From Nitrospina sp. (GTDB taxonomy: Bacteria > Nitrospinota > Nitrospinia > Nitrospinales > JACRGP01), in assembly GCA_024648695.1 (NCBI GenBank), contig JACAVV010000011.1, forward strand, positions 1-64,000: a DNA stretch of 64,000 bases, read 5' to 3'. Every line of letters starts with the position of its first letter. The stretch's first letter is position 1. Below, in pieces: positions 1 to 64,000 of the stretch. The position numbers were made by a program, and so were the translations under genes. The notes under the pieces were generated by a model. It was not told the DNA's origin and ran no database searches. It saw only the letters and a program-made list of their open reading frames with translations.

Positions 1-53
1 TTCCAAATCCACTTTTTATTTGCATCTTAAAGAGTGTGAGTTTAGGTTTAATC

Positions 54-73
54 ATAGAGATCAAGATCTCTAT
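54..73. promoter_or_regulatory. Perfect 9-bp inverted repeat upstream of HmuY-like gene
   Basis: The arms ATAGAGATC and GATCTCTAT are separated by AA. The site lies about 95 bp upstream of the start at 169 and has no T-run, so a dimeric repressor operator is more likely than a terminator. The rest of 1-168 is AT-rich with no gene visible. The regulator is unknown. Confidence 0.3.
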
Positions 74-168
74 AAATTGCTACTAAAAATCATCAAAAAA
101 CGACCTCTTAACTAGTCTTGTACCTTAAGATAAACCACTTCTTCCATCGAATATGGTAAAATGAAACT

Positions 169-888
169 ATGAATAAAATGTTGATTGTTTTTGCCATGTT
201 ACTGGTCGCCACATTTTTCTTTCACACGGCGATTAATTATATGGCCGCAAATATTGAAGATTTTGAAAGCGTAGCACTGCCTCCCAAAAAGCCGAAAAAG
301 ATCAAGAGCCTCTATTCTTTGGTTAAGGTAGATGCCGCCGCGCGTAATTCCTGGACCCTTCTGGATTTTTCATCACTTAAAACTCATCGTATCGATGATT
401 TGGAAAAACAAAAGGATTTGCTGGAATCTCTCAACTGGGACTTGGCATTCAAAAGGACCCGGATCCTGACCAGTGGTGGCGAAACCACTTCGAATTCCCA
501 GGCGGGTGTGATCAATCTCGGTCCAGGAACCCTGGACACGGTTCAGGAAATTCCCCGCACTGGTTACACCGAAGATGACCGCACTTTTGGCAAATTGGCC
601 AATGACTCATTGACTGACTGGTATATTTACCGGACCCGTACCCACAATATTGAATCCAAAAAAAACCGTTACATTATGAGAACCTGGGACGGTAATTTTG
701 TCAAATTCCGGTTCCTCAACTATTACTGCAAAAATGAGGAATCCGATTGTTCAACCATGATGTGCTCAAGGGATGAGGCCGCTTGTTACACCATAGAGTA
801 TGCCAAACAAACCGACGGTTCCTTTCGGTTTCCTCCTCCACCTTCAGAGGCACCGCAAACCGTTCCGCAAAGTGTGTCCTTAAATTGA
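169..888 (+). CDS. HmuY-like secreted or membrane-anchored protein
   Basis: This is a 239-residue protein with a hydrophobic N-terminus (about residues 4-26), either an uncleaved anchor or a signal peptide. The middle shows the HmuY-family pattern: a Trp/Phe strand (WTLLDFSSLKTHRI), then WDLAFKRTRILTSGGET, followed by DWYIYRTRTH and a C-terminal RFLNYYC strand. HmuY proteins are surface haem-binding lipoproteins. Here the family is inferred from the pattern, and the haem-ligating histidines cannot be assigned by eye. Four cysteines cluster near residues 187-207. The C-terminus is Pro-rich. The stop overlaps the probable TTG start of the next gene (TTGA), suggesting translational coupling. No TonB receptor or Fur-box-like site is adjacent, so haem uptake is only one possibility. 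Confidence 0.6.
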   Translation: MNKMLIVFAMLLVATFFFHTAINYMAANIEDFESVALPPKKPKKIKSLYSLVKVDAAARNSWTLLDFSSLKTHRIDDLEKQKDLLESLNWDLAFKRTRILTSGGETTSNSQAGVINLGPGTLDTVQEIPRTGYTEDDRTFGKLANDSLTDWYIYRTRTHNIESKKNRYIMRTWDGNFVKFRFLNYYCKNEESDCSTMMCSRDEAACYTIEYAKQTDGSFRFPPPPSEAPQTVPQSVSLN

Positions 889-1607
889 TCTTAATCCTTG
901 TTCTAATTGTTTTCCTTGCAAACGCCTGTTCCCCTAACCCGCAAGGTATGGTTTTAATTGAAAAGGGTCCTTTTATTTTAGGATCCAAACCTCCTGAAAA
1001 ACTGCCGCGGTTTCTTTCCAAAAGAACGTCCGGGCGAAACTCGCAACCGGAACAGGAATATGTACTAAAGTCTTTTTACATTGACCTCTATGAAGTCAGT
1101 TACCAGGATTTCATCAAGTTTAAACTAAACGCTAAATACACCAGCGGCAAACCCGAGGAACCGATACGAGGGGTTTCCTGGTATGAAGCGGATGCCTATT
1201 GTATGTGGTTGGGAAAGCGGCTTCCCACGGAATTCGAATGGGAAAAAGCGGCGCGGGGAACCGATGGTCGTTTATACGTCTGGGGAAATGAGTTTATTCG
1301 GGAAAACGCCAACCTGACCAATCAGGTTTATCCCCGAGCCCGGTTTGGAAAAGATTACAGTCCTTATGGCGTGTTCGATTTAAATGGAAATGTGTCCGAA
1401 TGGACTTCAAGCGTATACAATCCTTACCCCAAATCAAAATTCAAGGACAGGAGTTTTGGAAAGGGATTCCGCGTCATTCGCGGCGGGGCTTTTCATGGCA
1501 AGGAACACAGTTTTATGGAAGGTTTTGCCATGCTTAGTTACCGCAACTATGCGCCTCCCTCAATGAGAGCCTGGGATACGGGGTTCCGTTGCGCCAAATC
1601 CCTTTGA
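885..1607 (+). CDS. FGE-fold (SUMF1/EgtB-like) protein, exported
   Basis: A formylglycine-generating-enzyme-fold protein. The chosen start is the TTG at 885, which overlaps the previous stop. It gives a hydrophobic leader ending in FLANAC, a marginal lipobox. A longer frame opens at 783 but runs inside the upstream gene. Family motifs follow: MVLIEKGPFILGS at the domain start, VSWYEADAYCMWLGKRLPTE, NVSEWTSS, VIRGGAFHG and the terminal DTGFRCA. The copper-binding cysteine pair of true FGE is absent, so sulfatase maturation is unlikely. Such proteins are often structural or ligand-binding. Coupling to the HmuY-like gene suggests the two work together at the cell surface. The start is uncertain. 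Confidence 0.7.
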   Translation: MILILVLIVFLANACSPNPQGMVLIEKGPFILGSKPPEKLPRFLSKRTSGRNSQPEQEYVLKSFYIDLYEVSYQDFIKFKLNAKYTSGKPEEPIRGVSWYEADAYCMWLGKRLPTEFEWEKAARGTDGRLYVWGNEFIRENANLTNQVYPRARFGKDYSPYGVFDLNGNVSEWTSSVYNPYPKSKFKDRSFGKGFRVIRGGAFHGKEHSFMEGFAMLSYRNYAPPSMRAWDTGFRCAKSL

Positions 1608-1623
1608 CGCATTAGAACTAAAA

Positions 1624-3600
1624 TTACGGTAACCAGTCTTCCGGGGGAGACATACCCGGTATCTTTGGTTCCACGGGGCTTGCCAACCCGGTTGGCTCTA
1701 TGGGAGAAGCTTCCGGAAGTGATGTTTTGCCTGGTTCCGCATGGGACTCAGGCTGTTGTGGCCCAAAGGAATTCCCTGCCTCCGAACCGATGTTTTCTGT
1801 ACCCGGTTTGGTCGAATCCTTATCCTCAGCACTGGTCTTCGATCCGGTTCGAGATTTCCACTTTTTTGTTTTTCCCTGGGGAGCCCGCTTATTGCCCGTC
1901 CTTCGCGAAACCCTTTTGGCCGTTCCGGATTTAGACCTGCCTCCACGGGATGAAGTTTTCTTTGGTTTTTCCTCTTCCTCATCGGATACCTTCTCCACTC
2001 CTTCTTCAATAACAGAATCGGAACCATTAGTCTTAACAGAAGCAGAACCATTGGTCTTGCTTCGTTTTTCCTTTTCCTCTTCTTTGTCCTTTACTTTTTC
2101 AATAATTTTTTCTTCTTCCTTACGTTTCTCCAAAACATAGTAGGAAAAATCAGAGTAGGACAGATTTTCTTTTCCGACGAACTGGATTTTCACATTATGT
2201 TTTTGCTCCAATTCCCAGATGAATCGCGATTTCATATTTAATAAATAATTCACCGCCTGATTGGAAATCACAGCTTCCAATACCGCAACATGGCCTTGGG
2301 CCAAGAGTTCCTGAATGCTCCGTAAAACGTTCAGAACGATAGAAACTATGGATTTAACCTGGCCGCTACCCTCACAGAAATGGCATCTGTCAAACGCCGC
2401 TTCTTTAACTGGGGGCGACATCCTTTGACGCGACATTTCAATCAAGCCAAACCTAGATATTCTGGAAATATTGACCCTGGCCTTGTCCTTTTTGCAAGCC
2501 TGTTTGAGTTGCTTTTCGATAAGAGATTTATTTTTCTTCTGGAGCATATCGATAAAATCGATAACGACCAACCCACCCAGGTCTCTCAACCGCAATTGGC
2601 GGGCCACTTCATCGGCAGCCTCCAAATTGGTTCTAAGTGCGGTTTCTTCCAATTCGCTCGCGCTTGTGGTTTTTCCAGAGTTAACATCAATGGAAACCAT
2701 TGCCTCACCAATATCGAATATTAACGACCCTCCAGCAGGAAGCTCCACCCGCCTATTGTATATCGATTCGATTTGACCTTCGATATTGTATTGGGAGAAT
2801 AAGGGTTTGGAGTTCTGGTAGAATTTGACACATTTTTGCATGCGAGGCATGACGAGTTTAAAAAACTCTTTGATCTTTTTGTAGGCGTCATGGTTGTCCA
2901 CCAGGATTTCCTGGGTATCGGCAGTAAAATGATCCCTAACCGTTCGTACCACCATATCTGGTCCACGATAAAGCATTATGGGTTTTGAATCGCTTCGGTT
3001 TGCCTCTTTTTCGATGGTTTCCCAGATTTTCTTGAGCATTTGCAAGTCTTTTTGCAAATCAAGTTTGGTTCGTCCCAAACCCGCCGTTCGGATGATGACG
3101 CCCATATCCCCAGGCAAGTCCAGAAAGGATAAAATTTCCTTTAGCTTTTTACGCTCCTCTTCATCCTCGATTTTTCGGGAAACTCCCGTGGAATCACTTC
3201 CGGACATAAGAACTAAAAAACGGCCGGGAATCGAAATATAGTTAGAAAGAGTCGGGCCTTTGGCGTCCCGTTCCTCTTTAACCACCTGGACAATAATTTT
3301 TTGTCCGGAAAACAAGACATCCTGAATTCGAACCTTTGCTTTCCTTTCACCCGTTTCAATGTATGACGAGGGATGAACATCCTTAAACGGGAGAAACCCG
3401 TATTTTTTACCGCCATAATCCACAAATGCAGCTTCTATGGCAGGCTCTACCCGGGTAATAATACCGCGATAGACATTTCCCTTTATCAATTCCTGCATGG
3501 AGTGCTCTACGATATAATCTTCCAGGTTACCGTCTTCTGTAATCACCGCCCTGCATTCTTCCGGGTGGTCTGTATTGATGAGCATTTTTCGCTTGGACAT
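1624..3600 (-). CDS. rne: Ribonuclease E/G family endoribonuclease
   Basis: An RNase E/G enzyme of 658 residues that cleaves single-stranded RNA in rRNA maturation and mRNA decay. An S1 domain lies near residues 38-120 (VYRGIITRVEPAIEAAFVDY). The catalytic DNase-I-like domain has the two magnesium-binding acidic sites in SIDVNSG (near 303) and VVIDFIDM (near 346). The zinc-link motif CHFCEGSG follows near 405. The C-terminus from about 500 is a Lys/Glu/Ser/Pro-rich disordered tail, like the scaffold tail of RNase E but shorter; RNase G lacks such a tail. It is convergent with the FGE-fold gene, with only 16 bp between the stops, and no hairpin is visible there. Confidence 0.93.
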   Translation of the reverse strand: MSKRKMLINTDHPEECRAVITEDGNLEDYIVEHSMQELIKGNVYRGIITRVEPAIEAAFVDYGGKKYGFLPFKDVHPSSYIETGERKAKVRIQDVLFSGQKIIVQVVKEERDAKGPTLSNYISIPGRFLVLMSGSDSTGVSRKIEDEEERKKLKEILSFLDLPGDMGVIIRTAGLGRTKLDLQKDLQMLKKIWETIEKEANRSDSKPIMLYRGPDMVVRTVRDHFTADTQEILVDNHDAYKKIKEFFKLVMPRMQKCVKFYQNSKPLFSQYNIEGQIESIYNRRVELPAGGSLIFDIGEAMVSIDVNSGKTTSASELEETALRTNLEAADEVARQLRLRDLGGLVVIDFIDMLQKKNKSLIEKQLKQACKKDKARVNISRISRFGLIEMSRQRMSPPVKEAAFDRCHFCEGSGQVKSIVSIVLNVLRSIQELLAQGHVAVLEAVISNQAVNYLLNMKSRFIWELEQKHNVKIQFVGKENLSYSDFSYYVLEKRKEEEKIIEKVKDKEEEKEKRSKTNGSASVKTNGSDSVIEEGVEKVSDEEEEKPKKTSSRGGRSKSGTAKRVSRRTGNKRAPQGKTKKWKSRTGSKTSAEDKDSTKPGTENIGSEAGNSFGPQQPESHAEPGKTSLPEASPIEPTGLASPVEPKIPGMSPPEDWLP

Positions 3601-3912
3601 AAATTGCTTAACCTTTCTTCCTATACAAGGATTAAAGTGTCCCTACTCACTTTCCCGTTAGGCGCTTCTATTCCGGAATATTCTTGAACCGGTAAATTAA
3701 TTGTCTGTAATTTTTCATTGGGTTGACTGGGCTCTGGCGAAAGGGAAAGTGGGCCCTGTTTTGGTTGACTGCTACAATGGACAGGAAAAATTATTGTTTG
3801 AATTTTTTTTCTCTCTGGGATTATTATGATTCCATTAAATTCAAACAATTCTTATGAGTGTATTTTACTAAACCATCTTAAAATTAAAAAAAGTTGATAA
3901 CAATTGAATGGA
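3601..3912. other. Divergent intergenic region between rne and the TMTC-like gene
   Basis: This stretch of 312 bp should hold promoters for both divergent genes. It is AT-rich on the right-hand side. I see no tRNA, no convincing hairpin terminator and no credible small gene. A 75-codon frame on the minus strand (3621-3848) has only a TTG start and no recognisable features. Confidence 0.5.
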
Positions 3913-5670
3913 ATGCCTTCCTTAAAAAAATATCTGTTTACAATTTTAATTATATTTTTCGTTTGTTTGCTTTCTTATTTCAATACCTTGAAAGTCCCCT
4001 TTCAATTTGACGGTGTATCATTTATACAAAAAAACAAGCACTTTTCAGGATTGCTGGAAAAAGGTGAATCTGAAGCCTTTTGGAAGGAATACTCTCCCAC
4101 AAACATAAATAATAGGCCTTTTTTAAATTACAGTTTCACGGTCAACTATTTTTTGGGCAAAGATGAAACTTTTGGATATCATTTAGTCAATTTGGGAATT
4201 CACATCCTGGTTTCTATTTTTATATTTTTGATTGTTAGAAAAGTTCTCCTTTTTAATAAATCTGGCGAAAACTCTGGAATACCCTATCTAACCAGAATGC
4301 CATTGCTAGCATCCTTGGTTTTTGCAAGCCACCCAATTCAAACCCAAGCAATCACGTATATCATGAGCCGATCGGCTTCTCTGTGTACCCTTACTTACCT
4401 TGCTTCCTTTTATTGTTTTGTTTTGGGTTTGGAAACCTTTAAAAAGAAAGGAAGCCATATTACGTTTAAAAATTGGACGGCTCTTATTGGGTGGGGAATG
4501 CTCAGTTTAATACTAATTCGATTAGGTTTAGGAATCAAACTGATCATTGCCTCCATTCCAATGGTCATGTTCAGTTTTCTTATCCTTCAATACAATCCAC
4601 AAAAAGATTTTAAAGATATTTTCAACGAGAATAAACCATTATTTTCCATTGTTTTAACATTTTTTTTCGGATGGGTCCTTTTTCAGTTCATTTTTGTACC
4701 TGGAGGCCCGTTTGGGGTGTTTGCTATCAACGACTTTGGGCTAGAGATATATGGGAGAGGAGGCTACTTTTTATCTCAAATCAAATGGTTAAGTTTTTAT
4801 TATTTGAATAAATGGTTTTTTCCAATAAATTTAAACTTGGACCCGGATGTAAGCCCAGTTTTTTCGGTTTGGAATCTGGATCTATTTGCTTCTCTTCTGA
4901 TTATTTTCTTAATATTCTGGTTTGTTTTAAAGCAAAATCGTTTGCTGATTTTCAGCTTTTGTTGGTTCTTGTTTTGTCTGGCTCCCGAATCATCCTTCAT
5001 CCCATTACTTGATCTGGTCAGCGAACACCGTTTGTATTTACCAGGAATCGGTTTGACGATGTTGGTTGCGATGTTGATTGCAAAGCGGTCTCTATTTGCG
5101 GTTCAAATTCTTTTAATACTACTTCTTGCCGTTAACACAAGCCTGAGAAATACCGATTGGTTTTCTGAAACCACTCTTTGGCGGGACGCTGTCAACAAGA
5201 GCCCAAATAAATCGCGACCCTTTAGCAATCTGGCGCGGGCCTTGATTTTGGAAAATAATTTGCAAGGTGGATTGAAAAATTATCAAAAAGCGATCCTGCT
5301 GGATTCAACGTATTACGAACCGCACCACAACCTTGGGAATTTGTACATCAGCATGGGAAATTGCAAGAAGGGTATTGAATCACATCTAACCGCTTTACTC
5401 TATAAACCGGAATTAGCAGAATCCCTGTTGAGCATTGGAACTTGTTACCGCAAACAAGGAAAATACAAGGAGGCCACCAACATTCTGAAAAAAGCCATTG
5501 AAGCCGACCCCAACCTTGCAGACACTTATAAGGAACTGGGAACCGTTTATTATTTTCATTTAAAAGATCCTCAGTCGGCTAAATTCTTTTTTCAACAAGC
5601 GATTAGAATAGACCCTGCCAATCCGGACAATGCAATGATAAACAATATTCTGTCCTCTTATCAAAATTAA
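3913..5670 (+). CDS. TMTC-like multi-pass membrane protein with C-terminal TPRs
   Basis: A protein of about 585 residues. The first ~410 residues contain roughly ten or more hydrophobic segments. The periplasmic loop after TM1 reads FQFDGVSFIQKN, then NNRPFLNYSFTVNY and GYHLVNLGIHILV, the pattern of the TMTC/DUF1736 group of GT-C-like membrane proteins. An SEHRLYLPGIG motif precedes the last membrane segments. From about 430 to the end are TPRs (for example NLARALILENNLQGGLKNYQKAI and GTCYRKQGKYKEATNILKKAIEADP). Eukaryotic TMTCs are O-mannosyltransferases; the bacterial substrate is unknown. An in-frame TTG at 3904 is an alternative start. The neighbouring glycosyltransferases support a role in glycan transfer. 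Confidence 0.7.
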   Translation: MPSLKKYLFTILIIFFVCLLSYFNTLKVPFQFDGVSFIQKNKHFSGLLEKGESEAFWKEYSPTNINNRPFLNYSFTVNYFLGKDETFGYHLVNLGIHILVSIFIFLIVRKVLLFNKSGENSGIPYLTRMPLLASLVFASHPIQTQAITYIMSRSASLCTLTYLASFYCFVLGLETFKKKGSHITFKNWTALIGWGMLSLILIRLGLGIKLIIASIPMVMFSFLILQYNPQKDFKDIFNENKPLFSIVLTFFFGWVLFQFIFVPGGPFGVFAINDFGLEIYGRGGYFLSQIKWLSFYYLNKWFFPINLNLDPDVSPVFSVWNLDLFASLLIIFLIFWFVLKQNRLLIFSFCWFLFCLAPESSFIPLLDLVSEHRLYLPGIGLTMLVAMLIAKRSLFAVQILLILLLAVNTSLRNTDWFSETTLWRDAVNKSPNKSRPFSNLARALILENNLQGGLKNYQKAILLDSTYYEPHHNLGNLYISMGNCKKGIESHLTALLYKPELAESLLSIGTCYRKQGKYKEATNILKKAIEADPNLADTYKELGTVYYFHLKDPQSAKFFFQQAIRIDPANPDNAMINNILSSYQN

Positions 5671-5696
5671 GTCTTTAGTTTCAAATAGATTTCACA

Positions 5697-5722
5697 TTTA
5701 ACATGGGTCGGGATGTGTTAAA
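5697..5722. promoter_or_regulatory. 7-bp inverted repeat upstream of PGK-like gene
   Basis: TTTAACA and TGTTAAA are spaced by 12 bp, about 60 bp before the start at 5780. It has operator-like geometry and no T-run. A clear Shine-Dalgarno AGGAGA lies 6-12 bases before the ATG. Confidence 0.25.
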
Positions 5723-5779
5723 ATGCAAAATCTATTAGACACAATCATATCACCCCGAGAGAAGGATTAGGAGAGATTC

Positions 5780-7369
5780 ATGAACGATAGTGTTGGTTTT
5801 CCGTCTCTGGATTCCTTAACATCCAAGGATTTGATGGGAAAAACGATTTTCATTCGCTGTGATTTCAATGTGCCCGTAAAAGCCTCCAGCAATCATTATT
5901 ATCGAGTCGCTGACGACACTAGAATTCGACGATTCCTGGATCTCACATTCCACAAAATTCATCAATTAACAGGTGGGAATTGCAGAATCATTATAGGGTC
6001 CCATTTGGGCCGTCCCCATAAGGAGAAAGACCATTCGCGCTGGGATGGGATTTTCAATATGCAGTTTGTTTGTTCCCATTTTGACACCCTTCTCAGGGAA
6101 TTGTATGGTGATACATACACCATTTTTCCACCTGAAATAATCGATTCCCATTTAATGAGTTCTCTCCAGATTTGTACGGACCACCGTATGCCCATCGGTG
6201 GGATAAAGTTTCTCCCAAACTTAAGGTATTTGCTGGATCCGGAAAACCCGGACTCCTACCGGGAAGAGTTTATTGAAGGACTCGCTTCAGTTTCTGACGT
6301 GTTCATTAATTGTGCTTTTGGTTGCAGTCATCGCCTGTCCAAAAGTATCAAGGTTCTTCCCCAGATAATGAGAAAGCAGGGCAAACTCGCGGTGGGAGGT
6401 GCCTTATTGCATGAAGAAGTAAAACGTTTGGGAGAATTTGGAAAACTTGTCCTGGACCAACCTAAGAAAACTGCGGTAATAGCGGGTGGGGCAAAAATTG
6501 CCGACAAGATTGGTATTTTGCAAGAGTTTGTTAACGCCGGAGTCAAACTGATCTTCATCGGCGGAAAAATGGTGAACACTTTTCTGGTTGCCCAAAAGTT
6601 CCTCGCATTGTCCCATCCTCCCAGTGTTGATGGGATACCAAAGAAACTATTGGAAGGGGATGACAAAAAAAACCGGGCCTTTATCAAGGAAGTGGAAATG
6701 GCCCAGACCATTCTGAAGCTCGCACAGGAAAAAGATGTGGATATCGTTTTTCCGTCTGACTATAAAGTCGTCAATGAGTACATGGATACTGAGTTTGAAA
6801 TTAAAGATATGCCAGACTTTGAAACCGAACTGCAATTGGATTTGGGACCCAATACCATTGACAGTTATTCAGATTCAATTCTTGATGGTGTTGAAAATGT
6901 GTTCTGGAACGGGCCTCTTGGGGCTTACGACCATCCTGGATCCGAGCATTATGCCAAGGGCTCGATGGAGTTGGGAAAACTTTTATTCACTCAGGCACTG
7001 AGCCACTCGAATTTTAACGTGGTGATTGGCGGGGGAGATTCGGCGGCGATTTTGAATAAATTCGTCATCGGTGAAATCCGCCATGAAGTAAAAAAATCGT
7101 TGATCAATCAATTGTCACCAACAATCAATTCCAATTTGCTTGTGGTCGATTTTACGGACACCACAACTTATAATTTGTTCAATTATTTCATTTCCAACTT
7201 TTTTATTTCAACCGGTGGGGGCGCGGCTCTTGAGTTCCTGGAAAACTTTCTGAAGGATAAAGCTAAAATGCCTATGGGCTCCTATTTACCGGGAACGGCT
7301 AACTTGATGGACCTGGCTTCTTCCGTGGAGTTTGAAACCGGACGCATATCTAAAGTATCTGCAGTGTGA
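5780..7369 (+). CDS. pgk: Divergent, enlarged phosphoglycerate kinase
   Basis: A phosphoglycerate kinase family protein, 529 residues against the usual 390-420. Family motifs are retained: RCDFNVP (26-32), SHLGRP (74-79), FLPNLRYL, HEEVKRLGEF, GGAKIADKI (236-244), GPLGAYD (near 378), GGGDSAA and STGGGAALEFLE. The motif normally reading VNDAFGTAHR is INCAFGCSHR (176-185), so the usual Asp is Cys178. Extra sequence sits in the N-domain (about 82-150) and between GGGDS and STGGG. It could be the main glycolytic/Calvin PGK or a repurposed paralogue. No pgk lies at the gap-tpiA locus in this window. The last 88 bases overlap the convergent glycosyltransferase gene. Confidence 0.75.
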   Translation: MNDSVGFPSLDSLTSKDLMGKTIFIRCDFNVPVKASSNHYYRVADDTRIRRFLDLTFHKIHQLTGGNCRIIIGSHLGRPHKEKDHSRWDGIFNMQFVCSHFDTLLRELYGDTYTIFPPEIIDSHLMSSLQICTDHRMPIGGIKFLPNLRYLLDPENPDSYREEFIEGLASVSDVFINCAFGCSHRLSKSIKVLPQIMRKQGKLAVGGALLHEEVKRLGEFGKLVLDQPKKTAVIAGGAKIADKIGILQEFVNAGVKLIFIGGKMVNTFLVAQKFLALSHPPSVDGIPKKLLEGDDKKNRAFIKEVEMAQTILKLAQEKDVDIVFPSDYKVVNEYMDTEFEIKDMPDFETELQLDLGPNTIDSYSDSILDGVENVFWNGPLGAYDHPGSEHYAKGSMELGKLLFTQALSHSNFNVVIGGGDSAAILNKFVIGEIRHEVKKSLINQLSPTINSNLLVVDFTDTTTYNLFNYFISNFFISTGGGAALEFLENFLKDKAKMPMGSYLPGTANLMDLASSVEFETGRISKVSAV

Positions 7370-9042
7370 TTCATTATTTGAATCATGGCCTGGCACTCTT
7401 CTTTTAAGGCCAGGTATATACGGTTGGTTTTTTTAGCCAGAAGACAAACATCATTCCCCTCCAGGTTTTCCTTGCGTTTGCAAAACATATCGGCGAGAGG
7501 TTTCGTCTCGGGTACCGTGTGGCCAAGGTACTCTATAGCTTTATCGGTTTCCGTTATATCATTCACCCAGGTTTCCATATTGGAAGAACTTATGGTTTTG
7601 GATTCAAATTTTTGAACCATTTTTTCGGTGGTCTCCATCCCTCTGCTGGCTTGCAAAAGCATCCTTTTAAAACTGTCCTTCTTTTCCAGAATCGCGCCTA
7701 TGGTTTCTGACAAAGCAGAAACATCGTAGTCCCTGGCCAATTCACTGAGAAAGGAAGCATATTCAGAGCCTGGAACCTTTTTTTGTCCGGGACCCTTCGT
7801 GAGAGTATGGAACCACAGCAGTCGGTAAGCGGTTCTAAAGTAATCCAGGGGTGTTAGGGGACGGTTGATCAAGGGATCCAGTTTCAAGAGATGGTTGTTA
7901 TCAATTCGGGTTTGATATATTTGCATCGAATCCAGGTCCTTCATCCCCCGGGGAATTGCCCACGCCTTGTTTTCCATATGATTTTGAATCATGGAACACA
8001 AATGCTCTGGCCGCACTTTATCGACACAGACAATGTCATTACAATGCACTCCGTAACTGCATGGGGAACAGGGTATGCGGGCCTGAAAAATCAGGTGCCC
8101 GGACCCATAGGGAGCCGTTTCATAAGGATGCGCATGGGCAAAAAATAATGCGACTACAGGAGTATTCACCGCCGCCGCTATATGCATAGTTCCGGTATCG
8201 TTTGTCACCAGATACTGGCACCTTTGAACCCAGGCTATGAGCTCCTGAATACGGGTCTTGCCCGTTAAATCCAGAATCCGATCCTTGTTTTGAACATACC
8301 CCATAATTTCCTGAGCCAAGGGAGACTCACTTGCCACTCCAAATAAAACAAACCGTGTGTTCAGTTTCTGGTTGAGTTGGTTAATAAAATCCGCAAAGGC
8401 TCGCGCCGGCCACCTTCTTCCTTCAATGCTTGATCCGGCCTGGACCCCAATCAAAATCTCATCGGATTGTAAGCCGAATTCTTCCTGCATGGATTTAATG
8501 GATTCTCCATCGGAGTCGTCGGTCAAAATATGAACCCCGTTTCCGCCAGGATCAATATCTCCTCCCCTGGTAAAAATATCTACCAGGTTAAATGTGTTTA
8601 AGGCCCGATTGAAGGGTTCAATTCCAAAGTATTCCATCCAAGGATGTTCAGTTTTGCGTTCTCCATTTTCCTGACAATGAAATCCCCGAACTTCAGGAAT
8701 TCCCAAATAGGTGATCATCAATGCACTCAATTTGGAATGACTGAGGTTGATGACCCTGTCAAAGTTCAGACGTTCCAGCTTTTCCATTTCCTCTTTGAAA
8801 TAGCGATACAATTCAACCCAGTGCAACCCTTCCCTTTTACTTTTTTCATCGAATTGTCGTATATTCATAACCATCAATTCATCAACTTCAGGGATGCGTC
8901 TGGCAAATTCTTCAAAATCCGAGGAAACCATAAGAGTGATCCTGGCTTCCGGGAATTTTTTGCGGAGTCCCAGTGCCAGTGGTGTGGATTGCACCAGGTC
9001 CCCCATGCGAGTCAAGTTGAGCAAAAGAATATTTTTATTCAT
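7282..9042 (-). CDS. Glycosyltransferase family 9 (heptosyltransferase-like) protein
   Basis: A 586-residue protein. Residues 1-350 match ADP-heptose:LPS heptosyltransferases. It opens with ILLLNLTRMGDLVQSTP, has IGVQAGSSIEGRRWP at the second Rossmann domain, and LVTNDTGTMHIAAAVNTPVVALFF in the donor-binding region. Four cysteines (CSPCSYGVHCNDIVC) follow. The C-terminal ~200 residues are helical and not assigned. Such enzymes add heptose or related sugars to LPS-like glycans at the inner membrane. The start overlaps the preceding gene's stop by 4 bp (ATGA), so it is translationally coupled. Its 3' end runs 88 bp into the convergent PGK-like gene. Confidence 0.85.
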   Translation of the reverse strand: MNKNILLLNLTRMGDLVQSTPLALGLRKKFPEARITLMVSSDFEEFARRIPEVDELMVMNIRQFDEKSKREGLHWVELYRYFKEEMEKLERLNFDRVINLSHSKLSALMITYLGIPEVRGFHCQENGERKTEHPWMEYFGIEPFNRALNTFNLVDIFTRGGDIDPGGNGVHILTDDSDGESIKSMQEEFGLQSDEILIGVQAGSSIEGRRWPARAFADFINQLNQKLNTRFVLFGVASESPLAQEIMGYVQNKDRILDLTGKTRIQELIAWVQRCQYLVTNDTGTMHIAAAVNTPVVALFFAHAHPYETAPYGSGHLIFQARIPCSPCSYGVHCNDIVCVDKVRPEHLCSMIQNHMENKAWAIPRGMKDLDSMQIYQTRIDNNHLLKLDPLINRPLTPLDYFRTAYRLLWFHTLTKGPGQKKVPGSEYASFLSELARDYDVSALSETIGAILEKKDSFKRMLLQASRGMETTEKMVQKFESKTISSSNMETWVNDITETDKAIEYLGHTVPETKPLADMFCKRKENLEGNDVCLLAKKTNRIYLALKEECQAMIQIMNHTADTLDMRPVSNSTEEARSIKLAVPGK

Positions 9043-10829
9043 ATTTCCTCTTTGATAACCTGGCCGACCATTAAAAGAAGCATTTCATTTTTTGAAAGCT
9101 TTCCCTCTCCCTCGTTGATGTGGCTCAAAATATTCTGGATACTATAATCCTGGTCATTCGACATATCTTTAAGGTAATCAGCCAATTCGCTATCTTCCCC
9201 GGCCTGGTCCATAATAAAATCAAAGGGAGCGGATCTTTTTTCCAGTTTCATTTGCAATTCATCGAAACGGTCCATAAATATATGCAGGAGCATTTCCATC
9301 ATGCGGTGCTCCATCGTATGCTCCTTCAGTACCCGTTCACGGGACCGGCTGGCAATTGCGTTGCGTTCATCTTCATTTTCCAGATAGTAATCGATTTTCT
9401 TTTTCAAGTCCTCCATGTCTCGAAAAGTAACCAGTTCTGATTCCGTATCAAAGAGGTCATGCAATTCCTTACGATCGTCCACCAACTGGAATCCACCACT
9501 AGAAGCAATCTCAAAAGTTCGAGGATTTACAAAATCGCCATTGGGATTGACCGACTCGTGAAAGGAGGAGGAGTGTAGATTTAAGTTGATTTTTCCCGCA
9601 TTAAAAATTTTAACGGCCTTTTCAGCGGAAATTCTATCATTATCGTTTTGAACACAGGGGCCAACCGGTGTGCGCTTGTCCCATCCGGTTCCCCAAATTT
9701 TTAAATCGTAATTCAATAATTGGGGAAAGGATTGAATTCTGTTGTAATAAGCAGCTCCCATAAAACTCACATCTGCCTTATAAACTTTCCTATCGTCGAG
9801 AGTAAGATCCATAGGTTTTTGCACAGAGGGAGCGCAGGCTTGCGGGAGGTAATATGAGTCCACACTCAAAGAACGCAGTTTTTCCTGAAACTCTCCCCTT
9901 TGGATACAAAAGAAATAGTCGTACCAGGATGCAACGTCTTTCCAATAAGTCAGTGTTTTGAAATCCTCCACAAACCAAAATGCGATTGGGATATTAAGAG
10001 GCTTCAGACGACCCAGAGCTTCCTTGGACAAAGGTGCCTGGGCCAGGGCCAATATGAGGTCGGGTTGAAACTCAACCGCTTTTGCCAGGATCACTTCCAT
10101 CATGAGATTCAAGAACATGTTGGAAAGAATCTCAGTATTATTCTTGTTTTTGGTGACATTTTTTAAAGCAAAAAAACTGTCTTCAAACTGATCGCAATCC
10201 ACCGACTCAACATCATGGCCCATGGCTTTCAAAGCCAGTTTGGAATACCTTGCCGTAGGTAAGGATCCTCCATAAATGGGGTTCACAACAAGAACCTTCA
10301 ACCGATGCGACATCAAGTATTCTTTAACACTCAGCCCAGTTTCCAATCGCTTAAAATAGGATTCGTTTAATTGCACTGAAGGCCTATGGATAAAAATATT
10401 CCAATCGTGCCTATGATGGCGTGACAGAATTTTTTCCGGCCATTCGGAAATCAGAAACTTGCAACTGTCGGAAAAGGGAGTTATATCCACCGATTTCAAA
10501 AAAGTTCTGAACAGATCCATTGAAGGCTCAATGACAATAATCTTTCCCTGGGCCTTTTTTAACAGCTCCAGAACATGATAGGCAAACCCCAGACCCAATA
10601 CCACCACAGGACCTTTCACCTCTTGAGAAAAGTGAGCCACTGTTTGGATCGCTTCCTTTGTCGGATCGTATACACTGTGAAGATTAATGGACCTGACCCT
10701 TGGAACAGCCTGTCCATTTTTGGCGGATACGATTTCCGTTCCCAAAGAATCGGCCAAAGGCCCAACCCGTAAAGCAAGACCCGGGTCCTTCTTTTTCAAT
10801 ACCTCAAGGTTTTTATTATATAATCCCAT
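9039..10829 (-). CDS. CgeB-like glycosyltransferase with Maf-like N-terminus
   Basis: A 596-residue protein of two parts. Residues ~1-185 contain VVVLGLGFAYHVLELLKK and IIVIEPSMDLFRTFL, like the N-terminal part of Maf flagellin glycosyltransferases. From ~190, LKVLVVNPIYGGSL begins a DUF3880/CgeB-type glycosyltransferase: FWFVEDFKTLTYW, FCIQRGEFQEKL, ADVSFMGAAYYNRIQ, NLHSSSFHESVNPNGDFVNPRTFEIASSGGF. The last part repeats the C-terminal motif of this group (ERVLKEHTMEHRMMEML). The substrate is unknown. It is co-directional with the genes on both sides (5 bp gap upstream, 4 bp overlap downstream). Protein O-glycosylation or surface glycan assembly is plausible. Confidence 0.75.
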   Translation of the reverse strand: MGLYNKNLEVLKKKDPGLALRVGPLADSLGTEIVSAKNGQAVPRVRSINLHSVYDPTKEAIQTVAHFSQEVKGPVVVLGLGFAYHVLELLKKAQGKIIVIEPSMDLFRTFLKSVDITPFSDSCKFLISEWPEKILSRHHRHDWNIFIHRPSVQLNESYFKRLETGLSVKEYLMSHRLKVLVVNPIYGGSLPTARYSKLALKAMGHDVESVDCDQFEDSFFALKNVTKNKNNTEILSNMFLNLMMEVILAKAVEFQPDLILALAQAPLSKEALGRLKPLNIPIAFWFVEDFKTLTYWKDVASWYDYFFCIQRGEFQEKLRSLSVDSYYLPQACAPSVQKPMDLTLDDRKVYKADVSFMGAAYYNRIQSFPQLLNYDLKIWGTGWDKRTPVGPCVQNDNDRISAEKAVKIFNAGKINLNLHSSSFHESVNPNGDFVNPRTFEIASSGGFQLVDDRKELHDLFDTESELVTFRDMEDLKKKIDYYLENEDERNAIASRSRERVLKEHTMEHRMMEMLLHIFMDRFDELQMKLEKRSAPFDFIMDQAGEDSELADYLKDMSNDQDYSIQNILSHINEGEGKLSKNEMLLLMVGQVIKEEI

Positions 10830-10834
10830 TGAAT

Positions 10835-13800
10835 TTAAACCTCTAGATTGGCTTCTGTAACCCGCTCCAATAATTGTTGAGCTTCTTCATTTTCAGGCTC
10901 AAAAATCAGTATCCGATCCAACATCTGCCGGGCTTTTTCTATCAGATTCTGTTTGAAATAGATACCTGCAAGTCCAAAAACCATATTCAGATTGGCGGGA
11001 TGGAGTTCTATATAGTTCTCAAAATACTTCTCAACTTCGTCGAATTGGGATACCTGATAGGAAAGACTCAACAATCCATTAAGAGCGGAAAGGTTTTCCG
11101 GATCGATATCCAGGGATTGCACAAAGCAGTCTTTAGCCACTGAATACTGTTGCTTTTGCGCATGAATCATTGCCATACCGCAAAGCACCTTACTGTTTTT
11201 CGGAGCCTGTTTTAAGGCCTTTCTAAAAGCATCCAAAGCGGAATCCAAATTCCCCTGGTGGGTCCAGAGAATACCAAGGCCTAACCAGCCCTCAGCTGTT
11301 TGCGGTTTGATTTCGATGGCTTGAATATAATGCTTTTCCGCAGAATCCGGTTTCTGTAATTTTGCATAACAGTTTCCAAGGCCGATTAAAGCTTCCCAGC
11401 TTTGCAAGTTATGTTGATGAACCTCATTGTAGGCTTCAATGGCCTTTTGCAAATTCCCATGCGATTCAAATTCTTTAGCTTGCGACAATTTCACATCCAT
11501 ATCATTGGAAAGCACTTTTTCTCCTTCTGGATTGTTTTCAGGTTTGGGAGAGTCCTTGAGTTTTGCGCACACTTTATACTGAAAAACAAAAAACTGCCGC
11601 ATTTCCTCCGGCGTCAAATCATTAATGGTAATGCGTCCGATTTTCAAGGTTGTTTGATTGGTCCCCTCGAAGTTTTTATATTGAGGATCGAGGGTTTCAT
11701 CGATTTGAGTGATTTCGAATCCCGCCGCCTCAATGAGCTTTTTAATTTCCTTAAAAGTAAAAAACCTCAGGTGCGTTTCATCCAGAATACCTTCCTTTTG
11801 ATAGGTCCAGTTGCCTTCAATCAAATGGTTCACCACTCCGAGGAACTGGACATTGGGAATACTGGCTACGAGAGTGCCCCCATCTTTCAGGCACGGTTTC
11901 AGCTTTTTTAACACGGACAAGGGGTCCACCAAATGCTCAAGAACGTCAGCAAATACGATACAATCAAAACTTCCTTTTTGATAGGGAATGCACATGGATT
12001 CGATGTCACCAGTTACCACATCATCCAAAACCCCTCTCGCCTGATCGGCCACTACCGGATTCGATTCAATACCAGATACAAAAACATGCCGCGTCTCTTT
12101 AAGAAACCGTCCCGTTTGGCCAGAGGCACAACCTACATCCAATATACTTTGAGCATCCTCAGGAATCAGCGGAATTAAATCTTCACGGACATTTTGATAA
12201 TATTGATCAGGTTTATTCGACTCAACCTCACCTTGCTGGAACTCATTAAGAAAGTTGCTAATGATCCGGTTCATTTCCAGGACTCGATGACCATACGTGT
12301 GTTTGGTCAAAACCTCCTGCCTGCCCGCTTTTGCTATCCGCTCTCTTTCTTCAGAATGGTCCAGGTAATATTGAATCGTATCCAGCAAGCTGGAATCGTT
12401 ATAAACAGCCAAATGTTTGCCATCCTGAAACAATTCGGTCAATCCGCTTCCAGGAGCCTCATCGGTTACCAACAAACTTCCTGAACATAACGCTTCAAAC
12501 ACACGCATATTCAAATCCCTGTTAATGGCCTCATTAAACACTATTCTGGATTGAGAGAAGATGTGGGCCATGTCCCGCATAAACTTCCGGTCAATGAAAA
12601 GGTCAAACTTTTTAGATATATCCTGAAGCAATTGTTTCCTGCGAATATGGCCTGCTGTGATACTGCCCACAAAACCGACTTCAAAAATTTTTTCAGAATC
12701 AACCTTTCCATGAATTTCAGGGTCACAAGCCAATGGTAACCAATGAACATTTTTGATTCCCAAAGACTGAAACATGGACACATATTCCTTTTGCGCCAGG
12801 AATACGATATCGAAACGCCTGGCCAGTTCCTGATGTTGTTCCAGATGAACATGCGTGTCTATGAGGTAACAGGCTTTTGGAACGGATACTGTCTCCAGAT
12901 CCGGTGGCGGACCATCAATTCCGTTCTCCACCCATAAATAATAATCAGGTTTCCAACGGTCCGGGAGTTGTTTGAGGACTTCACCAAGTTCGCCATTTTT
13001 GTTTCGAAAAATATCCTGAGGGCGGATTTCCCAATTCAATGCTTCCAGGTTCCAGAGTTTGATAATTTCCGGAGTCACCATACCACCACAGGTAAAGACG
13101 TTACTCTCCTTTCTCAAAGCCCTTTCCAGGTAGTGGGCCGTGGTAGCAGGATAGGAGACATAATCCATCAAAACATTCATTGCGGATTGTTGATGCCCCC
13201 TACTCTCCTCTTCAATCGAGATACCACTTTGCTCAAGAAACATTTTGGCCGTTTCTAAAATAGCCTCATTCCAGTTTTTCAAGAAGGTCTTTAAATTAAA
13301 TTTTTCCTGAACCGTTGCACGAGCCTGCAAGCCCAACTCCACCGCCAAATCCTGATCGTTTAGTAACTCCTGGATTTTTCCGCAAAGATAAGCCAAATTG
13401 TTTGATACAAATCCATTCACACCATCCAAAACAGGTGAACTCGCGTTCGCCAGAGAAATGACCGGCATTCCCGTGGCCATTGCTTCCAGCATGGATAAAT
13501 TGTAACCATCCTCAAAAGGTTCTTTGGTGGTGTTTACGAACAAGCGGCAGTATTTATAATGAGATTTCAAATCATCGTAACTGCGAGACAAGCGACTTGC
13601 TGAAATCTGTGGGTTCAGGCCCAGAGTGATGGAATGAAAATTTTTCAGCAAACGTTCACTCTCTTCATATCCCAGCATTAAATCGCGTTCCTTAAGAAGG
13701 TTACCGACTCTTAATGCAATCGCTCCTTCACCCTTATAAGGCTCAAATTCATCCACATCCAATCCGGGAATGATCACCTTTCCCTGCAATCCCCAATCCT

Positions 13801-14203
13801 GGCGTTTCGATTCGGAAATAAAAACAAGGCCAACATCTTTCAAGAGTGGTTGTATTGTTTCAAGGTACTCCTCTCTGGGCATCGGATTCCCAGCCAGAGC
13901 CAATTCGGTGCTCAAATGGTTGTGAAAAACCATTATCTTTGGAAGCTCCGCGCCTCCCAGGAAACAAAGATCCTTGACATTGTGGGCGATGGCCAAATCA
14001 AAGAAACCCTCATCAATGAGATCCCTGGCCTTATCCCTTGAAATCAATTCCATGTTTTCCGTAAGAGACCGCATTCGTGTGTCCCACAAGCGGGATTTTC
14101 CCTGGGCAATTTCCGGTTCTAATACATAATAGGAATAACCCAGTTTAGCTAATAAACATAGGTAGGGTTCATGCCAATTGAATGTCAGGATTTTAAAATT
14201 CAT
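10835..14203 (-). CDS. Four-module fusion: GT1-like, CgeB-like GT, SAM methyltransferase, TPR
   Basis: A protein of 1122 residues. Residues 1-~325 are a family 1-like glycosyltransferase (YKYCRLFVNTTKEPFEDGYN, SMLEAMATGMPVISLANASS). Residues ~345-655 are a second, CgeB-like glycosyltransferase (YYLWVENGIDGPP, CYLIDTHVHLEQH, VGFVGSITAGHIRRKQLL, MRVFEALCSGSLLVTDEAPGS). Residues ~665-855 are a class I SAM methyltransferase (SILDVGCASGQTGRFL, FDCIVFADVLEHLVDPL). Residues ~910-1110 are TPRs. There is no signal peptide, so it is cytoplasmic. It is the first gene of a three-gene leftward operon. The architecture suggests sequential sugar addition and capping methylation on a TPR scaffold. The start ATG at 14201-14203 is the first Met in frame. 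Confidence 0.8.
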   Translation of the reverse strand: MNFKILTFNWHEPYLCLLAKLGYSYYVLEPEIAQGKSRLWDTRMRSLTENMELISRDKARDLIDEGFFDLAIAHNVKDLCFLGGAELPKIMVFHNHLSTELALAGNPMPREEYLETIQPLLKDVGLVFISESKRQDWGLQGKVIIPGLDVDEFEPYKGEGAIALRVGNLLKERDLMLGYEESERLLKNFHSITLGLNPQISASRLSRSYDDLKSHYKYCRLFVNTTKEPFEDGYNLSMLEAMATGMPVISLANASSPVLDGVNGFVSNNLAYLCGKIQELLNDQDLAVELGLQARATVQEKFNLKTFLKNWNEAILETAKMFLEQSGISIEEESRGHQQSAMNVLMDYVSYPATTAHYLERALRKESNVFTCGGMVTPEIIKLWNLEALNWEIRPQDIFRNKNGELGEVLKQLPDRWKPDYYLWVENGIDGPPPDLETVSVPKACYLIDTHVHLEQHQELARRFDIVFLAQKEYVSMFQSLGIKNVHWLPLACDPEIHGKVDSEKIFEVGFVGSITAGHIRRKQLLQDISKKFDLFIDRKFMRDMAHIFSQSRIVFNEAINRDLNMRVFEALCSGSLLVTDEAPGSGLTELFQDGKHLAVYNDSSLLDTIQYYLDHSEERERIAKAGRQEVLTKHTYGHRVLEMNRIISNFLNEFQQGEVESNKPDQYYQNVREDLIPLIPEDAQSILDVGCASGQTGRFLKETRHVFVSGIESNPVVADQARGVLDDVVTGDIESMCIPYQKGSFDCIVFADVLEHLVDPLSVLKKLKPCLKDGGTLVASIPNVQFLGVVNHLIEGNWTYQKEGILDETHLRFFTFKEIKKLIEAAGFEITQIDETLDPQYKNFEGTNQTTLKIGRITINDLTPEEMRQFFVFQYKVCAKLKDSPKPENNPEGEKVLSNDMDVKLSQAKEFESHGNLQKAIEAYNEVHQHNLQSWEALIGLGNCYAKLQKPDSAEKHYIQAIEIKPQTAEGWLGLGILWTHQGNLDSALDAFRKALKQAPKNSKVLCGMAMIHAQKQQYSVAKDCFVQSLDIDPENLSALNGLLSLSYQVSQFDEVEKYFENYIELHPANLNMVFGLAGIYFKQNLIEKARQMLDRILIFEPENEEAQQLLERVTEANLEV

Positions 14204-14581
14204 AAGAGGTCTCGCAGGTTCAAAATGGAATTGAATATAACTCCCCGTTCAATGTTTCTTTTCGGAAAATGAGGCAAAACACTTTACATTTTTTGTTCAG
14301 ACCACATTTACTCCAATTTATGAGCAAAATTCTTGCCATTTGCCCGAAGGTTGGATGTTAAGTTAAAACATGCCTTTCTAGCTGTTTCAGGAGATTTTTC
14401 TTTAAAAAACAGGCCTATTTCTATAAAAACTGATTTGAAACCGAATCCAATGAATTTCATCCAAACCAAAGTCTGTATTTTGTGTTTGCTTTTTCATTTC
14501 CATGAAAGGCATAATTTTCTCTTTTTCAGATATCCAGGAAAATATTGCCTGCATTCCATAATCTTTGAGGATTTTACAGCT
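14204..14581. other. Divergent intergenic region
   Basis: This stretch of 378 bp lies between the glycan operon (leftward) and the Mo-enzyme gene (rightward). The Mo-enzyme frame stays open back to 14333, but the N-terminal extension looks non-coding: low complexity and no family similarity. I see no RNA gene or strong terminator. Confidence 0.5.
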
Positions 14582-15280
14582 ATGAAGGACGTCAAAATAG
14601 ACACCAACTCAAAACGCATAAAGGGCCGGGAGATTCTGATGCAATATCGCAAAGCTCTCCAGGAGAAAAAGAAATGGGAGGGGGACATGCCTATGGGGGA
14701 AGGACCTTTGAATCGAGACGGCAACCCCAAAGTACCTCCCGGTCAGAAGCAGGTGGAAAAATGGCCGGTTCTGGATCTTGGTTTTCAACCAGAAATTTCT
14801 ACAGACCTTTGGAGTTTGACCATTTCTGGTTTGGTTAACAAGCCCGCCCAGTTCAGTTGGGAACAATTTATGGACTTACCACAAGTAGAGGATATTTCGG
14901 ACTTTCATTGTGTCACGACCTGGAGCCGAATGGATAATCACTGGGTGGGAGTGAGATTCAAGGACATTGCCGAAATGTGCGAAGTCAAACAGGAAGCAAA
15001 ATTCGTCTATATCAAAGCTTTCGATACCTATACGACAAACCTGCCTTTATGTGAAGCCATGAAGCCTGACGTTCTATTAGTGCATTCCTGGGAAGGGGAA
15101 CCGTTAACAAAAGAGCATGGTGGCCCGGTAAGAATGATCACTCCCCAACTTTACGCCTGGAAAGGGGCGAAATGGATCGGTGAAATAGAGTTCAGGGAAA
15201 AAGATGAATTGGGGTTTTGGGAACAAAGGGGCTACTCGAATACCGCAGAACCCTGGTTGAATGACCGCTATTCTGATTAA
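14582..15280 (+). CDS. Sulfite-oxidase-fold molybdopterin oxidoreductase
   Basis: A protein of 232 residues with the oxidoreductase molybdopterin domain of the sulfite oxidase/MsrP (YedY) superfamily. Motifs are LTISGLVNKPAQFSWEQFMDLP, then FHCVTTWSRMDNHWVGVRF, in which Cys110 is the expected Mo ligand, then HGGPVRMITPQLYAWKGAKW. There is no Tat or Sec signal, no haem domain and no dimerisation domain. That matches the short cytoplasmic sulfite-oxidase-like group, whose substrates are mostly unknown. The ATG at 14582 has a TTGAGG about 12 bases upstream; the longer in-frame ATG or TTG starts back to 14333 are not supported. It is convergent with the next gene at 22 bp. Confidence 0.85.
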   Translation: MKDVKIDTNSKRIKGREILMQYRKALQEKKKWEGDMPMGEGPLNRDGNPKVPPGQKQVEKWPVLDLGFQPEISTDLWSLTISGLVNKPAQFSWEQFMDLPQVEDISDFHCVTTWSRMDNHWVGVRFKDIAEMCEVKQEAKFVYIKAFDTYTTNLPLCEAMKPDVLLVHSWEGEPLTKEHGGPVRMITPQLYAWKGAKWIGEIEFREKDELGFWEQRGYSNTAEPWLNDRYSD

Positions 15281-15302
15281 GTTTTAAAGTGGTAAGGAAA
15301 TC

Positions 15303-15635
15303 TCAAAAAGGTTTAAGGCCAAACATAATATTGGTATGTTCCGTATAATATATTTTACCTTTATCCTTTTCAACAACAGCAAATTCGGCTTTAGTGTCGA
15401 CCACTTTTACTGGCAAGTTGTATTCCAGGGTAACGCATCCAAATGGAAGGGGAACCGGATTCGTTCCCTTGAAGCGGGAAATTTTATTTTTGAGGGATAC
15501 TATTTTCAGCTTTTTAAACGCAGATTCGGTTTTACAAACGGTTGCCCCGGAAATAACCATATCCTGAGCAATACCGGAGCCGGGAAAAATTAAACTGATA
15601 GTAAAAAAACAAAAAAACACACCTACCAATTTCAT
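15303..15635 (-). CDS. Small secreted protein of unknown function
   Basis: A protein of 110 residues starting with a Sec-type signal peptide (MKLVGVFFCFFTISLIFPGSGIAQ), likely cleaved after AQ. The ATG at 15635 is preceded by GGTGGA at a good distance; an in-frame start at 15659 is poorer. The mature part has two cysteines (VCKTE and FGCVTLEY) that could form a disulfide, and a KVVDTKAEFAVVEKDKGKIYYTEHTN strand-rich end. I do not recognise the family. Likely periplasmic. Confidence 0.65.
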   Translation of the reverse strand: MKLVGVFFCFFTISLIFPGSGIAQDMVISGATVCKTESAFKKLKIVSLKNKISRFKGTNPVPLPFGCVTLEYNLPVKVVDTKAEFAVVEKDKGKIYYTEHTNIMFGLKPF

Positions 15636-15709
15636 AATTCCACCATCGGCCGCAGTCAATTTATCAGAAATTTTTTTAAACTTAATAACACTATCAAAAA
15701 AACGCCCAA

Positions 15710-15943
15710 TCAGACAACCGCGTTCAATGAGCCGCCACGAGGATCTTCTGCTGGCTGAAGCTTGAAACTTCTTGGGGTATCGTCGGGGACGTTGTTACTA
15801 ACCACAGAATCCAATTCCTGTTGGTCTGAAATATCTGATTCTATCTGGACTTGTCCCGATTCATTTTGGCCGTTTTTAAGTAAAGTGTCTGCGGGTTGAA
15901 CCCTTCCGGTTGATAATGTTTGACTGATTTCATCGATAGCCAT
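15710..15943 (-). CDS. Small hypothetical protein
   Basis: A 77-residue acidic, low-hydrophobicity protein that is probably disordered. A strong Shine-Dalgarno (AAAGGAGGG) stands 7-8 bases before the ATG, the best argument that it is translated. It has no cysteine, signal peptide or membrane segment. The function is unknown. It is followed by another small gene on the same strand 84 bp upstream. Confidence 0.5.
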   Translation of the reverse strand: MAIDEISQTLSTGRVQPADTLLKNGQNESGQVQIESDISDQQELDSVVSNNVPDDTPRSFKLQPAEDPRGGSLNAVV

Positions 15944-16027
15944 CTGATCACCCTCCTTTGGGCACTATCATTAGTTTTCATAAACTTTCTATTTAGTATA
16001 CCTTAATCTGCAATCAGGTCAAGCCCT

Positions 16028-16237
16028 TCAATTCATGGCCGCATCATCGGGGCTTACATTCATATCTCCCATTTTCAAATAAACTCCCTCCTGTCCCATC
16101 TCCTGGACCTGAATTCCTTTATTATGCCGGTCTTCAAACATTTCATGAAACACTTCGGCGTCTATTTTATACTCGCCGCCTTTTTCCTGCAAAAGGACCA
16201 TCAAGGCTACCATCAACTTTTCTACTTGCTCATCCAT
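16028..16237 (-). CDS. Small hypothetical protein
   Basis: A 69-residue acidic protein starting MDEQVEKLMVALMVLLQEKGG. The ATG at 16237 has GGGAGA 7-8 bases upstream and is preferred over a TTG-type start at 16270. One amphipathic helix is followed by a short mixed region rich in Met, Glu and Asp. The family is unknown. It lies 68 bp from the LRR gene stop and may be cotranscribed with it. Confidence 0.5.
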   Translation of the reverse strand: MDEQVEKLMVALMVLLQEKGGEYKIDAEVFHEMFEDRHNKGIQVQEMGQEGVYLKMGDMNVSPDDAAMN

Positions 16238-16305
16238 TAAAGATCTCCCGGTTTTAGGGAATGATTCCAATTAAAAATAAATTCTATCTGTTAAAACCTT
16301 AATTC

Positions 16306-17034
16306 TCAAGTGAGCCGCAAGGTTTTTAATTTGGGTAAGGCCGGTGAATTAAGCATGGCTTGCACTCCCACATCGGGCACAAAAGTATCGTACATCAAAA
16401 TGGTTTCCAGGTCATTCAAAGTAGTAGTATTTGCCAGAGCCATAGCGGCATCAATTTTCAGAACATTTCGAGCTATATTCAGATGCTTTAATTTTTTCAG
16501 GGCCTTGGATTTGACCATCACTTTTATACCTTTATCGGTGATTTGAGTTCGGTAAACATTCAACTTGCGCAAGTTAATAAAGCTTTTGGACTTTGCCAAT
16601 GCAATCAAGGTTTCATCACCGGTAAAGTTTTCCTGCAGGATCAAAATCTGAAGACGTTTATAATGCTCGGACTGAACCAGGGCCAATCCCCCTTTGGGAT
16701 AAATATCATTAAATCGCAGGTCAAGTTGCACCAAATTCTCAGCAAATGGAGCTTCGGCCAAAGCGATGGCCCCCTTGTCCTCAATCGTGTTATCACCTAA
16801 ATACAACCGTTTTAATTGCTGTAACTGGGTGGTTTGAAACAAAGGCACCGCACCCCGCCAGGTCAGCTGGTTCCGGGTAAGGTCCAGGTTTTCCACCTGA
16901 TCCAGCCGGCCACACTCCAGTAGCGCCTCGACACCTTCGTCTCCAATGAACTTGCCCTTTAACTCCAGAGAGCCGTCTTCGAAACACTCATCGAATAATC
17001 TGTTGATATAATCCAGTTTAGTCTGAGTTGCCAT
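16306..17034 (-). CDS. Leucine-rich-repeat protein (RNase-inhibitor type)
   Basis: A protein of 242 residues with about seven LRRs of the long RI-like class. The repeating unit is a strand such as LKRLYLGDN or LRKLNVYRTQ followed by an IxDKGxxxLxxxxxxxxL helix. There is no signal peptide, so it is probably a cytoplasmic protein-interaction module. The ATG at 17034 is preferred; a TTG at 17049 is possible. Its 5' end overlaps the 3' end of the upstream FGE-fold gene by 17 bp, so the two are likely translated from one mRNA. Confidence 0.75.
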   Translation of the reverse strand: MATQTKLDYINRLFDECFEDGSLELKGKFIGDEGVEALLECGRLDQVENLDLTRNQLTWRGAVPLFQTTQLQQLKRLYLGDNTIEDKGAIALAEAPFAENLVQLDLRFNDIYPKGGLALVQSEHYKRLQILILQENFTGDETLIALAKSKSFINLRKLNVYRTQITDKGIKVMVKSKALKKLKHLNIARNVLKIDAAMALANTTTLNDLETILMYDTFVPDVGVQAMLNSPALPKLKTLRLT

Positions 17035-17818
17035 TATTTGGGGAATCAATTATGTTAATAACACAACGAAATCCGACATCATTCAGATTTCTGGAATACG
17101 GGTAACTCCAGTCCCGATAGCCTGCCCGCATGGCTTTTACGGAATCGGACCAGGATCCTCCCCGCCGAACTTTCATGATACCACTTTTTGGTCCCTTTGG
17201 ATTATACAGCACTTCAGGTAAATCAAAATAGGGTCCCATCCAATCAAAAACCCATTCCCATAAATTACCACCCATATCATAAAGGCCAAATTTATTGGGC
17301 GGCAAAGTCCCAACCTCATGAGTGCCGTCCATTAGCTTGAGTCCTCCTCGGGCCTGGTCACCTTCCGGATCAAATTCCGGTCCCCAGGGAAACTCACAGC
17401 CCGATTTGGCACCTGTAGCTTTCTCCCATTGAGCCTCAGTAGGTAGAGCTTTCCCTGTTAGATAACAATATTCTGCCGCATCGTACCAGGTAACTTTAGA
17501 AACAGCGCAATGATCGCATCGGGAGAACCGACTCCGCCGCATTTTATGCTCAGGAAAAACCTTTTCGAACTCTATATTGGTCACTTCATAGATATCGATC
17601 AGGAAAGAATCCAAATAAACTTTATGCTCCGGCTCACCATGCTCGGGCCCAAAAGTATTACAACCACGAACAAATTCCCCAGCAGGTAGATACGCCATGT
17701 TTTTGGCCATCTCAGGCTCTAAAGTGGGAATTCCTGCTTCCGGATTTTCAGTTGAAACGAAAAGAAAGACTATCAAGCAGAGACATACAATAATAGTAAA
17801 GGACCTGGACAGGACCAT
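17018..17818 (-). CDS. FGE-fold (SUMF1-like) protein with N-terminal signal
   Basis: A protein of 266 residues. It has a hydrophobic signal (residues ~5-22), then MAYLPAGEFVRGCNTFGPEHGEPEHKVYLDSF, VTWYDAAEYCYLTGKALPTEAQWEKATG, GLYDMGGNLWEWVFDW, VRRGGSW and DVGFRCV, all typical of the FGE-sulfatase fold. The paired catalytic cysteines of true FGE are missing near the GGSW motif. Four other cysteines (CNTF; CDHC) might bind metal. It is probably a periplasmic structural or regulatory protein. The start ATG at 17818 follows an in-frame TTG at 17824, and neither has a good Shine-Dalgarno. It overlaps the LRR gene by 17 bp. Confidence 0.8.
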   Translation of the reverse strand: MVLSRSFTIIVCLCLIVFLFVSTENPEAGIPTLEPEMAKNMAYLPAGEFVRGCNTFGPEHGEPEHKVYLDSFLIDIYEVTNIEFEKVFPEHKMRRSRFSRCDHCAVSKVTWYDAAEYCYLTGKALPTEAQWEKATGAKSGCEFPWGPEFDPEGDQARGGLKLMDGTHEVGTLPPNKFGLYDMGGNLWEWVFDWMGPYFDLPEVLYNPKGPKSGIMKVRRGGSWSDSVKAMRAGYRDWSYPYSRNLNDVGFRCVINIIDSPNNGNSD

Positions 17819-17866
17819 AGGCAAGGGGATCGTTTGTTTCAGGTTTTAGGAGAATTACCAAAAAGA

Positions 17867-18730
17867 TCAAGCCTTGATAACTTTCAGTATTTCCCGGGTC
17901 GCGTTGCTTCGATTCAATGTGTAAAAATGGATTCCAGAGGATCCCTGAGAAATAAGATCTTCTGATTGTTTTATAGCATGATCAATGCCTATTTGTCTAA
18001 CTGCTTGGGGATCTTCCTGATGTTTTTCCAAATGGTTGAGCAGTGAATCCGGAATGGTGGCTCCACACATTTTAGTGAATCGCTTGATTTGCTTGACATT
18101 AAGAATGGGCATGATACCTGCAATTATGGGAACCTGGATTCCCTTTGCCTGGGCTTTTTCACAAAAATCGAAAAAGAAATCATTGTCAAAAAACAACTGG
18201 GTAATAATGAAATCTGCACCAGCGTCCACTTTCAAGCGTAAATGGTTGAGACCCAGGTCTTTGTCTGGACACTCAACATGACCTTCGGGATAACCGGCTA
18301 CACCTAAACAAAAGGAATAATGCTCCTTAATGAAGGCCACTAACTCATTAGCATAACTGAAGCCATTTTCCACTGCTTGAAATTCAGTTTCACCCTGGGG
18401 TGGGTCTCCTCTTAAAGGGAGAACATTTTCAATACCCTTTTCACGAAGGCTGTCTAAAACCGAGCGCAATTCATCCCGGTCACTTCCAACGCAGGTTAAA
18501 TGCGCCATGGACTCCAGGCCAATTTCATTTTTAATGCGGCCAACAAGGTCAACAGTTTTATTGCGGGTGCTTCCGCCAGCTCCGTAAGTTACTGAAACAA
18601 AGGAAGGAGCCCATTCTTTTAATTGCTTTATGGTTTCATGAAGTTTATCGAAACCTTCGGAATCTTTGGGGGGGAAAAACTCAAAAGAGAAACTTTTATT
18701 ACCGGTCTTTAAAAATTCACTTATTTTCAT
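17867..18730 (-). CDS. metF: 5,10-methylenetetrahydrofolate reductase
   Basis: The 287-residue enzyme reduces methylene-THF to methyl-THF using FAD, supplying methionine synthesis or a methyl-branch C1 pathway. Family motifs are FSFEFFPPKDSEG, PSFVSVTYGAGGSTR, LRGDPPQ, LGVAGYPEGH, FIITQLFFDN and PIIAGIMPI near residue 200. The length is standard. The gene is leftward, 49 bp before the FGE-fold gene. No SAM-riboswitch-like structure is visible upstream. Confidence 0.95.
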   Translation of the reverse strand: MKISEFLKTGNKSFSFEFFPPKDSEGFDKLHETIKQLKEWAPSFVSVTYGAGGSTRNKTVDLVGRIKNEIGLESMAHLTCVGSDRDELRSVLDSLREKGIENVLPLRGDPPQGETEFQAVENGFSYANELVAFIKEHYSFCLGVAGYPEGHVECPDKDLGLNHLRLKVDAGADFIITQLFFDNDFFFDFCEKAQAKGIQVPIIAGIMPILNVKQIKRFTKMCGATIPDSLLNHLEKHQEDPQAVRQIGIDHAIKQSEDLISQGSSGIHFYTLNRSNATREILKVIKA

Positions 18731-18791
18731 ATTCAGCTATGTTAAGCGATTTTTCGGAGGATGGCAAGTTTCCCCTAGCAAGGAGTAATAC

Positions 18792-19292
18792 CTAATTATC
18801 ATAAATTCCAAATTTTTTCAGGTAGGAGATAAAAGAGACGATATTGACCAACTCAATTCTATCGTCCTCTATCGCGCGAATGGCATCATTGGAGAAGTAA
18901 CCGGTAGTTATTATTATACCTCTTGCGGCATCTTCACCTTTTACCGTTTCAAAAAAACCGGTAACCGTATGAAGATTTACTGTATTATTTAAAGGTTCAA
19001 AAATGGCGAGAGCGAGATAGATTCCCCCAACTACAGGAGTTTCATCTTCAAGGGCGATTTCTAATTCATTATCATCGGCCCAAATAGAATGTTTATACTC
19101 AAGATTGAATTTTTCCAGAAACTCGATACATTTTGCTTTAAACACTTCCCGGTCTAATAAAAACTTCGGTTTATCTTCAGGGTTTTCAAAATGTATTTGC
19201 TCCTGAGGACGTGGGGGTGATGCGTTTTTTAATAAAAGAATAAGAATGATTCCAATAACTATCCCGGAAAACGCAATTATAAAAATACCCAC
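18792..19292 (-). CDS. Membrane-anchored Mrr-like domain protein
   Basis: A protein of 166 residues with one N-terminal membrane segment (residues 3-21) and a soluble domain. The stretch ARGIIITTGYFSNDAIRAIEDDRIELVN resembles the Mrr/restriction-endonuclease-like fold (G-ITTG-FS--A--A). The catalytic Asp/(Glu-Gln)xLys core is not evident: the strand that should carry xxK reads GGIYLALAIF. If Mrr-related, it is probably inactive. The start is GTG, overlapping the TAG stop of the upstream small gene by one base (TAGTG). It lies at the end of the cytochrome operon, so a role in that complex is possible but unproven. Confidence 0.55.
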   Translation of the reverse strand: MGIFIIAFSGIVIGIILILLLKNASPPRPQEQIHFENPEDKPKFLLDREVFKAKCIEFLEKFNLEYKHSIWADDNELEIALEDETPVVGGIYLALAIFEPLNNTVNLHTVTGFFETVKGEDAARGIIITTGYFSNDAIRAIEDDRIELVNIVSFISYLKKFGIYDN

Positions 19293-19474
19293 TACTTTAT
19301 CATTTCATCCCAAACTTTTTCTTTTTTACCTGCTTTAATATGCCGGTCATGTTTTATCATTTGAACAATGGCCACCCAAAACAGAAAAAACACAATCACC
19401 AACATAGCCGCGATAGGCATGTTATCCGGTTTGAATGCAATCAACAAAAAGTTTTCTAAACCTGAATTTTCCAT
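19292..19474 (-). CDS. Small single-span membrane protein
   Basis: A 60-residue protein with one hydrophobic segment (about 19-39, MPIAAMLVIVFFLFWVAIVQ) and a basic C-terminal tail. It lies 80 bp downstream of the octaheme cytochrome gene and is coupled to the Mrr-like gene. The size and topology fit a small accessory subunit of the respiratory complex. No motif identifies it. Confidence 0.55.
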   Translation of the reverse strand: MENSGLENFLLIAFKPDNMPIAAMLVIVFFLFWVAIVQMIKHDRHIKAGKKEKVWDEMIK

Positions 19475-19554
19475 AATATTGACTGAATTTAGGTTAAATA
19501 GTTACTGAATATAGTTTAAATGATAAAAGATCGGGATTCCTAACCACTATCTTG

Positions 19555-22251
19555 TTAGAAATCTTCATCTTCCTCCTCTTCCTCTTCCTCATCTTCGTCA
19601 GATTCACCAAGGCTCAGAGAAGTATCGTAATCAGGCGAATTATAAGCCATGATATAGTCTCTAATCAAACCAACCTGTTTATCAACTTTTCCCTCTTGAA
19701 ATGTATTTAATAAATCGTACTTATTGAGAGGGCTAAACGAGCCGTCTAGGCTTTGCGGCCAGTGACTCGGCATTTTGGTCCAAGGAATCAGATTTTGAGT
19801 GAACTTTAACCACTTTGGAACCCAATTGGACCTGAGCCGATTACTTGCAATAGAAAATTCAATTCCTTTTGCACCATCATCATGACAATTGCCACATTCC
19901 ATATAGTTTACCATACGAACGCCATTTTCAACATTCTCTTTGGCTTTAGCTACATTCAATCCAGCTTCAAAGGGAACTTCTTCTGGCGATAAGGCAACAA
20001 AATAAGAGGTAAGGGCCTGAACTTCTTCATCGGTAAAATTGAAGGTCGGCATTTTAACCTTCAACCAGGTTCGTACCGGTGTCGGATTTTTCAGGAAGGA
20101 ATATAGCCATGAGGGTTTGATTCTCTCTCCCACATGATAGGAGTCCAATTCCAATGGCGGCGGATACTGAAAAGTGGCGCTAATATATTTCTGTATTACC
20201 CCACCCTCTCCTTCAATATGATGACACCCTTTACAATTATATTTTGAAACGATCCTACGGCCACGCTCAATGATTTTTTCATTTTTGGAATAATTCCGCT
20301 TGTATTCATGCGGAATTTTAATTCCATTTAAACCTTTCAATAAAACCATCAAAGCTTGAATTTCATCGTCAGCCAAATGAAAATTCGGCATTTTATCCAG
20401 AATTCGTTCCGTCCTGTAAGTCGTGGGTTTCTTCAGTTTATTATAAACCCAGGATTCCCAGGTGCGTGCAACATGCGAATCACCAAACTCAAGCGTCAAT
20501 ACTTGCTTGTTACCAAAGGAAGATAATTCAGGAGCGATACGACCTTCTTTTTCCATACCTTTGATATCATGACATGCGAAACACCCACGCCTTCTAACAA
20601 GAGACTCACCGTATTCAATGAGTTTCTTGCTGGCAACCATCTTGTCAATATTCTTGATTTTTGTTGGCTTGCCAAACTGGATCAGATACGCGGCAATATC
20701 AGCGGCTTGTTGTTTCTTAAGTCGCAAATTAGGCATTTTACTGCTGGAGTTGTAGTGACTTGGATTCAATACCCAATTATACAACCAGGTCTTTCCAACT
20801 TTTTTGCCTATATTACTAAGGTCAGGGGCATGTTCCTCACCTTTACCTTTTAACTTGTGACAGGCCAAACACCCTACCGTTTCAAATTCTTCTTTTCCTT
20901 TTTCAGGATCACCTGATTTGAATGATTCTGCGTAATCATATTCCTTATCAGAGGCATCTATGAGATAGGCAGTGATGGCCATTGCATCTTTCTCATTCAA
21001 GCCAAAGTCAGGCATTCTGGTATTTGGAAGGTATTCCCTTGGCTTTCGGATCCAGCGGTACATCCAACTCGAATTTACCTTGGAACCGATTCGCCTTAAA
21101 CTGGGGCCAACTTTTTCTTCATTTTGATAACCCTCAACAAGATGACAACCATGACAACCTAATTTAAGGAACAAACGCTTTCCTTTACTCAACAAAGGTG
21201 CGCCTTGCAAATCTACGACTTCAGCATGACAATTATTGCAATTGGATTGCATAAACTTGCCTAGCAAAATCGGCTCATTAATCCCCACTGTCTGGTCCAT
21301 TTCATGATGAGACCCATGAGCGTGCTCTGGTGGAGCCGTCGCGGGACCTTGGCCTTTATGACACCATGTACAACCGGTAGATTCGGGTGGATGCTTTCCA
21401 ATTAATAGTTCTCTGTCTGGATGAGTCTTTAGGGGTTCTGAATACTCCTTGTAATAATCGTCATTATAAGAAATATGACAGGTCATACAGCGGTCAACTT
21501 TATAAATAATTTCCGAGAAATTATTTTTACCATAACCGGTGATTACCGTTTGCTTGATTTCAGCAGGACGCCAGAACAAAGGAAATGGTTTGTAAAAATC
21601 CATCCGTCGGTTTAAATTATCGCGTTCATTTGTGAGCGATCTCAGCTCTTTTTCAAGTTTACCGATTTTTGCCTTGCGGGCTAAAACTTGTGATTCCAGC
21701 TTGTCATATTTTTCCTGAAGGCCTTCAATTACTTTATCAAATTCTTTAATTTCTTCTTCAGTCTCATGAACCCTGGCTAATTCAACATCAAAATTTCTAT
21801 TTTCATGCTGAGCCTTTTTATAATAATAATAGTATTCGTCTAACCGGCTCAGGGCAAACTTTCTATGCTCTACCTCTTCATCCAGATGAATTTTGGCTTC
21901 GCGGGTCTTTTCCAGTAGCTCTTGAAATTCACTGGAACTTTCTAAGCGTTCATTTTCCTGGGAAAGTATGCTCGCCAATTCATTTTCCTTATCCTTAATT
22001 TGCTTGTTTTTTTCTTTCCAGCTGTTTTCAGCCCGGGTGTATTCAGCCTTAAAATATTTGGTTTGATAATCTTTATACCCTCGGCGAGAGTACTCATCAT
22101 CCCAAAATGCCCATAGCGTGACCAAAAGGAGGCCTCCGGACATAAGGAAAAAGAAAAAGCTAAAGGATACATCTTCATCTTTAAAGTAATCGCTCTCTGG
22201 CGCCTTACTCTCGGTTTTTTCTACTTCTTCATTTGAATCTTTGGTAGCCAA
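19555..22251 (-). CDS. Membrane-anchored octaheme cytochrome c with coiled coil
   Basis: A protein of 898 residues. One membrane span (~31-50) is followed by a charged coiled coil (~55-215) and then eight CxxCH haem sites starting at Cys 255, 294, 338, 366, 461, 557, 673 and 786. The first three lie in a His-rich region without obvious Met ligands. The last five each head a class I cytochrome c-like unit ending in a Met-Pro ligand motif (RMPDF, KMPNL, KMPNF, KMPTF, KMPSH). The tail is a run of Glu/Asp. It is the fourth gene of the Rieske-b6-subunit IV operon and so likely replaces cytochrome f/c1, passing electrons to the periplasm. The start is TTG; GGGA lies 8 bases upstream. Confidence 0.88.
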   Translation of the reverse strand: MATKDSNEEVEKTESKAPESDYFKDEDVSFSFFFFLMSGGLLLVTLWAFWDDEYSRRGYKDYQTKYFKAEYTRAENSWKEKNKQIKDKENELASILSQENERLESSSEFQELLEKTREAKIHLDEEVEHRKFALSRLDEYYYYYKKAQHENRNFDVELARVHETEEEIKEFDKVIEGLQEKYDKLESQVLARKAKIGKLEKELRSLTNERDNLNRRMDFYKPFPLFWRPAEIKQTVITGYGKNNFSEIIYKVDRCMTCHISYNDDYYKEYSEPLKTHPDRELLIGKHPPESTGCTWCHKGQGPATAPPEHAHGSHHEMDQTVGINEPILLGKFMQSNCNNCHAEVVDLQGAPLLSKGKRLFLKLGCHGCHLVEGYQNEEKVGPSLRRIGSKVNSSWMYRWIRKPREYLPNTRMPDFGLNEKDAMAITAYLIDASDKEYDYAESFKSGDPEKGKEEFETVGCLACHKLKGKGEEHAPDLSNIGKKVGKTWLYNWVLNPSHYNSSSKMPNLRLKKQQAADIAAYLIQFGKPTKIKNIDKMVASKKLIEYGESLVRRRGCFACHDIKGMEKEGRIAPELSSFGNKQVLTLEFGDSHVARTWESWVYNKLKKPTTYRTERILDKMPNFHLADDEIQALMVLLKGLNGIKIPHEYKRNYSKNEKIIERGRRIVSKYNCKGCHHIEGEGGVIQKYISATFQYPPPLELDSYHVGERIKPSWLYSFLKNPTPVRTWLKVKMPTFNFTDEEVQALTSYFVALSPEEVPFEAGLNVAKAKENVENGVRMVNYMECGNCHDDGAKGIEFSIASNRLRSNWVPKWLKFTQNLIPWTKMPSHWPQSLDGSFSPLNKYDLLNTFQEGKVDKQVGLIRDYIMAYNSPDYDTSLSLGESDEDEEEEEEEDEDF

Positions 22252-22266
22252 TGATCGAATCCCAAA

Positions 22267-23016
22267 TTAAATGTTAAACCAAGGGGTTACCCAAACATAC
22301 TTGATGTTGAAACCTAACCGAAGAACAATCTTGATCACGATCCCTACCATAATCAAAAGCAGATTGATCTTAATAAACATGCGCATAAAGCCTACACTTT
22401 TCAACGCCTTTCTTTCGGTGAAAAAATAGACACCAGTCCCTATGACAAAATAGCCTATCACCACAGCTCCTCCAAACAGACTGGACATCCAGTAATCTCT
22501 GAACCCAAAAGCATAAGGCAAATCCACATTGGTAAGCGCCACCACTTTATGAGGATCCCAATACTGCCAAGGCATGAACAGGTTCCAACCGGGGCCTCTC
22601 AAAAACACACCCATAATAATCAACGCGATCCACAAAACCAAAAAGCCAAACGCGTAGACCCAGATCGCCACTTTTCTTTCTGTATAGGTATAATAGCCAT
22701 TCCCCTTAGGATTCACGTCCAGATAAGGAATGAGCATTAACCCTACAATAATAAGAACCGGAGCGACCACCCCTGCAAACCAGGGGTCAAAGTAAACCAA
22801 AATATCCTGCAACCCCAAAAAGTACCATGGTGCTTTAGAAGGATTCGGAGTTTTGGAAGGATTGGCCGCTTCTTCCAAAGGGGCATCAATGGTGATAGAC
22901 CAAACCGTCAAGAATATCATCACCACAATGGAACATAAAAATTCCAGCCTTACCAAATAGGGCCAGACGTGAAGCTTATCAGGAAGATCATTCTCATTTT
23001 TTTTGGGTGCCGCCAT
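22267..23016 (-). CDS. petD: Cytochrome b6f-type subunit IV-like protein (C-terminal cytochrome b half)
   Basis: A protein of 249 residues. HVWPYLVRLEFLCS leads into the first of several membrane spans. The Qo-site motif region reads KAPWYFLGLQDILVYFDPW, corresponding to the PEWY region of cytochrome b with Ala in place of Glu. The protein is longer than plant PetD (160 residues), with extra C-terminal spans (~165-245). The ATG at 23016 is used because GGAATGG lies just upstream; a TTG at 23028 is less likely. It sits 117 bp after the cytochrome b6 gene and 15 bp before the octaheme gene. Confidence 0.85.
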   Translation of the reverse strand: MAAPKKNENDLPDKLHVWPYLVRLEFLCSIVVMIFLTVWSITIDAPLEEAANPSKTPNPSKAPWYFLGLQDILVYFDPWFAGVVAPVLIIVGLMLIPYLDVNPKGNGYYTYTERKVAIWVYAFGFLVLWIALIIMGVFLRGPGWNLFMPWQYWDPHKVVALTNVDLPYAFGFRDYWMSSLFGGAVVIGYFVIGTGVYFFTERKALKSVGFMRMFIKINLLLIMVGIVIKIVLRLGFNIKYVWVTPWFNI

Positions 23017-23133
23017 AATCCATTCCAATCAAATAAATTTACAACTGTTTATAAACCTGATCAAACCGCCCTTCAAAAGGGAGATCGGCTATCGAATTAA
23101 TTTACCTGGCATTATTCAACACGGCATCAGAGC

Positions 23134-23961
23134 TTATAGAGGCCCTGAAATACCACCGTCCTTACGAATTCTCCAGAAATGCACGATCATCAAAGCTCCG
23201 GCTATAAGCGGTATCAATATACAATGCAACACATAAAACCTTAATAGTGCCGGCGGGCCTACCAAACTACCCCCAAGAAGGACAGACCTCGCGTCATATC
23301 TGGAAGTCACCCCGACAAACTCCGCAAAAGGCCCTTCGTGTCCGAGAAATGGAGTTGCGCGGGCCATATTGGTTCCTACAGTTACCGCCCACATAGCTAA
23401 TTGATCCCATGGTAAAAGGTACCCGGTAAAGCTGAGCAACAGCGTAAATGTAACCAGAAACACTCCAATCACCCAGTTAAACTCCCTTGGCGGCTTGTAG
23501 GAACCCGTCAAAAATACTCTGAACATATGGAGCCAAACCGTAATAACCATGGAATGAGCGGCCCAACGATGCATATTCCTCATCAACATACCAAAAGGAA
23601 CATCATATTGCAGGTATTTCATATCATAATAGGCGTATTCACCTACCGGCCGGTAATAAAACATCAGGATAACTCCGGTCACAACAGTAACCAGAAACAT
23701 CAAAAAGGTAATACCCCCCATACACCAGGTAAACTTGATTCTTAGCGCATGCCGGTGAATTTTAACCGGGTGCAAATGCAACCAAACATTACTGGCAATT
23801 TGCAAAACACGGTTACGCGGGGTATCGGCATATCCATGCCGAAAGGAAGATGTCCAAATCTGAGACTCAGTAATTTGCTTCGCGATATCAGAAAAAATCT
23901 TCCCACTTTTAATATCGTTCATTATTTCCGCAAAGTTGGGAATATTTGGTTTCGTAGCCAA
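23134..23961 (-). CDS. petB: Cytochrome b6-like diheme subunit
   Basis: A protein of 275 residues matching cytochrome b6. Haem-ligand histidines are H131/H145 ([15 protein letters not shown]) and H246/H261 (FYVLHC, MIVHFW), with the b6 spacing of 14 and 15. WCMGGITF (C80) aligns with b6 YCLGGITL, whose cysteine covalently holds haem cn/ci. The end, [10 protein letters not shown], matches b6. An N-terminal extension of ~45 residues is present. It transfers electrons from quinol at the inner membrane. The start is TTG, with TTTGGAGG 9 bases upstream. Confidence 0.92.
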
Positions 23962-24029
23962 AACAGAAAACCTCCAAAAGAGACGCTAAATTTATTTTAA
24001 AATTATATATTTAGAGCAAAAAAATTAAG

Positions 24030-24611
24030 CTAAACCCTTAAGATAGAGCCGGGCTTACCCCACTCACCCTTTTCAAAAAGGAATTTCTTGCTTTTATCAA
24101 TCTGGATTTGCCCATCCGGAGCCAGGGTAATCTTTAATCGCTCCAACGGACGTGGCGCGGGACCCTCAAAATTAATCCCATCCATGGTAAAACCGCTACC
24201 ATGACACGGACATTTGAATTTCCCTTCCCCCTTCAACCATAAGGGAGTACATCCCAAATGAGTACAACGGGCCAGAATGGCGTAAATACCCTCAGGTTCC
24301 CGAACGATCCAAACACGTTCCTGCTGTTTCCATTTCGTACTCACTTCACCCACGGTATAATCGCCAGGACTTCCCGCTTTAAATATTGGAGAAGGCTCGA
24401 ACAAAACGCGAGGATACAATAGTCTTAAAAAATAAAGGGATGATAAACCGGTGGTTGCGGCAAAACCAGCCCAACCTGCCAAGGAAAAGAAATCCCGACG
24501 CGACCATATCGTATTTTTCGGTTCACTTTGGTCTCCACCCTTTTTCCCAGCTTTCGCTTTTGCGGGTTTATCTGCGGTTTTTGCCTTTTTTACTTGTTTT
24601 ACTTCAGCCAT
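24030..24611 (-). CDS. petC: Rieske iron-sulfur protein of the b6f-like complex
   Basis: A protein of 193 residues. A Lys/Ala-rich N-terminus is followed by SRRDFF (37-42), a Tat-type or anchor signal, and a span to ~62. The 2Fe-2S ligands are CTHLGC (C116, H118, and disulfide C121) and CPCHGSGF (C134, disulfide C136, H137). It accepts electrons from quinol at the Qo site and passes them to the c-type subunit. The ATG at 24611 is preceded by TTGGAG at 6 bases; the in-frame TTG at 24623 is part of that Shine-Dalgarno. First gene of the operon. Confidence 0.93.
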   Translation of the reverse strand: MAEVKQVKKAKTADKPAKAKAGKKGGDQSEPKNTIWSRRDFFSLAGWAGFAATTGLSSLYFLRLLYPRVLFEPSPIFKAGSPGDYTVGEVSTKWKQQERVWIVREPEGIYAILARCTHLGCTPLWLKGEGKFKCPCHGSGFTMDGINFEGPAPRPLERLKITLAPDGQIQIDKSKKFLFEKGEWGKPGSILRV

Positions 24612-24702
24612 TTGTAACTCCAAAGCTCCAAAAAATAGGAGCTTATCACCAACTTTTAAGGTTTAGATGGTAGCTTGCCTCGTTTTTAAAGAGTTGACTT
24701 TT

Positions 24703-24731
24703 AACATAATTAAAATTATGAGTCAAGACAA
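24703..24731 (-). promoter_or_regulatory. Probable sigma70-type promoter of the Rieske/b6f-like operon
   Basis: Reading leftward: -35 TTGTCT (24726-24731), a 17-base spacer, -10 TATGTT (24703-24708), giving a leader of about 85 bases. A perfect palindrome, CATAATT-AA-AATTATG (24705-24720), fills the spacer and overlaps the -10, so a repressor or activator site is possible. Confidence 0.4.
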
Positions 24732-24757
24732 GATATTAAATTATGAAAAGCTTCAAA

Positions 24758-26113
24758 TCAGGATCCCTTCCTAAGCTTTTGATGGCATGCCCGAATGGCA
24801 TATCCCAAGCCCTGCATACTGGGCGACCAGGTGTAGGTGACAGGAAGCAAATCACTAATTTTCATCTGTTTATTCATTGCCATGGAAATATGTGAAATCA
24901 ACTCGGGAGCCCCTTCACAAATCAATTGAGCGCCTATCACTTTTTTCGAAGTTTTATCTGCCACTATTTTTATTAATTCATTGATGCGGTTAGAATCCTC
25001 TCCACCCTGCTCAAAATACGATTCCCAAGTACCCTCTACCGCTCTAAATCCAAAATGATGGGCCTGGCCCGCAAAACATCCCACACTTGCAATCTCAGGT
25101 AAACTCTCGAAAACATAGGGTATTTCATTGTTATTTATCGTATTTAATTTTCCAAGGGCGTTCTCCGCCGCTACGTTTCCTTCCAACCGGGATCGACAAA
25201 AATCCGGTGTCCGACCCATAACACTGCCTGCGGCAAAAATTCCTTGAGTGGAGGTTTGCATATGATCATCCACCATAATTTCATTATTTTCTCCCAATCT
25301 AAGGTCTAAATCCAAAACTTGCAAGTCCTGGATATCCGGTTGATGGTTTTCCGCAAACAAGATCCGATGCACGGGAAACTTGACGCCTCCTTCCAGGCTG
25401 ATATTAATTTGCTCATCATCCTTAAAGATGGAAACAATACGTTTTCCAAAAAGCAGTTTAACCTTTTGAATTTTCATGCTTTTTTCAATTGCAGAAACCA
25501 GATCGGGGTCCAAACCTTCGCCAATATGCGGGAGTCCATCATTCAAAAACACCCTGCAACCCAATTCATTAAAAAACCGGGCCATTAGACAAGCCAATGA
25601 GTTGGCTCCGACAATTAAAAGGCTGGGTGGCAGATCCTCCATTTTTAGAGCATCTTCCACAGCAAATATGAACTTGTTATCAAAGGGAATTTCCTGTGGA
25701 AACCGGGTCAGTGAACCGGGGGCCAGAATAATCGCTTTTGCCCGGATGGACTCCTGCCCTGTCTCCGTTTGAATGCCCACTTCGGTTTTATTGATGACAA
25801 ACCCTGTTCCCTTTAAAAAATTCACGCCATTTGTTTTGATCTGTTTTTCCAACTGGTTGGAATGCAACGAGGAGACACCTTTAGCTCGGCCAGTTATTTC
25901 TTTATAAACCCCAGCGTCTTTCACCGTTTCCTTTAATAAAGCCGGATCCTCTTTTAAAATAGAGCGAATCATTAAGTCACGATGCCATACATGACCGCCA
26001 CCCAATCGGTTCTTCTCTATAAGACACACTTTGGCCTTCATTTCGGAAGCTCTTAATGCGGCGGCTATACCAGCACTTCCTCCTCCAATAACAGCTAAAT
26101 CAAATTCATTCAT
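24758..26113 (-). CDS. Dihydrolipoamide dehydrogenase-like flavoprotein lacking redox cysteines
   Basis: A protein of 451 residues with the full class I pyridine nucleotide-disulfide oxidoreductase layout. FAD motif GGGSAG (10-15), NAD-domain motif IVGANSLACLMARFF, second FAD motif GIFAAGSV and a C-terminal interface domain are all present. The redox site normally GGTCLNVGC reads GGGHVWHRD (38-46), so both cysteines are gone. The interface His-Glu dyad motif (HPTxxE) is replaced by TWSPSMQG. It cannot use the usual disulfide chemistry. It could be a non-disulfide NAD(P)H:quinone or other flavin reductase, or a structural flavoprotein. It is leftward and 146 bp upstream of the Rieske operon. 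Confidence 0.75.
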   Translation of the reverse strand: MNEFDLAVIGGGSAGIAAALRASEMKAKVCLIEKNRLGGGHVWHRDLMIRSILKEDPALLKETVKDAGVYKEITGRAKGVSSLHSNQLEKQIKTNGVNFLKGTGFVINKTEVGIQTETGQESIRAKAIILAPGSLTRFPQEIPFDNKFIFAVEDALKMEDLPPSLLIVGANSLACLMARFFNELGCRVFLNDGLPHIGEGLDPDLVSAIEKSMKIQKVKLLFGKRIVSIFKDDEQINISLEGGVKFPVHRILFAENHQPDIQDLQVLDLDLRLGENNEIMVDDHMQTSTQGIFAAGSVMGRTPDFCRSRLEGNVAAENALGKLNTINNNEIPYVFESLPEIASVGCFAGQAHHFGFRAVEGTWESYFEQGGEDSNRINELIKIVADKTSKKVIGAQLICEGAPELISHISMAMNKQMKISDLLPVTYTWSPSMQGLGYAIRACHQKLRKGS

Positions 26114-26184
26114 GACATGTTAAAAATACTGGATGTTTAGCAACAATTTTAATAGTTGAATTGAATGTTCGGTCAGGGTTTCTT

Positions 26185-26541
26185 TTAAAATATTCCAAAA
26201 ATGGCGACACCACCAAACAAAATCAACAAAATTGAGGACAGGATGGCATGCAGGGTCACATTGATTTTTCGGCTCCAGGGAATAATTATCAGCAGATATC
26301 CTAAAATAAAGTACATCCACCAGGAGTTGGTGAGCAAATAGTGATTTGCCGTTAAAAATAGAAGGTACCCAGTGACGACGAAATAATAAGCAATCCGGTG
26401 AAATCGATACCCCTTCTTCCTTTTATCCTTGGGCAATATGCTGACTCCAATTATCACATTGCCAAGTGTCAATAGAAAGGTAAAAAAAATTAATTGAAAT
26501 GAAGGATGGGCAACTAGTTCTTCAAGGGTGGTGAGGGGCAT
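26185..26541 (-). CDS. Small multi-pass membrane protein
   Basis: A protein of 118 residues with about four hydrophobic segments (FQLIFFTFLLTLGNVIIGVS; IAYYFVVTGYLLFLT; WWMYFILGYLLIIIPW; AILSSILLILFGGVAIF) and a short basic loop KDKRKKGYRFHRI. I do not recognise the family. The His residues in and near membrane segments could suggest cytochrome b561-like or DUF420-like proteins, but this is weak. The ATG at 26541 is preferred over a TTG at 26556. Confidence 0.55.
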   Translation of the reverse strand: MPLTTLEELVAHPSFQLIFFTFLLTLGNVIIGVSILPKDKRKKGYRFHRIAYYFVVTGYLLFLTANHYLLTNSWWMYFILGYLLIIIPWSRKINVTLHAILSSILLILFGGVAIFGIF

Positions 26542-26651
26542 AGAGACTGATGACAAATTTTCAAATGGGGCCGGGTTTCATGCACTAAATGTCAAAACCC
26601 GTCAATAAAATACTATTGGGCAATGTTTAATCTCTTTTTGAAAAAATGACA

Positions 26652-27683
26652 TCATGCCATAGTAACGCGATTGCGTCCATTTTCTTTCGATTTATATAAT
26701 GCCTTATCGGCACGATCAAACACCAATTGTTCTGTATCCCCTTCTTTCAGGCAGGAAACTCCAAGACTTACAGTTACCTTCATCTCAATTTCCTTATCCA
26801 CAAAATAATCCCGTTCCACCTCGTAGCGAACCTTTTCTGCCAATCTCTTTGCCTGATCGTACTCGATTTTTTTTAATAAAATCACAAACTCTTCTCCGCC
26901 ATAGCGGAAAACAGAATCCGAATCCCTCACCGCATCACGAATGGTGGCGGCCACAGAGGTTAATACTTTATCACCCGCCTTATGGCCATAATTATCATTA
27001 AATTTCTTAAAGTAATCGATATCAATAATCATAAGGGCACAAGGTTCCTTGTGGCGGGTGAATTCGCGTATCATTTGCCCTACCGACAAATCATAGGCCA
27101 TCCTGTTAAATACATTGGTCAAAGGATCTATAAGCGCTTTGGCTTCCGTCTGTTCCAACCGGGTGGACAATTCCTTCGTTATATTTCGATATTGAATCAA
27201 TTCTCTCTTGAGGTCCTTGGTCGACAGTTGAATTTTTCTTAAATCTGAAACCAGGTTCTTTTTCAAGGCTATAAAGTCCTGGAGGGTGTTGACTTTATCA
27301 ATTTGTTCAACATATTTTCCCATATCTGAGTCCAAACCACCGGAAACAGACGCGAAATCTTTGATCGTTTGGGTCAGATCCATTACGATCTGCCGCATTT
27401 CCTCTTTTTCAGTAAATCTGAACTCCTCTTCCAGCTTTTTTCTGTTAAAAAAGTCCTGAATTTCCTTAGCCAAGCCAGAAACAGGCTTATACCGTATGGC
27501 TTTTTTGAGGACTTTCAGCAGGCCTTGAAGCTTACCGTTTAAAGGATCAGAGGAGGGAAGAAACCTACACAGGTTTTCTATACAGGAAATTAACAGACGC
27601 GTGACCCTGTCCGTAAATTCGGGACCAGCAATAGGAGAATCCGTTGGTTTGTTTTTTGTTTCGGCCAAAATGGGGGAATCCAC
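26652..27683 (-). CDS. GGDEF diguanylate cyclase with coiled-coil N-terminus
   Basis: A protein of 343 residues. An N-terminal helical region (~15-165) has no obvious sensor. The GGDEF domain contains DPLTNVFNRMAYD, IDIDYFKKFNDNYGHKAGD and the active-site signature RYGGEEF (~257-263). An RxxD inhibitory site (RDSD) lies five residues before GGEEF, so product inhibition by c-di-GMP is likely. It makes c-di-GMP from GTP. The start codon is GTG. The neighbours do not reveal the target process. Confidence 0.9.
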   Translation of the reverse strand: MDSPILAETKNKPTDSPIAGPEFTDRVTRLLISCIENLCRFLPSSDPLNGKLQGLLKVLKKAIRYKPVSGLAKEIQDFFNRKKLEEEFRFTEKEEMRQIVMDLTQTIKDFASVSGGLDSDMGKYVEQIDKVNTLQDFIALKKNLVSDLRKIQLSTKDLKRELIQYRNITKELSTRLEQTEAKALIDPLTNVFNRMAYDLSVGQMIREFTRHKEPCALMIIDIDYFKKFNDNYGHKAGDKVLTSVAATIRDAVRDSDSVFRYGGEEFVILLKKIEYDQAKRLAEKVRYEVERDYFVDKEIEMKVTVSLGVSCLKEGDTEQLVFDRADKALYKSKENGRNRVTMA

Positions 27684-27787
27684 AAAATGAAATAAACACT
27701 ATTTCGGGAATTATACAAAAAAAAACGCCACATTGTAACATTTTCTTTCTTATTTTACAGTGGATAAAGTATTGGATGGAAACAGGA

Positions 27788-28915
27788 TTAGCCCACAAGG
27801 CCTTTGTCCATCAATTCCTGATGGGCTTCCTTTATTTTTGATCTGGAGGCCTGGCGGCTACCCCATTCGACCAAATCACGCAAACCTTTTTCGAGGGGGA
27901 ATTGAGGTTTGAATCCAAGCGCTTTGATTTTGGAGGCATCGGCATAGCAGTTTCGAATATCTCCACTTCGAAATTTGTAGATAATATTCGGTTCCATGAC
28001 TCCGTCATAAAGCTTGATCAGAGTATTCGCCAATTCAAGGATTGAGGTGGGTGTTCCGGTACCCAGATTGAAAATTCCATCGGTCACCTCAGGGTTTTCC
28101 AGGACCAGTAATTTACCCTGAACCACATCCTTGACATGAATGAAGTCCCTTTGCTGGTGGCCATCCTCATAAATCAAAGGAGCGGTGCCATTTTTAATGG
28201 CTGAGGAAAAAATAGCCGCGGCGCCGGTATATGGGTTATCCAGGCTTTGGCGCGGACCGTAACAATTGAAATAGCGGCACGCCACTGTAGGAATTTTATA
28301 GGCCCTGCCAATTATCAAGGAATACTCTTCCTGATCTTTTTTTGATTGCGCATAAACTGAGGTGCAATGAAGCGGTTTACTTTCGTCTGTCCCTATCGCC
28401 TGCAAGGGTTCATTGCATTCAGGACAAAGAACTTCCCAAATTCCCTTTAAATACTGGTCATCAGGGCGCCCTATGGGAAACATGTCGCCGTGCGTCGCGC
28501 ATCGATATTTACCTTCCCCGTAAATACTCATCGAACTGGCCACCAGGACTTTTTCAATATTGTGCTCCTGGTTGACCAAAATATCCCAAAGCACAGCCGT
28601 TCCCTGAACATTCACCGAAACGTATTGTTCAATGGAATACATGGATTGCCCCAGGCCCACCTCCGCCGCATCGTGGATGAGCAAATCCATTCCTTTAATC
28701 GCCTGGTACAGTTGATCTTTGTCTCGAACATCTCCCTTAATAAATTCGGCATCCGGGTGCAAATGGGACGGTTTTTCACCGGAGTCGCCATGAACTTGCG
28801 GAGTCAGGCAATCCAGAACTCGAACATGATAACCACGCTCAATCAATGCATCCACCGTATGCGATCCAATGAAACCAGCCCCACCTGTCACCAACACTTT
28901 TTTATTAACTCTCAT
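27788..28915 (-). CDS. NAD-dependent nucleotide-sugar epimerase, WbiB-like
   Basis: An extended short-chain dehydrogenase of 375 residues. It has the TGGAGFIGSH nucleotide motif, SSMSIYGEG and the catalytic YAQSK. A cysteine pair plus CPEC motif lies in an insertion (CATHG ... LCPECNEPL). This insertion is typical of the group containing dTDP-L-rhamnose 4-epimerase (WbiB), which interconverts dTDP-rhamnose and 6-deoxytalose. The exact sugar cannot be fixed from sequence. It presumably supplies a deoxysugar for the surface glycans made elsewhere in the window. Monocistronic by spacing. Confidence 0.82.
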   Translation of the reverse strand: MRVNKKVLVTGGAGFIGSHTVDALIERGYHVRVLDCLTPQVHGDSGEKPSHLHPDAEFIKGDVRDKDQLYQAIKGMDLLIHDAAEVGLGQSMYSIEQYVSVNVQGTAVLWDILVNQEHNIEKVLVASSMSIYGEGKYRCATHGDMFPIGRPDDQYLKGIWEVLCPECNEPLQAIGTDESKPLHCTSVYAQSKKDQEEYSLIIGRAYKIPTVACRYFNCYGPRQSLDNPYTGAAAIFSSAIKNGTAPLIYEDGHQQRDFIHVKDVVQGKLLVLENPEVTDGIFNLGTGTPTSILELANTLIKLYDGVMEPNIIYKFRSGDIRNCYADASKIKALGFKPQFPLEKGLRDLVEWGSRQASRSKIKEAHQELMDKGLVG

Positions 28916-29261
28916 GGCAAAAGATCCTTTTTGCTGGGTATATCCTTATTCTATTTAACGAAAATTCTGAAATTTTCTTTAGACAATTAGAAACCCTGGT
29001 AGTTTTTAGAAACTTCTTAAAACCAGGGAAGTTGGTGGAAATCCCCAAAGTAGTGTAACTGGTAGGAGGGTTAGTTTACCAACATTCCAAAAAACGCTTT
29101 GTGATCACAGGGAAAAGATGGAAAAATACCGTTCAGTATCACGCTTTCATTCGGAAGAATGGTGCTTTTAAGCGGAGAATGTTCGAACCAAAACTTTTCG
29201 AACCGGCCAAAGGAAAGTCGGGTCGAGGGCTAAATGTCCTGCAATTTCCATCCACTGGAAA
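28916..29261. other. Intergenic region between epimerase and tRNA-Leu
   Basis: This stretch is 346 bp. It holds a short inverted repeat, CCCTGG (28994-28999) and CCAGGG (29023-29028), flanked by TTTT and AAAA, which may form a weak hairpin. Reading frames here show no codon structure or Shine-Dalgarno. The left part should contain the epimerase promoter. Confidence 0.4.
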
Positions 29262-29346
29262 TGGTGCCGATGGGGAGACTCGAACTCCCACGGATTGCTC
29301 CATACGCCCCTCAAGCGCACGTGTCTACCAATTCCACCACATCGGC
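29262..29346 (-). tRNA. tRNA-Leu (anticodon GAG)
   Basis: An 85-nt class II tRNA with the CCA end encoded. The acceptor stem GCCGATG pairs with CATCGGC. The D-arm region is TGGTGGAATTGGTAGACAC. The anticodon loop CTTGAGG gives GAG, there is a long variable arm, and the T-arm reads GGGAGTTCGAGTCTCCC. It reads CUC/CUU codons. It begins 19 bp after the secG stop on the same strand, like the E. coli secG-leuU arrangement. Confidence 0.95.
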
Positions 29347-29365
29347 ATTTTGGTTATAAAAATGT

Positions 29366-29680
29366 TTATTCAGAATCACCGGATTTTTCAGCCGGTTGGT
29401 CTTGAGGCAAGGTTTCTTCAACATCACTTTGTATAACCGACTGGTTTTCTTTATTGGAAGAAAACGTTGTCAGTGAAAGTGAAGTGATCATGAACAGGAT
29501 CGCCGCCACGGTTGTGAGCTTGGTGAGAAAATTTCCAGCTCCGGAACTGCCAAACAGGGTTTGACTGGACCCGCCTCCAAAAGCAGATCCCATATTGGCG
29601 CCTTTACCCGTTTGGAGTAAAACGACCAACACCAGGAACAGAGCAACGATTACATGAACTACAATGAGAAGGGTTTGCAT
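29366..29680 (-). CDS. secG: Preprotein translocase subunit SecG
   Basis: A protein of 104 residues with two membrane spans (LLIVVHVIVALFLVLVVLLQ and KLTTVAAILFMITSLSLT). Between them is the SecG signature QTGKGANMGSAFGGGSSQTLFG. It assists SecYEG in protein export. The acidic C-terminal tail is variable in this family. The ATG at 29680 gives the standard N-terminus MQTLL; an upstream in-frame start at 29695 is unlikely. It follows tpiA by 15 bp and is probably cotranscribed with tpiA and tRNA-Leu. Confidence 0.95.
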   Translation of the reverse strand: MQTLLIVVHVIVALFLVLVVLLQTGKGANMGSAFGGGSSQTLFGSSGAGNFLTKLTTVAAILFMITSLSLTTFSSNKENQSVIQSDVEETLPQDQPAEKSGDSE

Positions 29681-29695
29681 AGATGACTCGATCAA

Positions 29696-30451
29696 TTAAA
29701 TTAAGGTGTTAATAATAGCACAAAATTCGTGGGCAACCAAGCTGGCGCCTCCTACCAATGCCCCGTCGATATCGGGTTGGCCTAACAAGTCTTTACTGTT
29801 TTTACTTTTGACACTACCGCCATATAGAATTCGAATATGCGAAGCAACCGCGTCTCCATATTCCTGAGCCACAAGTGTCCTTATAAAAGCATGAACCTCT
29901 TGAGCCTGTTCAGGCGTGGCGTTGTTTCCTGTGCCTATGGCCCATACAGGCTCATAGGCAATCACAATATGGTTTATTTCCTCGCTTGAGATCCCGGACA
30001 GGCCACTCAACAATTGCTCTTTTACAATTTCTTGCGTTTCCCCATCCTGCCTCTGTTTCTCATTCTCTCCGAGGCAGAAAATTATTTTTAATCCTTGAGA
30101 AAGAGCAATTTTGATTTTTTCATTGACCATTGAATCAGATTCGTGATGATCCCTCCTGCGCTCGGAATGGCCCAGAATTACATAGTCGCAACCCACATCT
30201 TTTAACATTTTTGCCGAGATATCTCCGGTATGAGCCCCCTCCAGTGCAAGACCGATATCCTGCCCCGCAAGTTGGATTTCAGTTCCCGCCAGTTCGTTTT
30301 TAACTGTCGACAGTGAGGTAAACGGTGGTGCTACAACCACACCACACGATGAAAGTTCCGGAAGGCTATGCTTGAAATCCTTCACCCAATTCCGGGCATC
30401 ATTTAAAAGTAAATTCATCTTCCAATTGGCCGCGATGATCGGTAGCCTCAT
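29696..30451 (-). CDS. tpiA: Triosephosphate isomerase
   Basis: A 251-residue TIM-barrel enzyme interconverting DHAP and glyceraldehyde-3-phosphate. It has ANWKMN (active-site Lys), ILGHSERR (His), AYEPVWAIGTG (catalytic Glu) and the phosphate-binding LYGGSV and GALVGGASL. The length is standard. It is part of a leftward gap-tpiA-secG block from which pgk is absent. Confidence 0.97.
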   Translation of the reverse strand: MRLPIIAANWKMNLLLNDARNWVKDFKHSLPELSSCGVVVAPPFTSLSTVKNELAGTEIQLAGQDIGLALEGAHTGDISAKMLKDVGCDYVILGHSERRRDHHESDSMVNEKIKIALSQGLKIIFCLGENEKQRQDGETQEIVKEQLLSGLSGISSEEINHIVIAYEPVWAIGTGNNATPEQAQEVHAFIRTLVAQEYGDAVASHIRILYGGSVKSKNSKDLLGQPDIDGALVGGASLVAHEFCAIINTLI

Positions 30452-30489
30452 ATTTTAAGCCCCGCTCCTATGAAACAAGCCAAGTAATA

Positions 30490-30584
30490 GAAATTTGCAT
30501 TGGATTCAAAAGCATGCTGTCGAAAACAACTTCTTCTGCGATAAATTTTTCACCAGAGACCCTTCACTGCGTTAAGGATGAAAC
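30490..30584 (+). repeat. Dispersed ~95-bp intergenic repeat, copy 1
   Basis: The segment resembles 57132-57226 in the same orientation. Shared blocks include GAAATTTGCATT, TGTCGAA and ACCAGAGAYCCTTCA. It lies in the 231-bp gap between gap and tpiA. No gene is visible in this gap. Confidence 0.45.
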
Positions 30585-30682
30585 TCGATGCTTTCTGTAG
30601 CAAAAAATATTTTTTGTAAGCTCATGCTATATTCGATATAAATTTTCTTCCTCAACAAAAATGGAATCCCTTGCCTTTTGCT

Positions 30683-31705
30683 CTAAAGTCCTTTTTCTAT
30701 CAAAAATTTCAGTAAATCCTTGACCCTTGAGGAATAACCCCATTCATTATCGTACCAACTCAGGACCTTCACCATATTCCCTTCTAGAACTTTTGTAGAG
30801 GGACCGTCCACTACAGAGGAACACTCGGTGCCATTAAAATCAACAGAGACCAAAGGTTGATCTTCTACCCGCAAAATATTCTTGACCCCACTTTCACCCG
30901 CCTTTTTTAAAGCCGCATTGACCTCTTCAGCAGTGGTATTTTTCTCCACTTCGGCCACCAGATCAATCAAGGACACATTGGGAGTGGGAACCCGTATCGC
31001 CATGCCATCCAAACGGCCCTTTAATGCGGGTAGCACCAAAGCCACGGCTTTAGCCGCACCTGTGGTCGTTGGGATCATGGATAACGAAGCCGCCCTCGCC
31101 CGCCTCAAATCTTTATGCGGTAAATCCAGAATCTTTTGATCGTTGGTATACGAATGGATGGTGGTCATCAATCCTTTTTTGATTCCAAACGCATCATTTA
31201 ATGCTTTGGCTACCGGTGCCAGGCAATTAGTGGTACAGGACGCATTCGATACGATACTGTGTTTTTCACGGTCGTACTCGGTCTCATTCACGCCCAGCAC
31301 CAGGGTAACATCCGGGTCAGTAGCGGGAGCAGAGATAATAACCTTTTTGGCTCCTGCAGATAAATGCTTTTTTGCATCCTCACGTTTTGTGAATCGGCCC
31401 GTTGACTCTATAACAATATCTACAGACAATTCTTTCCAGGGCAGTTTAGCGGGATCCGTTTCCGCCAGAATTTTGATCGTCTGGCCATTGACCAGCAAGT
31501 CACTTCCACTATGACTTATCTCGGCCATATTTTGGCCCTGCACAGAATCGTATTTGAACAAATGGGCAAGCGTTTTAGGATCAGTCAAATCGTTGATAGC
31601 CACCAGGTCGATATTTGCACATTCTTTATCTTGCAAAATACACTTTAATACACTGCGGCCAATACGCCCAAACCCGTTAATAGCAACTCTTACTTTCTGG
31701 GACAT
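30683..31705 (-). CDS. gap: Glyceraldehyde-3-phosphate dehydrogenase, type I
   Basis: The 340-residue enzyme of glycolysis, gluconeogenesis and the Calvin cycle. The NAD(P)-binding motif is [10 protein letters not shown] and the catalytic Cys sits in [12 protein letters not shown] (near residue 155). [13 protein letters not shown] and [11 protein letters not shown] are present. Its start has AGAGGAG five bases upstream. The residue after the second strand (AINDL) has Asp in the coenzyme loop, usual for NAD preference. It is separated from tpiA by 231 bp rather than by pgk. Confidence 0.97.
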
Positions 31706-31895
31706 TGAAACTCCTCTAAATTAGACCCTTTAATCTTTTAGAAAAAATAAATTTTGGATAGGATTGGAAGTTTTTCATACAGGAAGGCAGGTCAGATGCC
31801 CTTTTGATTATGAAAAATTAGTCCCGTTATGTCAATAATTTGTTGTGTTATTACCAGAATGAGATGCGGTTTTTGTTAAAAAACCTGCACTGAGG

Positions 31896-32690
31896 TCACT
31901 TCCTGGAATTTTTTGACTGGGATTTAGACAGGTGGGTGAAAAGAATATCATGCATTTTTTCTTTAGTTTCTACATTATTGTCAACGGTCTTGACCAAATT
32001 GTCGAATTCTTTTAGCAGGAGTCCCTCCTCCTTTAAAGACCTTTCGAGCTTTATTTCGATTTCTTTAACCTGGTTCATGAGCTGATGATGATTCTCTTCC
32101 AATCTGGATTTTTGTTCACCGGCATTTCGGCTTTTCTCTTCAATTTCGGACCGGGCCTGGTTCATTTCCCGTTTCAACTCTTCGATTCGGCCCAATTCTG
32201 TCTCGAGCTTGGAAAACAATACATTCAATTGTTCAAGATAACCTTTTCTTCGATTTGACAGTTCAAGGCTTGATTGAATTCCTTGGGGCTCATTTCCAGA
32301 TGCCTCCTCTGATGAAGAATCGAGAGAAGAAATTGAAATTCCCAAAGCTTCGGGGGATACTCCGCTCAATAATTTCTCATACTTTTCTTTGAGCCATTCT
32401 TCCCTTTCTAAAAATTCCTGCAGGGTCTGTTCAATCTGCTTTTTGCTTTTTTGGTATACGTTCAAATTCTTTAGCAAGGTTTCATACGCTTTAATATTTT
32501 CACTGATTCTTCCCAACAGGATCCGGGTCTTTTTCCTGAGGGAAATGCGTGCGGTTTCCTTGACCATCAAGGCCCTGTTAAAGGTTTGAACCATTCGCAA
32601 ATATTCCCGCGCCGACCGGCTACTTCGCTCTCTAAGGTTCCTGTTTTCGAGATTGACTGTGCTTTTTTGTATTGAAGGTTCTGTTTTCAT
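31896..32690 (-). CDS. Coiled-coil protein of unknown function
   Basis: A 264-residue soluble protein, mostly long charged helices with heptad patterning (~25-115 and ~140-245), split by a Ser/Glu-rich linker (ISISSLDSSSEEASGNEPQG). There is no signal or membrane segment. It is 99 bp downstream of pdxJ, possibly the last gene of that unit. No homologue is recognised. Confidence 0.6.
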   Translation of the reverse strand: MKTEPSIQKSTVNLENRNLRERSSRSAREYLRMVQTFNRALMVKETARISLRKKTRILLGRISENIKAYETLLKNLNVYQKSKKQIEQTLQEFLEREEWLKEKYEKLLSGVSPEALGISISSLDSSSEEASGNEPQGIQSSLELSNRRKGYLEQLNVLFSKLETELGRIEELKREMNQARSEIEEKSRNAGEQKSRLEENHHQLMNQVKEIEIKLERSLKEEGLLLKEFDNLVKTVDNNVETKEKMHDILFTHLSKSQSKNSRK

Positions 32691-32789
32691 GATTCATTTA
32701 TTGTGTCATAATTCTGGCAACTCTTTGAATAAACCAAGAATAAGCAAAAAGGATACCATAGCAAAACCTTAGATGGGTTTAGAATAAAT

Positions 32790-33521
32790 TCAGGTTCGCT
32801 TTTGAACCCCTCGGTCGATGGCTTCCCTCATATCCATAACCGCCTGTTTTAAACCTACATAAACGGAATTAGCCACCAAACTGTGCCCAATATTAAGTTC
32901 CTCGATCTCTGGAATCGCCGAAATGAGTTCGACATTACTCACCTTCAACCCATGCCCTGCAAATACCTTCAAACCCAATTGGGATGCATGCCGGGACGCG
33001 GTTTTTATGGCTAGCAACTGGGTTTGCAATTCCTCTCCATCCGATTCTGAGTACCTTCCTGTGTTGATTTCGATACTGTCGGCTCCAAGGTCCCTTGCGC
33101 AGGTAATGATGTCCTCAACCGGATCTACAAACAAGCTGAATTTAATTTTAAAAGGTTCAATTTTTCTTTTAATTGCAATGAGTGAATTCTTCATGCCACC
33201 CACATCCAGTCCACCTTCTGTGGTAATTTCCTGGCGCTTTTCGGGAACCAGGGAAATTTGGGTCGGTCGATTCCGAATTGCTATTTCCACCATCTCATCG
33301 ACCGGGGCCATTTCAAGATTCATGGGTGTGCTGATCCCTTTTCGAATCCGGTCCACATCGTGATCCTGAATATGCCTGCGATCCTCTCTTAAATGAACCG
33401 TGATACCATGGGCTCCCGCACTTTCAGCCATCAAGGCGGCTTGCAAGGGATCTGGTTCAAAGGTTTTTCTGGCTTCTCGAATGGTTGCTACATGATCGAC
33501 ATTGACGTACAAACGAATCAA
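32790..33521 (-). CDS. pdxJ: Pyridoxine 5'-phosphate synthase
   Basis: A 243-residue enzyme condensing 3-amino-2-oxopropyl phosphate with deoxyxylulose-5-phosphate to form pyridoxine phosphate. It has LYVNVDHVATIREAR, the HLREDRRHI active-site loop, EINTGRYSE and HGLKVSN followed by ELNIGHSLVANSVYVGL. The start is taken as TTG at 33521, with AAAGGAG 7 bases upstream. It gives the family N-terminus M-IRLYVNVDH; a longer frame from 33548 is less likely. It is 42 bp after folP. Confidence 0.94.
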   Translation of the reverse strand: MIRLYVNVDHVATIREARKTFEPDPLQAALMAESAGAHGITVHLREDRRHIQDHDVDRIRKGISTPMNLEMAPVDEMVEIAIRNRPTQISLVPEKRQEITTEGGLDVGGMKNSLIAIKRKIEPFKIKFSLFVDPVEDIITCARDLGADSIEINTGRYSESDGEELQTQLLAIKTASRHASQLGLKVFAGHGLKVSNVELISAIPEIEELNIGHSLVANSVYVGLKQAVMDMREAIDRGVQKRT

Positions 33522-33563
33522 ATCTTGTTCTCCTTTCCCTGCATCCAATTACAGTGAATCGGT

Positions 33564-34388
33564 TTACCCCAGAATGGCTTCGGCCATTTTTACAGCTCTT
33601 GAAGTTTGTTCTACATCGTGTGTTCTAATAATCCGAGCGCCTTTCATAACCCCTATCACCGTAGCGGCCAGGGACCCTTCCAGACGGTCTTCCACTTCCA
33701 GACCCAGTATTTTGCCAATAAAATTCTTTCTTGAAACTCCCAGCAACAGAGGAAACCCCATCTTACTGAATCGCTCCAATTCACAAATCAATTTTAGGTT
33801 ACCTTCTACCGACTTTCCAAATCCGATTCCGGGATCCAGAACAATTTTGTTTATTTCAATCCCGGCAGCTGTGGCAATTTCCAGGCTTTTTTCAAAGTAG
33901 GAAGTTATCTCGTTGATCAGGTCTTCATAATGGGTGTTCTCCTGCATGGTTCTGGGACTTCCCCTCATGTGCATTAAAACGATTCCCGCTTTATGCTGTG
34001 AAACAACTCTAGCCATTTCAGGAAATTGCTGTAACCCGGTAATGTCATTGATCAAAGTGACACCTAAATCCAGGACTCGTCGTGCCACCTCGGGTTTATA
34101 GGTATCGACTGAAATGGGTATCGAAACCTTTTTCACCAGAGTTTTTAGTACGGGAAAAAGCCGGTCCATTTCCTCATCAATCGGAACAGGAGTGCTTCCC
34201 GGGCGGGAACTCTCGGCACCTATATCAATAATATCGGCACCTTCTTGCACAAGACGCAATGCCCTTTGAACTACATCCTCTTCATTCCCGCACCTGCTTT
34301 GGGAATAAAAAGAGTCGGGGGACAGGTTGATTATCCCCATTATTTTAACCGGACCTATTAAAATATCCGTCATTTTGGATGATTTCAT
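33564..34388 (-). CDS. folP: Dihydropteroate synthase
   Basis: A protein of 274 residues that joins para-aminobenzoate to dihydropterin pyrophosphate in folate synthesis. Motifs are IMGIINLSPDSFYSQ, IIDIGAESSRPGS, PISVDTYKPEVA, INDITGLQ, VLMHMRG, LDPGIGFGKS, GVSRKNFIG, and RTHDV at the end. ATGs at 34388 and 34373 are both possible; neither has a good Shine-Dalgarno. A strong terminator for the upstream gene sits 10 bases before the first ATG, so folP either depends on read-through or has its own promoter in that hairpin region. Confidence 0.94.
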   Translation of the reverse strand: MKSSKMTDILIGPVKIMGIINLSPDSFYSQSRCGNEEDVVQRALRLVQEGADIIDIGAESSRPGSTPVPIDEEMDRLFPVLKTLVKKVSIPISVDTYKPEVARRVLDLGVTLINDITGLQQFPEMARVVSQHKAGIVLMHMRGSPRTMQENTHYEDLINEITSYFEKSLEIATAAGIEINKIVLDPGIGFGKSVEGNLKLICELERFSKMGFPLLLGVSRKNFIGKILGLEVEDRLEGSLAATVIGVMKGARIIRTHDVEQTSRAVKMAEAILG

Positions 34389-34396
34389 TGCAAATG

Positions 34397-34438
34397 AAAA
34401 AAGCCCCAACCCAAACCCTGAGGTTCGGAGTTGGAGCT
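34397..34438 (-). terminator. Rho-independent terminator after ftsH
   Basis: On the minus strand a stem of about 16 bp (AGCTCCAACTCCGAACC against GGTTTGGGTTGGGGCT) with a tight loop is followed by TTTTTT. It lies 21 bp past the ftsH stop and directly before folP. Confidence 0.8.
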
Positions 34439-34459
34439 TTATATAGCAGAATTAACTTA

Positions 34460-36385
34460 TTAAGCAGGTGCGGGACAGCCCTCGCCACCGATAAAATCTT
34501 CACCCACATCAGGATCTTTAGCCTTTTTTCCAGAAGCCGGATCGATCAACCCACTTGATTTAGAGTCCTCATTGCCATCGGTATCATCTTCTAAAGGAAG
34601 ACCCTTGAGGATGCGGTCGATTTCCTTTGCTGAAAGGGTTTCCTTTTCCAATAAAGACAAACTGAGTTTTTCAAGAGCTTCCAGGTTTTCAGTCAACAAC
34701 TCCTTGGCTTTGTTATAACCACCCATCACCAGTGCTTTCACTTCCAAGTCGATCAACTTGGCAGTTTCGTCACTGAAGTTTTTCTGCTGGTTAAAATCAC
34801 GCCCCAGGAACACTTGCTCTTCCTTGGTTCCATAGGTCAGCGGTCCCATTTTTTCACTCATACCCCACTCACAAACCATTTTGCGGGCAATGTCGGTGGC
34901 GCGTTCAATATCGTTACCCGCGCCTGTCGTCATTTGTCCCAGACAGATTTCTTCAGCCGCACGCCCACCCATCAGAATGGCCAAATTATTGTATAAATAA
35001 TTTTTGGGGTAGGTATGTTTTTCATCCACAGGCAATTGCTGGGTAACACCCAAAGCTTGACCGCGGGGAATGATCGTTACCTTGTGCAAAGGATCGCTTC
35101 CTGGTAGAAGCAAAGCTACCAACGCATGGCCCGCTTCGTGATAAGCAGTGGTTTTCTTTTCCTTTTCGCTGATAACCAGACTGCGCCTTTCCACACCCAT
35201 CAGTACCTTGTCTTTAGCCGCTTCGAAGTCATCCATCGATACAGCAATTTTGTCCTGCCGCGCGGCTTGCAAAGCGGCTTCATTGACCAGATTGGACAGA
35301 TCAGCACCTGTAAACCCTGGAGTTCCACGGGCAATGAGTTTTAACTCGACATCGTCCGTAAGGGGAATGGTGGAAGTATGCACTTTCAAAATTCCTTCCC
35401 GGCCTTTGACATCGGGTCGAGCCACCACCACCTGCCGGTCAAATCGACCCGGACGCAACAACGCTGGATCCAGTACATCAGGACGGTTGGTAGCGGCAAT
35501 GAGAATCACGCCTTCATTATTTTCAAAGCCGTCCATTTCAACCAGTAACTGGTTCAGGGTCTGTTCACGCTCATCATGTCCGCCGCCAAGCCCAGCACCC
35601 CGGTGACGCCCGACAGCGTCGATCTCATCAATGAAAATGAGACAGGGACTGTTTTTCTTGCCCTGGTCAAAAAGGTCTCGCACTCTGGAAGCACCGACCC
35701 CGACAAACATTTCAACGAAATCAGATCCACTGATACTAAAAAACGGAACGTTGGCTTCCCCGGCAATGGCCCTTGCCAGCAAGGTTTTTCCGGTTCCGGG
35801 AGGACCCACCAGCAAAACGCCTTTAGGAATTTTCCCACCGAGCTTACTGAATTTTTGAGGCTCTTTTAAAAATTCAATAACCTCATGTAATTCTTCTTTG
35901 GCTTCATCAACACCCGCGACATCTTTAAAAGTCGTTTTGTTTTTCTTGTCGCTCATCAGGCGGGCTTTACTCTTGCCAAAGGATAAAGCCTTTCCTCCTC
36001 CTGCCTGCATTTGGCGCATAAAGAAAATCCAGATTCCTAACAACAACAGCATAGGAAACCAGGAAATCAGAATATTCATGTACCAGCTCGTTTGCTCTGG
36101 AGGAACCACAACGATACGGACATCATGTTCTCGGAGAAGACGAATCACATCCGGATCCTTAGGAGGCGCGACCGTTTGGAACGACTGGCCTTCAGTATTT
36201 TTTCCGGTTATGGTATCTCCTTGAATCACCACTTCACTGACCTGGTCCTTTTCGATCATATCCATAAAATCGCTAAACACAACTCCATCTCCGGGGTTCA
36301 GCGGCTTATTGAATATATTGAACAACGCGATAAGGATCAGCCCGATGACCAGCCAAAGCGCTAAGTTCTTATAAAATTGATTCAA
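34460..36385 (-). CDS. ftsH: ATP-dependent zinc metalloprotease FtsH
   Basis: The 641-residue membrane AAA+ protease degrades misfolded membrane proteins and short-lived regulators. It has two N-terminal spans (~7-23 and ~107-126) flanking a periplasmic domain. The AAA domain carries GPPGTGKT, the SRH region and [21 protein letters not shown]. The zinc site is YHEAGHAL. The start is TTG, with AAGGAG 7 bases upstream, and gives [12 protein letters not shown]. It lies after tilS by 105 bp and is closed by a strong terminator. Confidence 0.97.
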
Positions 36386-36490
36386 AACTCTTCTCCTTAA
36401 AATTATAATAAAAAGAGTAGGCTCCCTCTTCCATATTTTATTTATTTTACCATATTTAAAGGCCTTGAAGGCAATGTTAATAGAATTATT

Positions 36491-37918
36491 TTAATTATTT
36501 ACAGGAACCCCTTCTATACGAAGAACCCTTTGGGTTTCTGGTGTTACCCTGTAATCCTGGGAAATACGTTTTCCATATACCCAGATAATATGGTCCGATT
36601 TGGTTGTCAAGATCGGAACTTCATTTCTTTCATTTTGTGTTACTTTTTCATCGATAAAAAAACATTTCAGTTTCTTTATCCCCGACATTCCCAATGGTAC
36701 AAAACGGTCTCCAGGTTTAAAATACCTCAAGTACAAATCACAACCCGTTTTGGAATAATCCAGAAAAGCCTGATTGCTCTGCGCTTTGTTATATATCCCT
36801 TCCTTATTTCCAAGTACTTCAGACCTGAATTCAATAAGTTTTGCGCCAAAACAAGTAATTCCAGGAATTTTCAGGTAAACACGTTGAAAATTGGCGAGTT
36901 GGATGCTCGATTCGCAATCTTTTAAATCCAGGCCAAATCCTAAAATTGCAGTTTCCGTGTCTTTCACTCGAATCTGAAGACCGGAAGGCAGGGTTAAATA
37001 TTTTCCTGTTTGTCCCTCCCTAATAAGTTTAAGAACAGTTTCGATATGTTCAGCACGGACCTTTTTCAATCCTCCTCGTAATCCGGAAATGATACTCCGT
37101 AAAACTTTTTTTTGTAACGCGGGATGGTTAGCCTTAAAATCCCTAAGGTTCAAACTATGAAACTCTGCCTCTTGTTTTACAATCCTGGATTGAATGGGTT
37201 CAATCGTATGAGACCAATAATCTTCTTCATCCCGGAAAATACTTCCCGTGGCCAAGAGACGATTTCTCAACCGTGGGTTATAATCATGCTCCAGCAAGGG
37301 AATCAATTCATTACGAACCTTGTTACGCAAATATTTTGCATCTCGATTACTTTTGTCTTCCCGGAACTGTAATCCCTTTTGATTAACAAAATCACTTATT
37401 TCCTTTCGATTTCGATCCAGTAAAGGTCGGATCAGGTTTCCTCTTTTATAAGGCATTCCACCCAGTCCCTTGTTTCCGCTTCCCCTTAAAAAATTCATGA
37501 GAATCGTTTCTGCCTGATCATCAGCATTGTGACCCACTGCAATGGATTGAAAGCCCAACCGCATTCGGGTTTCTTCCAGAAATCGATATCGATACGAACG
37601 GGCGGCATCCTGAAACGAAGTTTTCATTTGAGCCTGGGCCGCTTGAACATCCATGGCTTGAACAAATGTTTGAAGATTCAACTCCAAGCCCAATCCTTGA
37701 ACAAACCGGGCGTCCTCTTCAGAGTCTTCACCCCTGGTTTTATGGTTAAAATGGGCAATGGCCAGTTCCCATGAAAACTCCTCTTTCAAACAATCCAGAA
37801 CAAACAAAAGACAAACAGAATCCATTCCCCCCGAAACGGCAACCAAGATCGAATCGCCTTTTTGAACCAGGGTATTTTTTAAAACCGTAGCGTAAACTTT
37901 TCTCAAAAAGAGGTTCAT
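36491..37918 (-). CDS. tilS: tRNA(Ile)-lysidine synthetase
   Basis: The 475-residue enzyme modifies C34 of tRNA-Ile(CAU) to lysidine. The PP-loop is VAVSGGMDSVCLL (~27-39), with AIAHFNHKTRGEDSEEDA, VGHNADDQAETILMNFLRG and IRPLL in the N-terminal ATPase domain. The C-terminal TilS domain has FKPGDRFVPLGMSG and KKLKCFFIDEKV. The length is typical of the long TilS form. It is between surA-like and ftsH, as in many genomes where tilS precedes ftsH. Confidence 0.95.
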   Translation of the reverse strand: MNLFLRKVYATVLKNTLVQKGDSILVAVSGGMDSVCLLFVLDCLKEEFSWELAIAHFNHKTRGEDSEEDARFVQGLGLELNLQTFVQAMDVQAAQAQMKTSFQDAARSYRYRFLEETRMRLGFQSIAVGHNADDQAETILMNFLRGSGNKGLGGMPYKRGNLIRPLLDRNRKEISDFVNQKGLQFREDKSNRDAKYLRNKVRNELIPLLEHDYNPRLRNRLLATGSIFRDEEDYWSHTIEPIQSRIVKQEAEFHSLNLRDFKANHPALQKKVLRSIISGLRGGLKKVRAEHIETVLKLIREGQTGKYLTLPSGLQIRVKDTETAILGFGLDLKDCESSIQLANFQRVYLKIPGITCFGAKLIEFRSEVLGNKEGIYNKAQSNQAFLDYSKTGCDLYLRYFKPGDRFVPLGMSGIKKLKCFFIDEKVTQNERNEVPILTTKSDHIIWVYGKRISQDYRVTPETQRVLRIEGVPVNN

Positions 37919-38012
37919 GACATGGGCAAATCCGTTTTAAATGGCTCAGGAAACGGGTATCAGAGGAGGGGGGAAACAAGAACCGTTTCTATTCAAGAGG
38001 ATCAAATGGACC

Positions 38013-39338
38013 TTAGAGTTGACTCAATAATTTCTTTTTTCTGGCCTGGTATTCCGCTTCAGTTATAGCATTTTCTTTACGCAATCTTTTAATACGGGCC
38101 AGTTTTTTCTCCATAGATTCATATCCAGAATCATAAGAGTCGTTCCGGGTTGATCGGGGTTTGGAATTTGTAGAGCCTTTACGCTTCGAAGCTTTACTTT
38201 TTCGCTTTCGGGATGGTTTTTTTACTGCTTTGGAGCTTGAACCCGACCCAGAGGGTTCATCCGCCCACCAGTTTTCCTCCAGATAGCTTTTTTGGGGCCG
38301 CGACTTGACTGTTTTCTGATCGCTCTTTTTCTCAATCTCTTTTTTCTTCCTGATCGGAAAATTATCAAACAGGGTGACATCGATAAAAGAAACGTCTCTC
38401 AACTCTTCAAGCCAAAGTTTATACTCGCTTTCCCTCTTGTCGACGCTCAGGATTTCTTCAATTTCTTTCTTAACTTCAAGATAAGGCTTGGTTTTTCCTG
38501 GAAACACCTCCTCGACCTTGATTATATGCAAGCCAAAGGGAGTTTGAACAATTCCGCTGACCTGGCCTTTTCTTAAGGCAAATGCGGCCTCTTCATATTC
38601 CTTTACCATCTTGCCGCGTTCAATCACTCCCAAATCCCCTCCACTGCTGGCGGAAACATCCTCAGAGTAAGTTTTGGCAAGTACGCTAAAATCCTCGCCC
38701 CTTCGAATTTTACTTAATACTTCCTCAGCTTTATCACGTTTCAATTTTTTTTGGGTATCAGTGATTCCAGCATCAAAAATAAACAAAATATGACGCGTAT
38801 GAATTTTGTCAGGAAGCCAAAAATCTTTTTGATGCTCCAGGTAATAGGACTTTATACTTTTTTCACTAATTTTGATCCTTTGTCTCAGTTGAAATGAAAT
38901 AACCTTGGAGATCAGTATCTGGTTTTTTATCTTGACCTTATATTCATCAAGACTGGACCCTTCCCTCTCCAGCATTTTCATCAGAATCTCATCAGAAAGC
39001 CCATTCTTTTTCTTGATATCTTCAATGGCGAGATTAATCCGTTCATCGGTTACCTCAATACCCAATCGCTCCGCTTCCTGAACCTGGAGTTTGTTGTCAA
39101 TAATAGTATTCAGGGCATTTTCCTGAATTTCCCTGTCACTGGCATCGGGCATGGCATTAGTGGCCTTTAACAAATTGACCCTGTTTTCAACTGCACTTAA
39201 AGTGATGATGTCGCTATTCACTCTCGCGACAACACGATCGAAAACTTTGGCATGCGCCAGTGTGGGGCTCGCTAAAAGGACTGCGGCCCACAATAAATTG
39301 CGGCTTAATATATTAAGAAATGGCTTCAAGAGCTTCAT
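38013..39338 (-). CDS. SurA-like periplasmic peptidyl-prolyl isomerase with basic C-terminal extension
   Basis: A protein of 441 residues. The signal peptide ends LAHA. A SurA_N-like chaperone domain follows (FDRVVARVNSDIITLSAVENR), then a parvulin PPIase domain (~180-285; TRHILFIFDA, SSGGDLGVIERGKMVKEYEEAAFALRKGQVSGIV, FGLHIIKVEEV). After ~310 there is a Lys/Arg/Ser-rich linker and a SHOCT-like end (EKKLARIKRLRKENAITEAEYQARKK). It assists outer-membrane protein folding. The start overlaps the previous gene by 26 bp. Confidence 0.88.
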   Translation of the reverse strand: MKLLKPFLNILSRNLLWAAVLLASPTLAHAKVFDRVVARVNSDIITLSAVENRVNLLKATNAMPDASDREIQENALNTIIDNKLQVQEAERLGIEVTDERINLAIEDIKKKNGLSDEILMKMLEREGSSLDEYKVKIKNQILISKVISFQLRQRIKISEKSIKSYYLEHQKDFWLPDKIHTRHILFIFDAGITDTQKKLKRDKAEEVLSKIRRGEDFSVLAKTYSEDVSASSGGDLGVIERGKMVKEYEEAAFALRKGQVSGIVQTPFGLHIIKVEEVFPGKTKPYLEVKKEIEEILSVDKRESEYKLWLEELRDVSFIDVTLFDNFPIRKKKEIEKKSDQKTVKSRPQKSYLEENWWADEPSGSGSSSKAVKKPSRKRKSKASKRKGSTNSKPRSTRNDSYDSGYESMEKKLARIKRLRKENAITEAEYQARKKKLLSQL

Positions 39339-40284
39339 GGTTAATTTTGATATCGGCTTTTCTTTTTAAATTGCTAACCCAGGATTTAAACGCTTTTTCC
39401 TGCCGTTGTTCCAAAACGATTTTTTTAATAGCGGGTCTGGCTTCTTCAAAGCTGAGTTTTTTTGGATCAATAATATCCATCACCTTAAATATATGATAGC
39501 CATAATTGGATTTAATAACCTGACTGCGGCGCCCTTTTTTTAAATCGAAAACAACATCAAAAGCTTCCGGCATTTGCCCACGTTCGAAATATCCCATATC
39601 CCCACCTTGGGAACTTTCGGGGCCAAGTGAAAACCGGCGCGCAAAGTCATCAAATTTATTCCCCTTTTTCTTGAGCTTTTTATGAAGATCCAATGCCTCG
39701 TCTTCTGTTTCGACCATAATATGCAAAGCTCTCACCTGTCTTTTCTTTTCAAAATCCTTTTGATGGGCCACGTAATAATCCAGAAGCTCATTTTCCGTGA
39801 CTATAATGGATTCATTTACGGCCTTCTCAATCAATTTTCGGAACAAAATATTCTTTTTGAAATTGGAATTCAGGTCCGAGGCAGGAATGTTTTTAACATC
39901 CAGCAACCTTGCAAAACTTTCTTTCGAATAATCGTTTTTTACCAGGAGCAGTTCTTCCTCGAATTCTTCATTGTTGACCTGCAAACCCAGATTTTTAGCC
40001 TCCTGAAAGAATAGTGTATCCCGAATCATGAGGTTCAGGGTTTGAGTCTTTAACCAGATCAATTCGGTAGGTTTTAATTCTTCCTGGTTATCTACCCTGA
40101 ATTTTTTCTTTATCTCTCCCAGGTTTTTAATAAATTGCTCCCGGCTCAGGTTTTCATCATTTACCTTAGCAATGACACCGGGTGCCATATTTCCCTGTGG
40201 AACCTTGCTGGAAGAATTGCATCCACCAACCAGTGCAAATAACAGGCAAAGCAGGATTGAATGAAACAGGCATTTATTCTTCAT
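39313..40284 (-). CDS. PpiC-type peptidyl-prolyl isomerase lipoprotein
   Basis: A protein of 323 residues. The lipoprotein signal ends in VGGC (lipobox). The N-terminal SurA/PrsA-like domain reads AKVNDENLSREQFIKNLGEIKK. The parvulin domain (~180-280) has VRALHIMVETEDEA, SSQGGDMGYFERGQMPEAFDVVFDLKKG and YGYHIFKVMDI. It is a paralogue of the following SurA-like gene, and the two probably act together on outer-membrane proteins. ATGs at 40296 and 40284 are both possible; both overlap the end of mfd. Confidence 0.88.
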   Translation of the reverse strand: MKNKCLFHSILLCLLFALVGGCNSSSKVPQGNMAPGVIAKVNDENLSREQFIKNLGEIKKKFRVDNQEELKPTELIWLKTQTLNLMIRDTLFFQEAKNLGLQVNNEEFEEELLLVKNDYSKESFARLLDVKNIPASDLNSNFKKNILFRKLIEKAVNESIIVTENELLDYYVAHQKDFEKKRQVRALHIMVETEDEALDLHKKLKKKGNKFDDFARRFSLGPESSQGGDMGYFERGQMPEAFDVVFDLKKGRRSQVIKSNYGYHIFKVMDIIDPKKLSFEEARPAIKKIVLEQRQEKAFKSWVSNLKRKADIKINHEALEAIS

Positions 40285-43200
40285 GATCAGAGTCATCTTC
40301 AGCTTCGGGGTCTGTTAACATTTCCAAATATCCTTGCAGGGAATTCATGTCCTTTCTCCACCCTCTGCCATCTAAAATTATCTGGACTTGATATTCGGAT
40401 CCCAACTGGAACTTCTTACCTAGGTGAGTCAAAAGCCTTTCAGTGGAAACGGGGGTTGAAGGATCGAAATACAGGTAAACCACATCTCTTTTCAAGTGTG
40501 CTTTGAGTATATGAAGCTTTTGACAAAGAAGTTTGATCCTTAACATGGAAAATAATTTTTCCACCGGCTCCGGAGGCGTCCCATACCGGTCTTCCATTTC
40601 GGCAAGCATCGACCGCACATATTGTACCTCATTTACCAGTTGAAGTCGGCGGTAAAATTCCAATCTCTGATTGAGATCCGGAATATAACTTTTGGGAATA
40701 TAACCTTTCACCTGAAGGTCGATTTCCGGCTCAATTTTTGATTTGGTCTTCTTTCCCCTCAATTCCTTGATGGTGTCTTCCATCAATTTACAATACAAAT
40801 CAAATCCGATAGCATTAATGTGGCCCGACTGGTCATGGCCGAGCATATTTCCCGTCCCCCGGATTTCCATATCGCGGGCCGCCAGTTGAAAACCGGATCC
40901 CAATTCGCTCATTTCTTCAATAGCGGTCAACCGTTTGCGCGCATCTTCTGAAATTATCATCGCCCCGGGAATCATGAGATACGCATAGGCCTGATGCTTG
41001 TAGCGCCCTACCCTTCCCCTTAATTGATATAATTGCGCTAGGCCAAACTGGTCTGCTCTATGAATAATAATGGTGTTTGCGGATGGAATATCTAATCCGG
41101 ATTCTATGATGGAAGTGCACAAAAGAAGGTCGATTTCCTTATCAATAAACTGTTTCATCACCTTTTCTAAACGGTGTTCCGCCAATTGTCCATGCGCAAT
41201 ACCGATTTTCACTTCAGGAACAATTTTTTGAATCATGGTGGCAACTGATTCTATACTGTGCACTTTGTTGTGGACAAAATATATTTGCCCACCGCGATCC
41301 AATTCCCTGAGAATGGCTTCGCGTATTACGTTTTCATCGAACTTGCGTACAAAGGTTTTTACAGCCAGGCGGTCACTGGGGGGGGTCTCGATGACACTCA
41401 AGTCGCGAATTCCCATCAGCGAGAAATGCAAAGTCCGAGGTATTGGAGTCGCCGTCAGTGTCAAGATATCAACAGTTGTTCTCAATTGTTTCATGCGTTC
41501 CTTGTGCTTCACACCGAAGCGTTGTTCCTCATCGATGATGACCAGACCCAAATCGGCAAACTCAATATCCTTCGACAGCAATCGATGGGTCCCTATTATG
41601 ATATCGACCTCATGATTCTTCAGTTTTTTCAGGGTTTCTTTTTGTTGTTTGGGAGTTCGAAAGCGGTTGACCATATCAATGTTCACAGGATAAGCCCTAA
41701 ACCGTTCCTGAAAAGTCAAAAGGTGTTGTTGCGCCAGAATGGTGGTAGGGACGAGCACCGCAACCTGCTTTTTCTCCAAAACGACTTTATAAGCCGCACG
41801 CATGGCCACTTCAGTTTTCCCGTATCCCACATCCCCGCAAACAAGGCGGTCCATAGGCTTGCTTTTTTCCTGGTCTTCAAACACTTCCTCGATGGCTTTC
41901 AACTGGTCATCGGTTTCCGTGTACTCGAAAGAGTCGGCAAATTCCTGGATCAACACCGGCTGGGATGAGCATGCAGGCCGTTCCGCAAATTGGCGAGAGG
42001 CGTACAGCTTCAACAAGCCTTCTGCCATTTCACGAATCGACTTTTTGATCTTGTCCTTTTGACGTTTCCAGGAAACCGAACCGAGTTTGCTGATCGGCGG
42101 ACGTCCCTCATCAGAACCTTGATACTTTTGAATGAGGGACAAGGCATCCATAGGAATGTATAGTTTCTCGTCGTCAGCATAAAGAATTTCCATGAACTCA
42201 CCGCCACCCACACCGGTTTTCAATTCACGGGTACCTACGTACTGGCCTATCCCGTAATCAATATGGACCAAAAAATCACCTGGCTTTAAATCTTTGAACC
42301 CCCTTTGAAAGCTGAATGATTTAGGTTTTCTTCGGTGCCTTCGCTTGTGGGAGCGGCCAAAAATTTCGTGCTCGGCAACATAAACCCGATTCAGGGAAGG
42401 AATCTGGAATCCGGTACTCAAATGCCCCAACTCGATCTCCACATAAAGGTCGTACTCATTCAACAGTTCACGAACCCGCTTGGCATGACCTTTTGCGGGA
42501 GCCACCACAACCACTTGGTTGCCTTCGCTTTTCCACTGGTTGGTTTGCTGGGCAAAAGCTTCAAATTTTCCATGCAAATAAGGAATAGGCTGAATAGAAA
42601 ACTGGACGCATGAATTATCTACAGAATCAGAAAGCCGCAATGAATTGATATGAATTTGGGAGTATCCTTCCAAAAGCTTTTTTAGTTCCCCTTCATCCAA
42701 AAAGGATTGAGAAGGATCGGGAACGACATCATTTCTTTCCAGAGCCCTGTCAAATTCTACTTGAATCAAGTGATGAAAATCTTCCGATTTCGCATCGATC
42801 AGTTCAGGGTGGTCCAGAACGATTCGTGAATCACCAGGCAGGTAATTAAATAAACTGCACTTCTCGGGATAGAAGAAAGGAGCCAGATTCTCGATACCGG
42901 CAAAATTTCCGACACATTGAATCTTTTCTATCAATTCGTTCACGTGGGAAGAATCTGTTTCCTGAAGTTCAGCGGTCTTTTTAATACGCTCGATGCCCTG
43001 TTCCATTTCAGCTTGGCTCAGGCAAATTTCCCTTACCGGGAGAATGTGGATTTCCTCCACCTCCTCGGTAGACACCTGACTATCCAGATCGAATTGGCGG
43101 ATGGACTCGATATCGTCCCCAAAAAACTCAATACGAACGGGATTGGTTCCGGAGGGAAGAAAGATATCCAGAATATCGCCACGCAAACTGAACTCTCCAC

Positions 43201-43735
43201 GCTCTTCCACGAGGGATACCTTGGAATATCCATTATCCATCAAGCAGATCTCAAGAAACTCACGGTCGGCTGTTTGACCCTTTTTTAAATGAAAGGTCAG
43301 TTTCTTTAGAATAGACTGCGGCATCAATGTTTGAAGCAGGGCTTCCAAGGGAACGATCAGCAAGCCGCATTCTCCTTCACTCAAGGAATTGAGGACTTCC
43401 AAACGCTCGCCGGAAATTTCACTCATTGGAGAAAGCGGTTCAAAGGGAAGCTGTTCCCAGGTCGGAAACAGTTTGGGTAAAACTTTTAATTTTTCATGTT
43501 GGCAAAAAAAACGGATGTCTTCAAGAAGGGTTTCAGCGGTCAACTGGTCCGGTGTAACAACGACCACTGGGCCGGAAAAATGCTTTTTTAAATGGACGCA
43601 GAATAGCGCACGGGAAGCCCCAGGCAGTCCCTCTGCAAGATAAGGCTTTGCCGGAGAAGAATCTTCCAGGACGGTATGGATGATCCCCTCAAAATTTTGT
43701 GGGGGATCTTCAGTTGGGTGTAAAACTCGATCCAT
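40274..43735 (-). CDS. mfd: Transcription-repair coupling factor
   Basis: The 1153-residue Mfd removes stalled RNA polymerase and recruits UvrA. It has an N-terminal UvrB-like region, an RNA polymerase-interacting domain (GDFLVHIDYGIGQYVG near residue 480), and a RecG-like helicase with Walker A GDVGYGKTEVAMRAAYK and DEEQRFGVKHKERMK. The TRCF C-terminal domain (from ~990) precedes an acidic tail EDDSDHEE. The length is standard (E. coli 1148). It opens a five-gene leftward unit with the two foldases, tilS and ftsH. Confidence 0.97.
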   Translation of the reverse strand: MDRVLHPTEDPPQNFEGIIHTVLEDSSPAKPYLAEGLPGASRALFCVHLKKHFSGPVVVVTPDQLTAETLLEDIRFFCQHEKLKVLPKLFPTWEQLPFEPLSPMSEISGERLEVLNSLSEGECGLLIVPLEALLQTLMPQSILKKLTFHLKKGQTADREFLEICLMDNGYSKVSLVEERGEFSLRGDILDIFLPSGTNPVRIEFFGDDIESIRQFDLDSQVSTEEVEEIHILPVREICLSQAEMEQGIERIKKTAELQETDSSHVNELIEKIQCVGNFAGIENLAPFFYPEKCSLFNYLPGDSRIVLDHPELIDAKSEDFHHLIQVEFDRALERNDVVPDPSQSFLDEGELKKLLEGYSQIHINSLRLSDSVDNSCVQFSIQPIPYLHGKFEAFAQQTNQWKSEGNQVVVVAPAKGHAKRVRELLNEYDLYVEIELGHLSTGFQIPSLNRVYVAEHEIFGRSHKRRHRRKPKSFSFQRGFKDLKPGDFLVHIDYGIGQYVGTRELKTGVGGGEFMEILYADDEKLYIPMDALSLIQKYQGSDEGRPPISKLGSVSWKRQKDKIKKSIREMAEGLLKLYASRQFAERPACSSQPVLIQEFADSFEYTETDDQLKAIEEVFEDQEKSKPMDRLVCGDVGYGKTEVAMRAAYKVVLEKKQVAVLVPTTILAQQHLLTFQERFRAYPVNIDMVNRFRTPKQQKETLKKLKNHEVDIIIGTHRLLSKDIEFADLGLVIIDEEQRFGVKHKERMKQLRTTVDILTLTATPIPRTLHFSLMGIRDLSVIETPPSDRLAVKTFVRKFDENVIREAILRELDRGGQIYFVHNKVHSIESVATMIQKIVPEVKIGIAHGQLAEHRLEKVMKQFIDKEIDLLLCTSIIESGLDIPSANTIIIHRADQFGLAQLYQLRGRVGRYKHQAYAYLMIPGAMIISEDARKRLTAIEEMSELGSGFQLAARDMEIRGTGNMLGHDQSGHINAIGFDLYCKLMEDTIKELRGKKTKSKIEPEIDLQVKGYIPKSYIPDLNQRLEFYRRLQLVNEVQYVRSMLAEMEDRYGTPPEPVEKLFSMLRIKLLCQKLHILKAHLKRDVVYLYFDPSTPVSTERLLTHLGKKFQLGSEYQVQIILDGRGWRKDMNSLQGYLEMLTDPEAEDDSDHEE

Positions 43736-43749
43736 TTAAGGCGTGGGAA

Positions 43750-44127
43750 TTATGATTTTCTAGCTTTATCGGGAAGCAAATGCTCCCATTTAGGTTCTCC
43801 TTTGGGTTTAAAGTTAACGGTAACTATAAAAGAAGGACCTTCATAAAAATTCAACTTAAAGTTTCCACCCCCAAACCGCTCAAACAAATAGTCTTCCGTG
43901 CGGTCACGAAAAGTCTCAAATTCCTCAAGAGTGAATTGGGCAATTTCATAAAAAAAGATAGAAACTCCCTCATTCACACCTACCAGTAAAGTGAGACGTA
44001 CTTTGCTGTAAATCTCGTTAAAACGCTGATCCATTTCTTCCTGAGTAGGATCCCTCTTTAATTCGCGCTTTAACTTCGGCTTATAATAATCTCTAAATGC
44101 TTGCTTTACCCACAAAATACTTTTCAA
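43750..44127 (-). CDS. Small hypothetical protein upstream of mfd
   Basis: A protein of 125 residues, soluble and mixed-charge, with no signal or cysteine. It has a helical first half (RDYYKPKLKRELKRDPTQEEMDQRF) and a strand-rich second half (FKLNFYEGPSFIVTVNFKPKGEP). It lies 14 bp upstream of mfd and is probably cotranscribed. The start is TTG at 44127 with weak support; TTG at 44115 is an alternative. The family is unknown. Confidence 0.5.
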   Translation of the reverse strand: MKSILWVKQAFRDYYKPKLKRELKRDPTQEEMDQRFNEIYSKVRLTLLVGVNEGVSIFFYEIAQFTLEEFETFRDRTEDYLFERFGGGNFKLNFYEGPSFIVTVNFKPKGEPKWEHLLPDKARKS

Positions 44128-44354
44128 TCAAAAAAGGTTAGGATTTGGTTTAATAGTTTCAAGATAAACTGAGGAATGAAAGTCAGGTTTTCAGAGCGAC
44201 CTAACCACCAGTGGAATCGTATAATTTATATCATAAATTGACCGGTGATACAAATTACAAAGGAAGGTTTCTCGATCAATTAACATTGTTTTATAGACGG
44301 GGTTTGCTATACTCACCCAAAGGCTTACATATCAATTGCACATTCCTTGCAAGC

Positions 44355-45260
44355 ATGAAAGACCAGCAAAAAGAAAAAGATACTTTTAATGGGGATTCCC
44401 AGGTCACCGTCGCTCTCATCCAAATGGATTGCGAACCCAGCACTGACCAAAACCTGCAGAAGGCTACAGATTCTATAAAAAAATCCGCAGATTTGGGCGG
44501 GAACATCATTTGCCTGCCGGAACTTTTTTTAACACCGTATTTTTGTCAAACTGAAGATACAAGGCGTTTCGAATTATCTGAGCCGATACCGGGTCCTACT
44601 ACGGAAACATTGTGTAAACTTTGCGAACAACTCGGAGTGGTTCTCATTGTACCTCTGTTCGAAAGGCGAGCCCCCGGGATTTATCATAATTCTGCCGTGG
44701 TGATAGATGCCGACGGAACCCTGTTAGGCAAATACCGCAAGATGCACATTCCGGATGATCCGTGCTTCTATGAAAAGTTTTACTTCACTCCCGGCGACCT
44801 GGGATTCAAAACGTTTCGAACACGATTTGGTTTGGTGGGAGTTCTCATTTGCTGGGACCAGTGGTTTCCGGAGGCCGCCCGGCTCACTTCCCTTTCGGGT
44901 GCCCAGTTTTTATTTTATCCAACAGCAATCGGTTTCCAGGAAATTGACCGCGATGAAGTTCCTCGACAAAAAAATGCCTGGCAAACCATTCAAAAATCAC
45001 ATGCGATATCTAACGGAGTATTCGTCGGTGCCGTCAACCGGGTGGGACGGGAGGATAATCTCACCTTTTGGGGCCAATCATTTATTTGTGATCCCTTAGG
45101 TGAAGTTTTGGCGCATGGCTCGGACCAACCGGATATCATCATAGCGCAATGCGATCTATCTTTGATTTCTGAAACACGTCAGAACTGGCCCTTTCTCAGA
45201 GACCGCCGGGTCGATGCCTACGCGAATCTGAACCGCATTTTCCTGGACGGGAATGAATAA
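44355..45260 (+). CDS. aguB: N-carbamoylputrescine amidase
   Basis: A protein of 301 residues of the nitrilase superfamily. The catalytic triad is Glu56 (LPELF), Lys129 (YRKMHIPDD) and Cys166 (LICWDQWFPEAAR). The ending TRQNWPFLRDRRVDAY is typical of AguB. It hydrolyses N-carbamoylputrescine to putrescine, CO2 and ammonia. The frame extends back to a GTG at 44211, but the ATG at 44355 matches the family length and N-terminus (VTVALIQMDCEP). It overlaps aguA by 8 bp, making a coupled two-gene unit. Confidence 0.94.
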   Translation: MKDQQKEKDTFNGDSQVTVALIQMDCEPSTDQNLQKATDSIKKSADLGGNIICLPELFLTPYFCQTEDTRRFELSEPIPGPTTETLCKLCEQLGVVLIVPLFERRAPGIYHNSAVVIDADGTLLGKYRKMHIPDDPCFYEKFYFTPGDLGFKTFRTRFGLVGVLICWDQWFPEAARLTSLSGAQFLFYPTAIGFQEIDRDEVPRQKNAWQTIQKSHAISNGVFVGAVNRVGREDNLTFWGQSFICDPLGEVLAHGSDQPDIIIAQCDLSLISETRQNWPFLRDRRVDAYANLNRIFLDGNE

Positions 45261-46314
45261 AAACTCTCCTTTCCCCTTCGAATTGGACTATCGCATGCCT
45301 GCCGAATGGGAACCTCATGAAGCGACCTGGCTCACTTGGCCATTCAATATGGAAACCTGGCCCGGTCAACAGCTGTCCGATATTGAGTCCGTTTACCTTC
45401 AAATCATCAAGGCCCTGCAGGGAGGAGAAAAGATTAATTTGCTTGTAAGGGATGATGTGCTCAACTCCAGAATCACGTCTCTTTTTACAAAACATGGAAT
45501 TGTGGATAGTCAAGTGGTTCGATTTTTCATACCCACGGATGATGTCTGGATGAGGGATTACGGTCCCAATTTTGTCGTGTCGTCGGAATTGGCTTTTAAC
45601 AACTGGGAGTTTAATGCCTGGGGAGGGAAATATGAATGGGAAAACGATAATGCAGTGGGCCCCAAACTGGAAAAACAGTTGAACCTTACCGTGTTTCATC
45701 CTGGTATTTATCTTGAAGGGGGAGCCATTGACGTAAACGGAAAGGGAATGTGCCTGACTACGCGGGAATGCCTGCTCAATCCAAATCGAAATCCCGAACT
45801 GGGGCAGTCTGAGATGGAGTCCTTTTTAAAAAATTACCTGGGTGTCCAAAAAGTTATCTGGTGCCGCGGCGAGCTAATGGGAGATGATACCGATGGACAC
45901 ATAGATAACCTGGTACGCTTTGTCGGAGAAAACCGGGTTATTTGCGCGGTTGAGGAAGACTCGGAAGACCCGAATTACGCTAGCCTGCAGGAAAACCTCA
46001 AAACCTTGCAAGATGTTCGGGATGATAAAGGCAAGTCTTTGGACATTGTCACCATTCCAATGCCGGGATGGGTCGGTCCGAAAGAGGATCGGCTTCCCGC
46101 CAGTTACGCCAATTTCTACATTGGAAATGAAACCGTTCTGCTTCCAGTTTATAATCACGCAAACGATTCTAAAACCATCTCCATCCTGCAAGAGGTTTTT
46201 CCAGATAAAACCATCACTCCAATTCTAAGCAACGAATTTATCTGGGGCCTGGGAGGTATTCATTGCATCACTCAGCAACAACCTCAAGCTCCCCAGAGCA
46301 CCCCTACCCCTTAA
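45253..46314 (+). CDS. aguA: Agmatine deiminase
   Basis: A protein of 353 residues converting agmatine to N-carbamoylputrescine and ammonia. It has MPAEWEPHEATWLTWP near the N-terminus, DVWMRDYGPNFV, the His site GDDTDGHIDNLVRF, and the catalytic Cys338 in GGIHCITQQQP. It works directly before AguB in putrescine synthesis from arginine-derived agmatine. No arginine decarboxylase gene is nearby in this window. Confidence 0.95.
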   Translation: MNKNSPFPFELDYRMPAEWEPHEATWLTWPFNMETWPGQQLSDIESVYLQIIKALQGGEKINLLVRDDVLNSRITSLFTKHGIVDSQVVRFFIPTDDVWMRDYGPNFVVSSELAFNNWEFNAWGGKYEWENDNAVGPKLEKQLNLTVFHPGIYLEGGAIDVNGKGMCLTTRECLLNPNRNPELGQSEMESFLKNYLGVQKVIWCRGELMGDDTDGHIDNLVRFVGENRVICAVEEDSEDPNYASLQENLKTLQDVRDDKGKSLDIVTIPMPGWVGPKEDRLPASYANFYIGNETVLLPVYNHANDSKTISILQEVFPDKTITPILSNEFIWGLGGIHCITQQQPQAPQSTPTP

Positions 46315-46332
46315 GACAGTTCGTCTTTAACA

Positions 46333-47985
46333 ATGAACCCAAATAAAACCCTTTCCTTTTTTCATCTCACCATTCTATTTTCGCTAGGAGCAACAGTTAA
46401 TTTTTATTATGCCCGTTTAGGCCTCATGCCGCTGGATCAGTCCATCGTCTTTGATGGTGCCTGGAGATTATATTCAGGACAGGTTCCTTTTCGTGATTTC
46501 AATACACCTAACGGATTGGTACCAATGATTTTCCAGACGTTTTTCTATAAAGTTTTTGGGGTCAATTGGTATTCCTATTGCCTGCACTCATCGGTTTTCA
46601 ATGGTTTATTCTGCATTCTGGTTTTTTTGTTTTTAAGGCAATTAGCCGTCTCCACAGCCCTTTCGTGGTTTTATGGCTTGCTCAGCGGGGTGGTGTTTTA
46701 TCCACCGATTGGCACACCCTATATGGAACAACACGGATTCTTCTTCCTCCTGCTGGCTTTATATTTATCTGTAAAAGGATCAAAAGTCGGGAGGGGGAAC
46801 TCTCGTAACTTGTGCTGGATACTCGTTCCCATTTGCATTGGTTTGTCATATTTAAGCAAGCAAATTCCAGCTTTGATAGGTTTACCTTTTATATTTATAG
46901 CCTTTGCCTATCTGGACAAAAAAGGGATCTTGTCAGCCGCGAAATGTTACTTGACGGGCGCGCTAATTTTTTTGGGTTCCTGCTCAATCCTGTTCGTATT
47001 TTCCAATATGGAGCCAGGTCAGTTCAAATTGTATTTTTTCGACCTTCCATCTCAAATTGGCCAAACTCGAATTGGTGACTTACTGAATCCAATCAATCTG
47101 GCTAAACGCATTTTTAATATGGTGGTCGCCTGGAAATTATCATCGTTGATCTTGATTCAGCTTATCTTCTTTTCCGGACTATGTTTGCTGTTTTTCAAAA
47201 ACGAAACATCAAAACCCGATCTATTAGCATTTTTCAGAAGAAACCTGCCGGAAATTTTATATTTGGAAGGCTTGATACTAATTTGTATCGCATTCTGTAC
47301 TTTGACCAACAATGAACCTCAAAACGGTATCCCTTATATATTTATAAGTTTGGGAATCGCTCATTCATTGTTGGTCCAATGGATTAAAGAACCAAAATTT
47401 CAAAAGTTCAATCCAAGCTTCGTTTCTCTAAAGTCACTTGTGGCGGCCACTCTCATCGCAATGGCTCTTATTGATGCGTCCTTTTTCAATTTGCGGGTCA
47501 ACAAAGGAAGGGAAGTCCACAGTTTTTTATTCAAACCCGGTTTGAGCCCAACTCTAACCAGGAATCTCCCAAAAGTTCTGGAACCCCTTCAATGGGATTT
47601 GCCCATAAAAAACTATGCTCACGGACCCCAAGATTTTGCCAATCTTTTCAATTTTCTCAATAAGCACAAGAACCGTTTTTTCCTATTCAGCGATTTTTCT
47701 ATCTTATATGGATTAACTCGAAGCAAATCGCTAAACCCCTCGCTCTGGTTTCATGATGGTCTTACCATACCACTTGAAAATTCTCCTGAGTTTAAGAAGT
47801 ACAGTACTAAATTAAAACACAATCTAAAAATACACGATGTGGAGTGGGTTGTTTTGGACAATCTGGTCATATCTAAATTAAGAGTGAATCTAGACTCATG
47901 CGACTTAATAGAATTTGGGCCGTTTATGGTGCATCGGCTTTGTGACAACAAAGAGAGGGATTCAGTAAATATTATTTTTCATTAG
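46333..47985 (+). CDS. GT-C-like multi-pass membrane protein, 3' end altered by insertion
   Basis: A protein of 550 residues with about ten membrane spans in the first ~390 residues and a soluble C-terminal region. PLDQSIVFDGAWRLYSGQVPFRDFNTPNG after TM1 resembles the catalytic-loop layout of GT-C glycosyltransferases, including an acidic residue pair. The acceptor is unknown. It is 18 bp after aguA but functionally unrelated to it. The last codons (FH, then TAG) come from a MITE-like insertion. The pre-insertion frame would have ended IIFPK, so the change at the protein level is minor. Confidence 0.65.
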   Translation: MNPNKTLSFFHLTILFSLGATVNFYYARLGLMPLDQSIVFDGAWRLYSGQVPFRDFNTPNGLVPMIFQTFFYKVFGVNWYSYCLHSSVFNGLFCILVFLFLRQLAVSTALSWFYGLLSGVVFYPPIGTPYMEQHGFFFLLLALYLSVKGSKVGRGNSRNLCWILVPICIGLSYLSKQIPALIGLPFIFIAFAYLDKKGILSAAKCYLTGALIFLGSCSILFVFSNMEPGQFKLYFFDLPSQIGQTRIGDLLNPINLAKRIFNMVVAWKLSSLILIQLIFFSGLCLLFFKNETSKPDLLAFFRRNLPEILYLEGLILICIAFCTLTNNEPQNGIPYIFISLGIAHSLLVQWIKEPKFQKFNPSFVSLKSLVAATLIAMALIDASFFNLRVNKGREVHSFLFKPGLSPTLTRNLPKVLEPLQWDLPIKNYAHGPQDFANLFNFLNKHKNRFFLFSDFSILYGLTRSKSLNPSLWFHDGLTIPLENSPEFKKYSTKLKHNLKIHDVEWVVLDNLVISKLRVNLDSCDLIEFGPFMVHRLCDNKERDSVNIIFH

Positions 47986-48260
47986 TGTCCGGGGAAAATC
48001 AAAATATTCTTTGAAAACGTGAGGCTTAATTGGGCTGTTTTTTAACCGGACAGCACGAATAAGCTCCTAAAATGGCTGTAAATGCCTGTTCCCACACTGA
48101 TAAGGATTTTCAGCGATCTCAGAAAACTCTTTCAGGGGATGTAGATTCAGGTTTTCCCGGACAGCATGGATCGAAAACAGGTAACTCCTTAAAAAACAAT
48201 GAAATATTTTTTAATACTGGACTATCAACCCAATGTTAAATATTTCCCCGGACAGTAGTG
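47980..48260 (+). mobile_element. MITE-like element with terminal inverted repeats
   Basis: The 281-bp non-coding element has imperfect 18-bp terminal inverted repeats, CATTAGTGTCCGGGGAAA at the left and CACTACTGTCCGGGGAAA (reverse complement) at the right, 16 of 18 identical. A 9-bp direct repeat ATTATTTTT flanks it on both sides (47971-47979 and 48261-48269). Two more CCGGACAG copies lie inside (about 48047 and 48158). There is no transposase frame, so mobilisation would need an enzyme elsewhere in the genome. The TIR and duplication size fit an IS4-like origin; that assignment is tentative. Confidence 0.75.
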
Positions 48261-48270
48261 ATTATTTTTC

Positions 48271-48668
48271 CCAAATAAGTCTGCTTAGACCTGCGAACAA
48301 ACTTTGGATTAAAATTAATAGACTTGGGAATTTGGTTAAAATTTCAGTAATGGTTAATAGGGTGGTTTTATATTCCTGTTTTATTCTTTTATTTGTTCTT
48401 TTTCTGACAAAAAAACCTGAAAATATTCAAATGATTTTCAGTCATCAATAAATAACCTTAATTTTCATTGTAATCTTATATCTAGACAATTATAATAATA
48501 CTTTATGATTTAACCATTATTATTGACAATTACTTTACCCCTGAATCATCTATATTTTTATTGAAGGTGCTTATTTTCAATAGTTTCCTCAATCTTCAGG
48601 TCAATGTAATAAAAAAATAACCATTTTGACCATAGAGGCAAATAGGGCAACATCAATCACAATTTTTT
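48271..48668. other. AT-rich intergenic region
   Basis: This stretch of 398 bp lies between the MITE-like element and the PAS-GGDEF gene. A 72-codon frame (48233-48451) starts inside the element and shows no codon bias or ribosome site. It contains the promoter region of the next gene, but no clear consensus stands out. Confidence 0.45.
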
Positions 48669-49574
48669 ATGTATTCCAAAACAAATATTCATAAAGTAGA
48701 ATTTTTTCGTCAAATTGTCGAGTTTGCATCTGACTCCATCGTTGCAATCGACACTGATTTAAAAATTATCTTTTTTAATAAAGAAGCTGAAAAAACATTT
48801 GGCTATTCTTCAGATGAAATTCTTGGCAAACACTTAAATACATTAATTCCCTCTCGTTTTCATGAAAGCCATAATAATTATGTAACTCAGTTTGCAAAAA
48901 GTGGTGTGATAGCCCGCCTGATGAATGAAACTGCGAATTTGGAGGTGATGGCTTTAAGAAGGGATGGAAGCGAGTTCTTTGTTGAAATATCGATAATTAA
49001 AATCAAGGAGGCATTTGTCTCAATTGTAAGAGATATCACGAATCGCAAAGCCTTTGAGGAAAAATTAAAGTTTTATGCTGAGCGTGATTATTTAACAGGG
49101 GTTATGAACCGGCGCAAAACAGAGGAAACGGGAAGCAAAGAATTGGAACGCGCAAAAAGGTTTAACAATCCTTTTTCAATCTTGGTTCTCGACATCGACC
49201 ACTTTAAAAAGATAAATGACTCTTACGGACACGATATTGGAGATTTAGCCATTATACATTTAACCTCGGTAGTCCAAAACGTAATACGCCAGATCGACTC
49301 TATTGGTAGGTGGGGTGGAGAGGAGTTCGTGATTTTGTTACCCGAGGTGGATGACCAAGGAATTTCAGTTGTTGCAGAAAAGATAAGAAGCGCTGTTGAA
49401 CAACAGCCGTTTATAACCAAAACTAAAAAAAATGTCGATTTTACAATAAGCATAGGAGGATCAACTTATTCCAAATCCAATGCTTCTTGGGAAAGCATTC
49501 TCAAAAATGCTGATTTGGGACTATACAAAGCCAAAAAGAATGGAAGAAACCGTTTTTGCTATTACGATTCTTGA
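48669..49574 (+). CDS. PAS-GGDEF diguanylate cyclase
   Basis: A protein of 301 residues. The PAS domain (~10-125) contains ASDSIVAIDTDLKIIFFNK, TFGYSSDEILGKHLNTLIP and SIVRDITNRKA. The GGDEF domain (~135-298) has DYLTGVMNRRK, VLDIDHFKKINDSYGHDIGD, RWGGEEF and IGGSTYSK. RQID five residues before GGEEF is a possible I-site. There is no membrane segment, so it is a cytoplasmic sensor making c-di-GMP. The PAS ligand cannot be predicted. It stands alone, convergent with trxB by 15 bp. Confidence 0.93.
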   Translation: MYSKTNIHKVEFFRQIVEFASDSIVAIDTDLKIIFFNKEAEKTFGYSSDEILGKHLNTLIPSRFHESHNNYVTQFAKSGVIARLMNETANLEVMALRRDGSEFFVEISIIKIKEAFVSIVRDITNRKAFEEKLKFYAERDYLTGVMNRRKTEETGSKELERAKRFNNPFSILVLDIDHFKKINDSYGHDIGDLAIIHLTSVVQNVIRQIDSIGRWGGEEFVILLPEVDDQGISVVAEKIRSAVEQQPFITKTKKNVDFTISIGGSTYSKSNASWESILKNADLGLYKAKKNGRNRFCYYDS

Positions 49575-49589
49575 GTATCTTATTTTCTA

Positions 49590-50546
49590 CTAATCAATAC
49601 CCTTTTCCCCAAGCCAGCGTTCGGCTTCGAGGGCGGCGGCACATCCGGCACCGGCGGCAGTGATTGCCTGGCGATATTTATGATCGTGTACGTCCCCTGC
49701 GGCAAAGATGCCTTCGATATTGGTTTCCTGAGTTCCCGGTTTGATTTTTATATAACCGGTTTCATCCAGATCCAGGTATTCTCTAAACACCTGTGTGTTT
49801 GGGGTATGGCCAATGGCATAGAAAATTCCTGCCAAAGGAACTTCAGATTCCTCCTGGGTTTTTACATTCTGAATTTTCGCACCCGTAACGAATTCATCGC
49901 CGACAGCATCTACCAAAACCGAATCCCACATCATTTCAATCTTTTCATTTTTAAGAACGCGTTCCTGCATGATTTTTGATGCCCGCAGTTCGTCACGCCG
50001 ATGAACGAGGTAGACCTTGGACCCGAATTTGGTGAGGTAAGTAGCCTCCTCGCAAGCAGTATCCCCTCCCCCAATGACCATGAGGGGCTGGTTGCGGAAA
50101 AAAGGTAAAGCACCATCACAAACAGCACATGCTGACATACCATTATTCCAGAGCTTTTCTTCGTTAGGAACGCTCATTCTCCGGGCAGTGGCACCCGTAC
50201 AAATAATTATTGAGTGCGCCATCACTTCACGATTCTCGGATTTGACTTTAAAAGGCCGCTGACTGAAATCCACTTCATGGACATCTTCAGCCACCATTTG
50301 AGTTCCGAATCGTTCCGATTGCTTTCGGAACAATTGCATCATTTCAGGTCCGTTGATACCGTCCGGAAAACCGGGATAGTTTTCGACATCGGTGGTCGTC
50401 GTCAATTGTCCACCCGCCGATCCTCCCATCATATAACCCTCAAACATAAACGGTGTCAGGTTAGCCCGGGCCGCATAGATCGCCGCTGTGTGACCGGCAG
50501 GCCCCGATCCTATAATCACGAGTTTATGGGTTGCATTGTCAGTCAT
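49590..50546 (-). CDS. trxB: Thioredoxin reductase
   Basis: The 318-residue flavoenzyme reduces thioredoxin with NADPH. FAD motif GSGPAGHTAAIYAAR, redox-active CAVC (C140/C143, followed by DGALPFF), NADP motif GGGDTACEEATYL with HRRDELRAS, and GIFAAGDVHDHKYRQAITAAGAGC are present. The length is standard. It is the last gene of the leftward alaC-hom-thrC-FGE-fold-trxB unit, 7 bp from its neighbour. Confidence 0.96.
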   Translation of the reverse strand: MTDNATHKLVIIGSGPAGHTAAIYAARANLTPFMFEGYMMGGSAGGQLTTTTDVENYPGFPDGINGPEMMQLFRKQSERFGTQMVAEDVHEVDFSQRPFKVKSENREVMAHSIIICTGATARRMSVPNEEKLWNNGMSACAVCDGALPFFRNQPLMVIGGGDTACEEATYLTKFGSKVYLVHRRDELRASKIMQERVLKNEKIEMMWDSVLVDAVGDEFVTGAKIQNVKTQEESEVPLAGIFYAIGHTPNTQVFREYLDLDETGYIKIKPGTQETNIEGIFAAGDVHDHKYRQAITAAGAGCAAALEAERWLGEKGID

Positions 50547-50553
50547 TCTAAAT

Positions 50554-51330
50554 TCAGCCTTTCTTCAAAATAGGAGTCACACAACGAAACCCCACGTCAC
50601 TGTATTGAAACTCCGGAAATCGGGCCACACGGTCCGATGCTCTTAAAAAATGGGAGGGTGAGTGCCAGGCTCCACCCCGCACGGTTTTTTGATTCCCTTC
50701 TGTGGGGCCTGTTGGATTCACCTGAGTGCCATCGGTTTTATAGGGTCCGTACCAATCGGCAGTCCATTCATAAACATTGCCCATCATATCGTAAAGACCC
50801 CACCCGTTGGGTTCCAACAACCCGCTGTTTTGAGGCGAATCGGTATTATAACTTTTACCAAAATAGGCGCCACCCATATTGTCAGAACGGGCTACCTGTT
50901 CCCACTCGGCCTCGGTAGGCAATCGTCCGCCTTTCCAGGAACAGTATTTGGCGGCATCTTCCCACTTCACAAAAACCACAGGTTGCGAAGATTTATTAAA
51001 CTCCAACGGGCGAAACTCATGCAACCCATTCGGTTCGCATTTTAAATCCGCCACGCACAAATTGTAATCCGCATTACTCACTTCGTGAGTGTCGATGAAA
51101 TAACCATCCAGCTTGACGATATGAGGAACTTCATCAGAACACCAATCCGAGTTGCCTTGCGCATCCTGGCAGAAAGAATCTCCCATCGTAAACTCTGCCG
51201 GGGAAACTTGAACTTGTTTTGCATTTGATTCCTGTGCGCTTATCCCTTGCGTCACAAACAATAAGAGTAGACCAATTAAGGTCGGGATTCTAAAAATTTT
51301 GAGGTGACCCTGATTTTTAAATAAATTCAC
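50554..51330 (-). CDS. FGE-fold (SUMF1-like) exported protein
   Basis: A protein of 258 residues. The signal peptide (~12-32) ends GISAQ. The FGE-fold domain has [80 protein letters not shown] and DVGFRCV. The tandem Cys residues required by true FGE are not present near GGAW. Three Cys pairs in the N-terminal half ([20 protein letters not shown]) could form disulfides. The start is GTG, overlapping the thrC stop by 4 bp (GTGA), so translation is coupled to thrC. The link to threonine biosynthesis is unexplained. Confidence 0.82.
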
Positions 51331-52655
51331 GAATCGAATTCCTTAAGAATGGTATCGCACACTTGATCGTAATCAGCAGGAAGCTCCACAGGTTCGAAAG
51401 GATACTCGGATTCAATTCCTTCCAATTGATTACTGTGGTAACTGGAAAGAAAATCAGTGAATTTCAATCCGTTGGCCGTTGAAATAACAATCGTGCGGTG
51501 GTTTTTTTTGACTTCTCCCCGTTTCACCAATTTTTCAAGTGCCGCCAGAGCCACTCCTGTATGCGGACAACAAAACAGGCCGGTTCGATTCGCTTTGGCG
51601 GCGGCGTTGGCCAATTCGGCTTCGCTGGCTTCTTCAACGATTCCATCGAACTGTTTCAATGTCCGAATGGCTTTTTTGATGCTCACCGGATTACCAATCT
51701 GGATCGCGCTAGCTAAAGTTTTTTGCGCTTGCATAGGTTGAAACTCTTCAAAACCCGTTTTAAAACTTCGATACAAAGGATTGGCCTTTTGCGCCTGGGC
51801 ACAAACCAAGCGAGGTAATTTATTGATGATGCCGAGATCGTAAAACATTTTAAAGCCCTTACCTATCGCGCTCACATTTCCTAAATTACCACCAGGGACA
51901 ATAACAAAATCCGGAACCTCCCAGTCAAATTGCTGGATGAGTTCGAAACTGATTGTTTTTTGTCCTTCGATGCGCAGGGAATTCATGGAATTGGCCAGGT
52001 AGATATCATTCTTCTTGCATACCTTTTTCACCAAATCCATGCATCCATCGAAATCGGTATCCAGGGATAAAGTCAATACGCCATGCGTGATCGGCTGAAT
52101 CAACTGGGTGAAACTGATTTTATCCTTGGGAAGAAAAACGATGGCAGGAATCCCGGCAACCGCACAATAAGCCGCCAGCGCGGCAGAAGTGTCCCCGGTA
52201 GAGGCACAAGCCACCGCTCTAATATTTTTACCTTCGGAGATCATTTGCTTGACCATAGATACAAGAACAGTCATCCCCAAATCCTTAAAGGATCCCGTGT
52301 GCGCCATACCGCATTGTTTGATCCACAGGTCATCCAGGCCAAGCTGTTTTCCGTATCGCTCCGCCCAAAAGACATTGCTTCCCCCTTCGTAAGTGGACAC
52401 GATGTTTTCATTATCCACAACCGGACAGACCAGTTCTTTTTTCCCCCAAATGGAACTGCCATAAGGCCAGTCATGTTTGCGGTACCTTTTTTCAAACAGA
52501 TCTTTCCATTCTTGGGGTGACCTTTTCCTCAATTTTTCCAGGTCGTGGGTCACTTCCAGAAGATCACCACAATCCGGGCAATTGTAAATTATCTCATTCA
52601 ATCCGAATTTACCGGAGCACCCATTAATACACTGAAACCAGCAATTAAATTCCAT
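51327..52655 (-). CDS. thrC: Threonine synthase
   Basis: A protein of 442 residues, PLP-dependent, converting phosphohomoserine to threonine. The N-terminus has a zinc-ribbon-like set of cysteines (CWFQC, GCSG, CPDCG). The PLP lysine lies in [30 protein letters not shown] and [16 protein letters not shown] are family motifs. The start is ATG at 52655, two bases after the hom stop (TGACCATG). Homoserine kinase (thrB) is not in this window. Confidence 0.93.
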
Positions 52656-52657
52656 GG

Positions 52658-53962
52658 TCAACGTTCCACCCGTATCAAGTTGGTTTTCTGGCAAACCACC
52701 TCCATTTGGTCAATTTGCCCTAAAGCAGTTCGAATATTTTTTTCCTTTGCTAAATGAGTCATGATTACCAGGGACACTCCTTTACCATTGGAGTCCCTTC
52801 CTCTTTGAATAACAGAATCTATACTGATCGATTGTTCTCCAAGTATACCGGCAATTTTTGAAAGGACACCCGGATTGTCAATCACTGAAAACCTTAAAAA
52901 ATATTCAGCCTCAATATCATTGATATCTTTTAAAGGTATGGCAGTAAGATTTTTATTCTTAAAAGAACATGGTGGCACCCGGTTGACCGACCCCGCTAAT
53001 ATACAGCGTGCGATTTCCACAACATCCCCCATCACAGCGCTTCCCGTAGGCAATGCACCGGCACCATGACCCACCAACACGTTTTCATTCATAAAATTGT
53101 CACACACTCTAATTGCATTGAGGACACCATTAACATTAGCCATCGGATGGTCGGAAGGAATCATCGCCGGATGGACCCTAACATCAAGAGAGTTGCCATC
53201 GGATTTAGCAATGGCCAACAGCTTGATTCTGTAACCAAATTCCCGAGCACACTGTATGTCTTCCGGAGAAATATTCCAGATTCCTTCTGTGCAGATGTCA
53301 TCACAATCCACCCGGGTGCCATAAGCCAAGCTCGATAAAATAGAGATTTTGTGTGCCGAGTCGTGACCTTCCACATCAAAAGTGGGATCCGCTTCTGCGT
53401 AACCTTTTTCCTGAGCCTCTTTCAAAGCCGTATTGAAATCGCAATCCTCATCGGACATCTTGCTAAGGATGTAGTTTGCCGTTCCGTTGACAATTCCCTC
53501 GATTGTATAAAACTGATTTGCTACAAAAGCTTCTTTAATAGATCGTATAATAGGAATCGCACCCCCGACGGATGCTTCGAAGCCTATGGACCGGTCTTTT
53601 TTCTCAAGCGCCTCAAAAATTTCACACCCATGTTTGGCAAGCAAAGCCTTATTGGCGGTAACAATGTGTTTGCCGTTTTCAATGGCCTTGAGGATAAAAG
53701 TTCGAGCCGGCTCATAACCTCCGATCAATTCCACCACGATATCAATCTCCGGGTTATCGACCACTTCTTCCACCTTTGTGGTCAATATTCCTGGATCCAC
53801 CGCAACACCTCGGTCGGTCGTTATATCCAGATCGGCTATCTTCACAAGCTCCAGCGTAGCTCCCAGTCGGTCCTTGATCATATCTCCATTTTTTAACAAG
53901 ATTTCGACCACCCCGGCACCTATGGTACCAAATCCAATCAATCCAATTTTTACTGACTTCAT
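52658..53962 (-). CDS. hom: Homoserine dehydrogenase
   Basis: A protein of 434 residues with NAD(P)-binding [16 protein letters not shown], catalytic-domain motifs [43 protein letters not shown] and [25 protein letters not shown], and a C-terminal ACT domain (~350-430; [22 protein letters not shown]). The ACT domain implies feedback control by threonine. It reduces aspartate semialdehyde to homoserine. The ATG overlaps no other gene; 22 bp separate it from alaC. Confidence 0.96.
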
Positions 53963-53984
53963 ATATTAAGACTCAATTTGATAA

Positions 53985-55151
53985 TTAAAAGATTTCACCA
54001 ATACCGCGTATCGCCTGACGTGTACGATGCTCATTTTCTATGAGAGAAAAACGCACATAATGGTCTCCTCCTTCGCCAAAACCGATTCCTGGCGAAACTG
54101 CAACCTTGGCTTTTTCCAATAACATTTTGGAAAATTCAATCGAGCCCATCGATTTAAACTGATCAGGAATTTCAGCCCACACAAACATCGTCGCTTTTGG
54201 AGGTTCCACCTCCCAACCGATGCGATTCAGTCCCTCGCATAAAACGTTTCTGCGGTTCAGATAAACGTCCCGAATTTCTTCGACACAATCCCTGGGACCA
54301 TTCAAGGCTATTATTGAAGCAATCTGAATAGGCTGAAACATGCCATAATCCTGATAACTTTTCAATCGACCCAGGGCATGGATCATTTCAGCATTTCCAA
54401 CGGTAAACCCCACGCGCCAGCCCGGCATGTTATAGCTTTTGGACAACGTAAAGACCTCTACCCCTAAATCTTTGGCTCCCTTGACCTGCAAAAAACTTGG
54501 CGCTTTATAATCCTCAAACACCAGGTCTGCATAAGCAAAATCATGGATCACCATCAGATTATGCTCTTTTGCAAAGTCGACCACCTTTTCAAAAAATTCG
54601 ATATCCACCACAGTCGTGGTTGGATTGTGCGGAAAGTTGAGGACCAGCACTTTGGGACGAGGCCAGGCACGCTTGAAGGTATCCAGCAATTCCTCAAAAA
54701 AATCAACTTCTCTGGAAAGAGGAACATTAATCACATCCGCATTGGCCAAAATAAAAGCATAGGTGTGAATCGGATACGTTGGAGTCGGGACCATTATCGA
54801 GTCGCCAGGCGATGTGATCGCCAGGGCCATATGGGAAATCCCTTCCTTGGAGCCAATAGTTGCAATCGCTTCCGAGTCGGGATCCAGTTCGACACCATGA
54901 TTGCGTTTATACCAGTCTGTAATTGCCAAACGTAACTTGTAAATTCCCCTTGAAAGTGAGTACCGGTGATTTTGAGGTTTTTGAGCCGCTTCGCAAAGTT
55001 TATCCACGATATGTTGAGGGGTCGGCATATCGGGATTTCCCATGCCAAAATCAATGATGTCTTCACCCACTCGACGTGCCCTGAGTTTCAATTCATTGAT
55101 GATATTAAAAACGTAAGGGGGAAGCCGGTTGATTCTGGAAAATTCGCGCAT
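53985..55151 (-). CDS. alaC: Class I/II aminotransferase, AlaC-like
   Basis: A protein of 388 residues, PLP fold type I. The N-terminus [23 protein letters not shown], then [44 protein letters not shown], and the PLP lysine in [13 protein letters not shown] match AlaC-type glutamate-pyruvate aminotransferases often found before hom. The exact substrate may be alanine/pyruvate or another amino acid. The start is ATG at 55151; a GTG at 55190 extends the frame but is not family-like. First gene of the hom-thrC unit. Confidence 0.88.
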
Positions 55152-55361
55152 GTATTTACTTAAAATTAATTTAGAGGTTACCCGTACCACACAAGTGCGG
55201 GAATAAGGATGTGATTATAAAAGGATTTATTCCGAAAGGTCAATGAAAGCAATAACTTAGCCAAGAAACCAGCTCAGGAAAAATAATTGGCGAAGGTTTG
55301 CTTAAGATATCATAAAATCTTTTTCCCGGCAACAGGGTCCAATCCTAATCAATTGCCCATT

Positions 55362-56150
55362 TCAACCTAATTTAAACATTTTAAGGTATTTTTGAATTGT
55401 AGGGGAATTAATACCGATGCCCTGCTTTAATCGGGAGTTGTCGTAATTGGACATCATACTTACCACACCAGCCAGTTTGCCGTTGCAGGCAACGATGGCG
55501 CCACCAGAGTTTCCGAAGAATATCTCGTTATTTTTGAAGATAATAAAATCAGAAGATTTCAGCATTCGTTTTTTCTTGATCCTTCCCTTTTGTAACGAGT
55601 AGTATTTCCGGTTGGGGTGGCCGACCACCATCAAATTGGGATCGTCGGTAAACTCGGTCTCCAGATTCAACCAGAATTGGTAAGAAGAGGCGGTTTTAAT
55701 GAAAGCCAAATCCAGGTCCTGGCTTCTAAAAATGGATTGGATTTCAATCGAGTTTCCCGGTTCGGCAAGGTTTTCTTCAGAAACACGCGGTAAGATGACG
55801 TCAATATGTTTTCCATCCACAACGTGTTTGGCGGTAACGATCAACCTGGGTCCGATGAACACACCCGCGCCAACCGCTTGATCAGCCCGGATCACAACCG
55901 TTGCCGAAGCGACATTTATATATAATTGATTACTGTCATCGCAGGCAATGCCTTTTCCGATCAGATGGGATTGCAAAGCGTTCTCCGGCGGATTGAAAAA
56001 TAACCGGATGGCTCTCCGGATTTTTTTGGGGTAAGTGTTTTCGGGATCCGTCATGGACAACCTTTGGTTGTGCAATACAACGATGCCGAAAACAACGATC
56101 AAAGCAGTAATAATCCTTTGCTTGAGTTTACTTTCATGATCAAAACGCAT
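55362..56150 (-). CDS. Membrane-anchored trypsin-like serine protease
   Basis: A protein of 262 residues. A membrane span (~12-27) is followed by a chymotrypsin-fold domain with the triad His109 (TAKHVVDG), Asp147 (DLDLAF) and Ser215 (FFGNSGGAI). It has no PDZ domain, unlike DegP/DegS. It is probably periplasmic and degrades or processes an unknown target. It is divergent from uppP with 46 bp between the starts. No lipobox is evident. Confidence 0.82.
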   Translation of the reverse strand: MRFDHESKLKQRIITALIVVFGIVVLHNQRLSMTDPENTYPKKIRRAIRLFFNPPENALQSHLIGKGIACDDSNQLYINVASATVVIRADQAVGAGVFIGPRLIVTAKHVVDGKHIDVILPRVSEENLAEPGNSIEIQSIFRSQDLDLAFIKTASSYQFWLNLETEFTDDPNLMVVGHPNRKYYSLQKGRIKKKRMLKSSDFIIFKNNEIFFGNSGGAIVACNGKLAGVVSMMSNYDNSRLKQGIGINSPTIQKYLKMFKLG

Positions 56151-56196
56151 ATATTCAACCCTTGAATGAATCTTCCAGTTAATTAGAAAGGGACCG

Positions 56197-57012
56197 ATGG
56201 AATATTTTCAAATTATCGTTCTAGGCATCGTTCAGGGAATCACCGAGTTTCTCCCCATTTCGAGTTCAGGCCACCTTATTCTAACCCCGGCCATTTTCGG
56301 ATTTGAAGATCAGGGATTGGCCATGGATGCCCTGCTCCATCTCGCCTCTCTCCTTGCTATTATAATCTTTTTTAAAAAGGATCTATGGAATTTACTTCAG
56401 GGAATTTTCTCGTCTAAAGCTGACCCAAAATACAAAAAACTGGGTTGGAGCATCGTTCTGGCATCATTTCCCGCAGGGATTCTAGGGTTGATGGGAGGGG
56501 ATATCATTGAGCAAAACTTAAGAAGCGCAACCTTCGTTGCCTGGAACCTGATCATTTGGTCTGTGGTCTTTTTTATTGCAGATTATCAATCGAAAAAACA
56601 AAAGGAAGACCCTGAAGAACTGTATCAACTGAGCCTGGGGCAAGTGATGCTGGTAGGATTTGCGCAAGCGCTGGCACTTTTTCCCGGTACCTCTCGATCC
56701 GGGGTCACCATTTGCGCAGGATTGTTCAGTAATTTGTCACAAACAGCGGCGGCACGATTTTCATTTCTATTAGGCACACCAATCATCTTTGCGGCGGGAA
56801 TGCATAAAGCGGTATCCATATTCAGACATCCGGACCCTTCCATGCACTTCGGCGGGGGAGAAATGCTTGTCGGTTTCCTGGTGTGTTTTGTAGTGGGTTA
56901 CTTTTCAATTAAGCTATTATTAAAAATAGTCGCCAAAGTGGGCCTGCTCCCTTTTATTATTTACCGGGTCATCCTTGCAATAGGAATATTGATTTTCTTT
57001 CCTGCCCCTTAA
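56197..57012 (+). CDS. uppP: Undecaprenyl-diphosphatase
   Basis: The 271-residue polytopic membrane enzyme recycles undecaprenyl pyrophosphate for peptidoglycan and other glycans. It has GITEFLPISSSGHLIL, FALFPGTSRSGVTI-type motif (ALFPGTSRSGVTICAG) and a typical end (LPFIIYRVILAIGILIFF). AAAGGG lies four bases before the ATG. The gene is single, followed by a long non-coding region. Confidence 0.95.
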   Translation: MEYFQIIVLGIVQGITEFLPISSSGHLILTPAIFGFEDQGLAMDALLHLASLLAIIIFFKKDLWNLLQGIFSSKADPKYKKLGWSIVLASFPAGILGLMGGDIIEQNLRSATFVAWNLIIWSVVFFIADYQSKKQKEDPEELYQLSLGQVMLVGFAQALALFPGTSRSGVTICAGLFSNLSQTAAARFSFLLGTPIIFAAGMHKAVSIFRHPDPSMHFGGGEMLVGFLVCFVVGYFSIKLLLKIVAKVGLLPFIIYRVILAIGILIFFPAP

Positions 57013-57429
57013 ACCTGACAATAAAGGATTATTTAGGATGGAGAAGGGGTTCACTGTGAGGAGTTTTCAGTTGGATAGCAACCTTGAGTTAGACCTTGGT
57101 AGCCCCATTAATTATTACTTCTCTGGTAGAGGAAATTTGCATTCGATTTGAAAACATATTGTCGAAGAAAAACCATGCTTGCGTTCAATGGTTTACCAGA
57201 GATCCTTCATTTCAATCGGGATGACTAACAGCAGAAAAATTTTCAATTTTTTGCTCAAATTCTATAGTAGAGCCCAATGTCTTTTCGCTGAATGACGACC
57301 CGTTGTTTCAGGTCATTAAAAATTTGAATTCCGCAAAATACTTGGTCCAGAAAAACCAGTTTCTCAAAAGTAACGGCCTATAAAAACTAAAATTAGCTAA
57401 CCAGTCCTTTCAGGCGCACAATTAAAAAA
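57013..57429. other. Intergenic region after uppP
   Basis: This stretch holds a ~95-bp dispersed repeat copy (57132-57226). The rest is AT-rich with no frame supported by a ribosome site. It ends at the terminator hairpin of the secreted-protein gene. Confidence 0.5.
57132..57226 (+). repeat. Dispersed ~95-bp intergenic repeat, copy 2
   Basis: The segment resembles 30490-30584 in the same orientation. The outer blocks (GAAATTTGCATT and ACCAGAGATCCTTCA) are best conserved; the centre is divergent. Confidence 0.45.
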
Positions 57430-57457
57430 AGCCGATCAGGTAAAACCTGACCGGCTT
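57424..57457 (-). terminator. Rho-independent terminator of small secreted protein gene
   Basis: On the minus strand AGCCGGTCAGG-TTTTA-CCTGATCGGCT makes a stem of about 11 bp with one mismatch pair, followed by TTTTTTT. It lies about 30 bp after the stop at 57486. Confidence 0.85.
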
Positions 57458-57485
57458 AATTTAATTAAATCTTTAAAATTGAAGC

Positions 57486-57896
57486 TTAGTTACATTGAAC
57501 ACTGATCGGAATCGTACCGGTGTTGGTAATTCGAACTTCACCACTAATGTCTCCAATGGAATCACCGCGGCTGAAATTGTTTTGACCGGTCAAGGTTACA
57601 CTTTTATGGCCCATAAAGTGCTTGTTAGCCATACCAACTTTTTTAGCAAGGTCCAATCCGTTATGATCGGAAGGTCCCAAAGTGATCGGAACGGTGGTGA
57701 AGTTTGAAGATTTCCAAATCACTGCATTTGCATTACCACGATCTCCTTTGGAAGAGTTACCATTAGCTTCCAAGGTGATGGATTTTGCATTGTTACAGCT
57801 TGTTTTGTCGCCAGGACTGATAGTACCAGCAAATGCAGAACTGGTAAAACACAATACCGCAAAGGCTCCAATTCCTAATAATACGCTTTTCTTCAT
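57486..57896 (-). CDS. Small secreted protein, strongly transcribed unit
   Basis: A 136-residue protein with a clean Sec signal ending AFAG (cleavage near residue 23). The mature part of ~113 residues is Asn/Gly/Thr/Ser-rich with strand-like repeats and two Cys (TSCNNAK and VQCN at the end), likely one disulfide. AAGGGAGGAAATT precedes the ATG. A consensus promoter lies about 210 bp upstream and a strong terminator follows, so it is a monocistronic, probably well-expressed unit. The function is unknown; a surface or matrix component is plausible. Confidence 0.72.
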   Translation of the reverse strand: MKKSVLLGIGAFAVLCFTSSAFAGTISPGDKTSCNNAKSITLEANGNSSKGDRGNANAVIWKSSNFTTVPITLGPSDHNGLDLAKKVGMANKHFMGHKSVTLTGQNNFSRGDSIGDISGEVRITNTGTIPISVQCN

Positions 57897-58445
57897 AATT
57901 TCCTCCCTTAAACCCTAGTTAAACATAAAGTCAGAAATAACTATAAACCAACTTTAGAATGAAAACTGATTAGGCTTATCTCCTTATTGAAAAAACGGAT
58001 TAAGCAGAAAAGTCGAAATCAATTTGAAAGCGATTTTGATGATTCAAGATTATATAAATTCCCCCATAGATAAAAAGCAAATAAAGGGAACTTTAATCTA
58101 AGATCAGGCAATGGTAAGTATACAGACACGCTGTGTGTTGTCAACAACAATTTAGCAATTCTTCAGGCTAAAAACTCATTTTATTTTCAATTTTTTAGGG
58201 TTTTAAACGAAACCAGGTAAAGCCCTGAAAAAATTCATTTTTTGGCCTAGCCCAATTGGTGAAACTAACAATCAGCGGTGGACAAATTGATTTTCCCACA
58301 AACCATTGAAAACCAATTAGATAAAAGGTTTTTTAAAAAATGGTTAAAGGGGTGAAGCAACGAAAATTACTATTTCAAATTTTCATTCACCAAAATTAAC
58401 CCTTAAATATCATAAATTTAAAATGATTTCATCCTAAAAAACATT
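57897..58445. other. Long AT-rich intergenic region with 5' leader
   Basis: This 549-bp stretch includes the promoter at 58117-58144 and the ~210-base leader of the secreted-protein gene. I see no further gene. The right part (58150-58445) is AT-rich with no clear motif and may hold the 3' untranslated part of the next leftward gene. Confidence 0.5.
58117..58144 (-). promoter_or_regulatory. Consensus sigma70 promoter
   Basis: Reading leftward: -35 TTGACA (58139-58144), 16-base spacer, -10 TATACT (58117-58122). It drives the secreted-protein gene at 57896 with a leader of about 210 bases, unusually long. Confidence 0.65.
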
Positions 58446-59288
58446 TTATTCCTTCTTTTTCCGTTTTTTCCATACCCAAACCTTCAACCGCGCCCCTAAA
58501 ACATAGGATTGATCCAAAATGGATTCGCCATCCAAAGCTTCCCAGGTACCTTCCTGCTTGAGGTTTAAATAATTGTAGATTCCATTACTTACTGGTATAT
58601 GGAGTAGTTGTAAAAACGCGTCTTCAATTTTTTGGCCAAGAAGTAACTTTACTGCATCCTCGCCAATGCCAAACTCTGCTCTTAAAACCAAAATGGCGCT
58701 CTCAAAAGTTTGACCCGCTTTCATTCTTTTATCAATTTCCTCTTCAATCACCTGGTTGCGTTTTGAAAAGGGATATTGGGTCGTCGTCCTTTTTTTTCCA
58801 ATCAAAAAATCAAGATTATTGAAATATAAAAATACCCAATCCTCAAAATCTATAATCTCCCCCGTGGAAATATAGTAGACCTCTGCCTTTGATGGAGATT
58901 CACTCAAAAGACGATTGTAAGTTTTTAAAAAATTATTCAGACATTCATAAAACAAGGCGCTGTAAAAGCAATTCATTTGAAACCAGTCTGAAGAGGAACT
59001 ATGGGCCGATTCCATTTTTTCGATCATAAAAAGGATCGTCTTTGAATCAGCAAAAACTTTGGTTAGGGGGAAGAATTCATTCAAATAAGGTTCAATGCGT
59101 TCCGTATTTTTCCTGAACTTTCGGATATTGTTTTTTAACTGATTTTTCGCATGATCCAGGGAGTAGTAAACAATTCTCTTATGGTCCAGCTTTCGTTGGT
59201 AATCCATGTACTGCTTCAATTCAGAATCACTTTTCTCTTTAATCAGAGACACATGGTTTAGGGAAATATCTTTTGCAAATGCCAACAT
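58446..59288 (-). CDS. Hypothetical soluble protein
   Basis: A protein of 280 residues, charged and largely helical (KQYMDYQRKLDHKRIVYYSLDHAKNQLKNN), ending in a very basic tail (VWVWKKRKKKE). It has no signal, membrane span or recognised motif. Base composition and the Lys/Tyr/Phe content differ slightly from the housekeeping block, hinting at transfer. It is divergent from the radical SAM gene. Confidence 0.55.
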   Translation of the reverse strand: MLAFAKDISLNHVSLIKEKSDSELKQYMDYQRKLDHKRIVYYSLDHAKNQLKNNIRKFRKNTERIEPYLNEFFPLTKVFADSKTILFMIEKMESAHSSSSDWFQMNCFYSALFYECLNNFLKTYNRLLSESPSKAEVYYISTGEIIDFEDWVFLYFNNLDFLIGKKRTTTQYPFSKRNQVIEEEIDKRMKAGQTFESAILVLRAEFGIGEDAVKLLLGQKIEDAFLQLLHIPVSNGIYNYLNLKQEGTWEALDGESILDQSYVLGARLKVWVWKKRKKKE

Positions 59289-59358
59289 GACTTATCCCAA
59301 TCAGGTAAAGAGAAAAAATTTCAGAAAAAAAACAATAACCAGATGAGAGTGGATCTTT

Positions 59359-59387
59359 TTGAAATTAATGGGAACTTGATATAGATA
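59359..59387 (+). promoter_or_regulatory. Probable promoter of the radical SAM-TIR unit
   Basis: -35 TTGAAA (59359-59364), 17-base spacer, -10 TAGATA (59382-59387). Transcription would begin near 59394, just before or inside a 15-bp palindrome. Confidence 0.45.
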
Positions 59388-59398
59388 TAAGTTTTTTT

Positions 59399-59413
59399 CT
59401 TATATAATATAAG
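59399..59413. promoter_or_regulatory. Perfect 15-bp palindrome over the probable start site
   Basis: CTTATAT-A-ATATAAG. Its position next to the expected +1 of the radical SAM gene fits a repressor operator. It also contains TATAAT, so it could instead be an alternative -10 element. Confidence 0.35.
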
Positions 59414-59564
59414 AACATAGCAAATCGCGTCATCCAATTCAACGCAATTCTATTTATCATTCCGGCCCGTACCTTCCCTATTAAGGGTTTTAAAATATTA
59501 TGGGTTCCTCCTGGAATTTCAGCGAATTTAAATTTGCTAACTCACCTTAAAAAAGGAGGGCCTT

Positions 59565-60632
59565 ATGAATATTATTTTAAATAGCTACTGTAATTTGAAA
59601 TGCAATTACTGCTTTGCAGATGAATACATGGATGAAACAGTTAATACTCCAGGAAAGTCTATGGACTTCGATTTTTTCGTTGAAGAAATGCTTCCGAGAG
59701 TTAAAAACGCCACACTGATCAATTTCATGGGAGGTGAACCTACTCTGCACCCCCGCTTTGTTGACATTCTGACAGCCACGTTGGAAAATCAGCAACCCTT
59801 TTCCGCACTGGGAATCTTTACCAATGGGATCATGCCGCAAAAAGTTCTGGACCTTATTCTTGATACTATGGGTCCGCAAGGCAGTTTGTCGCGGCAAATC
59901 GATTTTACAGTTCTATTGAATTGGCAAACCGCCGAAAATACCACCGAAAAAAATCATCAAAGATGTCGGGAGGTGGCGGAGAATATACTGGAGGTGAACG
60001 GTTTCAATTTGATGTTCAGTCTCAACCTGTATTCCATCGAGCAGGATTTACGAACCCAATGCCGTGAGATTGATGAAATTTATCAAGATATGGGACTTCC
60101 TGATGGCCAGCGCTATAAAGTGCGCGTCAGTCCGGCCTTTCCCATAGTTGGAGAAGATGCTAATATTTCTCTTCCCATTCGGGATTATCCGAAGATGGGG
60201 CGTCTGGCTTTAGATATTTTGAAGGAGATCCCACAATTGTGTTTTCGATTCGACTGTTCGTTCCCGCCTTGCTTATTGGATGAAATCTCCGAAGAGGAAT
60301 ACCCGCTGGTCGAACGCTTCTTCTATCATGGCAGTCAACCCGTTCCCAGCTTGAACGAATGGAGCCATCACGACTATTATTTCGGGTGTGCAGACGATAG
60401 TCCCATGGATATCGACCCCAAGGGAGATTGCTTCAATTGTTTTCCATTCCATAACTTGAAAATCGGCAATGTGAGCGAGCATAAAGTGGTGAACGAGTTG
60501 GCTGTCAAAAAAATGCACACCCGTTTTCTCAGTCATGTGTTCGAAAAAACGGAAGTCAAGGAACCCTGCAGAAGTTGCCCGCATTATATGGTTCGATGTT
60601 CCAGCGGTTGCTTTGCCTACAATTTTGCCTGA
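59565..60632 (+). CDS. Radical SAM protein with SPASM-like C-terminus
   Basis: A protein of 355 residues. The 4Fe-4S/SAM motif CNLKCNYC (C9, C13, C16) sits almost at the N-terminus, followed by INFMGGEPTLHPRF. The C-terminal part has eight cysteines (FGCADD, DCFNC, CRSCPHYMVRCSSGC) arranged like a SPASM/twitch auxiliary cluster domain. The enzyme class modifies peptides or proteins, or small molecules. AAGGAGGG lies 6 bases before the ATG. The following TIR-TPR gene is 74 bp away on the same strand. No obvious RiPP precursor with a leader/core layout is adjacent. Confidence 0.85.
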   Translation: MNIILNSYCNLKCNYCFADEYMDETVNTPGKSMDFDFFVEEMLPRVKNATLINFMGGEPTLHPRFVDILTATLENQQPFSALGIFTNGIMPQKVLDLILDTMGPQGSLSRQIDFTVLLNWQTAENTTEKNHQRCREVAENILEVNGFNLMFSLNLYSIEQDLRTQCREIDEIYQDMGLPDGQRYKVRVSPAFPIVGEDANISLPIRDYPKMGRLALDILKEIPQLCFRFDCSFPPCLLDEISEEEYPLVERFFYHGSQPVPSLNEWSHHDYYFGCADDSPMDIDPKGDCFNCFPFHNLKIGNVSEHKVVNELAVKKMHTRFLSHVFEKTEVKEPCRSCPHYMVRCSSGCFAYNFA

Positions 60633-60706
60633 TTCTCCTTTATACTATTTTTCATTTTTCCCCAGCTGGCATTATGGGATCTAATTGAAAAACAGGATAA
60701 TCAGGC

Positions 60707-61987
60707 GTGTCGACAATATACATCACTACGTTTACTCCAGAATCCAAAGCCAATGCGCAAAGGTTCCAGGAGGAGTGCAAACTGTTTCTTGAGGCGGAAT
60801 GTCTTTTAAGCATTAGCGACAAGGAATGGGACCAAAACTCAATCCGCACCAAACTAGATAAGTCAGACGTACTCGTTGTGGTGATTGATGAAAACATACG
60901 GCTGAATGATAAAGGTTTAAGCGACCGTATTCGATTTGAATTAGTCACAGCTATCCATCTCGACCTGATGATAGTCCCCATACTTGTGGATGATGCTCAA
61001 CTCCCCAACCGCAGTCCCAATGCTCCGGGTACGTTTAAAACCTTGCAAAATGCCAAATCCTATAAACTACGAAGTCCCTATTGGTCCGAAGATATTCATG
61101 AGCTTTTGGACGATATCCAGAGCGAACTGGATTTTAGAAAGGAAGTGGAGGATAAACTTTCACGTTCTTCCGATCCCAATTTTCTGGGGTTGGGTGATGA
61201 AGAAGGTAAACCTTTAAAACCGCATGGTCTTGGGTTGGAGTTTTCAAGTGCTCTGGAGCTTCGTCGCATTATTGAATCGGAGCGGCATAACCTGGATCAG
61301 GCACGCCGAAAAGGAGATCGCGACGCAGAGAAGAAATCACTTTCTGTGCTAGGTTTGACTTTTAGCCAAATGGGGCAAACGCAACAGGCGATTCATTATT
61401 TCAAGGAACAACTGGCAATCGCGCGAGAAATGAACGACCTTGAGGAACAGTGCTCACTATTAGCCAACCTGGGCGATGCCTGCGCGGTTTCCGGCAATAT
61501 CGACAATGCCAGGGGTTATTATCAGGAACAATTGATGCTTGCAGATTCGGAAGGGTTTTCCGCCCATATTGCCAGTTCCTTCAACGGACTGGGTTTTGTG
61601 TATGTGAAAAGTGAAAATATCCCCAAGGCCATAGAGTGCTATTTTAAGTCGCTGGAATTATACAAACGACTTGAGGACCATGAAAAAATACTGGAACTGT
61701 TGGTGGGTATTGGTCTGAACCATCAAAAGTTAGGCGATCTAAAACAAGCGGCTGAATTTCTTGAACAAGCAGGGGTTGAGGCGCGATACCTTGAAAACCG
61801 CAAAGAAGAGGCTCAAATTTGTGTGGATCTGGCAGAACTTTATATTCAACTTGGACAGGATGAAAAAGTCATGTCCGTGCTGACCCGGGCAGAAGATATT
61901 TTTAAGCACCAATCGGCCAAATGGGCTCATTCATGGAAAAATAAAATCACTACTATTAAAAAAGGCCTTAACAAAAGGAACATTTGA
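60707..61987 (+). CDS. TIR-like domain protein with TPR repeats
   Basis: A protein of 426 residues. Residues ~1-145 look like a bacterial TIR-type domain: STIYITTFTPES, SDVLVVVIDENIRL, DRIRFELVTAIHLDLMIVPILVDDAQLPN, with an acidic residue (Glu in IRFEL) where NADase TIRs have theirs. Residues ~180-425 hold about six TPRs (LGLTFSQMGQTQQAIHYFKEQ; NLGDACAVSGNIDNARGYYQEQ). Such proteins act in antiphage NAD depletion or in protein-protein signalling. No partner sensor is apparent. The start is GTG. Confidence 0.7.
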   Translation: MSTIYITTFTPESKANAQRFQEECKLFLEAECLLSISDKEWDQNSIRTKLDKSDVLVVVIDENIRLNDKGLSDRIRFELVTAIHLDLMIVPILVDDAQLPNRSPNAPGTFKTLQNAKSYKLRSPYWSEDIHELLDDIQSELDFRKEVEDKLSRSSDPNFLGLGDEEGKPLKPHGLGLEFSSALELRRIIESERHNLDQARRKGDRDAEKKSLSVLGLTFSQMGQTQQAIHYFKEQLAIAREMNDLEEQCSLLANLGDACAVSGNIDNARGYYQEQLMLADSEGFSAHIASSFNGLGFVYVKSENIPKAIECYFKSLELYKRLEDHEKILELLVGIGLNHQKLGDLKQAAEFLEQAGVEARYLENRKEEAQICVDLAELYIQLGQDEKVMSVLTRAEDIFKHQSAKWAHSWKNKITTIKKGLNKRNI

Positions 61988-62107
61988 CAGAGATTCTTCT
62001 TGAGAGGAAAAAAAACTCCTGGCCTTCTTCTATTTTCACTCATGCAATACGTGGTTTAGATAACAAAAACTTTATCCAACTTAAACAACAAGGAGATACA
62101 AAAATAT

Positions 62108-62437
62108 ATGGCACCCCAAGTCAATCCGATCCTGTTGGAACTCAGTTTGCAATTGCCTAAAGACTCCAAACTCTATTTATCCATTCAGGAAGCCAAACCT
62201 TACGACGCAATTTCTGATCAGGCCAAACTGGACATCACTTGTCTGGAAAATTTTGAGGGGCAATTCAAGGAAGGCCAACCCGCCCAGTCAGTAATGGAGC
62301 AAAACGGTTATAAAAAGTGGTTAGGTCAACTGGAAGAAGACATTGACGAAATGGAAAATAATAAAATGCGTTTGATGGGAGCTTTGAAACTGATTGCAGA
62401 ACTGGCTGAGGAACTTGCTGAAGATGAGGATTTCTAA
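62108..62437 (+). CDS. Small acidic hypothetical protein
   Basis: A 109-residue, strongly acidic helical protein ending LAEELAEDEDF. AAGGAG lies 12 bases before the ATG. It has one cysteine and no signal. It follows the TIR-TPR gene by 120 bp on the same strand. No family is recognised. It could be a partner or modified substrate of the radical SAM protein, but nothing in the sequence shows this. Confidence 0.55.
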   Translation: MAPQVNPILLELSLQLPKDSKLYLSIQEAKPYDAISDQAKLDITCLENFEGQFKEGQPAQSVMEQNGYKKWLGQLEEDIDEMENNKMRLMGALKLIAELAEELAEDEDF

Positions 62438-62446
62438 CCTTTAATT

Positions 62447-63115
62447 TTACGCACCTCCTTTTCTAACGATAAAAACGTTATCACCGAAAATATCGATATC
62501 ATAGTTTCCCATTTCGGCTAGTTTGGAAATGGATTGATTGCAGAAAAAACTCAGGTGTGTGGGATCGTCTTTATACCACCAGGTTTTAAATGACTCGACT
62601 TCCTGCGGAGTATCAATAAAAGCATTGGTGAACAGGGTGGAGAAAAAAAGAATTCCGCCGGGAACCAAAACTTTTTCTATTTCCTTCAATTCCCCCCAAA
62701 TATCAGGCAGGTGTTCAATCACCTCAATACCTACCACCAAATCGAAGGGTTCCGGATAACTTTGGTCCTTAAGATAACCATGAATCATGGGTTCCAGAGG
62801 TGTTACCTGAAAACCTCTGCGTTGCAGTTCGCGAGTCGCTTCGCCCGACCCGGAACCAAAATCAAGAATGTTTTCACCCACATTATAATGTTGCACGTAA
62901 TCCAGCATCGCACCCACCTGGCCTTGCCAAAACCCTGGGTCTGTAGTTTCCCATTGTTTCTTATAATGAGCTTCCTCCCTGGCCTTTTCAGGAATATCGA
63001 GCGTAAAAATCAAACGGCATTCCGGACATTTATAGAAGGCTCTATGATCGGACCAAAACTCATTGCTTAGGGTAGAACAAATCCTGCATAGAACCTGACT
63101 GGTGGTATCGCTCAT
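62447..63115 (-). CDS. SAM-dependent methyltransferase with N-terminal zinc ribbon
   Basis: A protein of 222 residues. The N-terminal ribbon has CRIC and CPEC. The class I methyltransferase core follows (NILDFGSGSGEATRELQ; FDLVVGIEVIEHLPDIWGEL; LVPGGILFFSTLF). This zinc-ribbon type (Methyltransf_23-like) is common near glycan and secondary-metabolite genes. The substrate is unknown. It is convergent with the small acidic gene at 10 bp. Confidence 0.83.
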   Translation of the reverse strand: MSDTTSQVLCRICSTLSNEFWSDHRAFYKCPECRLIFTLDIPEKAREEAHYKKQWETTDPGFWQGQVGAMLDYVQHYNVGENILDFGSGSGEATRELQRRGFQVTPLEPMIHGYLKDQSYPEPFDLVVGIEVIEHLPDIWGELKEIEKVLVPGGILFFSTLFTNAFIDTPQEVESFKTWWYKDDPTHLSFFCNQSISKLAEMGNYDIDIFGDNVFIVRKGGA

Positions 63116-63322
63116 AGGTCACTCAAAACTATCGAATTATAAATCCTGAAACTTCATCTATTTGTAACATCAATTTTATCCGGATGCCACTCAATCCCGT
63201 AAAACCTGACTCTTCAAATTCAGGAGTGTTCTTTGAACCCAATAGGATTATAATTTTATTAGCTGATTCAATCCTTTATCTGTAAAACACCGAATCGCAA
63301 ACCCAAGCGGGGAACCCGGACG

Positions 63323-64000
63323 ATGCCGGATGATTTCAAAAAGATGGCTAATGGAGACACGGTCTGCATTATTGGTGGAGGACCCGGAGGTTCTGCCTGT
63401 GCTATCGCACTCAATCAAGAAGCGGCGCAATTGGGATTAAATCTGGATATCGTCTTAATAGAGCAAAAAAAATTCACTGAGCACCGCCAATATAACCAAT
63501 GCATCGGAGTCCTTTCCCCGCCTTTGGAATCGATTCTTAAGGAGGAATTTGGGATCAACCTGCCCTTCGATTTAATAGTAAGAGAAATAAAAAAATATCG
63601 TTTGCATTCAGATCATTTTTCGCTGGATCTGGAAGGCGAAGAACACGGAAAATCCTGGGCGGTTCATCGTGCAAGCTTTGATGCTTATATGCTTGAACAG
63701 GCCAAAAACGCTGGGACAAGGATTATTCATAACCGGGTCACTGGAATCGAAATTTTTGATGATGAAGTAATGATTTTCACCGACGGGGATAACTACCGGG
63801 CCAAAGTAGCCGTCGCCGCTTTTGGATTGGATGACGGTTCCTGCAGAATTTTCGAACAAAGCACGCCCTATAAAGCACCTGACTTTTTAAACACGGTTAT
63901 CACCAAGCTGGAACCTGGAGAGGAGTTCATGAAAAAAATGGATTCCACCATTCAGGCCTTTTTATTATCGTTCCCAGGACTCGAATTTGGAGCCATCACC
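63323..64000 (+). CDS. FAD-dependent oxidoreductase, truncated by window end
   Basis: An open frame of 226 codons running off the right edge. The dinucleotide-binding motif VCIIGGGPGGSACAIAL near residues 15-30 is typical of geranylgeranyl reductase/halogenase-type flavoproteins. HRQYNQCIGVLSPPL and VHRASFDAYMLEQAKNAG fit the same group (substrate-binding and FAD regions). An alternative ATG is at 63344. The C-terminus is missing, so the reaction cannot be stated. Confidence 0.75.
   Translation, partial: MPDDFKKMANGDTVCIIGGGPGGSACAIALNQEAAQLGLNLDIVLIEQKKFTEHRQYNQCIGVLSPPLESILKEEFGINLPFDLIVREIKKYRLHSDHFSLDLEGEEHGKSWAVHRASFDAYMLEQAKNAGTRIIHNRVTGIEIFDDEVMIFTDGDNYRAKVAVAAFGLDDGSCRIFEQSTPYKAPDFLNTVITKLEPGEEFMKKMDSTIQAFLLSFPGLEFGAIT

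Follow-up and report, generated by a model that had tools for sequence, protein, structure and literature searches.

An octahaem c-type cytochrome as the probable substitute for cytochrome c1/f in a b6f-like Rieske/cytochrome b complex of Nitrospinota

Introduction

Nitrospinota are abundant marine nitrite oxidisers. Nitrite oxidisers need reverse electron flow, the passage of electrons from nitrite to quinone being uphill. The locus described here raises the question of which protein acts as the high-potential c-type subunit when genes for a Rieske protein and a cytochrome b stand together and neither cytochrome c1 nor cytochrome f accompanies them, and of what function the long coil in the candidate protein could have. 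The 2013 description of Nitrospina gracilis names an "atypical octaheme" as the only c-type subunit beside a bc-like operon, which was also noted in Kuenenia and Methylomirabilis (Luecker et al. 2013, PMC3578206). An AlphaFold3 complex of Kuenenia Kustd1480-1485 was published in 2025 (PMC12954380). An octahaem in the place of c1/f is therefore not a new finding (PMC3578206, PMC12954380). The complex has so far been only outlined in Nitrospina and modelled only in Kuenenia, and haem ligands, a haem-free arm, a likely extra subunit and the lack of an NAD(P) module amount to specific, testable statements about it.

Results

The window (the whole stretch of 64,000 nucleotides of Nitrospinota DNA that was analysed) contains the following genes on one strand.

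19555 to 22251, minus strand: octahaem c-type cytochrome, putative c1/f-replacing subunit; ORF of 898 aa (Cytochrom_C PF00034, 4e-33)
22084 to 22164, minus strand: its N-terminal membrane helix, residues 30-56 (AlphaFold2 helix)
22267 to 23013, minus strand: subunit IV (PetD-like), 248 aa, five predicted TM helices (PF00032, 7.5e-9; hydropathy)
23134 to 23961, minus strand: cytochrome b6, 275 aa, with Cys80 at the haem c_n position and an invariant H62 (PF00033, 4.1e-43; alignment)
24030 to 24623, minus strand: Rieske protein, 197 aa, closest solved structure Kustd1480 (9rk3) (PF00355)
24758 to 26113, minus strand: disulphide-reductase-like flavoprotein, 451 aa, upstream of the Rieske gene, membership of the complex uncertain (Pyr_redox_2, 8.6e-38)

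The octahaem ORF starts with TTG, as do those of many relatives at a similar distance upstream of haem 1. It carries eight CxxCH motifs (residues 255, 294, 338, 366, 461, 557, 673 and 786) and hydropathy gives a single TM segment at residues 28-46, so that the eight-haem, membrane-anchored protein proposed by a sequence-only reading of this DNA was recovered. The protein is no product of chance, as it was matched in 29 of the 31 high-quality Nitrospinota genomes; a search of a plasmid collection gave no matches.

Immediately upstream, in the same orientation, are the genes for Rieske, b6 and subunit IV, with which that reading had said the protein is encoded. Cytochrome b is split, b6 and subunit IV being separate genes. 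Cys80 of b6 stands within FTWCMGG, in TM helix 1, and is replaced by Gly in three family members that are more distant; H62 does not vary among 15 diverse b6 sequences. The order Rieske, b6, subunit IV beside the octahaem is conserved throughout Nitrospinota. Outside Nitrospinales it was found in 15 of 19 coiled-coil loci, counting the distant Nitrospinota genome G001 and leaving out a locus with only subunit IV upstream; of the other four, two are split, one is an orphan and one is truncated by a contig end.

The absence of c1 and f genes had also been claimed. The whole genome, which is 97% complete, was searched for both. The best match to cytochrome c1 (PF02167) reached 15.4 bits (cut-off 22.8) and the best to cytochrome f (PF16639) 17.3 bits (cut-off 30), none thus exceeding the family cut-offs, and the octahaem itself has no cytochrome f match in Pfam. 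Another contig of the same genome carries a second cytochrome b gene, and the surrounding 12 kb that were read contain no gene for a c-type cytochrome.

Beyond these genes, a conserved membrane protein of 123 aa with no family match is encoded upstream of the flavoprotein in Nitrospinota (26185-26556, minus strand). Farther away, 14552-15280 (plus strand) encodes a sulfite oxidase/MsrP-like molybdopterin oxidoreductase (PF00174, 1.8e-40).

Comparison with solved structures placed the Rieske protein closest to Kustd1480 (9rk3; 166 bits, E 9.8e-48), followed by Kuste4569 (9rk4) with 87 bits, and plastid and cyanobacterial b6f proteins stayed below 55 bits. A Ser/Phe pair is common to the window protein and Kustd1480, whose measured potential is +335 mV (PMC12954380). 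Subunit IV of Kustd1480-1485 has five TM helices, as predicted in the window (PMC12954380), and both complexes have a large multihaem subunit with long helices, the likeness to Kustd1485 being drawn from its description. Gene order, the lack of any c1/f match over cut-off and a second cytochrome b with no c-type neighbour all point to the octahaem as the high-potential c-type subunit, in place of c1/f, of a b6f-like complex; the Rieske match, the Ser/Phe pair and the five-helix subunit IV point to one of the Kustd1480-1485 kind. We put the probability of this reading at roughly 0.8.

With plastid and cyanobacterial b6f the window complex would share the split b, the haem c_n cysteine and a Rieske protein with a TM anchor; it differs in lacking cytochrome f, in having eight haems instead of one and in having five TM helices in subunit IV instead of three. 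Alternative complex III (6btm) also has membrane-anchored class I-like haem domains, but the octahaem matches it only locally, over one cytochrome domain (29 bits). To our knowledge, that complex contains neither a Rieske protein nor cytochrome b. The N. gracilis octahaem belongs to the same phylum and the same kind of operon, with a Rieske protein, a split b and an octahaem as the sole c-type subunit. However, neither a coiled coil nor haem ligands, nor an acidic tail or small subunit, are mentioned in the available portion of the 2013 description (PMC3578206), and the window represents a genus-level lineage other than N. gracilis, with nearest relatives about 64% identical.

The N-terminal part of the octahaem shows two features of its own.

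21598 to 22077, minus strand: helical hairpin of the coiled coil, without haem motif, residues 59-218 with the turn at 150-154 (AlphaFold2, heptad test)
21805 to 21864, minus strand: conserved hairpin patch RKFALSRLDEYYYYYKKAQH, residues 130-149, before the turn (conservation across families)

The stretch 50-222 is 45% charged (170 residues tested) and poor in Gly (3) and Pro (1); heptad periodicity scores 0.53 as against 0.22 in shuffles (p = 0.0005). AlphaFold2, given the N-terminal 260 residues, places helices at 59-105, 107-149 and 155-218 with pLDDT mostly above 90; from first to last they span 160 residues, the length of coil that had been proposed. Five residues (150-154) interrupt the helix between its two long arms, which implies a hairpin, and from these predicted helix limits the coil is predicted to fold back on itself. 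A fold search with the full model returned coiled coils only, none with E below 0.1, the best being antiparallel coiled coils; weak matches are expected of this low-confidence model, as the haem domain is poorly modelled (mean pLDDT 55.9). Across families the best-conserved parts of the helical region are residues 130-149 and 55-64, and F132, S135, D138, Y142, Y144 and A147 are each shared by 80% or more of the 42 coiled-coil members.

According to the sequence-only reading, the protein may form an extended electron wire from the quinol oxidoreductase, which can be taken to mean that the coil carries the haems outward, off the membrane. The coil is certainly long and one chain with eight haems could in principle bridge a long distance, but residues 1-254 contain no CxxCH motif, all eight haems coming after them, and the chain is predicted to reverse at 150-154. 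Furthermore, coil-less relatives with the same eight-haem core also occur in Rieske/b6/subunit IV operons, and the helices of Kustd1485 have been modelled as wrapping around the Rieske protein and the complex (PMC12954380). An outward wire is thus improbable, and a coil that forms part of the wire is not supported. Being a predicted hairpin free of haem, the coil cannot itself be a wire; the arm is probably a brace or clamp, and if there is any wire, it would be the eight-haem domain itself, the modelled shape of which is of low confidence. The predicted haem-free hairpin with its conserved patch is new here.

Another possibility concerns the flavoprotein encoded upstream, which might serve as the NAD(P) module in a quinol-driven reduction of NAD(P) such as has been proposed for Kuenenia. 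Its gene is adjacent in nearly all Nitrospinota loci, mostly upstream of the Rieske gene, and b6 has His62, Arg266 and Lys267 at the residue numbers given for Kustd1481, where His, Arg and Lys are predicted to hold an extra haem at the dimer interface (PMC12954380), the equivalence being taken from the numbering. The flavoprotein resembles dihydrolipoamide dehydrogenase, but it lacks the redox CxxxxC pair and any Fe-S motifs, and it is weakly conserved, at about 30-41% identity as against about 90% for b6. The Kuenenia operon encodes an NAD(P) oxidoreductase, whereas the window operon has none with Fe-S clusters, and a search of the genome for the GltD type with extra Fe-S clusters did not find one, giving only two matches of 31-33% that cover residues 23-449 of 611. 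NAD(P) reduction by this complex is therefore unlikely. That a Kuenenia-type NAD(P)-reductase arm was not found, going by gene content, is new here, although the three b6 residues are present.

It was also considered whether the coil and an NAD(P) reductase gene exclude each other, as such a gene accompanies 0 of 20 coiled-coil operons and 4 of 10 coil-less ones (Fisher p = 0.008, on related rows). This idea was rejected, since in G001 a GltD-like gene lies 1.5 kb from the coiled-coil operon and in Kuenenia the two features occur together.

The haem region of the octahaem can be divided in two.

21226 to 21489, minus strand: haems 1-3 (C255, C294, C338) with candidate sixth ligands H277, H287 and H312 (bis-His) (alignment conservation)
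19759 to 21204, minus strand: haems 4-8, class I-like units with putative Met ligands M413, M506, M621, M734 and M827 (alignment, Pfam)

Conservation was read from an alignment of 52 octahaem sequences. H277 and H312 are present in all 52 and H287 in 51; within region 240-360 no other histidine, apart from those of CxxCH, is invariant or close to it. The five methionines stand in KMP/RMP context; the first four are invariant (52/52) and M827 occurs in 47 of 52. Pfam finds Cytochrom_C and Cytochrome_CBB3 in four stretches each, and together with the methionines these domains agree with the five class I-like units described before. It had further been said that the three N-terminal haems lack clear Met ligands. 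As a refinement, these haems are not ligand-less, exactly three candidate His partners being at hand. The simplest reading of the alignment is three bis-His haems and five His/Met haems, and this assignment of three His and five Met candidates to eight haems is new here. A conserved candidate sixth ligand on all eight leaves no open haem, which argues for electron transfer and not for catalysis; a chain for electrons would be expected of this protein, and an enzyme would not. An enzyme of the HAO or octahaem nitrite reductase type fed by the Rieske/b pair, suggested by the haem number and by the Nitrospira octahaem nitrite reductase that adjoins such a pair, is very improbable, given the family matches to class I cytochrome c and none to HAO/ONR, and the candidate ligand on every haem.

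Downstream of the octahaem lies a small gene that is unannotated.

19292 to 19474, minus strand: single-TM protein of 60 aa with a KPDN.PI motif, probable further subunit (conservation, fusions)

It begins eighty bases past the octahaem stop and its product is about 68-87% identical across Nitrospinota loci, where it adjoins the octahaem. In a profile search, four loci outside the order (L068, L079, L080 and L085) proved to have it as a free-standing gene, which in L085 is flanked by b6 and subunit IV. In ten further loci, from other families, it forms an N-terminal fusion with subunit IV; several of these separate and fused finds were absent from the profile seed. The fusion to subunit IV is good evidence that the protein belongs to the complex. 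It is thus probably a subunit, and new here.

In Nitrospinota the stop of this ORF overlaps by one base the start of a gene for a membrane-anchored protein with an Mrr restriction-endonuclease-like domain (18792-19292, minus strand; PF04471, 1.4e-7), which is conserved beside it. Homologues of the Mrr-like gene adjoin the Rieske/b6/subunit IV genes in L079 and L080 and the 60-aa ORF in L068.

The octahaem ends in a further feature.

19558 to 19626, minus strand: acidic C-terminal tail, residues 876-898 (Asp/Glu content of the C-terminus)

Asp and Glu make up 64% of the last 25 residues, in line with the acidic tail already remarked upon. All 22 Nitrospinota sequences compared have 52-88%, and G001 has 60%; in all other coiled-coil members the proportion is a fraction of 0.08-0.28, the tail being absent, and the Kuenenia complex is not known to have one. 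From these sequences the acidic tail is specific to Nitrospinota, which is new here. Acidic regions of other bc1 complexes dock basic cytochrome c, and by analogy the tail could be a docking site for such a carrier.

Octahaem matches at E <= 1e-20 were obtained in 57 of 77 Nitrospinota genomes, four of them weak partial matches only. Outside the phylum 32 of 310 sampled bacterial genomes gave matches, the sample being one genome per species and mostly draft or metagenome assemblies. Every complete relative has eight haems except an 829-aa cytochrome of G001, which has nine. The coiled-coil form (about 860-1060 aa) occurs in 15 sampled families outside the phylum and the coil-less form (650-770 aa) in 6. 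In the tree the window octahaem falls within Nitrospinota, and the coil state has changed at least three times. A survey of gene order in Nitrospinota and other phyla had been proposed together with the octahaem reading; in the sampled genomes it shows coiled-coil octahaems in these 15 families, mostly in the same gene order, and this range is new here.

Discussion

The present study suggests that an octahaem stands in for c1/f in this complex, and conserved gene order together with the lack of c1/f matches bears out that part of the original proposal. It could be possible to outline how such a complex works. The octahaem is anchored in the membrane by one helix, with its eight haems all beyond the coil. 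The Rieske head group would swing from the quinol site to a haem near the membrane, and electrons would then hop from haem to haem within the eight-haem domain until they reach a soluble carrier of the periplasm, docked at the acidic tail. The haem-free hairpin would brace the complex, probably by embracing the Rieske protein in the way modelled for Kustd1485. In a nitrite oxidiser the complex could run in reverse, electrons from a nitrite-derived cytochrome c reducing quinone at the expense of proton-motive force.

As to the organism, its genome contains an NXR alpha fragment that scores 1052 bits to Kuenenia NxrA in a PDB search. Contig 50 of the same genome (L107, 1-3445) starts inside the NXR alpha gene and continues with a beta-like gene. 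NCBIfam TIGR03479, used as an NXR marker, gave no match over cut-off in any genome. The alpha fragment and the beta-like gene indicate that the organism is very probably a nitrite oxidiser, and the octahaem complex is the natural and main candidate for the reverse electron flow step.

On a wider view, Rieske/b complexes with this octahaem of three bis-His and five His/Met haems might form a third broad class beside those with c1 and f, spread over many bacterial families. Their core would include a single-TM subunit so far overlooked, the 60-aa KPDNIPI protein in its free form or fused to subunit IV, and a haem-free hairpin would clamp the mobile Rieske head. This is put forward tentatively, its chances being somewhat below even.

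Two genomes with octahaem relatives deserve mention. G193, from outside the phylum, has a coiled-coil octahaem (L077) with no Rieske/b genes nearby, and a hydrazine-synthase-alpha domain (1.9e-22) is present in a 534-aa protein of its L103, the one match to this anammox marker among the relative-bearing genomes. This protein is by itself no proof of anammox. G001 carries two tandem Rieske/b6/subunit IV operons (L068, 3793-16069), the first with a GltD-like Fe-S flavoprotein and the nine-haem cytochrome, which lacks a coil, and the second with a coiled-coil octahaem.
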